In this document: positions 1-58,991 of the stretch, piece by piece
Layout of the letters: the number at the start of each line of letters is the position of its first letter
Numbering within the stretch: position 1 is the first letter of the stretch
NCBI GenBank assembly: GCA_015490455.1
Contig: WFXU01000003.1
Span: 1-58,991 of the forward strand
Origin: Hyphomicrobiales bacterium
GTDB taxonomy: Bacteria; Pseudomonadota; Alphaproteobacteria; Rhizobiales; Devosiaceae
Direction of reading: 5' to 3'
DNA: 58,991 bases
Notes under the pieces: model-generated
What the model was told of the DNA's origin: nothing
What the model saw: only the letters and a program-made list of their open reading frames with translations
The model's database searches: none
Made by a program: the position numbers and the translations under genes

Positions 1-80
1 AGGGCGAGAGTGAAACGAAAGTAAGGATGATAGGGAACGAGGACGATAGTATGGCAAACCCAAAAGGGAGAAGGTAGGAG

Positions 81-222
81 TTAGAAATCGGAAATGGCAA
101 AAATATCCATCAAAATTGCAAGAAAACTACATATGGAGAGGTAAAATCTTGCAATATTAAATGCCCGATAAGAGAAAAATATCAAGAAATATCAAAATAT
201 TAAAATTCTTTACGGAGGACTA
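81..222. repeat. Dispersed intergenic repeat, copy A
   Basis: This stretch matches 43600-43757 over its whole length, with small indels and substitutions. Shared blocks include AATATCCAT, CAAGAAAACTACA, AAAATCTTGCAATATTAAAT and AATATCAAGAAATATCAA. It contains a perfect 9-bp inverted repeat, ATTGCAAGA at 115-123 and TCTTGCAAT at 147-155, separated by 23 nt. It lies just past the 3' end of a minus-strand gene, as does copy B, and shows no reading frame. I do not recognise the family. It could be a small non-autonomous element (REP or MITE-like) or a repeated RNA-level structure. The repeat itself is directly visible; its nature is not. Confidence 0.8.
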
Positions 223-261
223 ATTTGGTATCGCTTAAGGGAAATAGCAAGGTTTTGCCCG

Positions 262-3153
262 CTAATTACTGTTTTTCTTGGAATATTGAGCTTTGAGCTT
301 GGCAGAAAATTCGCCTGCATTTAGAGCTTTACCGAAAAAATATCCCTGAGCATATTTACATCCAAGTTTCGTAATTCTGTTAAGCTCTTCTTTATTTTCA
401 ATAGCTTCGGCAATAACATCCATATTTAAGTCATTAGCCAAAGAGATTATTGATTTTATTATTGGGATTTGTGTTTTTATAAGATCTTCATCCTTATTTA
501 TTTGAATAAAGGGAGCGGGTATTTTGATAGTATCAAAAGGAAAGCGGTGCAAATAAGCCAATGATGAATAGCCCGTTCCAAAATCATCAAGCGCTAAGCC
601 AAATCCCATAGATTTTAATTCGGCTAATATATATGAGGAATGTTCGGCATTGGTCATAAGTTGTGATTCGGTAATTTCTAGCTTTAGGCGGCCTATTATT
701 GAGGAATATTGTGCAATCATTGATTTTATTGAAGAAAGCATATTTTCATTGGCCAATTGACGGGGTGAGAGATTTACCGAAACAAAGAACTTATTATCTA
801 AGGGAAATATTTCATTCCATTTTTCTATTTGAATAGCAGATAATTCAAGCGCCAATTTACCTAATTTTTCAATTTGTCCACTATGTTCTGCCAGTGGAAT
901 AAATTCGCTTGGTAATAATTCGCCCTTCTGCGGATGTTGCCAGCGTAATAGCGCTTCGGCGCCAATTATTTTGTTGGTAATAATATTCATTATAGGTTGA
1001 AAACGCACGCTAAACTCATTGTTTAACCAGCCCCTAGACAGCTCTTCTTCACTGATTGTTGAATAAGATTTTATTGAACGGGCTGAAGCTCTATAGGCTT
1101 CAATTCTGTTGCCCCCATTTCGTTTCGCATGCAACATTGCTAATTCCGCATCGGCCAAAATTTGTTTTGCATTAGCATCGCTATTATCAAAAATAGTAAT
1201 ACCAATAGATACGGTTAAGGAGATATCTTTTTGCCCAAAATTAAATTTCAAATTCATGGCTTTACGGATTTGTTCGGCGATTTTAGCAATATTTGCAGCC
1301 GTTTTTTTGTTCGTTAAAATAATAGCAAATTGATCCCCATTAATCCGGGCGACACTATCAAGCGGGCTCAATAGGCGGGCTATGCGTCGCGAAGTTGCTA
1401 ATAGGACGGAATCGGAAGCATTTAGGCCTATTTTTTCATCAAGGCTAGAAAAATTATCAATATCAACAAATAGCACAGCCGGCTTTGCTCCGCTTCCCTC
1501 TCGTGAGCGAATTAAGGCTTGCTCTAGCCTATCAAGAAATAATTCCCGATTGGGTAAGCCAGTAAGGCTGTCATAAATGGAATCGTGCAATAAACGTTCT
1601 CTTTGCGCTATTTCATGTGAAATATCCCGTAAAGTGCCAACAATACGAACAACCTGCCCATCACCACTTAATACGGGTTTGACTCGCATTTGAAAGGTGC
1701 GATAGGATTTATCATTATGGGCTAATCTTAGATGGGTGTTTATTTTGCCGCGCCTTAATTCTATTAATGTATCAAGGGCAGTCCTAAAGCGATTTTTATC
1801 TTCGGGGTGGATTTTATCCAGCCAACGTTTAATTGAACCTTGTAATTCGCCTAATTTGGTGCCCAGTCTTGTTGCTAATTCATCTGAAACTACCACTTTA
1901 TCGCGATCTATGTTCCAGTCAAATATAAAGTCTCCGGAGCTGGTAATAGCAAGGGCGCGCCTTTCAATTTCAGATATGCTGCCAATTGAGACCTGCCCCT
2001 CAGAAAAAGCATGCTGAATGGCGGTAAAGCCGATAAGCATAACAATCAGCACCAGCCCTCCGGCTACGGCCGGTTGGGCAATATCATTTGAAACCTGCCC
2101 GCTAACAACCAAATAAGCATAAAATAGCCAAGCTAAATAAACAATCCATGTTGGAAATAATAAAACAGCCCTATCATATCCGCGAATTGCAAGAATTATT
2201 ATTAGTAATAGGCCTATTATTCCGACAAATAAAAGGGCAAAACGTGAGATGGTTGCGGCGATAGTGGGTTCAAAAAATGCTGTAACAAATAGGGCTATAA
2301 AGATTGCTAACAGGGCTATTGCCAAATGGATAAAACGTAAATGCCAGCGATGTAAATTTAGATAAACAAATAAAAATCCAAATAATGTTGTGGCAAGACC
2401 CGCTTCAGCAGCTGCCCGAAATGTTTGCATTGAGCCATTGCTCACTCCCAATAAACGCCCCATAATGCCAAAATCTATCAGCAAATAGGCCAGCACCACC
2501 CATGCAAATATAGCAGTAGCCGGGAATATGCCCCGCCCCTTAACGACAAACATAATAGATAAAAATACCGCCGCAAGCCCCGCAATTCCAAGCACAGTGC
2601 CACGAAATAGGGTGAAAGAGTTTACATAATTACGATAGGCATCAGCCTTCCATAAATAAAGATCGGGCAATTTTTCAGCAGATAATTCGGCAATATAAGT
2701 AACCCTTGCTCCGGGATCTATTGTTATAGAAAAAACATCGGCTTCATAGTCGGTAATTCTTTTGGGGCGCAGCCCATGACTGGCGGTAAGAAAATTAATC
2801 CTCTTTGCTCCCAAATCAGGATTTATAATTGAGGAATTAGCAAGAGAAAAAAATGGCGCAACCAAAAGACGTTCAATTTGCACATCACTATTATTTTCTA
2901 GCGCGAATAAAGCCCATTTAGGGTTAGTATTTTCATCTACCGCTAATACTTCAATATTTCTGATAATCCCATCTTCACTAGCGGCGGTTGTAAGTTGCAC
3001 TCGTCCCTCCTTGCCATCAACAATATCCACCGCCTCGCTTATATTAATAGCATTAATCGAATCGGGCACCTGAATAACTTCAAAAGCAATAGAAGCGATA
3101 ATGCTACTAAAGAAAAAAAACAGGAAAAAGATAAGATTTTTTAATTTGTTCAT
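262..3153 (-). CDS. Membrane-anchored GGDEF-EAL protein, probable cyclic-di-GMP phosphodiesterase
   Basis: The 963-residue protein starts with a signal-like hydrophobic segment, followed by an extracytoplasmic region of about 160 residues. A block of about seven membrane helices spans roughly 185-385. A PAS-like domain lies at about 395-520, GGDEF at about 528-690 and EAL at about 705-950. The diguanylate cyclase signature reads NGDQF (about 605-609) instead of GGDEF, so cyclase activity is probably lost. The EAL domain keeps GAEALLRW, NLSPRQL, LEITES, DDFGTGYSS, IAEAIE and YAQGYFF, which fits an active phosphodiesterase. The usual KID motif reads KIP, with the lysine retained. By analogy it would degrade cyclic-di-GMP at the inner membrane, with the GGDEF domain perhaps sensing GTP. 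The start is ATG at 3153. It stands alone, with no neighbouring cyclic-di-GMP effector. Confidence 0.85.
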   Translation of the reverse strand: MNKLKNLIFFLFFFFSSIIASIAFEVIQVPDSINAINISEAVDIVDGKEGRVQLTTAASEDGIIRNIEVLAVDENTNPKWALFALENNSDVQIERLLVAPFFSLANSSIINPDLGAKRINFLTASHGLRPKRITDYEADVFSITIDPGARVTYIAELSAEKLPDLYLWKADAYRNYVNSFTLFRGTVLGIAGLAAVFLSIMFVVKGRGIFPATAIFAWVVLAYLLIDFGIMGRLLGVSNGSMQTFRAAAEAGLATTLFGFLFVYLNLHRWHLRFIHLAIALLAIFIALFVTAFFEPTIAATISRFALLFVGIIGLLLIIILAIRGYDRAVLLFPTWIVYLAWLFYAYLVVSGQVSNDIAQPAVAGGLVLIVMLIGFTAIQHAFSEGQVSIGSISEIERRALAITSSGDFIFDWNIDRDKVVVSDELATRLGTKLGELQGSIKRWLDKIHPEDKNRFRTALDTLIELRRGKINTHLRLAHNDKSYRTFQMRVKPVLSGDGQVVRIVGTLRDISHEIAQRERLLHDSIYDSLTGLPNRELFLDRLEQALIRSREGSGAKPAVLFVDIDNFSSLDEKIGLNASDSVLLATSRRIARLLSPLDSVARINGDQFAIILTNKKTAANIAKIAEQIRKAMNLKFNFGQKDISLTVSIGITIFDNSDANAKQILADAELAMLHAKRNGGNRIEAYRASARSIKSYSTISEEELSRGWLNNEFSVRFQPIMNIITNKIIGAEALLRWQHPQKGELLPSEFIPLAEHSGQIEKLGKLALELSAIQIEKWNEIFPLDNKFFVSVNLSPRQLANENMLSSIKSMIAQYSSIIGRLKLEITESQLMTNAEHSSYILAELKSMGFGLALDDFGTGYSSLAYLHRFPFDTIKIPAPFIQINKDEDLIKTQIPIIKSIISLANDLNMDVIAEAIENKEELNRITKLGCKYAQGYFFGKALNAGEFSAKLKAQYSKKNSN

Positions 3154-3263
3154 TAAATGTAAAATTTCCTAATTATATTAATTATAAATATTTGCCTTAT
3201 TTTGCTGCAAAAAAATATTTTTCCTCTGTAAGTGCATAAAGCACATGATCGCGCTATTTGTCA

Positions 3264-3395
3264 TTAATTTGCAAATAATTTTGTAAAAATTTTTTCCCAT
3301 TCTTGATAATCGCTCATTTTTGCAAAACGCAATAAAATATTTTCGTTAGAGATTGAAAAAAATTTATTGTTACTGGAAAATTTGGGCAAAATCTC
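3264..3395 (-). pseudogene. N-terminal remnant of a RimJ-like GNAT acetyltransferase
   Basis: Read on the minus strand just after the M16 peptidase stop, this frame encodes 43 residues ending in TAA. Its core, NILLRFAKMSDYQEWEKI, resembles the N-terminus of RimJ/RimL-type ribosomal-protein N-acetyltransferases, which typically read LRPP-(R/Q)MSDY-x-x-W. In related alphaproteobacteria, as I remember them, an acetyltransferase gene follows thrC and the M16 peptidase at this position. A full enzyme needs about 190 residues, and only about 110 nt remain before the next gene, so most of the gene is gone. No good start codon or ribosome binding site is visible. The match is short and judged by eye. 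Confidence 0.45.
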
Positions 3396-3396
3396 A

Positions 3397-4659
3397 TTAT
3401 TTAGAAAAATATTTTTTTATCGTCTGATAGTCTGCTAAACTCCCCACCGGCCCCAAAGCGGAAATAGTAGGTTTGACCTTATCTAATAGTTCTATAGCTA
3501 TTTGCTTTACCCTATTGGCGGTGATTTTATTAATACGTTCAATCATTTCTGCCATAGGAATTGGTCGTCCCCATAATATTTGCTGCCTTGCTAATTGGGC
3601 TGAGCGGGCAGTTGGGCTTTCAAGAGACATTAACAGGCTGGCTCTAATCTGATTTCTTACCCTTATGACTTCTTCTTCGCTTATATTTTGCGTAGCATAT
3701 TTTAGCTCATCAATAATCAGCGGAACTAATTCGCTAATTTGTTCGGGTCCCGTAGCGCTAGAAATAGCTAAAATTCCACTATCGGCAAAAGACCAGCTAA
3801 AAGCATAAATTGAATAGCAAAGGCCACGTTTTTCGCGTAAGTTCTGAAAAAGACGAGAGCTCATACCACCGCCTAAAATTTTTGCTAATATCTGGCACGC
3901 ATAATAGCCATCCGCATTATAAGCGCGCCCCTCAATCCCGAGCAAAATATGCACCTGCTCATGTTTGGAAATAATTCTTTTGTCCCCGCCAATATATTTG
4001 GCCATTTGTGGTTTTTTTGCCCCGTCTGGAGCAATTTTGCTAAAATATTTTTCAATAATTTCAACAAGCTTAAAATGATCTATATTGCCTGCCGCTGTTA
4101 CTATCATTCTATCGCCGACATAATTTTTTTGCATATATGAACGAATAGCGTTGGGAGTAAAATTACAAACCGATTCTACAGTTCCTAAAATTGGTCTACC
4201 AATGGATTGATTAGGATAGGCGGTTAGGAGAAAATTATCAAAAACCTGCTCATCGGGATCATCATGAGAGGCGCCAATTTCCTGCACAATGACTTGTTGT
4301 TCGCGTTTTAATTCTTGTGCATCAAAAATTGAATTTTGCAAAATATCAGATAATATTTCAGCAGCCAAAGGACTATCTTCTTTTAGGATACGCGCAAAAT
4401 ATCCGGTATGTTCAATAGATGTAGCTGCATTTAACTCTCCGCCAACATTTTCAATTTGTTCGGCAATTTGCCGTGCGCTGCGGTTTTTCGTGCCCTTAAA
4501 TGCCATATGCTCTAATAAATGGGAAATACCATGCTCATTTTCCTCCTCAAAACGAGAGCCGGACTTCGCCCAAATGCCCAAAGAGGCACTCTCCAAATGG
4601 GGAATATTATCGGTTAAAACAACCATATTATTTTTTAGAGTGGTGGTTCTTACTTTCAC
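3397..4659 (-). CDS. M16-family zinc metallopeptidase (processing-peptidase-like)
   Basis: The protein has 420 residues and the inverted zinc-binding motif HxxEH (H47, E50, H51). The third ligand, E127, lies 76 residues after the second histidine, as is standard in the pitrilysin/mitochondrial processing peptidase family. The second half, including the RGLCYSIYAF stretch, matches the M16 C-terminal domain. No signal peptide is visible, so a cytoplasmic or membrane-associated role in degrading peptides is likely; the substrate cannot be read from sequence. It starts with GTG at 4659, preceded by GAGGG, and sits 3 nt after the thrC stop, so the two are translated from one message. The thrC-M16 pairing is common in alphaproteobacteria. 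Confidence 0.9.
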   Translation of the reverse strand: MKVRTTTLKNNMVVLTDNIPHLESASLGIWAKSGSRFEEENEHGISHLLEHMAFKGTKNRSARQIAEQIENVGGELNAATSIEHTGYFARILKEDSPLAAEILSDILQNSIFDAQELKREQQVIVQEIGASHDDPDEQVFDNFLLTAYPNQSIGRPILGTVESVCNFTPNAIRSYMQKNYVGDRMIVTAAGNIDHFKLVEIIEKYFSKIAPDGAKKPQMAKYIGGDKRIISKHEQVHILLGIEGRAYNADGYYACQILAKILGGGMSSRLFQNLREKRGLCYSIYAFSWSFADSGILAISSATGPEQISELVPLIIDELKYATQNISEEEVIRVRNQIRASLLMSLESPTARSAQLARQQILWGRPIPMAEMIERINKITANRVKQIAIELLDKVKPTISALGPVGSLADYQTIKKYFSK

Positions 4660-4662
4660 TAT

Positions 4663-6081
4663 TTACCCTCTTAATTGATTTTGCTGATTTTTAGCCCGAC
4701 TATTTTGCGCGATAAAATTTTTTACTAAATTTGCGTCATTGGGCAAAATTTGCATTTTTTCTTCTTTATATAAAATGTCAGCCAAAAATGCCGGTAATTT
4801 AGGGGTTTTACCGCTAGCATTTTTTACAGCATCGGGGAATTTGGCGGGGTGAGCAGTTGCTAGGCTTATAATTTGGCATTTATCATCTTTTAATTTTTCA
4901 GCAATATTTATCGCAACCGCTGTGTGCGGGTCGATTAAATAGTTTGAATTATCATAAATTCTAGCAATAGTTTTGTTAACTTCCTCTTGGGTGGCGCTTT
5001 TAGCTAGAAAGTCTTTTCTTATCCTCCTAAGAGCATTTTGTGGGAGGGTAAATTTACCCGATTGTTTCAGTGAATTCATAAGGGAGCAAAGTTGTTCTGC
5101 GTCTTTTTCTAAAGATAAAAATAATAAGCGCTCAAAATTTGAGGAAATTTGAATATCCATTGAAGGGGAGCTTGTAGGAATTACTTTTGCTATTTCATAA
5201 CGTCCATTATTAATTGCTCTGGCCAAAATATCATTTTCATTTGTGGCAATTATTAAATGTCTGATTGGCAGACCCATTTTTTTCGCGGCATAGCCGGCAA
5301 AAATATCGCCAAAATTTCCGGTTGGAACACAAAAGTCAATTTCTCTAAAAGGCGCGCCTAAATCTGCGCCGGCCTTAAAATAATAGGTAATTTGGGCTAA
5401 AATTCTGCCCCAATTTATTGAATTTACTCCGGAGAGAGAAAAATCAGTACGAAAATTTTCATCAGTAAAAAGATCTTTGACAATTTTCTGACAATCGTCA
5501 AAATTCCCCTTTATTGCAATGTTGAAAACATTCTTATTAAGCACCGTTGTCATCTGGCGACGTTGAATTTCTGAGGTGCGATCTTTGGGGTGCAGAATAA
5601 AAATATCAATATTATCCTGTTCTTTGAAGGCTTCAATGGCAGCGGAACCCGTATCGCCAGAAGTAGCGCCAATTATGGTTGCTCGTTTATTTTGTTCCGA
5701 TAAAATATGGTTCATTAATCTGGCTAAAAATTGCATTGCAACATCTTTGAAGGCCAAAGTTGGGCCGTGAAAAAGCTCAAGTACAAAATGAGAAGGAGCA
5801 ATTTCCACTATGGGAGTAACCGATGGGTGGGTAAAATTTTCATAAGATTTATTTATAATATTGGCTAAAATTTCATTATTTATTTCACCTTCGCAAAAGC
5901 GGGAAATAATAGCGAAAGCAATTTGTGTGAATTGTTTATTAGCAAAAGAGGCAATTTCTGTTTCAGATATTTGTGGCCAAAATTGTGGTAAATAAAGCCC
6001 GCCATCGCTAGCCAGCCCGCTAAGAACACAATCACAAAAACCAACAATTGGGGCTTTTCCCCTAGTTGAAATAAATTTCAT
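4663..6081 (-). CDS. thrC: Threonine synthase
   Basis: The 472-residue product is a pyridoxal-phosphate enzyme that converts O-phosphohomoserine to threonine and phosphate in the cytoplasm. The N-terminal part contains STRG and SDGGLYLP, typical of the ThrC family. The cofactor lysine is K112 in the LAFKD motif, and the phosphate-binding region is ATSGDTGSAA. Later blocks SGVNSINWGRILAQ and VPTGNFGDIFAGY are also characteristic. Length agrees with the proteobacterial long form. The start is ATG at 6081. It is followed after 3 nt by the M16 peptidase, so they form an operon. thrA and thrB are not in the window. Confidence 0.96.
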   Translation of the reverse strand: MKFISTRGKAPIVGFCDCVLSGLASDGGLYLPQFWPQISETEIASFANKQFTQIAFAIISRFCEGEINNEILANIINKSYENFTHPSVTPIVEIAPSHFVLELFHGPTLAFKDVAMQFLARLMNHILSEQNKRATIIGATSGDTGSAAIEAFKEQDNIDIFILHPKDRTSEIQRRQMTTVLNKNVFNIAIKGNFDDCQKIVKDLFTDENFRTDFSLSGVNSINWGRILAQITYYFKAGADLGAPFREIDFCVPTGNFGDIFAGYAAKKMGLPIRHLIIATNENDILARAINNGRYEIAKVIPTSSPSMDIQISSNFERLLFLSLEKDAEQLCSLMNSLKQSGKFTLPQNALRRIRKDFLAKSATQEEVNKTIARIYDNSNYLIDPHTAVAINIAEKLKDDKCQIISLATAHPAKFPDAVKNASGKTPKLPAFLADILYKEEKMQILPNDANLVKNFIAQNSRAKNQQNQLRG

Positions 6082-6177
6082 TTATTTATCCGCAAAATAA
6101 TCTTTAATTTGCACTATATTATCATATTTCAAAATTAATATTTTCACGCCTTAAGAGTAAGCTCACAATTAGCGAAG

Positions 6178-6990
6178 CTATATTTTTGAATATTTCCTGA
6201 TTGATTTTAATTGCCTAACCTTTAGCCATGAAAAAATTGTAATAAATAAAAATGTGATAAAAGCAAGCGAAAAGCTAATAATGGCAAATATGAGATAATA
6301 ATTATTTATGCTAGTTTGCGCTTCATTTATTTTCAGCGCTGTTGGTTGTCCATTCTTTAGCTTAACAAAAAATGGGGCTATTATTTCATCAGGTAAATTT
6401 AATATTGCAGCAATTCTAGAAATTGATTGCACATATTCTATATTATTCTTAATATCAGGGCCAGCTGTAAATGGTCCTACCTCTTTTGTGGCTTCTCCAG
6501 TGCCAATAAGCTCTAATTTTTCCAAAGGCGGCTTAAGAAGAGGCAAATCCATATTTTTTATTCGCTCTATAAATCCCCGATTAATAATGACTATTCCGCC
6601 TGAACTTAGTCTGAAAGGCGCCATAATCCAGCAAATCTCTTTTTTGCCATTTATAGTTTTTATATTATCTATTATGCAAACAGGTATCTTATCCAGATAA
6701 TTACCTTCTAAAATTATTGGTCTGAATAAATATATATTTTCATCAATATTATCCCATTCTGATCCATTATCTAGAGAAATGGGGATAGAATTTGCCTGCG
6801 AAACCATATATTCCTTAAACTCATTTTGGGCGCTATATTGTTTAATCTGCCAAAGACCATTAGCTATAAATATTATTATCAGAGCGATAAACAGACCCAA
6901 AAAACTACGCGATATCGGGGTAATTTTAGGTTTATTCTTTTTCTCTAACTCGGTAATTATTTCTGAATAAATTTTATCTAAATCCTGCAA
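6178..6990 (-). CDS. SURF1-family cytochrome c oxidase assembly protein
   Basis: The 270-residue protein has the SURF1 layout: one membrane helix near the N-terminus (about 28-48), a periplasmic domain, and a second helix near the C-terminus (about 230-255). Family signs include NGLWQIKQ just after the first helix and the IVIINRGFI motif in the middle. SURF1 proteins help insert heme a into subunit I of aa3-type cytochrome oxidase. The start appears to be TTG at 6990, supported by AAGGA about 10 nt upstream; no usable ATG is near. In related genomes surf1 follows the cox genes and precedes thrC. Here the cox genes are absent upstream and a plus-strand gene begins instead, so the cluster has been broken. 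Confidence 0.85.
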   Translation of the reverse strand: MQDLDKIYSEIITELEKKNKPKITPISRSFLGLFIALIIIFIANGLWQIKQYSAQNEFKEYMVSQANSIPISLDNGSEWDNIDENIYLFRPIILEGNYLDKIPVCIIDNIKTINGKKEICWIMAPFRLSSGGIVIINRGFIERIKNMDLPLLKPPLEKLELIGTGEATKEVGPFTAGPDIKNNIEYVQSISRIAAILNLPDEIIAPFFVKLKNGQPTALKINEAQTSINNYYLIFAIISFSLAFITFLFITIFSWLKVRQLKSIRKYSKI

Positions 6991-7135
6991 AATAATTATC
7001 CTTTCAGGCTACTCAGAGTAAATTTGGTTTATTGCCATATCCATGCCGCAGTTTAATGTTTGCCTTTAATAAAAATATTGTTAATTCTAATTATCATATG
7101 GTCATTATAATTTGTTTGTTTGGAGATTTTGTAAA

Positions 7136-7657
7136 GTGAATAATTTCATTGCCAATTATATTAAATTTATTTCCCTAAGTCTGTTTATTTTTATTTTTGC
7201 AATATTTACCTCAGTAAATAGTTTGGCGCAGGGAATTGTAAAGGCGCAATATGTTGATTGGCAAATGAGTTGCGATACTCCACCCGGTGCTAGTTCTGAG
7301 CAATGTGCAATAATTCAAAATGTTAGCGCTGAAGACCAGCCAAATGTCGGCCTTTCGGTTATCGTTCTGAAAACAGCTGATAAAAAGGCGACATTATTAC
7401 GCATTTTAGCGCCACTTGGGATATTATTACCTAATGGTTTAGGTTTGAATGTCGATGGCACCGATATGGGCAGGGTAGCCTTTGTGCGCTGTTTGCCTAA
7501 TGGCTGTGTTGCCGAAGTCGTAATGGATGATGAATTAATCAAAATTCTATCAGAAGGCAAAACGGCAATTTTTGTCATATTCAAAACGCCGGAAGAGGGC
7601 ATAGGTATTCCCGTTTCGTTAAACGGTTTCAAAGAAGGCTTTGCGGCATTACCTTAA
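7136..7657 (+). CDS. Invasion-associated locus B (IalB) family periplasmic protein
   Basis: The protein has a clear signal peptide ending near SLAQ, followed by an IalB-type domain. Typical features are VDWQMSCD near the start, a paired-cysteine pattern (SCD, EQCAI, VRCLPNGC) and the block DELIKILSEGKTA. IalB proteins are secreted or periplasmic alphaproteobacterial proteins. The name comes from Bartonella, where the locus affects red-cell invasion, but most members have no known function and invasion should not be inferred here. I chose GTG at 7136 because GGAG lies 10 nt upstream and the signal peptide then starts correctly; an in-frame TTG at 7112 would add eight unlikely residues. Confidence 0.85.
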   Translation: MNNFIANYIKFISLSLFIFIFAIFTSVNSLAQGIVKAQYVDWQMSCDTPPGASSEQCAIIQNVSAEDQPNVGLSVIVLKTADKKATLLRILAPLGILLPNGLGLNVDGTDMGRVAFVRCLPNGCVAEVVMDDELIKILSEGKTAIFVIFKTPEEGIGIPVSLNGFKEGFAALP

Positions 7658-7771
7658 TTATTCTTGCGCTAGCAGAATTTATGAGTTAGGCCTTCATAGG
7701 TGAGACTATATTATTGCTGTGGTCATTTCGCTTATATTTAATTCATTAAATGGTGATTGTTGGGTAATTTT

Positions 7772-9106
7772 ATGAAAAAGGCGGTATTTACCACTGGCTC
7801 AACAATGCGCCATGTTTTAATAATGACTTCAACATCTGCCATTGGTTTGATGGCGGTGTTTTTTGTTGATGCTATTTCGCTTTATTATATTTCTTTGTTA
7901 AATGATACAACACAAACGGCGGCTGTTGGACGTGCGGCCTATATTATTGCCTTTATTATTGGTATTTCTATTGGCTTAATGATAGGTGCCTCGGTCATTG
8001 TTGCACGTGCGCTTGGAGCGGGGAAAGAATTAACGGCCTATTCTTATGCTGCAAGTTCTATTATTTTTGCCTTTCTCGTAAATGCGGCTATCGCTGCCAT
8101 TTTATTAATATTGCTCAATCAATTATTAGCTATTTTGAATACATATGGACAAACTTTATCTCATGCCCGGATATATTTGCAAATTATTCTACCGACCACC
8201 CCGTTTTTTGCCATTGGGGTGGTGGCAATGGGTATATTGCGCGCCAGGGGTGATGCCAAAAGAGCAATGATTATTACTTTGGCTGGTGGAATTATGGTCG
8301 CAATATTAGATCCAATTTTTATTTTTTGGTTGGGGCTGGAAATAAAGGGGGCGGCAATTGTGGTTGCTATTGTCAGAGTTGGTTTTGCCCTTTTAGGGCT
8401 TTATTATTTGATTAGTGTGCACAATATGCTTAGATGGCCAAATATTGGGCGTTTTCTTGCCGATTTGCAGCATTTATTAAAATTTGCTCTGCCGGCAATT
8501 TTAACCAATATTGCCGCCCCCATTGGTGCCTTTATAATTGCGCAGGCGATAAGTTCTTATGGTGATGGGGCAATAGCTGGCCAGGCGGTTGTTGATAGGA
8601 TTATTCCTATAGTTTTTGGGGTTATTTTTGCTCTCTCGGGCGCGGTTGGGCCGATTATTGGACAAAATGCGGGGGCTAAACAATATGATAGGGTGCGCCA
8701 GACCTTAATTGATGCTATTAAATTTAATCTTTATTATGTTGCTTTTGCATGGTTATTATTATTTTTGGGAAGTGATTTAATTAAACAAATATATTCTGCT
8801 AAGGGCGATATGGCATTAATGATAGATTTATTCGCCTCTGTTTTTGCTGCTTCCTTCTTTTTTAATGGGCTATTATTTATTACCAACGCCACATTTAATA
8901 ATCTTGGATATCCTCTTTGGGCAACTATGCTTAACTGGTCGCGCCAGACTATAGGTGTTTTGCCCTTTATTTGGGTTGGGGCTTATTTTGCTGGCCTTAA
9001 AGGTATTATTTGGGGAGCGACTATTGGCTCAGTTCCATTTGCTATTTTAGCGCTATTTTTAGCCTTTGCTCTGATAAATAGGCTTGAAAGAGTTGAGAAA
9101 AAATAA
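7772..9106 (+). CDS. MATE-family multidrug/sodium antiporter
   Basis: The protein of about 444 residues is almost entirely hydrophobic, with about 12 predicted membrane helices arranged as two similar halves, as in the NorM-type MATE family. Typical patterns include the loop MGILRARGDAKRAM in the first half and GPIIGQNAGAKQYDRVRQ in the second half. Such proteins export cationic drugs or metabolites in exchange for sodium or protons; the substrate cannot be read here. ATG at 7772 is the likely start; a TTG five codons upstream at 7757 is also in frame, and neither has a strong ribosome binding site. It stands alone between ialB and pccB. Confidence 0.9.
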   Translation: MKKAVFTTGSTMRHVLIMTSTSAIGLMAVFFVDAISLYYISLLNDTTQTAAVGRAAYIIAFIIGISIGLMIGASVIVARALGAGKELTAYSYAASSIIFAFLVNAAIAAILLILLNQLLAILNTYGQTLSHARIYLQIILPTTPFFAIGVVAMGILRARGDAKRAMIITLAGGIMVAILDPIFIFWLGLEIKGAAIVVAIVRVGFALLGLYYLISVHNMLRWPNIGRFLADLQHLLKFALPAILTNIAAPIGAFIIAQAISSYGDGAIAGQAVVDRIIPIVFGVIFALSGAVGPIIGQNAGAKQYDRVRQTLIDAIKFNLYYVAFAWLLLFLGSDLIKQIYSAKGDMALMIDLFASVFAASFFFNGLLFITNATFNNLGYPLWATMLNWSRQTIGVLPFIWVGAYFAGLKGIIWGATIGSVPFAILALFLAFALINRLERVEKK

Positions 9107-9221
9107 TTTGCACTCTTTTCTTTATCAACTTAGCAAAATATTCTATTTGTGTGGCTAGTCCTTTCGCACGCCAGAAAAGCAAAATAGCAAAGGGGGGGAG
9201 AAATGGGGGAAATAGGAAAAA

Positions 9222-10754
9222 ATGAAAAAAATAATTAATGAGTTAGAAAAAAGGCGTCAGCAGGCGCGATTGGGGGGAGGGCAGGCGCGAATAAAAAGGC
9301 AGCATGAAAAGGGTAAATTAACCGCCAGAGAGCGGCTTGATATTTTGTTAGATGAAGATTCATTTGAAGAATATGATATGTTCGTCACTCATCGCTGTAA
9401 TGATTTTGGCATGGAAAAACAGCAAGTTGCCGGCGATGGTGTGGTAACAGGATGGGGAACGATTAACGGGCGTATGGTCTATGTTTTTTCTCAGGATTTT
9501 ACGGTTTTTGGCGGCTCTTTAAGCGAAACCCATGCGCAAAAAATATGTAAAATTATGGATTTGGCTGTGCAAAATGGTGCCCCCATTATTGGCCTTAATG
9601 ATAGTGGAGGGGCACGTATTCAGGAGGGCGTTGCCTCTCTTGGTGGCTATGCCGAAGTTTTTTGGCGCAATGCTCAGGCCTCAGGTTCCATTCCCCAAAT
9701 TTCAGCTATTATGGGGCCCTGCGCCGGAGGGGCTGTTTATTCGCCGGCTATGACCGATTTTATTTATATGGTCAAAGATAGTTCATATATGTTTGTAACC
9801 GGTCCGGATGTTGTAAAAACTGTAACCAATGAAATAGTTACGGCAGAAGAGCTGGGTGGGGCCAATACACATATAAAAAAATCTTCGGTTGCCGATGCAG
9901 CCTTTGAAAATGATATTGAGACATTAATTGCAATTCGTCGCCTATTTTCATTTTTGCCTATGAATTCGCGGGAAAAAGCACCATTCCTAAAAACTGAAGA
10001 TGATAAAAACAGAATTGACTATAGTCTTGACAGTATAATTCCCAAAAATGCCAATCAGCCATATGATATGCATGAAATAGTAGAAAAAATTGCCGATGAG
10101 GGGGATTTTTTAGAATTACAGGCAGAACATGCAAAAAATATTATAATTGGCTTTCTGCGTCTTGATGGTGAGGTTGTTGGTCTTATTGCCAATCAGCCAA
10201 TGGTGCTTGCGGGTTGTTTGGATATAAATGCTTCAAAGAAGGCTGCGCGTTTTATTCGCTTTTGTGATTGTTTTAATATTCCCATTTTAACCCTTGTTGA
10301 TGTGCCAGGTTTTTTGCCTGGCACCGATCAGGAATATGGCGGTATTATTAAACATGGAGCAAAATTATTATTTGCTTATGCTCAGGCTAGCGTTCCTAAA
10401 GTTACGTTAATTACGCGCAAAGCCTACGGTGGCGCTTATGATGTGATGGCTTCAAAACATATTCGTGCAGATGTAAATTATGCCTGGCCAAGCGCGGAAA
10501 TTGCGGTGATGGGAGCAAAGGGGGCGGTTGAAATTCTTTATCGTAATGAATTAGGAGATGCAGAAAAAATAGCTCAGCGAACAGAACAATATGAAAAACG
10601 TTTTGCTAATCCATTTATTGCCGCAGAGCGCGGCTTTATTGATGATGTGATAATGCCGCATAATAGTAGGAAACGTCTAATAAGGGCATTTTCAACTTTG
10701 AAAAATAAACAAATGCAAATGCCACCTAAAAAACATGATAATATTCCCCTTTAG
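9222..10754 (+). CDS. pccB: Propionyl-CoA carboxylase beta subunit
   Basis: The 510-residue protein is a biotin-dependent carboxyltransferase subunit. The N-terminal half has [13 protein letters not shown] and the acyl-CoA oxyanion site [12 protein letters not shown]. The C-terminal half has [29 protein letters not shown] split across adjacent motifs, and [11 protein letters not shown] for the carboxybiotin side. Sequence and length fit PccB, which carboxylates propionyl-CoA to methylmalonyl-CoA together with PccA. The ATG at 9222 follows a long purine-rich stretch that can serve as ribosome binding site. pccA begins 52 nt downstream, so they form an operon. A methylmalonyl-CoA mutase gene, often next in line, is not in the window. 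Confidence 0.94.
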
Positions 10755-10806
10755 ATTAGAAAAGGGAAATAAAATTAGCTAAGTTAAGTTGGCAGGGGAG
10801 GGAGTT

Positions 10807-12792
10807 ATGTTCAAAAAAATCCTTATTGCAAATAGGGGGGAAATTGCCGTTAGAATAATAAAAACTGCCAAAAAAATGGGAGTAAAGACAGTTGCAATTT
10901 ATTCAGATGCTGACGAAGAATCCTTACACGTCTCAAATGCTGATGAAGCAATATATATTGGAGCCTCTAGTGCCAGTGAAAGCTATCTGAATATTGATAA
11001 AATTATTAAAGCATGTAAGCAAACAGGAGCTGAGGCTGTGCATCCGGGTTATGGCTTTCTTTCAGAAAATCCCTTTTTTTGTGAATCCCTTGAAAAGGAA
11101 AATATTGTTTTTATTGGCCCAAATAGCGAAGCCATCAGGGCAATGGGTGATAAGATAACTTCAAAGGAGATTGCTAAAGGGGCGGGTGTTTCAATTATTC
11201 CCGGCTATATGGGTTTGATTGAAAATGCCGAACAGGCAGTGAAAATTGCTAACCAAATCACCTACCCAATAATGATAAAGGCTTCAGCGGGGGGCGGGGG
11301 TAAGGGAATGAGAATTGCCTATAATGATGCAGAAACTATTGAAGGTTTTGCCAGAGCTAAATCAGAGGCTGGCGCTTCTTTTGCTGATGATAGGATATTT
11401 ATTGAAAAATATATTGAAAAACCGCGCCATATTGAAATTCAGGTGCTTGGGGATAAGTTTGGCAATATAATTTATCTGGGCGAAAGGGAATGTTCAATTC
11501 AAAGGCGCAATCAAAAAATAATTGAGGAAGCCCCCAGCCCCTTTCTTGATGAAGAAACGCGAAAAAAAATGGGCGAGCAAGCAATTATGCTGGCCAAAGC
11601 AGTTGACTATTATTCGGCGGGGACGGTTGAATTTATAGTAGATAAAGAGAAGAATTTTTATTTTTTGGAAATGAATACTCGCCTGCAAGTTGAACATCCA
11701 GTAACTGAACTGGTTACAAATATTGATCTGGTTGAGCAAATGTTACAAATTGCAGCCGGCAAAAAATTACAAATAGCGCAGGAAGATATTAAATTAGTAG
11801 GCTCGGCAATTGAATGTCGCATATATGCAGAAGATCCAAAGAGAAATTTCCTACCCTCCACCGGTCGCTTAAAAACTTATCGTCCCCCAAAGGAAATATT
11901 TTCAGATAGGTTAATAGTTCGTAATGATAGTGGTGTTTATGAAGGGGCAGTTATTTCTCCCTTTTATGACCCAATGATTGCTAAATTATGCACTTTTGCG
12001 CCTTCTCGTAAAGAAGCAATAAATTTAATGCAAAATGCTCTAAGCGAATTTGCGCTTGAAGGGGTAGGCAATAATATTGATTTTTTACAAACAGTTATGG
12101 GGCAAAAACGCTTTCAAAAAGGTGATATAAGCACCGCCTATATTGCCGAAGAATTTGCGAATGGTTTTTCTGGAGCGAAGTTAAATAAGGAACAATTGCA
12201 AAATGTGCTTATTACAATTGCCCTGATGCAATATAGGCTTGATGAGCGAATGGGGCAGATAAAAAATAATTATATGGAATGGGTAATATTTATCAAAAAT
12301 AAGCAATATGAAATATCTGTGAAAAAGAATAATAGTGGCTGGCATGTTAAAATAGATAATAATGAAGTTCATCTTTCTGATTTTTTATGGCGCTTTGGCG
12401 CAATAATTGCGAAGATTATTTATGATAAGGAAAATGAGACAATATTAAAAGTTAATCGACAGAATGCAATTTTTAATATTCGTTATTTGGGGGCTGATAT
12501 AAGTGCAATAATTTTGCCAAAAAAAATTGCCCATTTAATGAAATATATGCCGCAAAAAGCACCACCTGATATGAGTAGATTTTTGCTTTGTCCAATGCCC
12601 GGACAAATTAGCCGAATCGACGTAAAAGAAGGCGATATTGTTGAAGAGGGGCAGAGTTTGGCAATTATTGAAGCAATGAAAATGGAAAATATTCTTTATG
12701 CCAGTAAGCGGGGAAGGGTTAAAAAATTAAATATTGAGCTTGGCTCAATTTTAGCAGTTGATGAGATAATAATTGAGTTTGAAGAGGTCTAA
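10807..12792 (+). CDS. pccA: Propionyl-CoA carboxylase alpha subunit (biotin carboxylase and biotin carrier)
   Basis: The 661-residue protein begins with the biotin carboxylase signature KILIANRGEIAVRI. The ATP-grasp part follows, with KASAGGGGKGMRIA, GERECSIQRRNQKIIEEAPS and EMNTRLQVEHPVTE. A linker domain and a C-terminal biotinyl domain come next; the biotin-accepting lysine is about K625 in EAMKMEN. Pairing with pccB and the domain order identify it as PccA rather than stand-alone AccC. I chose ATG at 10807 because a GGGGAGGG ribosome binding site precedes it and the protein then starts at the conserved motif; an upstream in-frame TTG at 10789 overlaps that site. The product feeds odd-chain and branched-chain carbon into the B12-dependent methylmalonyl pathway. 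Confidence 0.94.
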   Translation: MFKKILIANRGEIAVRIIKTAKKMGVKTVAIYSDADEESLHVSNADEAIYIGASSASESYLNIDKIIKACKQTGAEAVHPGYGFLSENPFFCESLEKENIVFIGPNSEAIRAMGDKITSKEIAKGAGVSIIPGYMGLIENAEQAVKIANQITYPIMIKASAGGGGKGMRIAYNDAETIEGFARAKSEAGASFADDRIFIEKYIEKPRHIEIQVLGDKFGNIIYLGERECSIQRRNQKIIEEAPSPFLDEETRKKMGEQAIMLAKAVDYYSAGTVEFIVDKEKNFYFLEMNTRLQVEHPVTELVTNIDLVEQMLQIAAGKKLQIAQEDIKLVGSAIECRIYAEDPKRNFLPSTGRLKTYRPPKEIFSDRLIVRNDSGVYEGAVISPFYDPMIAKLCTFAPSRKEAINLMQNALSEFALEGVGNNIDFLQTVMGQKRFQKGDISTAYIAEEFANGFSGAKLNKEQLQNVLITIALMQYRLDERMGQIKNNYMEWVIFIKNKQYEISVKKNNSGWHVKIDNNEVHLSDFLWRFGAIIAKIIYDKENETILKVNRQNAIFNIRYLGADISAIILPKKIAHLMKYMPQKAPPDMSRFLLCPMPGQISRIDVKEGDIVEEGQSLAIIEAMKMENILYASKRGRVKKLNIELGSILAVDEIIIEFEEV

Positions 12793-12893
12793 TCCTTGTA
12801 ACTCTATTTTCTATTCTTATTTAATAATTACATTAATATTGCTTGTGCAAATGGTGCGGCGTTGTGTGACGTAGCTAGGGCTTTGGTATCAGC

Positions 12894-12920
12894 AGATTAG
12901 TTAGCTGATGGAGATTAGTT
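12894..12920. promoter_or_regulatory. Pair of direct repeats upstream of degP, possible regulator site
   Basis: AGATTAGTT occurs at 12894-12902 and again at 12912-12920, 18 bp apart, and each copy is followed by a similar CTGAT or CTTGAT. A short inverted repeat, ATCAGC and GCTGAT, overlaps the first copy. The site lies about 150 bp ahead of degP, which is followed by a two-component pair. OmpR-type regulators often bind direct repeats, so this could be an operator, but that is inference. Confidence 0.3.
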
Positions 12921-13071
12921 GCTTGATTTAGAGACTAATTTTTAGCAATTTTCTTCCATTCTTATGCCACATTTTTGCCCGCAACATTACCAAATTGTAA
13001 TATTGATGTCACGAAACGGAAAGGTAGGAACTAATATAACTATTTTGAAAATTTAACAGTTGGAGATGATA

Positions 13072-14553
13072 ATGAAAAATTTAATAATGCCTGCCACTCG
13101 CTTAATTGGAGTTTCTGCTTTGAGTATTTCTATGGCGCTTGGCTCGGTTGGAGCAACGTCTTTAATAGCAACGGGGGCAATTGCGCAAACAGAAATTCAG
13201 CCTACAATACCGGCTTCATTTGCTGATTTGGTAGAATCGGTAAAACCAGCAGTGGTTTCAATTCAGGTTGAGGGCAAAGAACAAATAAGCCGTTTTGGAC
13301 GCTCCTATGGATTTAATTTTGATTTTCCTGATTTGCCCCAAGATCACCCATTTAGACGTTTTTTTGAGGAATTTGGCTCACCATATAGAATGCCCGTTCC
13401 AAAGGAGCGCATTTTCCAGGCGGCCGGCTCAGGTTTTGTAATTTCTACCGATGGTTATATTGTTACCAATAATCACGTGGTTGAAAATGCCGATAAGGTT
13501 ACAGTCATATTTGATAATGGCGATGAATTAGAGGCGCAGATTATCGGCACTGATGTGCGCACCGATTTAGCGTTGTTAAAAGTTGATAGTGATAAGGAAT
13601 TGCCCTTTGTTGAATTTGCCAAAGATGAGGGTAGGATTGGCGATTGGGTAATTGCGGTTGGTAATCCATTTGGGCTTGGATCATCAGTAACAGCGGGAAT
13701 AATTTCAGCGCGCGGACGCGATATTAATGTAAATTCCTATGGTGATTTTTTGCAAATTGACGCAGCGATAAATAGGGGTAATTCCGGCGGTCCAGCCTTT
13801 AACCTAAAGGGTGAGGTTGTTGGGGTTAATACGGCTATTTTCTCACCTACTGGTGGTAATGTTGGTATTGCCTTTGCAATTCCCAGCACAATTGTGCAGC
13901 AAATTGTAGAGGACCTAAAGGATGATGGGGTTGTAACGCGCGGATTTTTGGGCGTTTCAATTCAGGATGTAACCAGAGATATTGCCGATTCTGTGGGTTT
14001 GCCAACCGCACGTGGGGCGCTTGTAACTCAGCCAACTAAAGGTGCACCAGCCCTAAAAGCGGGTATTAAATCTGGTGATATTATTGTGGAGGTAAATGGC
14101 GAGCCTATTGATGATGCCAAAGATCTTTCACGCAAAATTGGTTCTATTGCTCCAGGAGAAAGGGTGAATGTTAAAGTTTGGCGTAATGGAAGAAATATTG
14201 AATTTAATGTCAAATTGGCAACTCTTGATGAGAAAATGGCGCAGGCGCCAAACCAAAGACCCCCTACACCTGATTATCAGATAGAGCCGGAACTATCTTC
14301 CATTGGTCTTATTGTCAGCCCAAATAAAAATGGTGACGGACTATTGATTGAGGATGTAGAGGAAGGCAGCAGAGCCGCTAATAAGGGGTTAAGAGCCGGT
14401 GATGTAATTTTGGAAGTAGATAATTTGCCGGTTAATAATATTATGCAATTAGAGGAAATTTTAGATCGGGTCAGATCTGAAAAACGCGCAACCGTGTTAA
14501 TTAAGGCGGAGCGTGGAGGAAATATTAGGTTTATTGGTTTGCCCCTAGACTAA
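13072..14553 (+). CDS. degP: Do-family periplasmic serine protease (DegP/HtrA)
   Basis: The protein of about 493 residues has a signal peptide ending near GAIAQ. A trypsin-like protease domain carries the catalytic triad at about H135 (TNNHVVEN), D165 (RTDLALLKV) and S238 (RGNSGGPAF). Two PDZ domains follow, at about 280-370 and 400-490. It degrades or refolds damaged envelope proteins in the periplasm. I chose ATG at 13072, since GGAG lies 6 nt upstream; ATG 13066 and TTG 13060 are in frame but overlap that site. It ends in a strong hairpin terminator, and a response regulator and kinase follow. That arrangement hints that the two-component system could sense envelope stress; this is inference. 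Confidence 0.94.
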   Translation: MKNLIMPATRLIGVSALSISMALGSVGATSLIATGAIAQTEIQPTIPASFADLVESVKPAVVSIQVEGKEQISRFGRSYGFNFDFPDLPQDHPFRRFFEEFGSPYRMPVPKERIFQAAGSGFVISTDGYIVTNNHVVENADKVTVIFDNGDELEAQIIGTDVRTDLALLKVDSDKELPFVEFAKDEGRIGDWVIAVGNPFGLGSSVTAGIISARGRDINVNSYGDFLQIDAAINRGNSGGPAFNLKGEVVGVNTAIFSPTGGNVGIAFAIPSTIVQQIVEDLKDDGVVTRGFLGVSIQDVTRDIADSVGLPTARGALVTQPTKGAPALKAGIKSGDIIVEVNGEPIDDAKDLSRKIGSIAPGERVNVKVWRNGRNIEFNVKLATLDEKMAQAPNQRPPTPDYQIEPELSSIGLIVSPNKNGDGLLIEDVEEGSRAANKGLRAGDVILEVDNLPVNNIMQLEEILDRVRSEKRATVLIKAERGGNIRFIGLPLD

Positions 14554-14573
14554 TAAAGACCAATAAACCATTT

Positions 14574-14603
14574 TCGGCCTCAAATTCCCCCGTTTGAGGC
14601 CGA
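14574..14603 (+). terminator. Hairpin terminator after degP
   Basis: TCGGCCTCAAA at 14574-14584 pairs perfectly with TTTGAGGCCGA at 14593-14603 across an 8-nt C-rich loop, starting 21 nt after the degP stop. The following sequence is AT-rich (TTTAATAATA) but not a pure T run. It should end or reduce transcription between degP and the response regulator. Confidence 0.8.
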
Positions 14604-14665
14604 TTTAATAATAGGGTCGAGGAATATTTAGCAAAATATTTAGGGCAGAAAATGCGGACGGAAAT

Positions 14666-15340
14666 ATGAAAATATTACTGGTCGAAGATGATAGAGAGGC
14701 TGCCTCTTATCTATTGCAAGCGCTTGATGAAGCAGGACATGTAACTCACCATGCAACGGATGGGGAAACGGGCTATGCTATGGCGAGCGATATGGATTAT
14801 GATGTGTTAATTATTGACCGTATGCTGCCGCGCCGCGATGGGCTTTCAATAATTGAGAGCCTTCGGGCGGAGGGGAATAAAACTCCGGTGCTTATTTTAT
14901 CAGCACTTGGTGAAGTTGATGATCGTGTGACAGGTTTACGCTCGGGAGGAGATGATTATCTTACCAAACCTTATGCTTTTTCTGAATTATTAGCGCGGGT
15001 TGAGATTTTGGCGCGTCGCTCTAATCCGCTGGAAAATACCAATATTTTTCAGGTTGGAACTCTAACTTTAGACAGGCTATCACGTAAGGTTAAGCGCGAT
15101 GGAAAGGAGATATTATTGCAACCGCGTGAATTTCGCTTATTAGAATATTTAATGAAACATTCAGGACAGGTTGTTACACGCACCATGCTGTTAGAAAATG
15201 TATGGGATTATCATTTTGATCCACAAACAAATGTTATTGATGTGCATATTTCGCGTCTCAGAGCAAAAATAGATAAGGGGTTTGAGCCGGCGCTTTTACG
15301 CACTATTCGTGGTGCGGGGTATATGATAAATGACAGCTAA
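14666..15340 (+). CDS. OmpR-family response regulator
   Basis: The 224-residue protein has a receiver domain (about 1-115) with acidic residues E7, D8 and D9, phosphoacceptor D51 in LIIDRMLP and K101 in TKPYAF. A winged-helix DNA-binding domain (about 128-222) follows, with the motifs LQPREFRLLEYLM and DVHISRLRAKID. It regulates transcription when phosphorylated, almost certainly by the kinase encoded next, whose start overlaps this stop by 11 nt. The degP upstream and glnE downstream placement is shared with other Hyphomicrobiales, as I recall. The regulon is unknown; degP is a plausible target. I do not assign a gene symbol. Confidence 0.92.
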   Translation: MKILLVEDDREAASYLLQALDEAGHVTHHATDGETGYAMASDMDYDVLIIDRMLPRRDGLSIIESLRAEGNKTPVLILSALGEVDDRVTGLRSGGDDYLTKPYAFSELLARVEILARRSNPLENTNIFQVGTLTLDRLSRKVKRDGKEILLQPREFRLLEYLMKHSGQVVTRTMLLENVWDYHFDPQTNVIDVHISRLRAKIDKGFEPALLRTIRGAGYMINDS

Positions 15341-16745
15341 GCCAAGATTTTTGCGCCTTTGGCGCACAACTACCTTTCGTTTGACTGCAATTTTTATTCT
15401 TATTTTTGTCTTGGCTTCAATTAGCCTGCTTGCCTTTATGGCTTATCAATCTTCAATACAAATTCAGCGCTCACAAGCGCAGGCAATTTTGCGCGAGATT
15501 AATGAATTAAAAAGATTAGAGAAAAGACGCTCAATTCGCGCAGTTGCCAATGCGGTGCAAAATTTAGCCAGAAGACCCGGTAAGGGCATATATTATCTTG
15601 GCGATAATCAGGGGCGGATGCTGGTTGGCAATTTTTCTAGCTTTCCAAGAAATGTATTATTGCGCGATGGAATTTATACTATTGATTATAAGCAAGAGCT
15701 TGTTTTTTTTGATAATGATAATCGTAAACGTAAAAAGGGATATGCGCTAATATATTCAATTGGCTTAAATGATGGTTTTCGCCTCATTGTCGGGCGTGAT
15801 ATTGTTGAAAGGCGCGGCTATACGGCGATTATTTTTCGTGGCTTTCTGTTTGGAGTAATTGGTATAGTTATTCTCTCTCTTATAACTGGCGGGCTGACAG
15901 CGATGCGGGTTTTGCGACGAATTGATATAATTTCCAATACTTCTGAAAAAATAATGACGGGTAATTTATCAGAACGTATTCCGGTTACAAAACGCAATGA
16001 TGAATTTGATCGTCTGGCAACTTCCCTGAATAATATGCTGGATAGGATTGAGCAATTAATGATTGGTCTTAAGGAAGTTAGCGATAATGTTGCCCACGAT
16101 CTTAAAACCCCCCTAACCAGAATGCGCAATAAGGCAGAGGCGGCGCTACGGAAAGGGGCAAGTGATAAGGACAGAATAAGAGCATTAGAAGAGAATATTA
16201 AGGAAAGTGATCAATTAATAAAAATATTTAATGCCCTATTATTAATTGCAAGAATTAAAGCGGGCACTCCTTCAGGCTCTTTCAAACAATTTGACGTTAA
16301 TGAAGTGGTAAATGATATAGCCGACCTTTATTCTCCCCTTGCTGAAGAAGAGGGATATGAATTAGAGACAAAAATAAGCGGCTCAATGATCATTATTGCA
16401 AATCGTGAACTGATAATGCAAGCACTTGTTAATTTGCTGGAGAACGCTATAAAATATGCCGGCGGGGGGGAGCAAAAAAATATTAAAATATTTCTGGCGA
16501 CAAGAGAAATAAATGATAGGGTTGAAATTGAGGTTGCAGATAATGGGCGTGGTATTCCCAAAAAGGACATTGAAAGAGCAACTGAGCGTTTTGTTAGATT
16601 GGAAAAAAGCCGTTCAGATCCCGGCTTTGGACTCGGTCTGGCGCTTGTTAAAGCGGTGGCAAAATTACATAATGGCCAACTTATTCTTAGAGATAATCAA
16701 CCCGGACTTAGGGCAATTATTTCATTGCCAAAAGGCAAAAATTGA
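15330..16745 (+). CDS. Membrane sensor histidine kinase
   Basis: The 471-residue protein has two membrane helices (about 18-40 and 165-192) flanking a periplasmic sensor region of about 125 residues. A HAMP domain follows at about 193-245, then the phosphoacceptor histidine H256 in NVAHDLKTPLTR. The ATPase domain has the N box (LVNLLENAIKYA), the D box (VADNGRGIP) and the G box (GFGLGLALVKAV). The ATG start overlaps the response regulator stop by 11 nt, so the two are translationally coupled. The signal sensed cannot be deduced; the periplasmic region is rich in arginine and lysine. glnE starts 21 nt downstream, so the three may share a transcript. Confidence 0.92.
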   Translation: MTAKPRFLRLWRTTTFRLTAIFILIFVLASISLLAFMAYQSSIQIQRSQAQAILREINELKRLEKRRSIRAVANAVQNLARRPGKGIYYLGDNQGRMLVGNFSSFPRNVLLRDGIYTIDYKQELVFFDNDNRKRKKGYALIYSIGLNDGFRLIVGRDIVERRGYTAIIFRGFLFGVIGIVILSLITGGLTAMRVLRRIDIISNTSEKIMTGNLSERIPVTKRNDEFDRLATSLNNMLDRIEQLMIGLKEVSDNVAHDLKTPLTRMRNKAEAALRKGASDKDRIRALEENIKESDQLIKIFNALLLIARIKAGTPSGSFKQFDVNEVVNDIADLYSPLAEEEGYELETKISGSMIIIANRELIMQALVNLLENAIKYAGGGEQKNIKIFLATREINDRVEIEVADNGRGIPKKDIERATERFVRLEKSRSDPGFGLGLALVKAVAKLHNGQLILRDNQPGLRAIISLPKGKN

Positions 16746-16766
16746 TTTTTCCTTAGGGGCAATTTG

Positions 16767-19667
16767 ATGCGCTTAATTGATCAATTAAAGCCCCTACCTA
16801 ATATTGATAAAGAAAGAGCTAGACCCTATAAATCTTTTTTAGAAACTCTCTCTAAGGAGCAAAAAGAAATAATTATAAGGGCAGAGTCAACCCTAAAACC
16901 AATTCTTAGCTATTCTTCTTACCTATTTGATTTATCTATAAAAAATACTGATTTTTTAATTAATGCTCTAAATAATATATTAGAAGAGCAAATAGAAATA
17001 ATAAAAACTGAGGTCAAGCGCTCTGCTCATTTAGCTAGCGATAAGGAGGAATTACAAAAAATATTACGCCGGGCAAAATCTAAATATGCGCTGCTTTTAG
17101 CAATAGCTGAATTGGGAGATGTAATATCAACAAAGAGAGCCAGTGCAATATTGGCTGAATTTGCTGATATTTCGCTTGAGTTGATTTTAGATTTTTTGAT
17201 TTCTGCCGCAGCCAAAAAGGGCAAAATAAATCTGCCGGCCAATAAGGCAAATGCGGCAAATTGCGGTTTAGCAATTTTTGCATTGGGTAAACATGGGGGA
17301 TGTGAATTAAATTATTCTTCCGATATAGATATTGTTGCCTTTTTTGATTTGCAAAAAAATATTTTGCCCAATTCAAGTGAGGCTGTGCAATTTTATTCGC
17401 GCATAATGCGCTCGCTTGTTTCTATAATGGAAGATAGAAGCGCAGATGGTTATGTTTTTCGCTGTGATTTACGTCTTCGTCCAGATCCTGGTTCAACCCC
17501 TGTGGCTATTTCTGTTGATGCGGCTTTATCTTATTATGAATCACGCGGGCAAAATTGGGAGCGGGCAGCTTGGATAAAGGCGCGTCCGGCAGCAGGGGAT
17601 AAGAATGTTGCAAAAGATTTTTTACGCCAATTAGTGCCCTTTATTTGGCGAAAACATCTTGATTTTGCAACTATTGCCGATATTCAGGCCATGAAGCGAC
17701 AAATAAATATTTCTAAAACTATAGGACAAGCCAGAGTTGAGGGGCATAATGTAAAATTAGGGCGCGGAGGAATACGCGAAATTGAATTTTTTGTGCAAAC
17801 TCAACAATTAATCGCCGGAGGTCGTGATGTTAATTTGCGTGAACGCGCGAGCACCAAAGCATTAAAGGCTTTGGCTAAGGCAAATTGGATTTCTAAAGAG
17901 GCCGAAAAGAATTTAACCAGAGCCTATTGGTATTTGCGGGCAGTTGAAAATCGCTTGCAAATGTTACGCGATGAACAAACGCATATTATGCCGGAAAAAA
18001 ATGAAAATATAGCAATAATAGCTAATTTAATGGGGGAGGGGGATGTTGAAAAATTTAAGCAAAAATATCGTAATTTTCTTGCCAGCACTATGAAATATTA
18101 TGCCGATTTATTTGCTGAACAAACTAGTTTGGCAAGTGATATTGGTAATTTAGTTTTTACGGGAACGGATGATGATCCGGCAACTTTAGATAGTTTAGAG
18201 GCTTTGGGCTTTAGAAATGCAAAATTAGCTTCAAGCACGATAAGAAAATGGCATTATGGCTCCTATCCTGCGACTAGGGCAAGTGCGGCACGCGCCCACC
18301 TAACCGAACTTTTGCCTTCTCTTTTAAGAATTCTTGCCAAAGGTGGAAATGCTGATGAAGCATTAGCACGCTTTGATCATTTTCTTTCAAAATTTCCAGC
18401 CGGTGTAGAGCTTTTTTCCCTTTTAAGAAATAATGAAAATATATGTCAAACCTTAGTCACCTTTATGGCCAGCGCGCCAAGAATGGCTGAAAAAGTAATT
18501 CAGCGCGCTCATGTTATGGACGGAATGATAGATCCTGCCTTTGTAAATGGCATTAGTGACGAAAAATTAATGCGGCAAAAAATAGAGGATTTTCTAGCGC
18601 AGGCAAACTCATTTGAAGATTTGATAGACAGGGCTCGAATAATCGGGCAGGAGCAAAAATTTCTTATTGGAGCGGGATTTATTGCCGCAACAATTAGTGC
18701 AGAGCGCGCAGGAGAACAATTTACAAATTTGGCGCAAACATTATTACAAAAACTATTCCTAGCGGTGCAAAAAGAATTTATAAAAAAACATGGGATTATA
18801 AGGGGAGCAAAATCTTCTTTATTGGCGTTTGGCAAAATGGCCAGTAGGGAAATGACAGCGACCTCAGATCTTGATTTTATTCTTCTTTATGATGCGCCAG
18901 AGCATAGTGAATATTCTGATGGAGAAAAAAAACTTGCCCTTAATCATTATTACTCGCGCCTTACGCAAAGATTATTAGCCGCTTTGAGCGCGCCAACCGC
19001 TGAAGGGGTGCTTTATGAAGCTGATATGCGTTTGCGCCCCTCTGGTAATGCGGGGCCTTTGGCAACTAGTTTTTCTGCATTTGTCAAATATCAAAAAGAA
19101 AAAGCCTGGACTTGGGAACATTTAGCCCTTACCCGTGCAAGAATTGTAGTATCAGAGGGCGATATGAAAAGAAAAGTTCATAAGGCGATTGATAATATTT
19201 TAGCTATGGATTTTGCGCCTGAAAAAATTATTACAGATGTTAAACATATGCAATCGCTAATTAGAAAGGAAAGAAAGGCGAAACATAAATTTGATCTGAA
19301 GCTAATTGAGGGTGGTCTAATTGATATTGAATTTTTAGTGCAAAGCGCTCAATTATTAGAGGGAAAGATTCTAAAAGACCCGCGCGCAAATATTGGAGAA
19401 AAAATCAGACAATTTGGCAGGGCTAAAATAATAAAAAATTACGAAAGATTGGCCGAAATTCATAATTGCTATAGTATAATTTTGCAGGCAATGAGCATAT
19501 GTTTGCCCGATCCGTTAAATTACTCATCATGGAGCGACGCTTTTAAGGATTTATTGGCGTTTCTTACCAACTACCCAAATTTTGAACTTTTGGAAAATGA
19601 CATTACAAAAATGGCTAAAAGTGTTACACAAATTGCAAATGAATATTATCAGTCTAAAACTATTTAG
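16767..19667 (+). CDS. glnE: Bifunctional glutamine synthetase adenylyltransferase/deadenylylase
   Basis: The protein of about 966 residues has two nucleotidyltransferase domains in tandem. The N-terminal domain has the metal-binding motif YSSDIDIV (about residue 190) and LRLRPDPGS. The C-terminal domain has ATSDLDFILLYD and MRLRPSGNAGPLA. GlnE adenylylates glutamine synthetase to turn it off and removes the AMP to turn it on, under control of PII proteins. The length is standard. I chose ATG at 16767, with AGGGG 9 nt upstream; the TTG immediately before it is also in frame. At the 3' end its TAG stop overlaps the TAA stop of the opposing histidine kinase, so the two genes converge with no space for a terminator. 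Confidence 0.95.
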   Translation: MRLIDQLKPLPNIDKERARPYKSFLETLSKEQKEIIIRAESTLKPILSYSSYLFDLSIKNTDFLINALNNILEEQIEIIKTEVKRSAHLASDKEELQKILRRAKSKYALLLAIAELGDVISTKRASAILAEFADISLELILDFLISAAAKKGKINLPANKANAANCGLAIFALGKHGGCELNYSSDIDIVAFFDLQKNILPNSSEAVQFYSRIMRSLVSIMEDRSADGYVFRCDLRLRPDPGSTPVAISVDAALSYYESRGQNWERAAWIKARPAAGDKNVAKDFLRQLVPFIWRKHLDFATIADIQAMKRQINISKTIGQARVEGHNVKLGRGGIREIEFFVQTQQLIAGGRDVNLRERASTKALKALAKANWISKEAEKNLTRAYWYLRAVENRLQMLRDEQTHIMPEKNENIAIIANLMGEGDVEKFKQKYRNFLASTMKYYADLFAEQTSLASDIGNLVFTGTDDDPATLDSLEALGFRNAKLASSTIRKWHYGSYPATRASAARAHLTELLPSLLRILAKGGNADEALARFDHFLSKFPAGVELFSLLRNNENICQTLVTFMASAPRMAEKVIQRAHVMDGMIDPAFVNGISDEKLMRQKIEDFLAQANSFEDLIDRARIIGQEQKFLIGAGFIAATISAERAGEQFTNLAQTLLQKLFLAVQKEFIKKHGIIRGAKSSLLAFGKMASREMTATSDLDFILLYDAPEHSEYSDGEKKLALNHYYSRLTQRLLAALSAPTAEGVLYEADMRLRPSGNAGPLATSFSAFVKYQKEKAWTWEHLALTRARIVVSEGDMKRKVHKAIDNILAMDFAPEKIITDVKHMQSLIRKERKAKHKFDLKLIEGGLIDIEFLVQSAQLLEGKILKDPRANIGEKIRQFGRAKIIKNYERLAEIHNCYSIILQAMSICLPDPLNYSSWSDAFKDLLAFLTNYPNFELLENDITKMAKSVTQIANEYYQSKTI

Positions 19668-21109
19668 GCAGCTTTAATATTTTCAATATTCTGTTCAGCT
19701 GTTAGTGGGAGGGAAATAGCAACTGTCGTGCCAACGGAGGGAGTTGAATCTATGACCAATTCTCCCCCATTTAATTCGGCAATAGCGCGTGAAATGGCAA
19801 TTCCGACCCCAACGCCTCCCTCGCGCGTAAAGGCGGCATCGCCCAATATAAATGGCTCAGATAAATCGGCAATCCGTTCTTTGGACATACCAATACCATT
19901 ATCCGATATTTCTAATATTACCCCATCATCAGCTTTCCATGCATTAATATTCACCTCGCCACCCTTTTTGGTAAATTGAATTGAATTTTCAACAATATTG
20001 CCGATCATTCTCTCAATGCACATTCTATCGGCGTGTAGTAATGTTTCTTCACAGGCGCTATATTTTAATTTTATGCCTGCTTTTTTAGCGCGCGGGCGAT
20101 ATTTTTTTATTATATTTTTTATCAGATCGCTAAGCAATAAATCTTCATTTTTTAAGCTAATATCGCCTCCTTCAAGCTGAGCCAATTCTAATATTTCGGA
20201 AAAAGAGATAAGCAATTTTTCGCCAGAAGATTTTATTGTTTCAATATATTCAAGATATTTTTTATCACCAATCGGACCAAAATTTTGATGCTGTATTAAT
20301 TCGGCAAAACCTATAATATGGGTTAGTGGGGTTCTTACATCATGGCTAAGATGGGCTAAAAAGGAAGTTTTAGAGCGAGAGGCCGCTTCTGCCTTTAATG
20401 CTGCTTTACGTAATTGGCTGGTTAATGATCGCTGTGTCTTCTTAATATTTGCAAGTTCTTTTTCTAACTTAATTTTATCGCTAATATCGCTGATTATAGA
20501 AATAAATCCATTTTCGCCAAAAGGCCTTTCATCTATGAAAATGGTTGAACCTTCATTGTTGATTATTTCAATTTGGCGAACAAGCTCTTCATCACTAACA
20601 ATTTTGAAGCCATTTTTCCCCCTAATTTTATTCATAATTTCAACATATGATTTGTTCTTTTCTACGTCCATAAATGTTAGATTTAACTTATTGCGATAGA
20701 GCGAGTTGCAACCAATTAACTCCCCTTTTTCTGACCAAATAGCTACCCCAAAGGGTAAATTATCCTTTAATAGATTGATAATATTTTGCTCATTTTGTTG
20801 TGGAATTTTGTTTGAGCGGGCACTTATTAGGCTTAGTAAAATAAATACCATTAAAAAACCAATTGAGCTGCGAATAAATATCGGAGTAAGAGAAGCTGTT
20901 TTTTGAATATTATTATTGGCCGGATTTATAGGATTGCTAAATATTACCTCTGTAAATTCTGTCTGTCCTTTTGGCTGGCTGGAAACATTATTTTGGGGGA
21001 AAGAATTTGCATAATCAAACCAAATAAATAAGGAAAGGGAAAGAAAAGCAACTCCTATTATTGCCCACCAGCGAAGCGAGAATATTTCTAAATAAATACC
21101 GCTCTTCAC
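19664..21109 (-). CDS. PAS-domain sensor histidine kinase
   Basis: The 481-residue protein has two membrane helices (about 14-32 and 76-97) with a periplasmic loop of about 45 residues. A PAS domain follows at about 108-212, then a coiled linker and the phosphoacceptor H256 in LAHLSHDVRTPLTH. The catalytic domain has the N box (GNIVENSIQFT), ISDNGIGM and a G box (GGVGVGIAISRAI). There is no receiver domain and no response regulator nearby, so its partner must be encoded elsewhere. In other alphaproteobacteria similar kinases neighbour glnE. The overlapping convergent stop with glnE is unusual. No function can be assigned beyond signal transduction. Confidence 0.88.
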   Translation of the reverse strand: MKSGIYLEIFSLRWWAIIGVAFLSLSLFIWFDYANSFPQNNVSSQPKGQTEFTEVIFSNPINPANNNIQKTASLTPIFIRSSIGFLMVFILLSLISARSNKIPQQNEQNIINLLKDNLPFGVAIWSEKGELIGCNSLYRNKLNLTFMDVEKNKSYVEIMNKIRGKNGFKIVSDEELVRQIEIINNEGSTIFIDERPFGENGFISIISDISDKIKLEKELANIKKTQRSLTSQLRKAALKAEAASRSKTSFLAHLSHDVRTPLTHIIGFAELIQHQNFGPIGDKKYLEYIETIKSSGEKLLISFSEILELAQLEGGDISLKNEDLLLSDLIKNIIKKYRPRAKKAGIKLKYSACEETLLHADRMCIERMIGNIVENSIQFTKKGGEVNINAWKADDGVILEISDNGIGMSKERIADLSEPFILGDAAFTREGGVGVGIAISRAIAELNGGELVIDSTPSVGTTVAISLPLTAEQNIENIKAA

Positions 21110-21407
21110 AAATTCCCTCCATTATAGGGGCGTAAAATTTATAAATAATCCCACTAGCCCCACCTAAAATATAAAAGTTCAAAGCTCAAAATCGCCAAAA
21201 TTTAACTAAAATCTATTTTTGATTTGCTGCTAACATATTGAATCAACTAACCAACTTCTGTCTAGGGAAAAATTAAATTTTAATTTAGAAAATGAAATTG
21301 GTGAGTCAAAAGAATCACTTAGCGAAAAAATTTTCTTTGAAAAGCTGTGGATTTCTTTTTTTTAGACGATAATCTTGCTTAATTTTATCCAAATCAGAGC
21401 AAGTAAA

Positions 21408-24044
21408 TTAAGCTAATATTCGCTCTAAAATATCATTTAGATTATTGGATAATTTTTCTTTCTTTAGTCGCTGTAATTCCTCTTTTGCTAATTGCCGTCT
21501 TTTTGGCTCTAATATTTTCCAGCTTTCAAATGCGCTAAGGATAGCAGCCGCGCTTTGCGGATTTATTTTGTCTATTTCTTTACAAACATCAATAATAAAG
21601 GCAAAGCCATCTCCGCTTATTTGGGCAAATTGCGCCCTATTTACATTGGCAAAAGTTCCAATTAAAGCGCGTAATCTATTAGGGTTAGATTTTGGAAATT
21701 TTCTAGAATTATAAATTGCCTTAATATTATCCAAACATTCATCTGTTGGATTAAGCGCATTAAGCATTAAATATTTATCATAAATAAGTAAATCATCACA
21801 ATTATTGTTATAAAAATCTTTAAGTAGAGCTTTTGCTTTTTTTGCTTGAAAAGCAACCATAGCACTAAGCACTGCCATTTTATCGCTCATATTGTCGGCG
21901 CTAAAATATTGCTTCTCTGCTAAATCTAAAGCCGCTTTATCTTTACTGGCAAGCAGAAGCGATAGGGCTTGATTACGTAATTGGCGCGCCTGAACAGATT
22001 TTTCCTTAAGCGAATGGGGTAAGCATATTTTGGCTAAATTATCATATGTCAAAACTAGGTGAGAATATAGTCTATTACCAATATTAAAGAGTAATTTTTG
22101 TCTTACTCGGTGAATTTTTTGCGGATCTATATTTTGTCCAATATTTTGTGCCAGAATATTTTCACCTGGCACGCTTAACATTAGAGATTTTAGTGCATTA
22201 TCTAATTGTTTGTCAGCCAATATTTCGCTTAATATTTCAGAAAGATTTTCAATTTCATAATAATCATCTCTTTGCGGATTATTGATATTATCAAGCAAAA
22301 TCTTCATGAATAAATCATTGATTGCCTGCCAGCGGTTAAATTCATCACTATCATAGCGGGCTAGAAAAAATTTATCCTGCTTTTTTTGATTTGTTTTAAT
22401 TTTTATGGGGGCGGAAAATTCCCTAAAAAATGAAATAATGGGGCGTGTGGCTAGGTTAGTAAATATAAGTTCGGCATTTTCTTTGTTAAATAGAATAATA
22501 TCTCCCTTTACCTCACAATCACTATGTAAAGAATATTTAATATCGGCTCCATTTAGGCCAACAAGTCCAAATTTAATGGGAATTAACATTGGTTCAGTTT
22601 TTTCATTATAAGGGCTTGGTTTGGTCTTTTGGCTTAATTTGACTTTGAGAATTTTATTTTCCCTATCCCAAGATTGATTAATATTAACTTCTGGCGTTCC
22701 TGCCTGAAAATACCATTTTATAAATTGGCTTAAATCTATTTTAGCGCTTTTCTCAAATATTTTAATCCAATCTTCAATAGTAATTGCCTGCCCATCATAT
22801 CGTTCAAAATAAAGTTCACACCCTTTAGAAAAATCTTTTTTACCTAAAATTATTGCTAACATACGAACAATTTCTGCTCCCTTTTCATAAACGGTTGCAG
22901 TATAAAAATTATCTATCTCACGATATTTATCGGGGCGAGGCGGGTGCGCTAACGGGCCGTCATCTTCAGGAAATTGCACTGAGCGCAAAAGGCGCACATC
23001 TTCAATTCTTTTAATTGCTCTTGAATGCATATCAGAAGTAAATTCTTGATCGCGATAAACGGTTAAGCCCTCTTTTAAGCAAAGTTGAAACCAATTTTTT
23101 AGAGTTATTCTATTACCCGTCCAATTATGAAAATATTCATGCGCAATAACCGCTTCTATTCTTTCATAATCCTTATCGGTAGCGCTTTTAGGGTCAGCCA
23201 ATATTAGCCTATCATTAAATATATTCAGCCCCTTATTTTCCATTGCGCCAAAGTTAAAATCCGAAACCGCTACAATATTAAAAATATCTAAATCATATTC
23301 ACGGGAAAAACATTCTTCGTCCCATTTCATAGCGCGTTTAAGGGCGTCCATCGCAAAAAAACATTTATTTTCTTTACCATGTTCACAATAAATATTAAGG
23401 CTTATTTTTTTGCCTGATTTTGTAATAAATTCATCTTCAATACTGCCTAGATCACCCGCTACTAGCGCAAATAAATAAGAAGGTTTTTTGTGTGGGTCAT
23501 GCCAAATTGCGTAATGGCGATTATTATCTAAATCACCTTGTGCAACTAAATTACCATTTGCAAGCAAAATTGGGCATTGTTTTTTATCCGCCTCAATGCG
23601 CACCTGATAGGTGCTAAGTACGTCTGGTCTATCGGGAAAATAAGTAATGCGACGAAAGCCTTCAGGCTCGCATTGTGTGCAATAAATGCCGTTTGATTTA
23701 TAAAGCCCCATTAAATCACTATTCATATCAGGCTTTAGAATGGTTGTGATTTCTAGTGTGAATAAATTATTGGAAGGCGCAATAATTTTTAACTCATCTG
23801 ATGTTAGGCTATAATTTTCTGAAGGGAGTGGCGCACCATTTAGTTTAATAGAAGATAAAATTAAACCATCACCATTTAGAATAAGTGGCGCATATTTATC
23901 TATATTTTCCTTTGGCTTTATTTTTAGAAGGGTGGTGCATTTGGTGCTTTTTTCTTCAATAATAAAATTCATCTCAACTTGTGAGATTTCATAAGAAAAG
24001 GGTTGATAATCTTTTAGATAGGTAAATTTATTCTGCTTTGGCAT
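21408..24044 (-). CDS. pepN: Aminopeptidase N (M1 family)
   Basis: The 878-residue protein is a typical proteobacterial PepN. The exopeptidase motif GAMEN is at 266-270. The zinc ligands are H302 and H306 in HEYFH, with E325 downstream in KEGLTVYRDQEF; E303 is the catalytic glutamate. The C-terminal part is the helical DUF3458-type domain found in PepN. It removes N-terminal amino acids from peptides in the cytoplasm during protein turnover. The start is ATG at 24044. It is monocistronic as far as can be seen, with 298 nt of AT-rich DNA without recognisable genes between its stop and the kinase gene. Confidence 0.95.
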   Translation of the reverse strand: MPKQNKFTYLKDYQPFSYEISQVEMNFIIEEKSTKCTTLLKIKPKENIDKYAPLILNGDGLILSSIKLNGAPLPSENYSLTSDELKIIAPSNNLFTLEITTILKPDMNSDLMGLYKSNGIYCTQCEPEGFRRITYFPDRPDVLSTYQVRIEADKKQCPILLANGNLVAQGDLDNNRHYAIWHDPHKKPSYLFALVAGDLGSIEDEFITKSGKKISLNIYCEHGKENKCFFAMDALKRAMKWDEECFSREYDLDIFNIVAVSDFNFGAMENKGLNIFNDRLILADPKSATDKDYERIEAVIAHEYFHNWTGNRITLKNWFQLCLKEGLTVYRDQEFTSDMHSRAIKRIEDVRLLRSVQFPEDDGPLAHPPRPDKYREIDNFYTATVYEKGAEIVRMLAIILGKKDFSKGCELYFERYDGQAITIEDWIKIFEKSAKIDLSQFIKWYFQAGTPEVNINQSWDRENKILKVKLSQKTKPSPYNEKTEPMLIPIKFGLVGLNGADIKYSLHSDCEVKGDIILFNKENAELIFTNLATRPIISFFREFSAPIKIKTNQKKQDKFFLARYDSDEFNRWQAINDLFMKILLDNINNPQRDDYYEIENLSEILSEILADKQLDNALKSLMLSVPGENILAQNIGQNIDPQKIHRVRQKLLFNIGNRLYSHLVLTYDNLAKICLPHSLKEKSVQARQLRNQALSLLLASKDKAALDLAEKQYFSADNMSDKMAVLSAMVAFQAKKAKALLKDFYNNNCDDLLIYDKYLMLNALNPTDECLDNIKAIYNSRKFPKSNPNRLRALIGTFANVNRAQFAQISGDGFAFIIDVCKEIDKINPQSAAAILSAFESWKILEPKRRQLAKEELQRLKKEKLSNNLNDILERILA

Positions 24045-24163
24045 ATTATTTATTTGCCTGTTAGGTAAAATTATTTTAATGCTAGTTATTAATTATTAAC
24101 ATTAAACTTATTGCCAATAATTATTTTTATTAATGATTCATCTTTATATGTTAGCAAATTTGC

Positions 24164-24601
24164 ATGATTGAAACAAAGACCGAAATATTAAAAGATGAAA
24201 TAGATGGCAAAGAGAATGGCAAAATAGCTGTTTCTAGTTTTGTGCGCGCTATTTGGGTCGTGGCGGGCTTTATTGCTTTAAGTGTTGGGGTTATCGGGAT
24301 TTTCCTCCCGATTGTGCCGACCACTTCACCCTTATTGTTAGCGGCATTTTGTTTTGCGCGTGGCTCAAAACGCATCAATGATTGGTTGCTCAATCATAAA
24401 ACGCTTGGCCCTCCCATTCACAATTGGCGTAAATATGGGGCAATATCTTCTATTGCCAAAGCGCAAGCAATAATTATGATGGCTTTTTCTATTCTTTTAG
24501 TTTGGTTAATAGGTTTACCCCTTTGGATAATATTGGCACTAGCCGCTACCTTAACATTAGTGGCAATTTTTTTACTGACAAGACCAGCCCCACCACGTTA
24601 A
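24164..24601 (+). CDS. DUF454 (YbaN-like) inner-membrane protein
   Basis: The 145-residue protein has about three membrane helices. The DUF454/YbaN signature is clear: GVIGIFLPIVPTTSPLLLAA, then CFARGSKR, then HKTLGPPIHNW. The family is widespread in proteobacteria and of unknown function. The start is ATG at 24164. It precedes the TRAP small permease by only 9 nt, so it may be the first gene of that operon, though similar proteins are usually encoded on their own. It is transcribed divergently from pepN, from a shared intergenic region of 119 nt. Confidence 0.85.
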   Translation: MIETKTEILKDEIDGKENGKIAVSSFVRAIWVVAGFIALSVGVIGIFLPIVPTTSPLLLAAFCFARGSKRINDWLLNHKTLGPPIHNWRKYGAISSIAKAQAIIMMAFSILLVWLIGLPLWIILALAATLTLVAIFLLTRPAPPR

Positions 24602-24610
24602 TACTCTCTT

Positions 24611-25129
24611 ATGAGAGAGAAAATAAATAAAATTAACATGTTTTTTGAGTGGCTTGCTAAATCATTAGCAATTTTGGGAGCTATAATGCTTTCCCTCATT
24701 GGCATTATGGTGCTTATTTCCATCATTGGGCGCGCGCTTATTCCTTTTGGGTTTTCTTCTATTAAGGGCGATTTTGAAATAGTTGAATTTGGCGTAGCCT
24801 TTGCGGTTTTTTCCTTCATGCCCTATGCGCAATTAACAAGAGCGCACGCTGAGGTTAGTTTTATTGCTGAGAGGTTTAGCATAAAAATAAATAAAATAAT
24901 CAATCTTATTGCCGATAGTTTGATATTTTTAATTGCTTCTCTTTTAACTTGGCGAATGAATATTGGCGCTATTGAAAAATTTCAAAATGGGGAAACCAGC
25001 TTTATTTTACAAATTCCGCTTTATTTAGCTTATAGCCTATCTTTATTTGCGCTTTATATTTGGGTATTTATTGCGGGCTTTATCGTCATAAGAGATTTAC
25101 TTAAATTAATGAGGGCAAAATTTGAGTGA
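24611..25129 (+). CDS. TRAP transporter small permease (DctQ family)
   Basis: The 172-residue protein has four predicted membrane helices and the DctQ-type pattern, including ISIIGRALIPFG after the first helices and AQLTRAHAEVSFIAERF in the central part. It forms the membrane complex of a tripartite ATP-independent periplasmic transporter with the large permease encoded next, whose TTG start overlaps this gene by 8 nt. Such systems take up organic acids or sugar acids using a sodium gradient and a periplasmic binding protein. Confidence 0.9.
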   Translation: MREKINKINMFFEWLAKSLAILGAIMLSLIGIMVLISIIGRALIPFGFSSIKGDFEIVEFGVAFAVFSFMPYAQLTRAHAEVSFIAERFSIKINKIINLIADSLIFLIASLLTWRMNIGAIEKFQNGETSFILQIPLYLAYSLSLFALYIWVFIAGFIVIRDLLKLMRAKFE

Positions 25130-26441
25130 TATTTTTTTGGGGATAATATCTTTTCCTTTGCTGCTTATTTTGATCTTTTTGCGCATTCCAATTGCTCTGG
25201 CAATGATTATTATTGCGCTGATTGGTAATATTTTACTGCGTGGCTCTTTTATGCCAATTTTATATCAGCTAAATGATTTAACTTTTGCAACTTTTTCAAA
25301 TTATTCGCTTTCAATAATCCCGCTATTTTTATTGATGGGTAATTTTGCAACCATTGGCGGCATGTCAAAATCTTTATTTTCAGCAGCGGCAAAAATTGTT
25401 GGGCATAAAAGAGGCAGCTTAGCTATGGCTTCAATTGGCGCTTGTGCTGGCTTTGGGGCAATTTGCGGCTCTTCCCTAGCAACCGCTGGCACAATGGGTA
25501 AAATTGCCCTGCCTGAGCTTAAAAAATATGGTTATTCAGGCGCAATGGCAACCGGGACTTTAGCCGCTGGTGGCACGCTTGGCATACTTATTCCGCCTTC
25601 TATAATTTTGGTGATTTATTCTATCATTGCCGAACAAAATATCGCTAAAATGTTCATTGCGGCGATTATTCCAGCCTTACTTGCTGTCATTGGTTATATG
25701 ATAACTATTAAAATCATTGTCCGTCACGAAAAAGAAGCATTAAATAATGATAAAACTAGCATAAAGGAAAAATTAGCCGCTATTTTTTCTATCTGGCAGG
25801 TTATTTTATTATTTTTATTGGTGGTTGGGGGCATGTATTTTGGTATTTTTACCCCAACCGAAGCGGCAGCTATTGGTGCAATTATTACCGCTTTATTTGC
25901 GCTTTTTAATGGCAAGCTAAATTGGCAAAATTTTATTGAAGCCGGGCTTGAAACGGCCAAAACAACGGCGATGATTTTTTTAATCATTTTTGGCGCTAAT
26001 TTGTTTAATTCATTTTTGGCTTTAACCCAATTGCCGCAAGAATTAGCCAATTTTGTCACTGAACAAAATATTAGCCCCTATTTATTTTTAGCTATTGTTC
26101 TTATCATCTATTTATTATTTGGCATGATTATGGATAGTCTTTCTATGATTTTGCTCACTGTGCCGATATTTTTCCCTATTATTACAAATATGGATTTTGG
26201 GCTTTCAACTGTGGAAGTTGGAATATGGTTTGGGATTTTGGTGTTAATAGCGGTTGAGGTTGGGCTTATTACCCCACCAGTTGGGCTTAATCTATTCATT
26301 ATCAATAAAATGGCGAAAAATATCAGTATGAAAGAAACCTATAAAGGGGTATTGCCTTTTATTCTCTCTGATATAATAAGGGTGATAATACTTATTCTAT
26401 TCCCCGCAATTTCTCTTTTTGCGGTGCGTTTATTATATTAG
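25122..26441 (+). CDS. TRAP transporter large permease (DctM family)
   Basis: The 439-residue protein has about 12 membrane helices and the DctM signatures: IPLFLLMGNFATIGGMS, GFGAICGSSLATAGTMG, LAAGGTLGILIPPS and LITPPVGLNLFIIN. It is the ion-coupled translocation subunit of the TRAP system. The start is TTG at 25122, preceded by GAGGG, and overlaps the end of the small permease gene. The binding-protein gene begins 10 nt after its stop. The order Q-M-P differs from the more usual P-Q-M. Confidence 0.93.
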   Translation: MSDIFLGIISFPLLLILIFLRIPIALAMIIIALIGNILLRGSFMPILYQLNDLTFATFSNYSLSIIPLFLLMGNFATIGGMSKSLFSAAAKIVGHKRGSLAMASIGACAGFGAICGSSLATAGTMGKIALPELKKYGYSGAMATGTLAAGGTLGILIPPSIILVIYSIIAEQNIAKMFIAAIIPALLAVIGYMITIKIIVRHEKEALNNDKTSIKEKLAAIFSIWQVILLFLLVVGGMYFGIFTPTEAAAIGAIITALFALFNGKLNWQNFIEAGLETAKTTAMIFLIIFGANLFNSFLALTQLPQELANFVTEQNISPYLFLAIVLIIYLLFGMIMDSLSMILLTVPIFFPIITNMDFGLSTVEVGIWFGILVLIAVEVGLITPPVGLNLFIINKMAKNISMKETYKGVLPFILSDIIRVIILILFPAISLFAVRLLY

Positions 26442-26451
26442 CGAAGTCAAA

Positions 26452-27513
26452 ATGAAATATATTTGTAAATATTCTTATTTAATCCTAGCCTCCTTAATTA
26501 TTCTGTTGGGCATTTTATCTGGCTCTTTTGCCAAAGCTGAAGAAAAAAATGAAGTAGTAACATTGCGCTTACATCAATTTTTGCCCAGCACCTCAGTAAT
26601 TCCGCAAGATGCGATTAAGCCTTGGGCTGAAAATATTGAGGCTCAATCAAATGGGCAGATAAGGATTGAGCTTTATCCATCTATGCAGCTTGGCGGCTCG
26701 CCTCCTCAATTATTTGACCAAGCAAAAAATGGCGTTGTTGATATTATTTGGACGGTGCTTGGCTATACGCCGGGTCGTTTCCCAAAGTCTGAGGTTTTTG
26801 AAACTCCCTTCATGGTTAGTAATGCAGAGGCGAGCTCAATGGCGTTTCAGACCTATGTTGAACAATATGCAATGGACGAATTTAAGGACGTTAAGCTAAT
26901 TGCGGTGCATACGCATGGGCCGGGAATATTTCATACTAAAAATCCGATTAATGAACTTGACGACCTTAAAAATATGAAAATTCGTGGCGGCTCAAGGGTT
27001 ATCAATAATATGCTTAGCTCTTTAGGTGCTGAACCTATCGGCATGCCCGTGCCGCAAGTCCCTGAAGCGCTTTCTCGCGGGGTGATTGATGGCACGACCC
27101 TACCTTGGGAAGTCACTATGGCGCTAAAAATTAGCGAATTGGTGCAAAATCACACGGAATTTTCAGGTGACAGAGGGCTTTATACGCAGACTTTTGCTCT
27201 AGTGATGAATAAAGAGACTTATGAAAACTTACCCGAAGATTTACGAAATATAATTGATGAAAATTCCGGCATAAAGGTTGCCGGAGCTTTTGGCGCAGCA
27301 ATGGATAGGGCTGATATTGTTAGCCGCCAATATGCGCAAAATTTAGGCAATAATATTATCGTGCTTGATGAAGAAGAAACTAATCTCTGGAAAGAGGCAG
27401 CGCAAAAAACTATTGATCAATGGATTGATAATACGCCTAATGGGCAAGAGCTTTATGAAGCTGCAAAAAATCTAGTTGCTAAATATTCAGATGGAGAAAG
27501 TTCTGATAAATAA
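26452..27513 (+). CDS. TRAP transporter substrate-binding protein (DctP family)
   Basis: The protein of 353 residues has a signal peptide ending near SFAKAEE and a DctP-type fold: LRLHQFLPSTSVIPQDAI near the start, LGGSPPQLFDQAKNGVVDI, and the central LKNMKIRGGSRVINNML containing the arginine that normally binds the substrate carboxylate. It therefore probably captures a carboxylate in the periplasm. The adjoining glycerate 2-kinase suggests glycerate or a sugar acid. I chose ATG at 26452, which puts the signal peptide at the N-terminus; an in-frame TTG at 26419 lies inside the dctM gene. The next gene overlaps its end by 23 nt. Confidence 0.92.
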   Translation: MKYICKYSYLILASLIILLGILSGSFAKAEEKNEVVTLRLHQFLPSTSVIPQDAIKPWAENIEAQSNGQIRIELYPSMQLGGSPPQLFDQAKNGVVDIIWTVLGYTPGRFPKSEVFETPFMVSNAEASSMAFQTYVEQYAMDEFKDVKLIAVHTHGPGIFHTKNPINELDDLKNMKIRGGSRVINNMLSSLGAEPIGMPVPQVPEALSRGVIDGTTLPWEVTMALKISELVQNHTEFSGDRGLYTQTFALVMNKETYENLPEDLRNIIDENSGIKVAGAFGAAMDRADIVSRQYAQNLGNNIIVLDEEETNLWKEAAQKTIDQWIDNTPNGQELYEAAKNLVAKYSDGESSDK

Positions 27514-28780
27514 TGAAAAGCAATTTTTAATTGAGCTTTTTCATCAGGCAGTGGCGGCGGCTGACCCGAATATTTTAATTGATAAATATTTACCTCAAAA
27601 ACCAAAGGGACGCACTATTATTATTGGAATTGGCAAGGCAAGTGCTGCTATGGCTTTGGCGTTTGAAAAGGTTTGGCAAAAGGCTAATTATGGCGCGCTT
27701 GAAGGTTTAATCGTCACCTCTAAGGATAATGAAAAACAGCTAAAGCAAATTGAAACCATCATTGCAGCTCACCCCGTGCCAGATGAGAATAGTAAAATTG
27801 CTGCCACGCGCATGCTAAATCTGATTAGCAATTTAACTAAAAATGATTTGGTGGTGGCGCTAATTTCGGGTGGTGGTTCTTCTTTATTAAGCCTGCCTGC
27901 AGGTAATTTAAGTGCTGAAGACAAGCGGGCGGTTAATCAAGCATTATTGGCTTCTGGTGTGCCGATTGCCAAGATGAATTGTGTCAGAAAACATTTAAGC
28001 ATGATAAAGGGAGGGCGTTTGGCAAAGGCGGCACATCCTGCAAAAGTGGTTAGTTTGGTGATTTCTGATGTTCCGGGAGATGAGCCGGCATTAGTTGCAT
28101 CTGGTCCTACTATTGCTGATGGAACTACTCGCCAAGATGCGCTTGATGTTATCAAAAACTATGATTTACAATTACCAGAAAGGGTAATGAATTGGCTAAA
28201 AAGCGAAAAAAGCCAAGCCCCATTTCCTAATGACAAGGAATTTAATAATAATGAGGTTTTTTTAATAGCTAATGCTCAAATGTCGCTACAAGCAGCGGCA
28301 AATTGGGCAGAAAAACAGAATATTAAAACTCATATAATTTCAGATGCGATTGAGGGGGAAGCAAGGGAAATTGGCAAAGAGCATGCGCTTTTAGCACGCC
28401 AAATTGCTACTAAAAAACATATATTAAAACCGCCAATTCTGTTACTTTCTGGTGGTGAAACAACCGTCACCTTAAAAAATAAATCAGGCAAAGGCGGGCG
28501 CAATAGTGAATATTTACTATCATTTGCGCTTAATATTATGGGTAAAAAAAATATTTTTGCCCTTGCGTGCGATACGGATGGAATAGATGGTTCAGAAAAT
28601 AACGCTGGGGCATATTGTGATGGCACATCAATTAAGCGAATGAAAGAAAAGCTAATTGAGGGGCAAGAATATCTTAACCAGAATAATGCTTATTGCGCTT
28701 TTAAGGCAATTGATGATTTGATTTTTACCGGCGCAACCGCTACTAATGTAAATGATTTCCGCGCCATATTGATTAGGTGA
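27491..28780 (+). CDS. Glycerate 2-kinase (MOFRL/TtuD family)
   Basis: The protein of about 429 residues has the two domains of class II glycerate 2-kinases, often annotated as hydroxypyruvate reductase TtuD. The N-terminal part has GIGKASAAMA, HPVPDENS and ALISGGGSSLLSLP; the C-terminal MOFRL domain has LLSGGETTVT, GGRNSEYLL and ACDTDGIDGSENNAGA. It phosphorylates D-glycerate to 2-phosphoglycerate. I chose ATG at 27491, inside the last codons of the binding-protein gene; TTG at 27476 is a possible alternative. The overlap shows translational coupling to the TRAP transporter, so the imported compound is probably glycerate or converted to it. Confidence 0.9.
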   Translation: MEKVLINNEKQFLIELFHQAVAAADPNILIDKYLPQKPKGRTIIIGIGKASAAMALAFEKVWQKANYGALEGLIVTSKDNEKQLKQIETIIAAHPVPDENSKIAATRMLNLISNLTKNDLVVALISGGGSSLLSLPAGNLSAEDKRAVNQALLASGVPIAKMNCVRKHLSMIKGGRLAKAAHPAKVVSLVISDVPGDEPALVASGPTIADGTTRQDALDVIKNYDLQLPERVMNWLKSEKSQAPFPNDKEFNNNEVFLIANAQMSLQAAANWAEKQNIKTHIISDAIEGEAREIGKEHALLARQIATKKHILKPPILLLSGGETTVTLKNKSGKGGRNSEYLLSFALNIMGKKNIFALACDTDGIDGSENNAGAYCDGTSIKRMKEKLIEGQEYLNQNNAYCAFKAIDDLIFTGATATNVNDFRAILIR

Positions 28781-28783
28781 TTT

Positions 28784-29521
28784 TTGCGTTTTATTGTTAT
28801 TATTATTTTTTCTTTATTTCCTTTTTTTGCTTTTGCGCAAAATGCCAATCCATTAGCTCGCACCTATCAAACCAGTTTTGAATCTATAGATGATTTTAAG
28901 GGCTTTTATATTGTTCCACAAAGATTTGAGAATAAGACTTTTCACGAACAATCAAGCGAGAGAGTGCGATCTGGTAAATTTTCGCATAAGGGTGTGATAT
29001 TGGGCGCTAAAAAGCCCAGCACCAGATTTACCAATAATAATCATCGTGGCTACCCAACTATTCAGCTTTATAAATTAGAGGGTGGTGCATTTAGAACACC
29101 TGCTAAAATTGAATTATGGGTGTGGCTAGATGTAAAATTAAAAAAGGGCGAGTGGTTTAGCTTTGCAACTATTGATCATACTAAAAGAGATATTTGGGAT
29201 CCTATATTAGTTAATTTAAGTGATGACGGCTTTGTGCATCTGATGCATGTGCCAACTAATGGCAAAGCGGAATATATTTTCCAAACTAAAAAAATAAAAT
29301 TCCCGATGAAAAAATGGGTAAAATTAACCATTGAAATTCATTTTGATAAAAAGAACGGCTATGCAAAAATTTGGCAAGATGGGCAATTAGTTTCTAGCGC
29401 AAGGGTTAAAAAGGGCAATGGATTTTTAACGCAAGCGCATTTTGGGCTTTATGCCCCACCCTCGCTTACTAGTGGCGTGGTTTTTAATGATGATTTGATA
29501 ATCAAAGAATTAAATAAGTAA
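28784..29521 (+). CDS. Secreted jelly-roll protein, heparin-lyase/LamG-like fold
   Basis: The 245-residue protein has a signal peptide (ends near FAFAQ) and then a beta-rich domain of about 220 residues. Patterns such as IELWVWLD, GEWFSFATID, WVKLTIEIHF, YAKIWQDGQLV and HFGLYAPP resemble concanavalin-like polysaccharide lyases and related LamG-type folds. I cannot identify catalytic residues, so it may bind or cleave a polysaccharide. The start is TTG at 28784, 3 nt after the glycerate kinase stop, which makes it the last gene of the TRAP operon. This suggests it supplies or senses a carbohydrate-derived substrate; that is inference. Confidence 0.6.
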   Translation: MRFIVIIIFSLFPFFAFAQNANPLARTYQTSFESIDDFKGFYIVPQRFENKTFHEQSSERVRSGKFSHKGVILGAKKPSTRFTNNNHRGYPTIQLYKLEGGAFRTPAKIELWVWLDVKLKKGEWFSFATIDHTKRDIWDPILVNLSDDGFVHLMHVPTNGKAEYIFQTKKIKFPMKKWVKLTIEIHFDKKNGYAKIWQDGQLVSSARVKKGNGFLTQAHFGLYAPPSLTSGVVFNDDLIIKELNK

Positions 29522-29548
29522 TTTACTGGCTCTAAAATAAAGCCACCT

Positions 29549-30085
29549 CTAATCAGCCTTAAGCGCCATGCCAAGCATTATAAGCGCAATTCCATCAAAC
29601 AAAAGGCTAATGCCAACAAAGATTCCAAGAATGAAAATGGAGGTAGCAGGCCAGCCAAATAGGATTAAAATTCCAAGTAAAAGTGAGATAATGCCATTAA
29701 GCAACATCCAGCCCCAACCATTATTTCCTCGCCTCTCAAATGCCATAGCAAAAGAACCAAACGCATCGCTAAAAATATAAAATGCAATCAGTAAAGTAAG
29801 AGCAGCAATTCCAGCAACGGGATAAAATAGCCATAGACCAGCCGCAACCAAAAGAATAATTGGTTTTATCCAACTGCTAAAACTATGCACATGCAACTTA
29901 AAACTATAATAAAGCCAAACAAGCCCGGCGAATAACATTAACCAGCCAAGATAAATGCTAATGGCTAAAGAAAAAAGATTAGGAAAAATCACTCCTAAAA
30001 GACCCAATATGAATAATAAAGAACCAACAATTATTAGCGGTTTACGAAAGGATTTATCAAAATCAATTATTTCCATTTTAGTCAT
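29549..30085 (-). CDS. HdeD-family (DUF308) membrane protein
   Basis: The protein of 178 residues has six predicted membrane helices arranged as repeated hairpins of the HdeD/DUF308 type, with LGWLMLFAGLVWLYYSF and GIISLLLGILILFGWP. In enterobacteria HdeD is linked to acid resistance; function elsewhere is unknown. The start is best placed at ATG 30085, since GGGAGG lies 6 nt upstream; an ATG six codons earlier at 30103 overlaps that site. Its 3' end faces the jelly-roll gene across only 27 nt. Confidence 0.8.
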   Translation of the reverse strand: MTKMEIIDFDKSFRKPLIIVGSLLFILGLLGVIFPNLFSLAISIYLGWLMLFAGLVWLYYSFKLHVHSFSSWIKPIILLVAAGLWLFYPVAGIAALTLLIAFYIFSDAFGSFAMAFERRGNNGWGWMLLNGIISLLLGILILFGWPATSIFILGIFVGISLLFDGIALIMLGMALKAD

Positions 30086-30163
30086 TTTTTCCTCCCGCTT
30101 CATATACTCATATCCAATATAGGATAGTGCGCCCTAACATCAAGGCGGCTTACTAAACTAAAA

Positions 30164-31648
30164 TTAACTCAATGTGCGCCTGATTGCTTCTTGCCAGCCA
30201 TTAAGTTTTTCTTTACGCGTTTTCTCATTCATTTTTGGCTTAAATGACCTATCTAATTGCCAAAGATTAGCAAATTCATTCATATTAGGATAAATGCCAG
30301 CCCTATAGCCAGCAAGCCAGGCAGCACCTAATGCAGTTGTTTCTAAAATAGTTGGTCTATCAACTGGGGCGGCTAAAATATCGCTTAAAAATTGCATTGT
30401 CCAATCAGATGCCACCATGCCACCATCAACCCTTAGCACTGTTTCGCCGCTACTGCCCCAGTCCCTTTTCATCGCTTCTAACAGGTCATAAGTTTGATAG
30501 CCGACCGCCTCTAATGTTGCACGGGCAAAATCATTTTTATTGCTATTGCGAGTAATACCATAAATCGCCCCGCGTGCCTCTGCGTTCCAATATGGCGCGC
30601 CTAGTCCCGTTAATGCCGGGACAAAATAAATTTGCTCCTCTTTATTTGATTTTTCTGCCATCTCATTGATTTGACTGGCTTTTTTGATTATTCCTAAACC
30701 ATCACGTAACCATTGCACCCCCGCACCGGCAATAAAAATTGACCCCTCAAGCGCATAAGAGATTTTACCATCAATCTTATAAGCAATGGTGGTTAAAAGG
30801 CGATTTTTTGACTGCACAAAATCAGCTCCAATATTTAATAAAGCAAAACATCCAGTGCCAAAAGTTGCCTTCATCATGCCTTTATTAAAACAGCCATTGC
30901 CAATCATTGCCGCGTGCTGATCCCCTGCTACTCCCAAAATGGGAATAGATGCACCAAAAATATTAGCATCGGTTACGCCAAAATCATCGGCGCATTCTCT
31001 TACCTTCGGCAAAATCTGTTTTGGGATATCCAAAATTTCAACTAGCTCATTATCCCAACAATTCTCCCTTATATTATAGAGCAAGGTGCGGCTAGCGTTA
31101 GTTATATCGGTTGCGTGAATTTTACCGCCGGTTAATTTATAAATCAGCCAAGCATCAATCGTTCCAAAATAAATTTCACCCCTTTTAGCACGCTCCCTTA
31201 ATCCTTCAATATTATCCAACAGCCAGCTTATTTTTGTCCCAGAAAAATAGGGATCAAGCAAAAGCCCGGTCTTTTTAGTAAATAAAGGCTCATATCCTTG
31301 CTTCTTTAATTCATCGCAAATCTTAGCGCTACGCCTATCTTGCCAAACAATTGCCTTATGAATTGGCTTACCTGTCTTTCTATCCCATAAGAGAAAAGTT
31401 TCACGCTGATTAGTAATGCCAATAGCGGCAATGTCATTCGCCTTAATCGCTGCATTTTTAAGCGCTATTTCTATGCTCTTTATAACTGAAATAAGAATTT
31501 CATTTGCATCATGCTCCACCCAGCCGTTTTTTGGAAAAAATTGTTTGAACTCAAGCTGCCCCACGCCCCTAATCGCTAACCTATCATCAAAAATAATCGC
31601 CCTGCTTGATGTCGTTCCCTGATCTAAAGCTAAAATATTTCTTTTCAC
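30164..31648 (-). CDS. glpK: Glycerol kinase
   Basis: The 494-residue protein begins with [16 protein letters not shown], the nucleotide-binding signature of FGGY kinases. It contains [41 protein letters not shown] and [14 protein letters not shown], all typical of GlpK. It phosphorylates glycerol to glycerol 3-phosphate in the cytoplasm. Length matches the family. The start is GTG at 31648 with GGGAGC upstream. No glycerol facilitator, glpD or glpR gene is nearby. Confidence 0.96.
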
Positions 31649-31725
31649 TTTAAGCTCCCTTCTTTCATTATTGCATATTGTGCTTAACTTGCTTAAATGA
31701 CAAGCCTAACAATTAGGATTTTATA

Positions 31726-32706
31726 TTGCATATAGAAAATAAAATATTTGCCATTGCGCCAATGCTTGATTGGACCGATAGGCATTTTCGTTTTTTGGTG
31801 CGCCTTTTGACAAAGGAAGCGCTGCTATTTAGCGAAATGATAACTAGCGCTGCTATTATTCATGGTGATAGGGAGCGCTTGCTCGGCTTTAATGAAGCTG
31901 AACATAAATTAGCAGTGCAAATTGCTGGCTCTGACCCTAAGGAATTGGCAATAGCTACCAAAATATGCACTGATTATAATTATGATGAGATAAATCTTAA
32001 TGTTGGCTGCCCATCAGATAGGGTGCAGGCGGGTAAATTTGGCGCATGTTTAATGGCAGAGCCAAATTTGGTGGCAGATTGTATTAGCGCTATGGTTGGC
32101 GCAACTAATAAACCAATAAGCGTTAAATTACGGCTTGGAATTGATGAGCAAGATATTGAGAAACCGCTTGATAATTTAATTGATCTGTTGATTAAAGCTG
32201 GGGTTGCTAGAATTTATGTTCATGCCAGAAAGGCTTGGCTAAAGGGATTAAGCCCAAAGGAAAATCGCACTATCCCTGAGCTTAATTATGATAGGGTCCA
32301 TCGCTTGGCAAAACGAGTTGCGCCAATGCCGATTATCATTAATGGCGGCATTGAGAACCTAGAGCAATCGCAACAACATCTTGAGCATTTAGATGGAGTT
32401 ATGGTTGGGCGCGCTGCCTATCATAATACGATGGTTTTGGCTAAAGTTGATCAGGAAATTTTTGGCAAAAATACACCAATAATCACGCTTGAAGAAATAA
32501 AGCAAAATATGATGGATTATGCTGAAAATCAGCTAATTAAAGGCGTAAAGCTAAATCAAATAACCCGCCACATGCTTGGTTTGGCTAAGGGGCAATATGG
32601 GGCAAAAAATTTTAGAAAAATCCTAACGCTAGATGTTAGCAAAGATGGAGCGGGAGTAGAAATAATTGCAAAAGCCTTTAATGCACTTGGCGGGGTAGGT
32701 AGATAA
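31726..32706 (+). CDS. dusA: tRNA-dihydrouridine synthase A
   Basis: The 326-residue protein is an FMN-dependent TIM-barrel enzyme that reduces specific uridines in the D-loop of tRNAs. It starts with FAIAPMLDWTDRHFR and has the catalytic-cysteine region NLNVGCPSDRVQAGKFGACLM. It also has VYVHARKAWLKGLSPKENR (here IYVHARKAWLKG) and the GVMVGRAAYHNT block near the flavin. These are DusA rather than DusB features. The start is TTG at 31726 with AGGA 8 nt upstream; no better start is near. It is convergent with parC. Confidence 0.94.
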   Translation: MHIENKIFAIAPMLDWTDRHFRFLVRLLTKEALLFSEMITSAAIIHGDRERLLGFNEAEHKLAVQIAGSDPKELAIATKICTDYNYDEINLNVGCPSDRVQAGKFGACLMAEPNLVADCISAMVGATNKPISVKLRLGIDEQDIEKPLDNLIDLLIKAGVARIYVHARKAWLKGLSPKENRTIPELNYDRVHRLAKRVAPMPIIINGGIENLEQSQQHLEHLDGVMVGRAAYHNTMVLAKVDQEIFGKNTPIITLEEIKQNMMDYAENQLIKGVKLNQITRHMLGLAKGQYGAKNFRKILTLDVSKDGAGVEIIAKAFNALGGVGR

Positions 32707-32771
32707 ATAGCAAGCAGGAAATATTCTTTTACATTTATATTCAAGGCATAAAGAGAACAGTAAAGAAATAG

Positions 32772-35021
32772 TCACCCTATAAATTTGTTATTTTTTGGAA
32801 AGCCAGTTGGCGGCTGGCGCCCAGCTTGGGCTCGCTCCCCCATCCATTCATACAATTCTTCTTTTTTGCGAATATAGGTGCGCCCTGAACTATCAATCCA
32901 GCTAAGCCCCTCTTCTATATTGAAAATCTTAGCGTCTGAAATAAAGCCATTTTTATATTTTTGTAAGCGAACGCCTTTGGCGCGATTCATTTTTGGTAAT
33001 TGGGAAATAGGAAAAATTAACATTTTTCTATTTTGTCCAATAACCGCAATATGGTCTCCAATAGCTGGCACACAAATTTTGGCTTCAGCAGTGCCTGAAA
33101 GATTTAATACTTGCTTGCCTTTTTTAGTATTGGCAATGAGCGCATCTTCGCAAACAATAAATCCATTGCCAATATCTGAAGCTAACAAGCGCTCTTGCCC
33201 GGCCTTATAGGCAAACATATTTATAATGTCATGCCCCTCATCTATGTCAAACATAATACGTAAAGGTTCGCCATGTCCGCGCCCGCCGGGCAATTTGTCA
33301 GCCCCAAGAGTATAAAATTTGCCCCCAGTTGAGAAAAATAAAATTTTATCGGTAGTTTCACATTTTAGCGCCATAAGCAAATTATCGCCGGCCTTAAATG
33401 ATTGCGCATTTACGTCAATATTATGCCCCTTTATGGCTCTGATCCACCCCTTTTGTGAAAGAATGATGGTTATAGGCTCTTTTTCAATCATTGCTGTTTC
33501 AAGATCAACAATATTAGCCGCTGGAGCAATTGCAAAGCTGGTGCGCCTTTTGCCTAAATCGCTATTTTTAGAAAAATCTGCCTTTAATTTTTCAATTTCA
33601 CTACTAATTACGCCCCATTGTTTTTTGCTGGAATTTAACAAAGCATTTAGCTGTTTTTGCTCTATTAATAAGGCTTCATTTTCCTTTCTAATTTCAAATT
33701 CTTCTAATTTTCTTAAAGAACGAAGACGCATATTAAGCACAGCCTCTGCCTGCACTTCGCTAAGAGAAAAATTCTTTATTAATTCGCCCTTTGGGTCATC
33801 TTCTTCACGAATAATCCTTATTACTTCATCAATATTTAGATAGGCAATTAAATAGCCACCCAATAATTCAAGCCTATGTTCAATCTGGCGCATTCTGAAA
33901 TTAGAACGGCGCAACAAAACTTCCCTTCTATGTTGTAGCCAGGCGCCAATGGCTTCTCTTAGATTCATTAATTTTGGCACTTTGCCCATATCTAAAACAT
34001 TCAGATTGAGCGGGATACGTGTTTCTAAATCGGAAAGCTTGAATAAGGATTCCATTAAAATTTTTGCCTCAACCGCGCGGCTTTTTGGTTCAAGCACCAG
34101 GCGAACATGTTCAGTGCTTTCATCGCGAATATCTTTTAATAATGGTAGTTTTTTATTGAGCAATAGATCGGCAATTTTTTCTATTAATTTGGCCTTTTGC
34201 ACACCATAGGGAATTTCAGTGACTACAATTTGATAAAGTCCCCGCCCCACATCTTCAACATGCCAGCGAGCCCTAAGCCTAAATCCTCCCCGCCCGCTTT
34301 CATATGCCTGTCTGATAGAAGTTTTATCTTCAACAATTATTCCTCCAGTCGGAAAATCAGGACCGGGAATAAATTTCATAATTTCAGCAATTGAAGCATT
34401 TGGATGATGAATAAGATAAAGAGCAGCATCGCATATTTCGGCAACATTATGGGGAGGAATGGAAGTTGCCATTCCTACCGCTATACCGCTTGAGCCATTA
34501 GCCAATAAATTTGGAAAATTGGCCGGAACGACTAAAGGTTCGCTATCTTCACCATCATAAGTATCCTTAAAATCCACTGCATCTTCATTTATTCCCTCCA
34601 TTAGGCGTGCGGCAACCTCAGTCATACGGCTTTCAGTATAGCGCATGGCAGCGGCGCTATCGCCGTCAATATTGCCAAAATTGCCCTGCCCATCAACAAG
34701 CGGATAGCGAACGGCAAAATCCTGTGCCAAACGCACCAGAGCGTCATATACTGATTGTTCGCCATGTGGGTGAAATTTACCAATTACATCGCCAATAATA
34801 CGTGCTGACTTTTTATAAGCTTGTGAGGGATCAAGTTTTAGTAAGCGCATTGCGTGTAAAATGCGCCTATGCACCGGCTTTAAACCATCGCGCACATCAG
34901 GCAGTGCACGCTGAGTTATAGTAGAAAGAGCATAGGACAAATATCTTTCTTCAAGCGCCTTTTTTAGGTCAATAATTCCATCTTTATCTTTTATTGGCTG
35001 TAAAATATCAGAATCGGGCAT
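32772..35021 (-). CDS. parC: DNA topoisomerase IV subunit A
   Basis: The 749-residue protein contains the breakage-reunion domain with catalytic Y128 in AAAMRYTE, and a C-terminal beta-pinwheel domain of about 250 residues. The length and C-terminal sequence fit ParC rather than GyrA. It decatenates sister chromosomes together with ParE, which is not in the window. In the quinolone-resistance region the sequence reads [12 protein letters not shown]; the position of E. coli Ser80 holds glutamine (Q89). The start is ATG at 35021. It lies 85 nt after recO at the end of the rpoZ-to-recO gene series, the usual position in Hyphomicrobiales. Confidence 0.95.
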
Positions 35022-35106
35022 GATATTTAATATATTCTTTCAGTAAGTTTCATCTATTCAGATAGCTATTTGTCAATTGTCAAAAATTGAACGCTTTAAG
35101 AGCGAA

Positions 35107-35835
35107 TCAAGCATTTATATCATCTAATAGCAATTTTATCAGTATTTGCCGAGTAGGGGGCTCATTAATCTGGCGTATTTGCCAAATATGTTTATGTAGA
35201 AAAAAGCCGCTTAACCTGAATGCCTGCTCAATTTGTTCCCCATTTACCAAAGCGCTCTTATTTATTAAAAATTGTGGTAGGGGCAGAAGTTTTTCAATAT
35301 ATTTTTTTGCCAGTTCCCCCTTTACCGCGCGCCCGCTTTTGGGTGAAATATGAGTAAGCCCTTTATTTTCTCCGCTTAAGGCGCAGGAATAAATATCTAA
35401 ACCAAATCCTAATTCTTCTAGCAATCTGATTTCAAAATGGGCAAGCTCTTTGGCAAGAAGCAAATTATCATTGCATTCATCAAATAAAAAAATGGTTTTT
35501 GCTAATAATTCGTCATGAGGATCGCGCTCGGGCAAAAGGCGTAAATGTGCAAATAATAGCTGGGCTAAATATAATTTTTTCTGATCTGCCAGCATATTAG
35601 CAGCGCGCGCCTTTTGTAGCTCTATTTTATATGTTCCAAGATGATTTTCTAAACGCGCATTCCAGGTTAGTTCAACATTATTTCCTGGCTGTAAAGTTGG
35701 GCTAAGGCGTTTTGTGCGTCCAGAGCGCACCAGACCCAAATGGCGTCCCTTACCCTCAACCATAGCCTCAATAATCAGGCTAGATTCGCCGTGTTTTTTA
35801 GTTCCTATAATAAGTGCATTAGCACTCCATTGCAT
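35107..35835 (-). CDS. recO: DNA repair protein RecO
   Basis: The 242-residue protein begins with the RecO OB-fold (about 1-80), with ALIIGTKKHGESSLIIEAM and GLVRSGRTKR. A helical domain follows, with SYCALTGE-type residues here reading YSCALSGENKGLTHISPKSGRAV spread over about 25 positions. RecO loads RecA on single-stranded DNA with RecR. Only one cysteine is visible in the region that binds zinc in some homologues, so the zinc site is probably absent. The start is ATG at 35835, 34 nt after era. Confidence 0.92.
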   Translation of the reverse strand: MQWSANALIIGTKKHGESSLIIEAMVEGKGRHLGLVRSGRTKRLSPTLQPGNNVELTWNARLENHLGTYKIELQKARAANMLADQKKLYLAQLLFAHLRLLPERDPHDELLAKTIFLFDECNDNLLLAKELAHFEIRLLEELGFGLDIYSCALSGENKGLTHISPKSGRAVKGELAKKYIEKLLPLPQFLINKSALVNGEQIEQAFRLSGFFLHKHIWQIRQINEPPTRQILIKLLLDDINA

Positions 35836-35869
35836 TTTAGTCCTTCATAATTTGGAAAAGTTGCCTAGC

Positions 35870-36811
35870 TTATTTTTTTGGCAATTCCAACCCCATTTCC
35901 CTATAGCGCTCAGGATCATCAGCCCAGTTTTTTCTCACCTTTATAAATAAAAATAAATGCACCCTTGTTGCAAAAATTTTGCTAAGTTCTTTCCTGGCCT
36001 TTTCTCCAATTATTTTAATATTTTTTCCTCCCTTTCCAAGAATTATTTTCTTGTGGCTATCACGCATTACATAAATAACCAGATTAATTCTGATAGAGCC
36101 ATCTTTTTGCTCCTTAAAACTTTCAGTTTCAACAGTTGTATTATAGGGAATTTCATCATGGATATGAATGAATAATTTTTCGCGCACTATTTCTGCCGCT
36201 GTTAGCGCGTCAGTCAAATCGCTAATATATTCTTTTGGAAATAGCCAGACACCAAAGGGAATATTATTTACGCAATAGTGTAAAAAATCTTCCACCCCCT
36301 CTCCCTTAAGAGCGGAAATCATAAAGGTTTGTGCAAATTCCACTCTATCATTTATTTCTTTACTTAAGCGTAATAATTTTTCTACCCTTATTAAATCTAT
36401 CTTATTTAATACCAGAACTTTCTTATTTTTTATTTTGGTTAAATTTTTAAGCAAACTGATGAGTTCGTCATTTAATCCCCTTTGGGCATCAATTATAAGT
36501 GCGATAATATCGGCTTCATTTGCCCCGCTCCAGGCAGAATATATCATCGCCCTATCAAGACGGCGTTTGGGAGCAAAAATGCCCGGCGTATCAATAAATA
36601 TGGATTGCGACTTATTATAATTAACTATTGCCTTTATTTGTGATCTGGTAGTTTGCGCTTTATGCGTAACAATTGAAATTTTTGTTTTAGCAAGAGAATT
36701 TAACAAGGTGGATTTACCGGCATTTGGTGCGCCAATTAAAGCGATAAAGCCACAGCGGCTTAGTTCATTATTGCTCTTATTATTTGACGTCTCCTTTTTA
36801 ATATTTGGCAT
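35870..36811 (-). CDS. era: GTPase Era
   Basis: The 313-residue protein has an N-terminal GTPase domain with the P-loop GAPNAGKSTLLN, the switch threonine in KAQTTRSQIK, the DTPG motif and NKID. A C-terminal KH domain has the GKGGKNIKIIGEKAR loop. Era binds the 3' end of 16S rRNA and helps 30S assembly. It lies 10 nt after rnc, the common arrangement that couples rRNA processing with ribosome maturation. The start is ATG at 36811. Confidence 0.96.
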   Translation of the reverse strand: MPNIKKETSNNKSNNELSRCGFIALIGAPNAGKSTLLNSLAKTKISIVTHKAQTTRSQIKAIVNYNKSQSIFIDTPGIFAPKRRLDRAMIYSAWSGANEADIIALIIDAQRGLNDELISLLKNLTKIKNKKVLVLNKIDLIRVEKLLRLSKEINDRVEFAQTFMISALKGEGVEDFLHYCVNNIPFGVWLFPKEYISDLTDALTAAEIVREKLFIHIHDEIPYNTTVETESFKEQKDGSIRINLVIYVMRDSHKKIILGKGGKNIKIIGEKARKELSKIFATRVHLFLFIKVRKNWADDPERYREMGLELPKK

Positions 36812-36821
36812 ATTTATTTTC

Positions 36822-37532
36822 CTATAGTTCCTGCCAAATATTCTCTCTTAATAGAAAATTCTTTGCAGCATTTTGTTCAGCAAGTTTTTTTGAAGGCCCG
36901 CTTCCCTTTTCTTGTGCATATCCTTCAATAATCAAGGAAATATCAAATATGGGAGCGTGATCCGGTCCTCTTTTTGAAATTTCAACATATTTTGGTAAAG
37001 GTAGGTTTTTACTCTGCGCCCATTCCTGTAGGGCTGTTTTGGAATCTAACCTTGTTGAATTAGCCTCTTCTAAAAAATTACCAAAATATTTTTCAATAAA
37101 TTTATAGGCTTGCTCCAATCCCCCATCACGATAAATAGCGCCAATGACGCTTTCACAAACATCGCCTAATATTGCTTCTTTTCTTGCCCCTCCCGAGCGT
37201 GCTTCGCTTTCTCCTAATCTGATATATTTACCAAGATCCAATTTTAGAGCAACTTTAGCGCAGGTTTCTTTTCTAACAAGTGAATTTAGTGTGCGTGATA
37301 ATTCACCTTCATTTGCGTTTAGAAACCTTTTATGCAACATATCGGCAATTACCAAACCTAGAACCCTATCACCTAAAAATTCAAGCCTTTGATAAGAATA
37401 TTCTACTCTTTTTGAGGGAGAAACGGAACTAGTATGAGTTAGGGATTTTTCTAATAGGTCCTTATTAGAAAATTTATAGCCGAGTAGTTTTTCTAAATCG
37501 GCTAATTTATTTTGCTGTATATTATGGCTCAT
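36822..37532 (-). CDS. rnc: Ribonuclease III
   Basis: The 236-residue protein has the RNase III catalytic domain with the signature RLEFLGDRVLGLVIAD, including the metal-binding glutamate and aspartate, and a second acidic set in GDVCESVIGAIYRDGG. A double-stranded-RNA-binding domain occupies about the last 75 residues, ending in SGPSKKLAEQNAAKNFL. It cuts rRNA precursors and other duplex RNAs. Its ATG overlaps the lepB stop by 4 nt, showing translational coupling. Confidence 0.96.
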   Translation of the reverse strand: MSHNIQQNKLADLEKLLGYKFSNKDLLEKSLTHTSSVSPSKRVEYSYQRLEFLGDRVLGLVIADMLHKRFLNANEGELSRTLNSLVRKETCAKVALKLDLGKYIRLGESEARSGGARKEAILGDVCESVIGAIYRDGGLEQAYKFIEKYFGNFLEEANSTRLDSKTALQEWAQSKNLPLPKYVEISKRGPDHAPIFDISLIIEGYAQEKGSGPSKKLAEQNAAKNFLLRENIWQEL

Positions 37533-38290
37533 TGGTAAACCGATTGAAACATGCGATCTAAGCGAACATTAGAAGGCCAGAGCCAGATTTTCCATGGGGA
37601 AATATTATCCTTAATTGAGAAAAATCTTACCTCAGCTTTACCTATTAAATTTCCTGCGGGAACATAACCAACAGAGCTTAAAATCCGACTATCTCCGGAT
37701 CTGTCGCGATTATCCCCCAACATGAAATAATGTCCTGCCGGCACTATATATTCTTGCGTATTATCAAGCGGCCTATCATCGGAAATTTCCTGAATAATAT
37801 AGGATACGCCGGAAGGTAAAGTTTCTCTATATTGGGTTACATTAACCACAAAGCCATTACTGTCCTTATCCTGTGCCTGCCCGATTTTTTCGCGTTTTAC
37901 CGCCACACCATTAATATGTAATATGCCGTTTTTCATCTGTATTCTATCGCCCGGTAGGCCGATAATACGTTTTATATAGGGCTGAGTTTGCGCAACTGGT
38001 CGGAAAACAGCAATATCACCACGATTGGGAATACGCTCAAAAATTCTACCCTTAATCGGAATTATACCAAAAGGAAATGAATAACGCCCATAGCCCCAAC
38101 TATATTTTGCAGCCAGCAAATAATCGCCAATCATCAAAGTTGATTGCATTGATGCTGTGGGAATAAAAAAGGGCTGAAATAAAAAGGTGCGGAAAATTAG
38201 AGCAATTATCAAAGCCTGAATTATGATTATAATTGTTTCCATAAATTCAGAACGGTTTTTACTGTTAGAAGAAGTTTTTATTTTACTCAT
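37529..38290 (-). CDS. lepB: Signal peptidase I
   Basis: The protein of about 253 residues has a single N-terminal membrane helix followed by the catalytic domain. The nucleophilic serine lies in [11 protein letters not shown], and the general-base lysine in [25 protein letters not shown] marks the conserved C-terminal block. It removes signal peptides of exported proteins at the inner membrane. I chose ATG at 38290; an ATG 14 codons upstream is in frame but would overlap acpS by 50 nt rather than 8. Confidence 0.95.
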
Positions 38291-38711
38291 AATTTTCCTC
38301 AAAATCTGCCTTATTATTAGGTAAGGCTTCAATAATTACAAATGCTTGTGCCATGCCATTATCATCACTAATAGTCAAATGTATATGGGGAACAAAATTC
38401 TTTGGCACAAGATTGTGTAAAATTTTTGCTGCTCCATTTGTAAGCGTAAAGGTCGGCTTGCCGCTTGCCAAATTAACAACACCCATATCGCGCCAATAAA
38501 CCCCATTAGATATTCCCGTCCCGAGCGCTTTAGCCAAAGCCTCTTTTGCAGCGAATCTTTTGGCGTAAGTTGCAGCCCGGTTTAATCTTTTTTCCGCCTT
38601 TTCTATCTCAATTTTTGTAAAACAGCGTTTAATAAATCTTTCTCCAAAACGCTCTAAAGTTTTTTCAATTCGTTTAATTTCGCAAATATCACTGCCCAGA
38701 CCAATAATCAC
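38283..38711 (-). CDS. acpS: Holo-[acyl-carrier-protein] synthase
   Basis: The 142-residue enzyme transfers 4'-phosphopantetheine from coenzyme A to acyl carrier protein. The family motifs are [14 protein letters not shown] at the N-terminus, with the magnesium-binding aspartate, and [16 protein letters not shown] in the middle. The start is GTG at 38711, overlapping the pyrE stop in a GTGA arrangement. Its end overlaps the lepB start by 8 nt. Confidence 0.95.
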
Positions 38712-39292
38712 TTTATTCCCCTACTGCCTGGCTTTACTGGCTTAATTGCCGCTAATTCTTTGGGCAGATTATTTTTTTCATAGGCTGGAATCTTATATTG
38801 CGCCAAAGAAATTAGTGGCACACCAATATCAACCTCTCCTCCTGATCTATCTATTAAGCAAGCTGCCCCAACTATATTTGCGCCAAACTCTTTAACACAA
38901 TCTATACATTCTCTTATAGAAAGGCCGGTTGAAATAATATCTTCAACAATCAGTATTTTTTCGTCTTTTTTAATTCTAAAACCTCTTCTAAGCGCAAATT
39001 TTCCATTTACCCTTTCAGTATAAATAGCCTTAACCCCTAAATGTCTAGCTGTTTCATAGCCGACAATTATGCCGCCAATGGCTGGTGAAACAATTTGAGA
39101 AATCTTGCCAAATCCGCTTTTTTTTATTTTATCGCTAAGGGCTTTACATAATATTTCTGATTTTTCAGGATGGCTAAATACAAGTGCTTTTTGCAAAAAT
39201 ATTGGTGAATGTAGGCCAGAGGAGAGAATAAAATGCCCTTCTAAAATTGCGTTACAGGAGCGAAAAATATCTAAAACCTCTTGTTGTTTCAC
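38708..39292 (-). CDS. pyrE: Orotate phosphoribosyltransferase
   Basis: The 194-residue enzyme converts orotate and PRPP to orotidine 5'-phosphate in pyrimidine synthesis. Typical blocks are [17 protein letters not shown] near the N-terminus, [14 protein letters not shown], and the PRPP-binding motif [14 protein letters not shown]. The start is GTG at 39292, directly next to the TAG stop of rsh with no spacer and with GAGGA upstream, so translation is coupled. Location between rsh and acpS is typical of Hyphomicrobiales. Confidence 0.95.
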
Positions 39293-41608
39293 CTAACCAT
39301 CCTCCTGCTCATCATGTTTATTTTGTATTTTATTCCAGTCAATAATATTAATAGCACTACTTTCCTTATAAGTTGCGCGCCTTACTTTTGAAATACCGGC
39401 TGTGTTTTTAAGAGAATCAATTATATCGGTTAATTGCGCCAGATCCCGTAATTCTAATTCAATTATTAATTTATGAAAATCCGGTGATGTTTGACTAAGC
39501 GCCAAATTATGAATATTTGCTTCACATCCTGCTATGATTGAAGTAATTTGCGCTAAAGATCCCGGTTTATTCAAGGTCAATAGTGAAATTACAATTTTAT
39601 ATATTCTACCAATAATATTAGCCGCCCCCCATCTTACATCAATCCAGGCTACTTTATTTTCTTGTAAATTTGTCAGAGCATCAGAATGAATAGGATAAAT
39701 TGTAATTATATTATCTTCATCTAATATGCCAACAACCCTATCTCCCGGTATGACACCTTCAGGAGATATTCTTACATCGCACTTATTTATATTATTGACT
39801 AAAAATTTTATTTTTTCAGAAAAATTCTGCCCACCCGGAATGCGGAACATAAAATCTTTTGAAGCGCTAATAGCAAACCAACCCTCATCAGTTCTAGCGG
39901 CGGGTAGATCTAGCTTTCTTTTTCGCCTGCGTCGCACCCCCTTAATTAATGCGGCTTCTTTAGCCAAAATTTCCGTGCTTATTTTGCCTTGTCCTATTTT
40001 ACTCATCATGTGATATTTATCTTTGCAATTAAGGGCGTTACTCAATTTTAATAACTCATCTTCATCAAGTGCCAATCTTTCTGATTTTAACACAGACTGC
40101 ACAATTTGTTCCCCCAAAAGGGCGGCTCGTTTTTGTTCATTTAACCTAACTGCCCGCCTAATAGCGGCTCGTGCCTTACCGGTTGCGGCAATATTTTCCC
40201 AACTTGCGGGAGGAGTATGGTTCTGATCTATAATTATTTCTACTTCAGAGCCGCTTTTTAACTTGGTGGTAAGGGGCATTAAAGAGCCATTTATCTTGGC
40301 GCCAACACAGTGATTCCCTAATTCTGTATGCACCGCATATGCAAAATCTATGGGAGTAGCCCCGCGTGGCAGAGCAATTAATAATCCCTTTGGAGTGAAA
40401 CAAAATACTTGGTCCTGAAAAAGCTCTAATTTTGTATCTTCCAGAAAATCTTCTAATATTGTTTCATCAGTGCCAATGTCTTCTTCTGAATTATTTCCCG
40501 TTAAAGCTCTTATTGCATTTCTCAACCAGCGATAAGCGCGGCTTTCGCTCTCTAATTTTTTCAAATTCTCCGATATATTATCCTTATAAAGCGCGTGAGC
40601 GGCAATGCCATATTCGGCAATTTGGTGCATTTCCTTTGTGCGGATTTGTAATTCTACCCTTTGCCTATCTGGGCCAACAATTGTGGTATGGATAGATCTA
40701 TAATCATTATATTTTGGCACTGAAATATAATCTTTGAACCGACCCGGAACCACTTTCCAGCTTGTATGAACCACTCCAAGAGTTTTATAGCAATCTTCAA
40801 TATTATCAACAATGACCCTAAAGCCGATTATATCGGAAAGCTGTTCAAGTGAAATTGAATTTCTCTCTAATTTATTAAATGTTGACCAAGCGGATTTTAC
40901 CCTTGTGCTTACACTTGCCTTGATATTTTCTTGTTTGAATTTTTTCTCAAGCTCGCTAGAAATTATTTTAATGGCTTTAGCGCTGTTTTTTTGTATCGCA
41001 CAAAGACGCTCACTTATGGCCTTAAAATTATCGGGCTGTAAAATTGAAAAAGATATTTCCTCAAGCTCTGTGCGCATATCCTGCATGCCCATTCTGCCGG
41101 CAAGGGGGGCGTAAATATCCATTGTTTCACGCGCTATACGTTTTCTTTTTTCTTCTGGCACAAATTGGATAGTGCGCATATTATGTAGCCTGTCGGCCAA
41201 TTTTACTAATAAGATGCGCACATCATCTGAAATGGCCAATAATAATTTACGTAAATTTTCAGCCTGAGCCTTTTCTTTTGAAACCAGATTGAGCTTGTCT
41301 ATTTTTGTTAAGCCCTCAACTAAAGCCCCTATTTCTTTACCGAAAATATTATCTATCTCATCTCTGGTTGCTTCAGTATCCTCAATAGTATCGTGTAAGA
41401 GTGCAACAATTATCGTCGCATCATCTAATTTTAGGTCCGTCAAAATGGCTGCTACCTCAAGGGGGTGAGCAAAATATGGATCTCCAGAGGCACGTTTTTG
41501 CGATCCATGTTTTTGCATAGCATAGACATAGGCCTTATTTATCAAATCCTCATTGGCATTTGGATTATATGCCAAAATTCTCTCAACAAGTTCATATTGA
41601 CGCATCAT
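39293..41608 (-). CDS. rsh: Bifunctional (p)ppGpp synthetase/hydrolase (RelA/SpoT homologue)
   Basis: The 771-residue protein has the four domains of long RSH enzymes. An HD hydrolase domain comes first, with YFAHPLEVAAIL and ALLHDTIEDTEAT holding the metal-binding HD pair. The synthetase domain has DIIGFRVIVD, SVPKYNDYRSIHT and ELQIRTKEMHQIAEYGIAAH. TGS (PRGATPIDFAYAVHTELG) and a C-terminal ACT domain follow. The intact HD motifs suggest it both makes and degrades (p)ppGpp, as in the single Rsh of most alphaproteobacteria. Start is ATG at 41608 (or 41605). A terminator-like hairpin lies 35 nt upstream, after rpoZ. Confidence 0.96.
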   Translation of the reverse strand: MMRQYELVERILAYNPNANEDLINKAYVYAMQKHGSQKRASGDPYFAHPLEVAAILTDLKLDDATIIVALLHDTIEDTEATRDEIDNIFGKEIGALVEGLTKIDKLNLVSKEKAQAENLRKLLLAISDDVRILLVKLADRLHNMRTIQFVPEEKRKRIARETMDIYAPLAGRMGMQDMRTELEEISFSILQPDNFKAISERLCAIQKNSAKAIKIISSELEKKFKQENIKASVSTRVKSAWSTFNKLERNSISLEQLSDIIGFRVIVDNIEDCYKTLGVVHTSWKVVPGRFKDYISVPKYNDYRSIHTTIVGPDRQRVELQIRTKEMHQIAEYGIAAHALYKDNISENLKKLESESRAYRWLRNAIRALTGNNSEEDIGTDETILEDFLEDTKLELFQDQVFCFTPKGLLIALPRGATPIDFAYAVHTELGNHCVGAKINGSLMPLTTKLKSGSEVEIIIDQNHTPPASWENIAATGKARAAIRRAVRLNEQKRAALLGEQIVQSVLKSERLALDEDELLKLSNALNCKDKYHMMSKIGQGKISTEILAKEAALIKGVRRRRKRKLDLPAARTDEGWFAISASKDFMFRIPGGQNFSEKIKFLVNNINKCDVRISPEGVIPGDRVVGILDEDNIITIYPIHSDALTNLQENKVAWIDVRWGAANIIGRIYKIVISLLTLNKPGSLAQITSIIAGCEANIHNLALSQTSPDFHKLIIELELRDLAQLTDIIDSLKNTAGISKVRRATYKESSAINIIDWNKIQNKHDEQEDG

Positions 41609-41642
41609 TTATTGAGAATTCTCCAAATATACAAAAGATAGC

Positions 41643-41673
41643 AAAATAAAAGGGCGCCGATAATTTGGCACCC
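41643..41673 (-). terminator. Intrinsic terminator or attenuator between rpoZ and rsh
   Basis: On the minus strand GGGTGCC (41673-41667) pairs with GGCGCCC (41658-41652), with one G-U pair, across an 8-nt loop and is followed by TTTTATTTT. This is a standard intrinsic terminator. It stands 33 nt after the rpoZ stop and 34 nt before the rsh start, so it ends the rpoZ message or lets only part of it continue into rsh. Confidence 0.8.
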
Positions 41674-41706
41674 TAGATATGACATAATTAGTTAAATCGT
41701 CAATAA

Positions 41707-42075
41707 TCAGTCATCGCGCCTATCGGGTGGTGACAGACCTTCAATGCCCCTTAATAATTCATCTTCGCTCATAGCATCAAAAGTTATTTTTTCTTCTTCA
41801 TTTCCACCCTCAATGGCCGGGATAACTTCAATTTCAGGCTCATCAACTTCAACATGTTTTTGTAATGAGTGAATAAGTTCTTCGCGTAAATCATCGGGTG
41901 AAATTGTTCCTTCAGCAATTTCACGCAAGGCGACAACCGGATTTTTGTCATTATTACGCTCAACTGTAATAACAGAGCCGGTAGATATCATTCTTGCGCG
42001 ATATGCGGCCAATAGGACGAGATCAAAACGATTTTCTACTTTTTCAATACAATCTTCAACAGTGACACGTGCCAC
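41707..42075 (-). CDS. rpoZ: RNA polymerase omega subunit
   Basis: The protein of about 122 residues starts [20 protein letters not shown], followed by LAAYRARMI and [10 protein letters not shown], the conserved omega core. Omega helps assemble RNA polymerase and takes part in the ppGpp response. The acidic C-terminal tail, rich in glutamate, is typical of alphaproteobacteria. I chose GTG at 42075: GGAG lies 6 nt upstream and the protein then begins exactly where the family does. An ATG four codons earlier at 42087 contains that binding site. Its neighbour rsh makes ppGpp. Confidence 0.93.
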
Positions 42076-42279
42076 GATATTCTCCATATTGTTAGGGAAT
42101 TTCGTCTTCCATACACTAACGTCATAAGAAAAACAAGTTATTTACGTTCAATATTACTGCTTTTATGATATTTTATTATTTGCTGGTGCTTATTAGCCGA
42201 TTTAATATTAGTTAGATAGATATAATTGATGAATATTCAAAATTTACTTTAATTTTACTTTATTTTTAGGAGTGTAATA

Positions 42280-42843
42280 GTGAAAATAGATCCCCGTGAA
42301 AAAATAGCTCTTTTTATTGATGGAGCAAATGTTCATGCCAGTTCCAGATCTATAGGCATTGATATTGATTATCGCTCTCTTTTAGAAAGATTCCAACAGG
42401 AAGCATATTTATTGCGCGCTTATTATTTTACCGCATTGGTTGAAGAACAGGACTTTTCTTCTATCAGACCTTTAATTGATTGGCTTGATTATAATGGTTT
42501 TATGGTCATTACCAAGCCGGTAAAGGAATATACTGATTCTTTGGGACAAAAAAAGCTAAAAGGAAATATGGATATTGAACTTTGCGTAACAGCGCTGGAA
42601 ATGGCTCCCTATTATGATCATATGTTTTTATTTTCGGGTGATGGGGATTTTACTCCATTAGTTTGCGCTTTGCAAAGAAAGGGAAAAAAAGTAAGTGTGG
42701 TTTCAACATTGGCTAATGATAGTCCTATGGTTGCAGATGAATTACGTCGCCAGGCCGATTATTTTGTTGATTTAGAGGAAATAGCAAAATTTGCCGCCCG
42801 CGCGCAAAATGAGGATTTTGAGGGAGAAATTATTAATGAATAG
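42280..42843 (+). CDS. NYN-domain (LabA/DUF88-like) protein
   Basis: The 187-residue protein has a PIN-like nuclease fold of the LabA/NYN type: ALFIDGANVHASSR with an acidic residue, KGNMDIELCVTALEMA, and the block LFSGDGDFTPLVCALQRKGKKV. These aspartates are the expected metal site, so RNA cleavage is a reasonable guess but unproven. The start is GTG at 42280, with AGGAG 7 nt upstream. Its stop overlaps the glycosylase start by 8 nt. The gene is divergent from rpoZ. The same gene neighbourhood occurs in other Hyphomicrobiales. Confidence 0.88.
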   Translation: MKIDPREKIALFIDGANVHASSRSIGIDIDYRSLLERFQQEAYLLRAYYFTALVEEQDFSSIRPLIDWLDYNGFMVITKPVKEYTDSLGQKKLKGNMDIELCVTALEMAPYYDHMFLFSGDGDFTPLVCALQRKGKKVSVVSTLANDSPMVADELRRQADYFVDLEEIAKFAARAQNEDFEGEIINE

Positions 42844-43489
42844 GAAAAAAAACTATCCCTTAAATCCCGATTTGGATTGTAATATTTGCCCACGACTAAA
42901 AATATTTCGTGATGAAAATAAACAAAAATATCCATCATTTTTTAATGGCCCAGTGCCGGTTTGGGGTGATAAAAGAGCAAAATTAATCATTATTGGTTTA
43001 GCTCCGGGATTAAAGGGGGCTAATCGGACCGGCAGACCTTTTACCGGCGATTATGCGGGAGATTTATTATTTCAAACTCTTGCTAAAGCTAATATGACCA
43101 AAGGTGAATATAAGGCAAAAATTGATGATGGGCTTGAATTAATTGATGTAATGATTGTTAATGCGGTTCGCTGTGTGCCACCGCAAAATAAACCAAATGG
43201 AGCAGAGATAAATAATTGTCGCCCCTTTTTATTATCGGCTCTGAGAAAATTTCAACAAGCTACGACTTTTTTGGCGCTTGGTCTTGTCGCACATAATAGT
43301 TTTTTATCGGCTATTGGTGCAAAGAAATCTGCCTATAAATTTGCTCACGGTGCAAGACATATTTTGGAAAATGGCTATACTTTATTTAATTCCTATCATT
43401 GCTCCCGTTATAATACTAATACTAATCGTTTGAGTGAGAAAATGTTCGAGGAGGTTGTTTTTGCCGCTGCTAAACAGGCCCGCGCATAA
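42836..43489 (+). CDS. Uracil-DNA glycosylase, family 5 type
   Basis: The protein of about 217 residues matches UDGb-type enzymes. It has cysteines for an iron-sulfur cluster (CNICPRL near the N-terminus, then RCVPPQNKP and YHCSRYNT). The family 5 active-site motif GLAPGLKGANRTGRPFTGDYAG is spread over about 22 positions. The final motif YHCSRYNTNTNRL replaces the HPSP-type motif of family 4. It removes uracil and possibly other deaminated bases from DNA. I chose ATG at 42836, overlapping the NYN gene by 8 nt; the upstream frame to 42791 lies inside that gene. Confidence 0.88.
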   Translation: MNRKKNYPLNPDLDCNICPRLKIFRDENKQKYPSFFNGPVPVWGDKRAKLIIIGLAPGLKGANRTGRPFTGDYAGDLLFQTLAKANMTKGEYKAKIDDGLELIDVMIVNAVRCVPPQNKPNGAEINNCRPFLLSALRKFQQATTFLALGLVAHNSFLSAIGAKKSAYKFAHGARHILENGYTLFNSYHCSRYNTNTNRLSEKMFEEVVFAAAKQARA

Positions 43490-43599
43490 TTTATCTAGCA
43501 TAAGATTTAGGGGGCAGGGGTAGGGGCAAGGGATAGAAGAAAATAATTATAAGATTGGGTCAGTAATTTATGAGTTAGTTGGCCGTGCAGATTTATCAC

Positions 43600-43757
43600 T
43601 CAGAAGTCGGAAATCAGAAATCAGAAGTCAGAAAAATATCCATAGCAAAATTGCAAGAAAACTACACATGAGAAGCAAAATCTTGCAATATTAAATGCTC
43701 AAAAAGGGCAAAATATCAAGAAATATCAATGTGATAAGAATTCTTCATGGGGGACTT
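43600..43757. repeat. Dispersed intergenic repeat, copy B
   Basis: This is the partner of the repeat at 81-222. It shares the same block order and the perfect inverted repeat ATTGCAAGA (43650-43658) and TCTTGCAAT (43681-43689), with a 22-nt loop. Compared with copy A it has an extra short tandem stretch at its left end, with repeated CAGAAGTC and CAGAAATC units at 43601-43632. The surrounding 333-nt gap (43490-43822) holds nothing else I can identify. Like copy A it lies just after the 3' end of a minus-strand gene. Confidence 0.8.
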
Positions 43758-43822
43758 ATTAAGGGGTTTGACTGCGGCACAGTCTCAGCTAATTCTAGTT
43801 CGGCCAATATTCCTTTCAGAGA

Positions 43823-44626
43823 TCAGCGGACAAGATCCAGCCTTATGCCAGTTCCTCTAACGGGCGGATATTCGTCACTTGGCAAATAATAATGATTTTT
43901 ATATTCGCTTTGCTGAATAATTTGCACTAATGGAATTTTATTTTCTCTTTGTGCCACTAAATCATAAAAGCTAACTGGATAAAGATGTTCAAAATCAGAA
44001 TTTTGCCCATTAGAATTTTGTTTTCTCGCTTTGTTATTTGCTTTCTTATTTGAATGAGCAATTTTTATATTGCTATTACGCTCTATTGGAGGCATTGGAA
44101 TTGGCGCTTTTTGCACCATTGATTCAATTATTTCCTCGCCAGAACTATTCTCTAAACTTGCATATTCATCAATAAAATTTTCTATAAGAGGAGGTATGTT
44201 AGAATTTTCATTCTCCGGCAAACTAATTGTTTCTAGAGAAGATTGAATAAGATCCGGCGTTAATGTCTTCTCTTTTTGCTTATAATTATTGGCAATAATT
44301 TGCCTATTAGGAATATAAAATTGAGCTAAAGCCGCATCACCCACAATTCTTATATTATTCTTTCTTATAATATTGCTATTTTGCTCTAATTCCTTGTTTT
44401 TTTCGGAGATCAAAATATTGCGCTTTTCAGTTTGTGTTTCTTTTATGTTAATATTGGGCGGTCCATAAATTTGCTCCCTTTGGGAGGGAACATTATTTGT
44501 TAAATTTGTAAAATATTTTTGCTTATCTTCTAAGTGTGTTAGCGAATTTTTTTCAGCGCTTGGATTAAGTAAAACTAATAATGAAATAATCCCCAAAATT
44601 GATAAGACAGTATATTTTTTGTTCAT
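43823..44626 (-). CDS. Unrecognised membrane-anchored or exported protein
   Basis: I do not recognise this 267-residue protein. It starts with MNKKYTVLSILGIISLLVL, a single hydrophobic segment that could be a signal peptide or an anchor. The rest is rich in asparagine, glutamate, lysine and isoleucine, with proline-rich stretches (about 185-200 reads PIPMPPIERN), and looks largely unstructured. The last 50 residues are more ordered-looking and end YYLPSDEYPPVRGTGIRLDLVR spread across 22 positions, so this part may be the functional tail. I chose ATG at 44626, with GAGGAAG upstream; an ATG 18 codons earlier is less likely. It stands between metF and the repeat, in its own region. Confidence 0.55.
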   Translation of the reverse strand: MNKKYTVLSILGIISLLVLLNPSAEKNSLTHLEDKQKYFTNLTNNVPSQREQIYGPPNINIKETQTEKRNILISEKNKELEQNSNIIRKNNIRIVGDAALAQFYIPNRQIIANNYKQKEKTLTPDLIQSSLETISLPENENSNIPPLIENFIDEYASLENSSGEEIIESMVQKAPIPMPPIERNSNIKIAHSNKKANNKARKQNSNGQNSDFEHLYPVSFYDLVAQRENKIPLVQIIQQSEYKNHYYLPSDEYPPVRGTGIRLDLVR

Positions 44627-44724
44627 AATAGTCTTCCTCTCTGCCCCCGCTATAGCCTTGCTCATGGTTGCATGTAGCAAAAGAAATATTTTGGAAGAAT
44701 AATGGATTTTATATGAACCTGATA

Positions 44725-45612
44725 TTAACGAAATTTGCGTCCTAAAAACCGCGCTAAAGCCAAGACTAAATTTGCCCGATTCATTGTATAAAAATGAAAT
44801 TCACTCACACCCCCATCTTCTAATTCAATAATTTGCTCCGCTGCTACAGCTGCTGCAACAAGGGCATGAGTTTCCTTATCATCTTCTAAGCCTTCAAAAC
44901 GTTCTGCCAGCCAATCAGGAATATTTGCTCCGCATTTTTTGGCAAAATTTGCTATTTGCTTAAAATTATGAATAGGTTGTATGCCGGGCACAATTGGCAC
45001 ATTTATTCCTGCTTTTTCTGTTCTTTCTAAGAAGCGCCAATAATAATCATTATCAAAAAACATTTGCGTTATAGCTCGGTTTGCTCCAGCGTCAATTTTT
45101 CGCTTCAAATTATCAATATCAGCCTGCCAATCTACACTCTGCGGATGTTTTTCAGGATAAGCGGCAACCGAAATGTCAAATTCTCCCAGCCTTCTTATTC
45201 CGCTAACAAGCTCGGCGGCATTCTTATATCCATCAGGGAGGGGGGTAAATTTTTCTCCAACCCCTCCTGGCGGATCACCCCTTAAAGCGACAATAGAATT
45301 AACCCCTACCTTTTTATAATCTTTGACCACCTCATTTACTTCTTCTTTTGATGCTCCAACGCAGGTTAGATGGGCTGCGGCCTTGATATTGGTGCGTTTG
45401 GTAATTTGCCTAACCATTTTAAGGGTGCGCCGACGTGTTGTTCCACCGGCGCCATAGGTTACCGAAACAAAGGCTGGCTTGAGTGGTGCAAGTTTTTCAA
45501 GAGTTTGCCAAAATCTTTCTTCTCCCTCATCTGTTTTAGGTGGAAAAAATTCAAAACTTAAATCTAATTTTGGCGCCAAATTTTTTGGTAGTCTGCTTAT
45601 TCTCTTTATCAC
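44725..45612 (-). CDS. metF: 5,10-methylenetetrahydrofolate reductase
   Basis: The 295-residue flavoenzyme makes 5-methyltetrahydrofolate for methionine synthesis. It has the family motifs LDLSFEFFPPKTDEGEE, SVTYGAGGTTRRRT, AAHLTCVGASKEEV and ALRGDPPGG, and FFDNDYYWRF for the substrate region. The start is GTG at 45612, only 1 nt after the stop of the ArsR-methyltransferase gene, so both are on one message and metF is probably controlled by that regulator. Confidence 0.95.
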   Translation of the reverse strand: MIKRISRLPKNLAPKLDLSFEFFPPKTDEGEERFWQTLEKLAPLKPAFVSVTYGAGGTTRRRTLKMVRQITKRTNIKAAAHLTCVGASKEEVNEVVKDYKKVGVNSIVALRGDPPGGVGEKFTPLPDGYKNAAELVSGIRRLGEFDISVAAYPEKHPQSVDWQADIDNLKRKIDAGANRAITQMFFDNDYYWRFLERTEKAGINVPIVPGIQPIHNFKQIANFAKKCGANIPDWLAERFEGLEDDKETHALVAAAVAAEQIIELEDGGVSEFHFYTMNRANLVLALARFLGRKFR

Positions 45613-45613
45613 T

Positions 45614-46573
45614 TTAATTCCGTCCTAATTGCCAGATAGATATTTTAAGGGAGTTTTCTTCGTTTTTTTTAGCAATCTCAATAGTTTTCTTTATTTCCAT
45701 ATTTATTTGATCTGCCCATTTTTTTATTAAACTAGTTGAAAAGCCCATTCTTCTGTGGGCATGCTCGGTGCGCAAAAATTCAAAATTGTGCGGCGCAAAA
45801 TCAACAATAATAATTTCTCCTCCCATTTTTAGGCTGTTTGCAGCAGAATTTAACACAATTTTTGGATCGTCAAAATAGTGTAAAACCTGATGTATAATTA
45901 CCAGATCGGCCTTATTTTTATATTCATTAAGTTTGCGAATATCACCCAATCTTACTTGTGCATTTACTATATTTTTAAGTGCTAATTTAGAGCGGGCAAT
46001 AGCTAACATTTCTTTGCTTAAATCAATTCCAATGGCTCTTTTATAATTATTTGCCAATAATTCCAACATTCTACCCGTGCCGGTTCCTAAATCCAGCATT
46101 AAATCATATTTTTTATCGGCCGTAAGAGAATAAATGGCTTCTTCAACTTTTGTTTCGCTAATATATAAAGAGCGCAATTTATCCCAATCTTTGGCAATTT
46201 TTGCAAAATATTTCTCTGCCTTATTGCGCATTTCCTGATGTAATTTTGCCAAACGCTGATTATCAGTTGCTAAAATTTGCTCATTTTTATCAAGAGAAGA
46301 GAGCAAAAATAATATTAAATTTGCCTTTTGTCCCTCATTATTAATGCTGAAATAGGCCCACGCCCCCTCACTATAGCGGGTGATTAGACCTGCATCGGTC
46401 AATATTTTTAAGTGACGTGAAATTCTTGGCTGGCTCTGTCCGATTATTTCCTTAATATCTTTAACGCACAATTCGCCCTGACTAAGCAAGGATAATATTC
46501 TAAAGCGAGTAATTTCTCCTATAGCTCTAAGTTCGTCAATAAGATTATTTAATTGCACCATAAACCCATTCAT
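45614..46573 (-). CDS. ArsR-family regulator fused to a SAM-dependent methyltransferase domain (SahR-like)
   Basis: The protein of up to 319 residues has an ArsR-type winged helix at about 5-95 (GEITRFRILSLLSQGELCV, QPRISRHLKIL, DAGLITRYSEGAWAYFSI). A class I methyltransferase domain spans about 135-315 (LMLDLGTGTGRMLELL, AIGIDLSKEML, LHYFDDP). There are no metal-binding cysteines of the ArsR kind. This fusion matches SahR-type regulators, which sense S-adenosylhomocysteine and control methionine-cycle genes, and metF follows after 1 nt. A perfect 28-bp palindrome lies at the start. The start is uncertain: ATG 46573 lies inside the palindrome, ATG 46561 lies just after it, and neither has a strong ribosome binding site. 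Confidence 0.85.
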   Translation of the reverse strand: MNGFMVQLNNLIDELRAIGEITRFRILSLLSQGELCVKDIKEIIGQSQPRISRHLKILTDAGLITRYSEGAWAYFSINNEGQKANLILFLLSSLDKNEQILATDNQRLAKLHQEMRNKAEKYFAKIAKDWDKLRSLYISETKVEEAIYSLTADKKYDLMLDLGTGTGRMLELLANNYKRAIGIDLSKEMLAIARSKLALKNIVNAQVRLGDIRKLNEYKNKADLVIIHQVLHYFDDPKIVLNSAANSLKMGGEIIIVDFAPHNFEFLRTEHAHRRMGFSTSLIKKWADQINMEIKKTIEIAKKNEENSLKISIWQLGRN

Positions 46574-46595
46574 ATAAAGATATCTTTATATGAAT
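46568..46595. promoter_or_regulatory. Perfect 28-bp palindrome, probable autoregulatory operator
   Basis: ATTCATATAAAGAT at 46568-46581 is followed directly by its exact reverse complement at 46582-46595, with GATATC at the centre. It overlaps or immediately precedes the start of the ArsR-methyltransferase gene and so controls metF too. Symmetry and position fit an operator for a dimeric ArsR-type protein. Confidence 0.75.
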
Positions 46596-46646
46596 CTAAC
46601 ATATTTAGATTAAGTAAAAATACAACCATTATTAAATTTATTTTAC

Positions 46647-47747
46647 TTAAGAATTATTGTTCTTTTTGAGTGATTTTTCTTTCCATAATTTGAAGATCCC
46701 TTCAGCTTCTCCTTTGCTTATTTTTTCAAATTTTGTGCAAATATTGTTAATTTCTTTTTCGCTTGGAATATCCCGCCATGGTAAAAGCGAAACCACACCC
46801 TTAAATAATTCCCTATTCATATTAAATGTCTTACAGGCTACTGTAATGCCTACATAATCTTGTGCAGCTAGCCATTTTACAAATATTTCAGGTGAAATAT
46901 TCATCATCATAGTAAGGGCGGCTGCTACATGATGGCCATAGCCAAAACGAACAAAGCGCGTTAGAGCTAAAGCGTTAAGTTGGCGACGATCATTAAGTGC
47001 CTTGACCTGATTCCAGGCTAATTTCCACTCATTTGCACTAAATCCTGCCTTGTTGCGCATACGATGATATACGACATCACTTATTTTTTCTAAATTGCTA
47101 TTTTCTGCTTCTTTTAGTGAGAGTTGAGCTAATACTTTACTTCCTGCACGGCTGATTTTTTTCTTTAACAAATTCCAATCGACATTTTTTCTGTTTCTAA
47201 GTCTTTTGGCAATTTCATCATTATTGCTTGCTAAATGAAGTGCCTTTTCATAGGTTTTTACATCAATTTCTGCGCCCTCATTCTCAAGTAATTTTGCTAA
47301 TGAATGCTGCCCTCCTTCTCTGCCAATAGCTTCGCCTACCCTTAAAGCAACTTTTTCTCTGCCAGCAATGGCAACCCTATGTTCTTCACTCTTTGTTTTT
47401 ATAATATCAATCAAATCATCATCGCTTAATACATTTGAGAACTCCAATAAAGGGCGGGCAACGTCAATATCATCATTTGCCAGATGTAAAACAACGCTGC
47501 CGGGCGCTCTTTCAAGGGGAGCTAAAAGGTTTGCCACATGTTTTCGCGCTTCTTTTTCAACAAGTTCGGCTAATTGGCAAAGCACTTCATCATATTGGGT
47601 GACTTGTTCATCATTGCAATAATTTGAAACATGGGCGAATAATTGCCCCATATTTTTGAATAATTCATCTCTATCACTTTTTTTGGCATCGGATTTAAGT
47701 GCCCTAAGGCCAGAAAATACGTGCGATTTATCGGCAATTATTGACAT
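46647..47747 (-). CDS. DUF2336 protein (alphaproteobacterial helical repeat family)
   Basis: The 366-residue protein is almost wholly alpha-helical and matches the DUF2336 family of alphaproteobacteria. Typical passages are LAPLERAPGSVVLHLANDDIDVARPLLEFSNVLSDDDLI (spread over about 40 positions) and VALRVGEAIGREGGQHSL. The repeated helix pairs resemble HEAT-like repeats, suggesting a protein-binding role. No signal peptide or membrane segment is present. Function is unknown. The start is ATG at 47747. The upstream gap of 227 nt (47748-47974) shows nothing I can identify and probably holds its promoter. Confidence 0.8.
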   Translation of the reverse strand: MSIIADKSHVFSGLRALKSDAKKSDRDELFKNMGQLFAHVSNYCNDEQVTQYDEVLCQLAELVEKEARKHVANLLAPLERAPGSVVLHLANDDIDVARPLLEFSNVLSDDDLIDIIKTKSEEHRVAIAGREKVALRVGEAIGREGGQHSLAKLLENEGAEIDVKTYEKALHLASNNDEIAKRLRNRKNVDWNLLKKKISRAGSKVLAQLSLKEAENSNLEKISDVVYHRMRNKAGFSANEWKLAWNQVKALNDRRQLNALALTRFVRFGYGHHVAAALTMMMNISPEIFVKWLAAQDYVGITVACKTFNMNRELFKGVVSLLPWRDIPSEKEINNICTKFEKISKGEAEGIFKLWKEKSLKKNNNS

Positions 47748-47974
47748 GATAACTCCAAACTCCTTGTCATTTTGCCCTATAATTGCAGTATGGTGTGGAT
47801 TTTAGATAAAATATTAAAGATAAATTTGAATAAAATTTTATCAATTATAAGAAATGGCAAATATTAATCATTAGACTGAAATAGTTTAGCGCTTTTGAAA
47901 ACCATTATATCAGATGGGTAGGCCGTGAAATGGGAATAGGGAAAATTACAAAAATTCTGATTTTAGTCAGCTAA

Positions 47975-48292
47975 TTACCAATCATTGGCAAATAAATTAT
48001 TGCCCTGCTCATCAATAATTTGTCTTCCCTTTTTGTGAGTAAATTTGCGTGCCTCTTCCTTAGTGGCAAGACGATCGGCGCGGATAAATTTCTTTATTCT
48101 TAATTTGCCATTTATTTCTTTTTCAATTCTGCCACAAATTTGATATTCGGAGCCTGATTTCATTTCAATGGCGCTAATAATAAATCCCTTATATTCGTCT
48201 TCACCAATGATTTTTTCATTGGGTATATTTTTACCATCTGACTTCTTATTTTTTCCTTTATTGGCGCCAAATAAAAATCTCAAAATTGACAT
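47975..48292 (-). CDS. HlyU-family small protein
   Basis: The 105-residue protein matches the HlyU family of alphaproteobacteria: EYKGFIISAIEMKSGSEYQICGRI, then FIRADRLATKEEA and GRQIIDEQGNNLF near the end. The family is annotated as a transcriptional activator of hemolysin genes, a name that comes from limited early work and should not be read as evidence of hemolysis. The N-terminal 25 residues are lysine-rich. The start is ATG at 48292, 6 nt after the stop of the ion-channel gene, so the two are likely co-transcribed. Confidence 0.8.
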   Translation of the reverse strand: MSILRFLFGANKGKNKKSDGKNIPNEKIIGEDEYKGFIISAIEMKSGSEYQICGRIEKEINGKLRIKKFIRADRLATKEEARKFTHKKGRQIIDEQGNNLFANDW

Positions 48293-48298
48293 ATTTCC

Positions 48299-49393
48299 CT
48301 ATTCTTTACCGAACCATTTTGCCTGCAACTTTTCGTAGGTTCCATCTTCCCTAATTTCTAGTATAGTCATATTTATGTCTTCAAGTAAATTTGTTCCTGT
48401 TGGCAGGGCGATAGCAAATTTATCTGGCTTAAAAACCGCGCCAGCAAGCTGCACTTTGCCTTTTCCGGCATTGTTGACATAATATTTTGCTATTGGGGCA
48501 TCACCAATTGTCGCATCAATTTCTCCTCTTTCTAAAGCCTTTAAGCTGGCATTAAAATCGGCATATTCTATATAGGCGATATTTTTGCTGTCTAAAAATT
48601 TGGCCATAGAGGAGTTTGCGCCAACTCCAACTTTCTTTCCAATCAGGTCTTGGTAGGAATTTATATCGGAAGTTAATTTATCTACGGTAAGGGAAGTAGT
48701 AATTTTTGCGGTAAGGGTTGATACAAAAAATAGGCTAACAATAATCCAAAACATAGCTAAAAGCCGCGACAATTTAGAGTAGGGAACTTCTTTTTCAAAT
48801 CCTCCCATTGTCATTATGATGAATGCCCACCAAAAGGCGTCCCAAACTCCGCCCTTATAATCATCACGAAAATAATCATGTCTATCATTTGGGGTATTAC
48901 GTTCAAAAAACCACAAAATATGCGCAATTAATAATAGGGTTATCAGGGCAAATAAAATTAGCTGTAGGGCGCCGGAATCCCATATTAATTTGAAAATATT
49001 TAGTCCTTTATTCTCGTTGGGAATAATTATTTGCAGGCCGGAATCATAAATTGAATGAGAAAAATCTAGTATTTTTTCTCTCTCTGTCGTCATAGAAATA
49101 TTAGCTATAGCTGCATCAGAGCGGGCGTTTGTCAGCGCTTCTATCATAGAGGGGAAACTATCCTCTTTTTGCCAAACATAATTCCAACCATTACGTTTAG
49201 CGATTTCTTCCCAAAGATCGGCCGAAAAGCCGCTAATTTCTCCATTTTTTTGATAAAATATAAATGGCTGGCGCTCAACCGTTGAAATAATGAGAGTGTC
49301 AAGGGGGGCAGAGGGGGCATTTATTGGATTTTGTGCAATAGCAGCCAAATTCAGAAAGGAAAAGAAAATAATAAATATTGCAATTTTTTTCAC
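48299..49393 (-). CDS. Glutamate-receptor-like ligand-gated ion channel (GluR0 type)
   Basis: The 364-residue protein has a signal peptide ending near AIAQ and an amino-acid-binding domain split by a two-helix pore, the layout of bacterial GluR0. The first ligand-binding lobe (about 33-125) has SMTTEREKILDFS, with R105 placed where receptors bind the ligand carboxylate. The pore has one helix at about 143-163, a pore loop at about 183-204 and a second helix at about 207-236 (SLFFVSTLTAKITTSLTV), close to the SYTANLAAFLT region of animal receptors. The second lobe follows (about 240-364). The pore loop reads MTMGGFEKEVP in place of a TVGYGD filter, so ion selectivity is uncertain. Start is GTG at 49393. 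Confidence 0.82.
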   Translation of the reverse strand: MKKIAIFIIFFSFLNLAAIAQNPINAPSAPLDTLIISTVERQPFIFYQKNGEISGFSADLWEEIAKRNGWNYVWQKEDSFPSMIEALTNARSDAAIANISMTTEREKILDFSHSIYDSGLQIIIPNENKGLNIFKLIWDSGALQLILFALITLLLIAHILWFFERNTPNDRHDYFRDDYKGGVWDAFWWAFIIMTMGGFEKEVPYSKLSRLLAMFWIIVSLFFVSTLTAKITTSLTVDKLTSDINSYQDLIGKKVGVGANSSMAKFLDSKNIAYIEYADFNASLKALERGEIDATIGDAPIAKYYVNNAGKGKVQLAGAVFKPDKFAIALPTGTNLLEDINMTILEIREDGTYEKLQAKWFGKE

Positions 49394-49434
49394 TTTGCTG
49401 CCCTTAAATTATATTAATTTTATCCTCTTGCCCC

Positions 49435-52113
49435 TTAATGCAAGGCCTTTATCGCTGTAATTAGTTTTTCTAATTTTTCTTTTGCCAAAATTTTACGTTT
49501 TCTTTGTTCTTCAATCACATGTTCTGGAGCTTTTGCGGTAAAATGCTCATTATTTAGCTTTTTATCAATATTGGCTATTTCTTTTTCTAACTTTGCAATA
49601 TTCTTATTTAGGCGGGCCTTTTCTGCTTCTAAATCAATCACATCACCAAGCGGCAGGGCGAAAGTCGCTTCACTTAAAACAAATTGCGCCGAATTTTGCG
49701 GCACATGTTCGCTAAATTCAATATTTTCTATTCTAGCTAGGCGTGTTAGTGCTGCTTGTTGTGATTTTACTTTAAGATGAGTTTGCTCATTTGCGCCAAT
49801 AATATGTAATGGAATTTTAGCACCTGCCGGAACATTCATTGCCGCGCGAGTTGAGCGAATGGCAGTTATTAAATCTATTAACCAACCTATTTCTGCTTCC
49901 GCTTTTTCATTTTCTAAGCCTTCTAATTTAGGCCAAGATGAAATGATTAGCATTTTATCACGCATTATGCCGCCAATAGCTGTTTGCGCCCAAAGTTCTT
50001 CGGTAACAAATGGCATGAATGGGTGTAATAATTTTAAGATTTGCTCAAGAACAAAGCTGGCAGTAGCACGAGTTTCAGCCTTTGCTTCTTCGTTATCGCC
50101 GCCAAATAATGGCTTAGCCAATTCAATATACCAATCGCAATATTTATGCCAAACAAAATCATAACAGGCATTTGCCGCTTCATTAAAACGAAATTCTTCT
50201 ATTGCTTTGGTAACATTAGCTACCGCCTTGCTAACCTCACTAATTATCCAAAGATTAAGCGAGTTTTTTACCTTTTTAGGGTCAAAATCATCACTTTTCT
50301 TACACTCATTTATTTCAAGAAAGCGTGCCGCATTCCAAAGTTTAGTCACAAAATTACGATAGCCCTCAAGTCGTGACATAGAGAGCAAAATATCCCTGCC
50401 TTGTGCTGCCATTGCTGCTAAAGTAAAGCGAGTTGCGTCCGCTCCATATTCGTCAAGCAACTCAAGCGGATCAATTACATTACCCTTTGATTTACTCATT
50501 TTTTGCCCATTTTCATCGCGCACAAGCGCATGAACATAAACGGTTTCAAATGGCTCTTTATGCATAAATTCCAAAGAGAGCATCATCATGCGGGCAACCC
50601 AGAAAAATATAATATCAAAACCCGTAACCAGCACATTGGTGGGGTAGTATTTTTTTAGCTCGTCCGTTTCATCAGGCCAACCAAGAGTTGAAAAAGCCCA
50701 AAGACCCGATGAAAACCAAGTATCTAAAACGTCTTCATCACGCCTTAGCTTAACTTCTTTACCATAATGAATTTTGGCCTTTTCTTGAGCTTCCTGCTCA
50801 TTATGTGCAACAAAGACCTTGCCATCTTCTCCATACCAGGCCGGAATTTGATGCCCCCACCATAATTGACGCGAGATACACCATGGCTGAATATTATCCA
50901 TCCAATGAAAATAGGTATTTTTCCAATTATCAGGGACAAATTTTGTGCGCCCCTCGCGTACAGATTTAGCTGCAGCTTTTGCCAATTTTTCAGCGTCAAC
51001 ATACCACTGATCGGTTAGCATAGGCTCAATCACCACCCCTGACCTATCGCCAAATGGTTGGGCAATTATTTTTTCCTCAACCCCACGATAAAGACCAAGC
51101 TCTTTAATCTCTTTCAGCACTAATTTTCTGGCTTCAAACCTATCAAGCCCCCTATAATGTTCTGGCACATTATTTTCAGGGGTTACTATCATTTTCGCTT
51201 CACTATCCATTAATGGAATGAGCGGAATATTGTTGCGCCTTGCTACCTCAAAATCGTTAAAATCATGCGCGCCAGTAATTTTAACCGCCCCCGTGCCAAA
51301 TTCAGGATCTGGATATTCGTCGGCAATGATTGGAATATGGCGCTCAGCAATCGGTAAGCGCACCATTTTACCAATTAGATTTTTATAGCGCTCATCGCTT
51401 GGGTGAACCGCAACCGCACCATCGCCAAGCATAGTTTCGGGGCGAGTGGTGGCAATGACGATTTCTTTTATGCCGTCAATCTCACCATCAACCAAAGGAT
51501 AGGCGAAAGACCACATATGCCCGTTGACTTCTTTTTGCTCAACTTCAAGGTCAGAAATAGCGGTTTGAAATACTGGATCCCAATTCACCAAACGCTTGTC
51601 TTTATAAATTAAGCCTTTCTCATAAAGGTCAACAAATACTTTAATAACCGCCTTTGATAGACCCTCGTCCATAGTAAAGCGCTCGCGTGACCAATCACAA
51701 GATGCACCAAGCCGGCGAAGTTGGTTAAAAATCGTGCCGCCCGATTGCTCTTTCCATTCCCAGACCTTTTTAATAAACGCCTCACGCCCCATTTCACGCC
51801 TATTGGGTTGTTGATTTTCCATTAATTGCCTTTCGACCACCATTTGCGTAGCAATTCCAGCATGATCCATACCCGGTTGCCATAATACGTCCTTGCCGCG
51901 CATTCTCTCAAAGCGAATGAGAATATCTTGAATTGTATTATTTAGCGCATGTCCAAGATGTAGCGATCCGGTAACGTTAGGCGGAGGAATTACGATTGAA
52001 TAGGTTTCTGCACCCTCTTTTGCGCCTGCACCAGCCTTAAAATAGCCAGCTTCTTCCCATTGTTGATAAATGCGCTGCTCGGCGCTTTTTGGGTCATAAT
52101 ATTTTTCAATCAT
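49435..52113 (-). CDS. valS: Valyl-tRNA synthetase
   Basis: The 892-residue class I synthetase has the HIGH-type motif in VTGSLHLGHALNNT and the KMSKS motif in GQKMSKSKGNVIDP. The editing domain has TTRPETMLGDGAVAVHP, and DQWYVDAEKLA and DTWFSSGLWAFSTLGWP are typical ValRS stretches. A C-terminal coiled coil (about 825-892) ends the protein. It charges tRNA-Val. The start is ATG at 52113. It lies 107 nt after popZ, the usual order in Hyphomicrobiales. Confidence 0.97.
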   Translation of the reverse strand: MIEKYYDPKSAEQRIYQQWEEAGYFKAGAGAKEGAETYSIVIPPPNVTGSLHLGHALNNTIQDILIRFERMRGKDVLWQPGMDHAGIATQMVVERQLMENQQPNRREMGREAFIKKVWEWKEQSGGTIFNQLRRLGASCDWSRERFTMDEGLSKAVIKVFVDLYEKGLIYKDKRLVNWDPVFQTAISDLEVEQKEVNGHMWSFAYPLVDGEIDGIKEIVIATTRPETMLGDGAVAVHPSDERYKNLIGKMVRLPIAERHIPIIADEYPDPEFGTGAVKITGAHDFNDFEVARRNNIPLIPLMDSEAKMIVTPENNVPEHYRGLDRFEARKLVLKEIKELGLYRGVEEKIIAQPFGDRSGVVIEPMLTDQWYVDAEKLAKAAAKSVREGRTKFVPDNWKNTYFHWMDNIQPWCISRQLWWGHQIPAWYGEDGKVFVAHNEQEAQEKAKIHYGKEVKLRRDEDVLDTWFSSGLWAFSTLGWPDETDELKKYYPTNVLVTGFDIIFFWVARMMMLSLEFMHKEPFETVYVHALVRDENGQKMSKSKGNVIDPLELLDEYGADATRFTLAAMAAQGRDILLSMSRLEGYRNFVTKLWNAARFLEINECKKSDDFDPKKVKNSLNLWIISEVSKAVANVTKAIEEFRFNEAANACYDFVWHKYCDWYIELAKPLFGGDNEEAKAETRATASFVLEQILKLLHPFMPFVTEELWAQTAIGGIMRDKMLIISSWPKLEGLENEKAEAEIGWLIDLITAIRSTRAAMNVPAGAKIPLHIIGANEQTHLKVKSQQAALTRLARIENIEFSEHVPQNSAQFVLSEATFALPLGDVIDLEAEKARLNKNIAKLEKEIANIDKKLNNEHFTAKAPEHVIEEQRKRKILAKEKLEKLITAIKALH

Positions 52114-52220
52114 TATATGCTCACTTCAAAATATTCTCGTTTTGACCTTACAAATTATCCTCTTGTAAAGCCAAGCCGAACAATTAAGTCAATAATGAAA
52201 TGAATATTTTGCCTTATTAA

Positions 52221-52892
52221 TTACAGGCCGCGTGATAATCTTTCAACTTCCTGACGAACCGCTTTTTCAACAATTGAGGGTAAATTTTCATCAAGCCATT
52301 CTTTTAGCATTGGGCGTAACATTTCTTTAATCATGGCTTCAATTGTTAGATTTTTATTATCAAAGCCAATATTACCCAATTGCTTAAAAGCTTTTTTAAC
52401 CACCGCTTCTGTTGCGGGCTCTAATAATCCCTCAGCCATATCGGAGGAAAGATCTGGATCTGGTAGGGTAGGGGAAGTCGGTTTTATTTGCTCCTCAGCG
52501 GCGGTTTCCTCTTGATTTGGCGTTTCATCAAATTCCACGTCGTCAGGAACAACAAGCTCCATTTCTTCAGGATTTTCTCCTTCGTCAACATTGTCTTTTA
52601 ACAGAGATTCATTTTGATCAGCCGGAGAAAAGTCAATATTTTCAGCTTCATCTGCAACTATTTGCTCGGGGGTTAATTCCAGAGCCTCATCAGTATTTTC
52701 TGTCTCTTCCGACTCATTTGCAGGAGGCTCCATATTTGCATTATCTTTCTCGGCAGCCTCATTATCTGCTATCTCAACCTTTTCACCCTCTTTTACGTCC
52801 GAATTTTCATCCCCCTCATCATCGGCAATAATCTGCCTGATTGAAGAAAGGATTTCATCCATTGACGGTTCTTTTTCCGCAGCTTTATTCAT
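52221..52892 (-). CDS. popZ: PopZ-family polar organizing protein (DUF2497)
   Basis: The 223-residue protein has the two conserved ends of PopZ: an N-terminal helix with SMDEILSSIRQIIADDE and a C-terminal helical block with LTIEAMIKEMLRPMLKEWLD and ENLPSIVEKAVRQEVERLSRG. Between them lies an acidic, proline-containing linker of about 120 residues. PopZ forms a matrix at the cell pole that anchors the chromosome origin and cell-cycle proteins. The linker is acidic as in Caulobacter PopZ. The start is ATG at 52892. It is encoded between tolC and valS, the standard place. Confidence 0.88.
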   Translation of the reverse strand: MNKAAEKEPSMDEILSSIRQIIADDEGDENSDVKEGEKVEIADNEAAEKDNANMEPPANESEETENTDEALELTPEQIVADEAENIDFSPADQNESLLKDNVDEGENPEEMELVVPDDVEFDETPNQEETAAEEQIKPTSPTLPDPDLSSDMAEGLLEPATEAVVKKAFKQLGNIGFDNKNLTIEAMIKEMLRPMLKEWLDENLPSIVEKAVRQEVERLSRGL

Positions 52893-52959
52893 ACTCTTTA
52901 CCTATTTCAAATTTCATAGCCGTCCATATTCTTTAACAAATACTAGCAGACAGTTAACC

Positions 52960-53170
52960 TTGCATTTTTGATGGAACCCCAACTTCAATGGTAACCCGCA
53001 TCGCTCTTATGTATCCAGCCCCAACACGCATCCACCCCCAACTCCGACACGCCGCCAGCCCCAACATTTAGTCAGCATCAGCATTTGGTCAGCCCCAATA
53101 TGCCGGCAACCCTAATGTGCCACTCTTGTGCCACCCTGATTCGTGTGCCACCCTGATTCGCTCGACGGTA
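52960..53170. repeat. C-rich intergenic repeat tract
   Basis: This part of the 485-nt gap (52893-53377) between tolC and popZ is clearly richer in C and G than its surroundings. It holds a perfect 17-bp tandem repeat, TGTGCCACCCTGATTCG, at 53127-53143 and 53144-53160. The 10-mer CAGCCCCAA(C/T) occurs three times, at 53016-53025, 53056-53065 and 53090-53099. No reading frame of a known kind crosses it. The rest of the gap (53171-53377) is AT-rich, with no feature I can support. Confidence 0.7.
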
Positions 53171-53377
53171 GTTTAGCCCTAACAGGCACTGGGAAAAAAG
53201 CTGAAAAATCTTTTTCAACATATGATTATATTTCACCCGTAATTGTTACTATATATTTTCCCTAGAAAAATACTGATTTATTAAAACTATTAGGGGAGCT
53301 AAAACTAATGCTCTAGACTTGGCTCCATTAATTCAGCGCACATTTGGCGTACATTTTAGCGGCTGGATTGACAATAT

Positions 53378-54733
53378 TTATTCACTTAGGGAGCGCAAAT
53401 CTTGCCATATATCCTCAACTTTTGCTACATTTCCATCAGCTGAGGGAATTTTTACCGGCAAGCCAAGATCTGAAGCTGAAAGTCGGCCGGTTGCGGCAAT
53501 GAGAGAAAAAGCGGCAACATATTTATTTGATTGCGCGATAATTTTGCTCTCTTTTGCTTTGGTGAGATCTGCGCGTGCATTTAATATATCAAGCATTGTG
53601 CGTTGTCCTATTTTTTGCTCTTCAATTATTCCTTCAAGCACCTGTTCTGATGAGTAAACTGCTGAATTTGCAGCTTCTATTTGCGAGATGGCACTTTGTA
53701 ATCCGCTCCAAGCAGAAACAACGGCTGCTCTAACTTGGTTTTGTGCGCTTAATACATCTATTTCACTCTTTATTTGGTTTATATTTGCCTTTCGTACGGA
53801 AGCACCCATTGCCCCACCCTGATAAATGGGCACTGAAAGGGAAATTTTAACGGAGGCGCTTGGGGTAGTAACGCCAGAAACGAAATCGGTTGAACTACCA
53901 ATATTACCGATTAGACGAAGGGTTGGGCCAAAGGCTGCTTTGGCTGCGTCAGATCCAGATTGAGCAGCTCTTAATTGCGCTTTTGCGGTAAGGATTGCCG
54001 GATGCAGCCTATTGGCTAAATTTTGCGCGTCATCCAGCGTGTTTGGTAGGAGGTCGGCAAAGTCATAAGCGAGCCTGAGATTTTTTGGCTTGTGCCCAAC
54101 CCAGCGCTGATAATTAGCTTGAGCGCTTTTTAGGTTATTTATTGCACTCTTATATGATGCTACGGCCTGCGCCAGTCTGGCTTTGGCTTGAGAGACTGCG
54201 GTTTTTGTGCCAGTGCCGACCGCCAAACGTTCTTTAGTTGAGCGCAGTTGAGCCTGATAAAAGCTAACATTATCCGCTCGTAATTGAACTAGGCTTGTTT
54301 CCCGCACAACGTCCATATAGGATGAGGCAGCTGAAAGTAAGACATTTTGCGTAGCGCTTCTTAAGGCTTGTTTGGCAACTTCACTATAGGCTCTAGCCTG
54401 CTCAATTTGAGCATTCGTTTTTAGATTATCAAATAAGATTTGTGAATAAGAAATTCCTAATGAACCTGTTGCAGGGGTGGTAATAGTTCCGCCTCTATTT
54501 ATCCAAGATGCTGAAAAATCTGCGTTGGCATTAATTGAAGGTAATAGCCCGGCCTTTCTAAGCGCAATATCTTCCACTGATGCTCTAACGCTGAGTAAGG
54601 CTGCCGAAATTTGTGGGTTATTAGTATATGCGCTCGTAAGCGCTTCGCGTAATGTTTCGGCGCGGGCGGGGAATAATAAAATAGCTGAAATTATGAGCGC
54701 TAAAAAAGCCCTAAAAAATAAACCAAACTTCAT
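53378..54733 (-). CDS. tolC: TolC-family outer membrane efflux protein
   Basis: The 451-residue protein has a signal peptide ending near FPARA and the duplicated OEP layout: two repeats, each with long alpha-hairpins and short beta segments. Recognisable stretches include EALTSAYTNNPQISAALLSVRA, GSLGISYSQILFDN and VPIYQGGAMGASVRKANINQIKSE (over 24 positions). In Brucella and Sinorhizobium the homologue is BepC or TolC. It forms the outer-membrane exit duct for tripartite efflux pumps and type I secretion; no pump genes are beside it. The start is ATG at 54733. Confidence 0.92.
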   Translation of the reverse strand: MKFGLFFRAFLALIISAILLFPARAETLREALTSAYTNNPQISAALLSVRASVEDIALRKAGLLPSINANADFSASWINRGGTITTPATGSLGISYSQILFDNLKTNAQIEQARAYSEVAKQALRSATQNVLLSAASSYMDVVRETSLVQLRADNVSFYQAQLRSTKERLAVGTGTKTAVSQAKARLAQAVASYKSAINNLKSAQANYQRWVGHKPKNLRLAYDFADLLPNTLDDAQNLANRLHPAILTAKAQLRAAQSGSDAAKAAFGPTLRLIGNIGSSTDFVSGVTTPSASVKISLSVPIYQGGAMGASVRKANINQIKSEIDVLSAQNQVRAAVVSAWSGLQSAISQIEAANSAVYSSEQVLEGIIEEQKIGQRTMLDILNARADLTKAKESKIIAQSNKYVAAFSLIAATGRLSASDLGLPVKIPSADGNVAKVEDIWQDLRSLSE

Positions 54734-54881
54734 AACAAGAAAGCTCCTTCACAAAATCTTAACGAGAGCCGTCTTGCTTTGCAATCTTTGAAGTTACTCA
54801 CTTTTGCAATTTGTGTAAAACTCAAACCCTTGTTTTATATTTACAACGGTTTATATTTGCATTTTAGCGGCCACAAGAGAG

Positions 54882-55544
54882 TTAAAAAACAAACTCATCT
54901 TCCTTTTCGTTTAATTTTAGTGGCGGTAATTTAATATTGAACATTTCATGTTCGCCAATTTCTTTGCCAGTTTTTTTATAAAGAGTAGCAATTTGACTGC
55001 CATTATTTTCCAGTGCGGCAACAAGTCTTCCCCCATCGCGCAATTGCTTAAATAATTCTTCTGGAACCTTATTTATCGCGCCCTCAATAATAATTACATC
55101 GTAAGGGGCTTCTGAAGCCAAACCTTTTAGGGGGTCTCCATGCAGCACAGCCCCATTCCCAACATCCAAATCAATTAAAATTTCGCTTGCTTTTTTAACT
55201 AATTCGGCATTTTCTTCAACACCAACAACAGCACTAGCTAAATTGGCCAAAACAGCAACCGAATATCCTATGGAGCAGCCAATTATTAATGCAACATCTT
55301 CAGCTTTAATTTGCGCTAATTGAACTAGTTTTGCAAAAGAAACAGGCGCCATTAAATAGCGGTCGGTGTTAAAAAGCTTAATATCCATATCAGAATAGGC
55401 TAAAGTTTGCATATTCTCATCAACAAAATATTCTCTTTTTACTTTTCCCATGCTGATAAGCAGATCAATATCTCTTATTCCGTTGGTTTGAAGCTGGTTT
55501 TCAACCATTCTTTTGCGTAATTGTTCAAAATCTTGTTTCAACAT
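54882..55544 (-). CDS. pcm: Protein-L-isoaspartate O-methyltransferase family protein
   Basis: The protein of 220 residues belongs to the PCMT family, with MVENQLQTNGIRD near the start, ALIIGCSIGYSVAVLANLA as the SAM-binding glycine-rich motif, and VIIIEGAINKVPEELFKQLRDGGRLV. The motif lacks the usual GTGSGY and reads GCSIGY, so activity is uncertain; related Hyphomicrobiales proteins in this position are similarly divergent, as I recall. The preceding ATG at 55598 would add 18 unconserved residues; I chose ATG at 55544, which has AGGGGTGG upstream. tolC follows after 148 nt on the same strand. Confidence 0.82.
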   Translation of the reverse strand: MLKQDFEQLRKRMVENQLQTNGIRDIDLLISMGKVKREYFVDENMQTLAYSDMDIKLFNTDRYLMAPVSFAKLVQLAQIKAEDVALIIGCSIGYSVAVLANLASAVVGVEENAELVKKASEILIDLDVGNGAVLHGDPLKGLASEAPYDVIIIEGAINKVPEELFKQLRDGGRLVAALENNGSQIATLYKKTGKEIGEHEMFNIKLPPLKLNEKEDEFVF

Positions 55545-55739
55545 TCCACCCCTAAAATATTCTTTTCTTTGAGTAAGACTATCCGCAAAATGAAGCAAGT
55601 TTAATTTTATAAAAATGTGGAAATCAAATTGATATTATTACTATTGCTTAATATATTCGGCATAACAATAGTTGTGTATTCTTATTTCATACGATAGGGA
55701 TATATTATAATTGAGATAATTATAATTTCAGATAATTGG

Positions 55740-55813
55740 GGCCACGTGGCGGAGTGGTTACGCAGCGGATTGCAAATCCGTCTACTCCGGTTCGATTCCG
55801 GACGTGGCCTCCA
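55740..55813 (+). tRNA. tRNA-Cys (anticodon GCA)
   Basis: The sequence folds as a full cloverleaf. The acceptor stem pairs GGCCACG with CGTGGCC, U73 is the discriminator expected for cysteine tRNA, and CCA is encoded. The anticodon loop TTGCAAA gives anticodon GCA. The T arm reads CTCCGGTTCGATTCCGGA. A TATAAT lies 14-19 nt upstream (55721-55726). The unusual orphan gene and GC-rich patch follow it, so its 3' side is a candidate integration site, but no duplicated 3' end is visible. Confidence 0.95.
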
Positions 55814-55998
55814 TTTTTCTACATTACTAATATGTAATTTTATCTTCCTCTTATATTTTTAGTGATTTACTAACTATTTTTATTTTGCAAAATTCGAGAA
55901 GCGATTGCTGCTAATATGGAATCCTAAATATGTGGACACTACAGTAAAATCTCATAAATTAGCGCCATTATAAGTTTATAATTTTAGCTGAGAACATT

Positions 55999-56961
55999 AT
56001 GAATCAGGATAATTTTATCTATCAAATCAAAAATTTTGAGAAGATTTTCGCAAAAAATATTATTTCCACATCGGATAATTCTGCGGAACCATTTTTTGCC
56101 AAAGCGGCAAAGGAATTTATAGAAAAATTGAGGGAGGAGATTGATTTTTCTGAATATAAAAATCTTGATATTGTAAAATCGTTTATTGAAGTGGACGAAG
56201 AGGGGCAAACAAGAATCTATTTGCAGCATGAAGAAGATCTACCGCTTTTGCCTGCAAACGGTATTGAGATTTTCATTGCAAATGAAATTTATATTAGTTG
56301 GTTCGCTCTGACACATTCTCATTATTACATTGGTGACGATTTCTCTCATTTCAGCAAAAAAGACAATAATGAAGTAAAATGGGACTATTCTGAAATAGAT
56401 GAAGCCATAAGGGATATAAAAGACTCTTTAGACTTTCCTACAAAAATGATTGAAATAAGTTGGGGGAAAAAGAGAATTGCATCCGGATTTTGGAGCAGAA
56501 AAACAAAAGAATTTAGATTAGTAAGATGGGTAAGACCTATTGTGTTTTTGCAGAAGTTATTTTTCTTTTGGATGAGAAAAAAGGAGGAAAAAGTTTTTTA
56601 TGTTGATTGGAAAAAAGAAATAAAAAATGCTAAAAAAGTTACGAAGGATGATATTTTGCAAAAGCTAGAAAATTTTCTGAAAGGTAAAATTTCACGGAAA
56701 GAATTAGCAGAATGGGCAAGACATATTAAGAAATTATATCAGGAGCATAAGCTTATCTATGATGCACCTCAATTAGAAGATGCGATTTATGCTATCAGCT
56801 TTGCAGATGCGAATATAAATAATCTTGCAAAACAACAAAAAAAAGCGCTAAAAAATTCCTTAGCCGAAGGAATTTTGATTTCTTTTGAAGAATATTCTGA
56901 CGCTCTGTCAGAGAAAGAAATTGAGAAGATGATAAACTGGCTAAAGGAAATAAAAGAATAA
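55999..56961 (+). CDS. Unrecognised protein with an immunity-like C-terminal helical domain
   Basis: I do not recognise this 320-residue protein. There is no signal peptide. The first 200 residues are mixed alpha/beta, with many aromatic and charged residues, and one tryptophan-rich hydrophobic stretch at about 175-195. From about residue 218 comes a helical domain, LQKLENFLKGKISRKELAEWA followed by LEDAIYAISFADANI. It is reminiscent of small immunity proteins and similar helical domains, but this is a weak impression. It stands alone 185 nt after tRNA-Cys, with no toxin or integrase nearby. No ribosome binding site stands out before ATG 55999. The isolated position next to a tRNA fits horizontal acquisition. 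Confidence 0.6.
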   Translation: MNQDNFIYQIKNFEKIFAKNIISTSDNSAEPFFAKAAKEFIEKLREEIDFSEYKNLDIVKSFIEVDEEGQTRIYLQHEEDLPLLPANGIEIFIANEIYISWFALTHSHYYIGDDFSHFSKKDNNEVKWDYSEIDEAIRDIKDSLDFPTKMIEISWGKKRIASGFWSRKTKEFRLVRWVRPIVFLQKLFFFWMRKKEEKVFYVDWKKEIKNAKKVTKDDILQKLENFLKGKISRKELAEWARHIKKLYQEHKLIYDAPQLEDAIYAISFADANINNLAKQQKKALKNSLAEGILISFEEYSDALSEKEIEKMINWLKEIKE

Positions 56962-57064
56962 TGTTGCGATTGGGGATTAGACTCCATAATAGGTTGAACT
57001 TTGCCATTTTCTAAATTGTCATGTGTTCATGTGTGATCGGGCATAAACTATTCACAATACCCTT

Positions 57065-57190
57065 TCAATTCTTCATGCGAATGCGAAAGGTGGGTAGTAA
57101 ACATGATAACGGCAGGCGTGAAACCCAAATTCCGTCCGCTAGCCTGCCTGCCACTGATCTGCAACCGGTATGCTTTATAGCATAATTAAG
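57065..57190. other. GC-rich intergenic patch of unknown nature
   Basis: Within the 362-nt gap 56962-57323, this stretch is about 55 percent G+C at its core (57105-57180) by my count, well above its surroundings. It contains a 7-bp inverted repeat, GGCAGGC and GCCTGCC, around a loop of about 25 nt. A 61-codon open frame on the minus strand covers it but has no recognised motif, and I do not call it a gene. It may be a remnant of foreign DNA. Confidence 0.4.
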
Positions 57191-57260
57191 CAAACAATTC
57201 CATGTTTGACACGAAATCCAGAAAATCTTTGGTTTAGGTATTTGTAGCAAATATCACTGG

Positions 57261-57296
57261 ATTGCGGGTCAACACACTAGTGTGCAAGCCCGCAAT
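57261..57296. repeat. Nested palindrome after nrdJ
   Basis: ATTGCGGG at 57261-57268 pairs perfectly with CCCGCAAT at 57289-57296. Inside is a perfect 12-bp palindrome, CACACTAGTGTG (57273-57284), flanked by 4-nt spacers on each side. It starts 27 nt past the nrdJ stop. No T run follows on either strand, so it is not a standard terminator. It could be an RNA-end hairpin or a protein-binding site. Confidence 0.65.
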
Positions 57297-57323
57297 GGTT
57301 CTGAGGGGGAATTTGTCCCACCC

Positions 57324-58991
57324 CTAGCTACACCCAGTAGTTGAGCCACATGTATCGCATTTTAGGCAAGTGCCATTACGCACCAGAGTGAAGTTTTGGC
57401 ATTCATTACAGGCTTCGCCGACATAGCCCTTCATTTGCGCCTCAGCCCTTAAACGATCTGTTTCAGTAATAGACTTATTCTCATCATCAGATATTTTATC
57501 CTTTTCGCTAATTACCAATGTTCCAACTTCATCATCAGAATCAGCCTTTAATGATGTGCCAGATTTAAGAGCGCTAGCGGTTGAAGCCTGCATTGCTTTA
57601 ACCGGATTTTCATTATTTTTTTTCTTATTTTTAGAAACAAGAATAAGGCTCTTATCCTTTACTCCGCCTCTTGTTAGTCCTTTAGAGACAAATTTTTCCG
57701 CAGGCACAGGAGAGGGAGCATTAGAGGCATCGCGCGCTAATTTATCCTCATTAATACCATCAGAAAGGGAGGTAGCGCCCATCTTATCGGGTGGAATATG
57801 CGCCAAATCAGTCCTATCAAGATAAGAAATAGCTAATTCACGGAATATATAATCTAAAATTGAAGTAGCATTTTTAATCGAATCATTACCTAACACCACG
57901 CCAGCTGGTTCGAAGCGGGTAAAGGTAAATGCCTCAACATATTCCTCTAAAGGAACGCCATATTGTAAGCCAAGCGAAATAGCGATAGCAAAATTATTCA
58001 TCATTGCTCTAAAAGCAGCGCCTTCCTTATGCATATCAATAAAAATTTCACCAATTTTGCCATCATCATATTCGCCGGTGCGTAAATATACTTTATGACC
58101 GCCAACAACCGCCTTTTGCGTATAGCCTTTGCGCCTATCGGGTAATTTTTCCCGCTCACGCACCCTTTCAACAACTCTTTCAACAATTTTTTCTGTAACA
58201 ATATTGGCGCGCGCACTAGAAGGGCTGGCAATTAAATCTTCAACCTGTCCTTCTTCCATTTCCTCATCTTCAATTAAGGAAGCATTAAGAGGTTGAGAGA
58301 GTTTTGAACCATCACGATAAAGCGCATTGGCTTTAAGAGCTAATTTCCAACTGAGCATATAGCTCTCTTTACAATCTTCAACACTGGCATCATTGGGCAT
58401 ATTAATAGTCTTGGAAATAGCTCCGGAAATAAAGGGCTGCGCTGCTGCCATCATTTTTATGTGGCTCTCAACCGAAAGAAAACGTTTGCCGATTTTGCCG
58501 CAAGGCGTTGCACAATCAAAAACCGGCAAATGCTCGTCCTTTAGGTGCGGTGCGCCCTCAAGCGTCATAGCGCCACAAATATGAATATTAGCCTTTTCAA
58601 TCTCTTCTTTGCTAAAACCAAGAGCAGGTAGAATTTCAAAATTAATATCATCCAATTGCTCCTGGCTAAATCCAAGAATATTTTTACAAAATTCTTCGCC
58701 AATAGTGAATTTATTAAACACAAATTTAATATCAAAAGCATTTTTTAGTGCGGCATTTATAGTTGCTATAATTTCATCGGTAAAACCTTTAGCCTTAAGG
58801 CTAGCGCTATTTATTGCTGGGGCTTGGTTAAGATTGCCGTGCCCTACCGCATAAGATTCAATTTCACCAATCTCGCTTTCTGAATAACCAAGAGTTCTAA
58901 GCGCTTCGGGCACCGCCCTGTTAATTATCTTAAAATAGCCACCACCGGCTAATTTTTTGAATTTAACTAGCGCAAAATCAGGCTCTATTCC
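57324..58991 (-). CDS. nrdJ: B12-dependent ribonucleotide reductase, C-terminal part (cut by the window edge)
   Basis: The frame runs from the window edge (58991) to a TAG at 57324, about 555 residues of a larger protein. It opens [20 protein letters not shown] and continues with [19 protein letters not shown]. The middle part has [27 protein letters not shown], and later [24 protein letters not shown]. These are typical of the alphaproteobacterial class II reductase, which makes deoxynucleotides using adenosylcobalamin. The C-terminus has four cysteines in CNECQNF and CLKCDTCG, a zinc-ribbon-like tail usual for this long form. The catalytic core and start lie beyond the window. Confidence 0.94.

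Follow-up and report, generated by a model that had tools for sequence, protein, structure and literature searches.

The repeat found twice in the window, the 58,991-nucleotide stretch of a Hyphomicrobiales contig analysed here, very probably belongs to a MITE family of one alphaproteobacterial lineage that was derived from an IS5-family insertion sequence. This attribution draws on the directly observed copies and their ends, on target duplications in the parent family, on a decayed transposase in the same genome and on the absence of the element from congeners. The initial annotation had described the stretches 81-222 and 43600-43757 as a two-copy repeat, and their existence and mutual alignment were borne out: a DNA search of the own genome matched copy 2 to copy 1 at E 4e-34, a likeness beyond chance. 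Also as annotated, the two share the stem ATTGCAAGA...TCTTGCAAT, with a loop of 23 nt in copy 1 and 22 nt in copy 2, and a downstream AATATCAAGAAATATCAA block; no ORF of at least 80 aa overlaps either of them, and minus-strand genes end 39 bases (262-3153) and 65 bases (43823-44680) beyond the respective stretches. The product of the gene adjoining copy 1 is a PAS-GGDEF-EAL protein. The extent first given to the repeat was too short (Table 1), and its copies in the genome number dozens rather than two. The likeness of copy 1 to other copies extends to position 1, which is the contig edge, and while a copy on contig C67 is 96% identical to it over window positions 1-222, another on C71 is 94% identical over 1-224.

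Table 1. Features of the two MITE copies in the window; the strand given for copy 2 is the reading direction of the lost transposase gene.
Feature	Position	Strand	Basis or remark
MITE copy 1, longer variant	1-220	-	Right end beyond the contig edge, outside the window
Left terminal inverted repeat of copy 1 (GTCCTCCGTAAAGAATTT)	203-220	-	Terminal-pattern search
Subterminal inverted half-site pair of copy 1	115-155	-	Offset 66 from the left end, from coordinates
Complete MITE copy 2	43578-43755	-	Paired terminal inverted repeats; profile match 43755-43625, E 1.8e-33
Left terminal inverted repeat of copy 2 (GTCCCCCATGAAGAATTC)	43738-43755	-	Sequence and end pairing
Right terminal inverted repeat of copy 2 (GTTGGCCGTGCAGATTTA)	43578-43595	+	Terminal-pattern search and end pairing
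Subterminal inverted half-site pair of copy 2	43650-43689	-	TTGCAAG starts 67 nt from the left end, from coordinates
Four tandem heptamers within copy 2, AGAAGTC GGAAATC AGAAATC AGAAGTC	43602-43629	+	Read from sequence

A genome-wide search of the kind that the initial annotation proposed found many copies. The own genome (G000; 2,015,493 bases in 81 contigs) contains at least 41 DNA matches to copy 1 (40 of 135 candidates scored), one of them a 32-base piece beside another match, and this number rules out a recent two-copy duplication. The exact stem pattern occurred at 15 places, with none for the reversed-pattern control, and, when 3 or fewer mismatches were allowed, the terminal pattern TAGTCSKYCGTGAAGAWTTT occurred at 139 sites versus 5 for its reversed counterpart; 58 distinct profile matches were present in the retrieved genome stretches. 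Several copies, including copy 1, lie at contig edges, as expected because repeats break assemblies. The annotation had named a lack of further copies and of stem conservation in relatives as evidence against its proposal; further copies exist and the stem is conserved in relatives, although the congeners lack the element.

Complete copies carry terminal inverted repeats GTC..CCGTGAAGA. An alignment of 30 copies showed a conserved block of about 130 bp, followed by a variable purine-rich part and, at the far end of some copies, the second terminal repeat. The variable part often consists of heptamers such as AGAAGTC or GGAAATC, with similar arrays in many copies; AGAAGTC, GGAAATC and AGAAATC units vary in number (copy 2 of the window, L010, L019, L026 and others), and GGGYAA-type hexamers follow them in some. 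Pairing of ends in selected loci gave 23 candidate elements. Counting TA at each end, 16 of them measure 158-217 bp and the other 7 measure 329-865 bp. The family is thus short, multicopy, bounded by terminal inverted repeats and free of a coding frame over the two window copies. The annotation had noted identical stems with differing loops and flanks: among 45 longer copies the stem arms reach a mean column identity of 94% and 96%, well above the loop (81%) and only slightly above the remaining element (88-93%). Three loci (L024, L028 and L030) have an apparent deletion of about 10-11 bp, roughly one helical turn, between the left end and the half-sites of the stem. At three others (L004 on C38, L022 on C57 and L031 on C1), another repeated palindrome around GCCGTACCGTACGGTACGGTTCGGC lies beside or inside longer MITE variants, which suggests nested repeat families.

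The parent was traced by its left end. Of the 397 genomes of the order, five (G000, G029, G060, G100 and G190) matched a search pattern combining left end and stem, GTGAAGAA-N-TTGCAAG-N-CTTGCAAT. The same left end runs into a transposase gene in G029, G060 and G100; no transposase gene was seen next to the match in G190. The G100 and G060 proteins matched NCBIfam NF033578 transpos_IS5_1 with 507 bits (4e-152) and 508 bits (3e-152) against a cut-off of 275, and PF05598 and PF01609 also scored above cut-off in the parent transposases. The complete element in G060 measures 1514 bp and has TTCCTA on both flanks. Copies in G029 break contigs; of their 19 left and 10 right flanks, 8 of the 10 right flanks found a partner at k=6 (0.046 expected) and none did at 4, 5 or 7-10 bases. 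The target duplication of the parent type is exactly 6 bp. An IS5-type DDE transposase, terminal inverted repeats and a duplication of fixed length are therefore all present in the parent element, and autonomous relatives with ends matching those of the MITE exist as IS5-family elements in G029, G060 and G100 and as a decayed copy in the own genome.

Target duplications of the MITE copies themselves are mostly decayed. The flanks of 21 copies were compared, 2 of the 23 end pairs being left out for poor ends, and 6-mers agreed at 0.587 versus 0.499 by chance (p 0.007, uncorrected over ten lengths). Length 6 gave the highest agreement relative to chance among lengths 2-11, with 2 exact pairs and 5 agreeing at five of six positions; copy 2 of the window, flanked by GAGTTA and TTATTA, agrees at only 3 of 6. 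Since 3-mers were also raised (p 0.03; 4 exact versus 0.86 expected), the duplication in the MITE copies is suggestive only. Many copies, terminal inverted repeats, these decayed duplications and a matching autonomous IS5-family element together support the MITE-like reading, one of those first offered for the repeat.

The own genome holds 28 transposase pieces, none of full length, the longest with 10 stops, and its assembly contains no intact helper element. Several pieces lie at contig ends, where an intact copy may be hidden by the assembly. A fossil insertion sequence on contig C13 still shows, in order, a left terminal repeat, an inserted stretch, the right half-site, the leader and an N-terminal frame. 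Similar C-terminal transposase pieces end at the edges of contigs C7, C17, C27, C33 and C34 and may reflect a more diverged, collapsed IS5 relative, possibly still active. In four congeners there was no DNA match to the element and no transposase match at E 0.001, and the 2-3 terminal-pattern sites in each did not exceed their controls. At the uracil-DNA glycosylase locus beside copy 2, blastn found no element at three congener loci; this is not a clean empty site, because the downstream neighbours of the congeners also differ. Downstream of that gene in congener G001 (L259), tandem copies of a CCCTCCCCGCAAGGGGGAGGG-type repeat occupy the corresponding gene end.

The decayed transposase of the own genome and the absence of the element from congeners point to an invasion specific to this lineage, in which the invader was cut down to a MITE that spread before its helper decayed. 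The invader would have been an IS5-family insertion sequence (NCBIfam transpos_IS5_1; ISRsp18-like) that multiplied after entry, and an internal deletion would have left about 130 bp of the left end, the tandem heptamer stretch and the right terminal repeat. Presumably, the IS5 transposase then acted in trans to place copies of this short form in AT-rich targets of 6 bp, and the transposase genes would have decayed afterwards.

Judged from sequence comparison, the stem is inherited from the insertion sequence. Relatives were taken from the best 80 of 275 confirmed transposase stretches, in named genomes; 4 of these 80 loci lacked a usable upstream stretch and 11 a recognisable left end, leaving 65, of which 51 were non-redundant. 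These are mostly alphaproteobacterial, with others titled Pseudomonadales, Nitrospirales, Actinomycetota and Planctomycetota, some of which are metagenome bins whose assignment may be wrong. Across the 51, a TTGCARG/CYTGCAA pair of half-sites is found about 67 bp inside the left end and spans 38-39 bp, and imperfect inverted repeats near +58 to +76 reach at least 9 of 12 arm matches in 43 of them, versus about 4% of shuffles. The exact degenerate pair, a pattern derived from the same sequences on which it was scored, occurred in 42 of 51 versus none in 100 rounds of single-base shuffles. Pair counts cover 49 sequences (L222 was not placed and L258 has a misplaced end): the first half-site starts at offset 67 in 41, 68 in 5, 69 in 2 and 79 in 1, where ties were broken towards 67 in this count and not in the exact-pattern count, and the span is 39 bp in 31 and 38 bp in 18. 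Elsewhere, the left half-site pattern occurs at scattered positions only. Information content among the 41 ends with offset 67 is high at 1-18 (the terminal repeat), at a TGA at 28-30, at 68-74 and at 100-108. Both window copies keep the pair, at offset 67 in copy 2 and 66 in copy 1.

What the stem does was weighed as a choice between a DNA site and an RNA hairpin. The initial annotation had proposed that the structure is maintained, and this stands for a deeply conserved inverted half-site pair; covariation of base pairs was not demonstrated once relatedness was allowed for. In 49 sequences, 82.5% of cells of the 12 pairs were paired versus 72.9% after shuffling (0 of 500), and covariation was 0.337 versus 0.195 in shuffles and at most 0.213 in slid controls. 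Pairs with two-sided changes were not raised (8 versus 7.5 in shuffles; 222 of 500). On a transposase tree of 48 of the 49 sequences, the seven core pairs underwent no joint change versus 1.3 expected, and the stem extension underwent 14 versus 9.2 expected, 6 of them compensatory versus 1-5 in shifted controls. Covariation as proof of RNA, for which the alignment test looked strong, thus gained no support from the tree-aware count. Mismatches of the G-T type (48) and A-C type (38) were nearly equal, which gives no strong sign of one RNA strand.

This outcome of the tree-aware count favours a protein-binding DNA site over an RNA hairpin, and the stem probably represents two half-sites in double-stranded DNA, a candidate protein-binding site. 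The main alternative, less probable and still a serious one, is that the stem works mainly as RNA, forming a hairpin in the 5' mRNA leader of the transposase gene that limits synthesis of the protein or read-through, and was merely passed on to the MITE. Its position between the left end and the transposase start would fit such a role, as would pairing above shuffles and slid controls, including the well-paired extension beyond the core; a fixed distance from the end would likewise be expected of a leader hairpin close to a fixed promoter. Three relatives (L185, L220 and L243) form strong hairpins with z about -5, and the stem also forms in each of the two MITE copies when their transposase strand is folded (z -3.0 and -4.5); however, two of the five relatives folded fail, L179 not forming the stem and L206 doing no better than shuffles. 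Core pairs that never change jointly, extension changes hardly above the controls and the near-equal mismatch classes also speak against a hairpin, as does the variable distance to the start codon, which for inverted repeats at this offset ranges from 43 to 122 nt. Rfam gave 3 matches at E of at most 1 for 8 loci, all below gathering scores; a hairpin in a Sinorhizobium/Ensifer IS5 element (L185, 1368-1435) resembled mir-9457 at 36 bits versus a gathering score of 90, which was judged a chance likeness of two long hairpins.

As a cis-acting site in double-stranded DNA, the left-end half-sites would be bound by the transposase or a host protein, and the pair would be kept because transposition or its control needs it. 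More broadly, we see about even chances that transpos_IS5_1 members have a one-sided, undescribed cis-acting site made of two inverted 7-bp half-sites at about +67 and +106. Conserved across relatives whose assignments cover several phyla and still present in the derived MITE, this site would serve the transposase or a host factor either as a marker of the left end or as a means of linking transposase expression with transposition. The textbook description of IS5 ends is one of terminal repeats. Neither the half-site pair nor this MITE was found described in the open-access literature covered, and as most subscription papers and ISfinder fall outside that scope, its silence on the pair is weak evidence of novelty.

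Placement of the copies in the genome is biased. Between convergent genes lie 24 of 31 copies when ORFs of at least 80 aa are counted, 22 of 28 at 120 aa and 20 of 26 at 160 aa; at the 80-aa rule, the others are 4 and 3 between tandem genes, with none between divergent ones. Genes were called by a simple ORF rule, and the counts omit 5, 1 and 1 ORF-overlapping copies as well as those at contig edges. Of the 45 junctions in the window, 5 are convergent, and convergent ones make up 18% of intergenic bases, which gives p 8e-13, or 1e-9 against an assumed 25%; the pooled baseline is biased low because junctions next to copies are included. It is conceivable on these grounds, and on balance unlikely, that the copies serve as bidirectional terminators of transcription or as buffers between convergent genes, or are retained in such a role. 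Against this stand the simple ORF rule behind the gene calls and a survival bias, which explains the same placement since insertions in promoters or operons would be removed; selection against harmful insertions is the simplest reason for it. A consensus scan of 43480-43830, the one copy scanned, contained no terminator-like site, and together with the lack of an Rfam match above gathering score at the 8 loci this left unsupported the repeated RNA 3'-end structure that had been among the first proposals, and the reading was rejected. Copies may have a terminator-like side effect, given their location mostly at gene 3' ends.

REP and ERIC elements are intergenic repeated inverted repeats that are not known to have IS5-type ends. 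A REP/ERIC-like or other host-maintained repeat without an insertion-sequence parent, which would share the intergenic position, the copy number and the inverted repeat and of which the REP form had been suggested initially, is highly improbable, as the element is longer than that and derived from a known insertion-sequence family, its left 130 bp match the left-end organisation of the IS5 family including the 67-nt offset, it is absent from four congeners, and the matching ends in our reading refute it.

A MITE derived from an IS5-family element is in itself an ordinary kind of element, and the fixed geometry of its half-site pair may be useful to specialists. If a second site exists on one side in a precise position, its part in insertion-sequence recognition or regulation could be tested, and the MITE offers a natural minimal substrate. 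From the bias towards convergent genes one can also see where, in a compact genome, elements of this kind persist.

With the IS5 family the element shares the left terminal repeat, the subterminal half-site pair and, as its decayed flanks suggest, a duplication of 6 bp; unlike that family it is a MITE without a transposase gene. PLSDB-annotated relatives of NF033578 transpos_IS5_1 include ISRsp18, ISRm12, IS1478, ISXca5 and ISPna3. In a Sinorhizobium copy of the ISRsp18 family the two half-sites lie at offsets 67 and 106, an ISRm12-family copy yielded the left half-site alone (one mismatch allowed), and no left end was found by the search pattern in an ISPna3-family copy. A parallel is BrickBuilt of Porphyromonas gingivalis, described in the text covered as a non-coding, intergenic MITE of 19 copies with IS5-type terminal repeats and an internal tandem repeat (PMC4596501); that part of the text does not mention a subterminal half-site pair. 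Judged from the same part, the present family is likewise non-coding, intergenic and multicopy, with IS5-type ends and an internal tandem repeat, and it differs from BrickBuilt in its ends, in its unrelated host and in tandem units of 7 nt rather than 23 nt.
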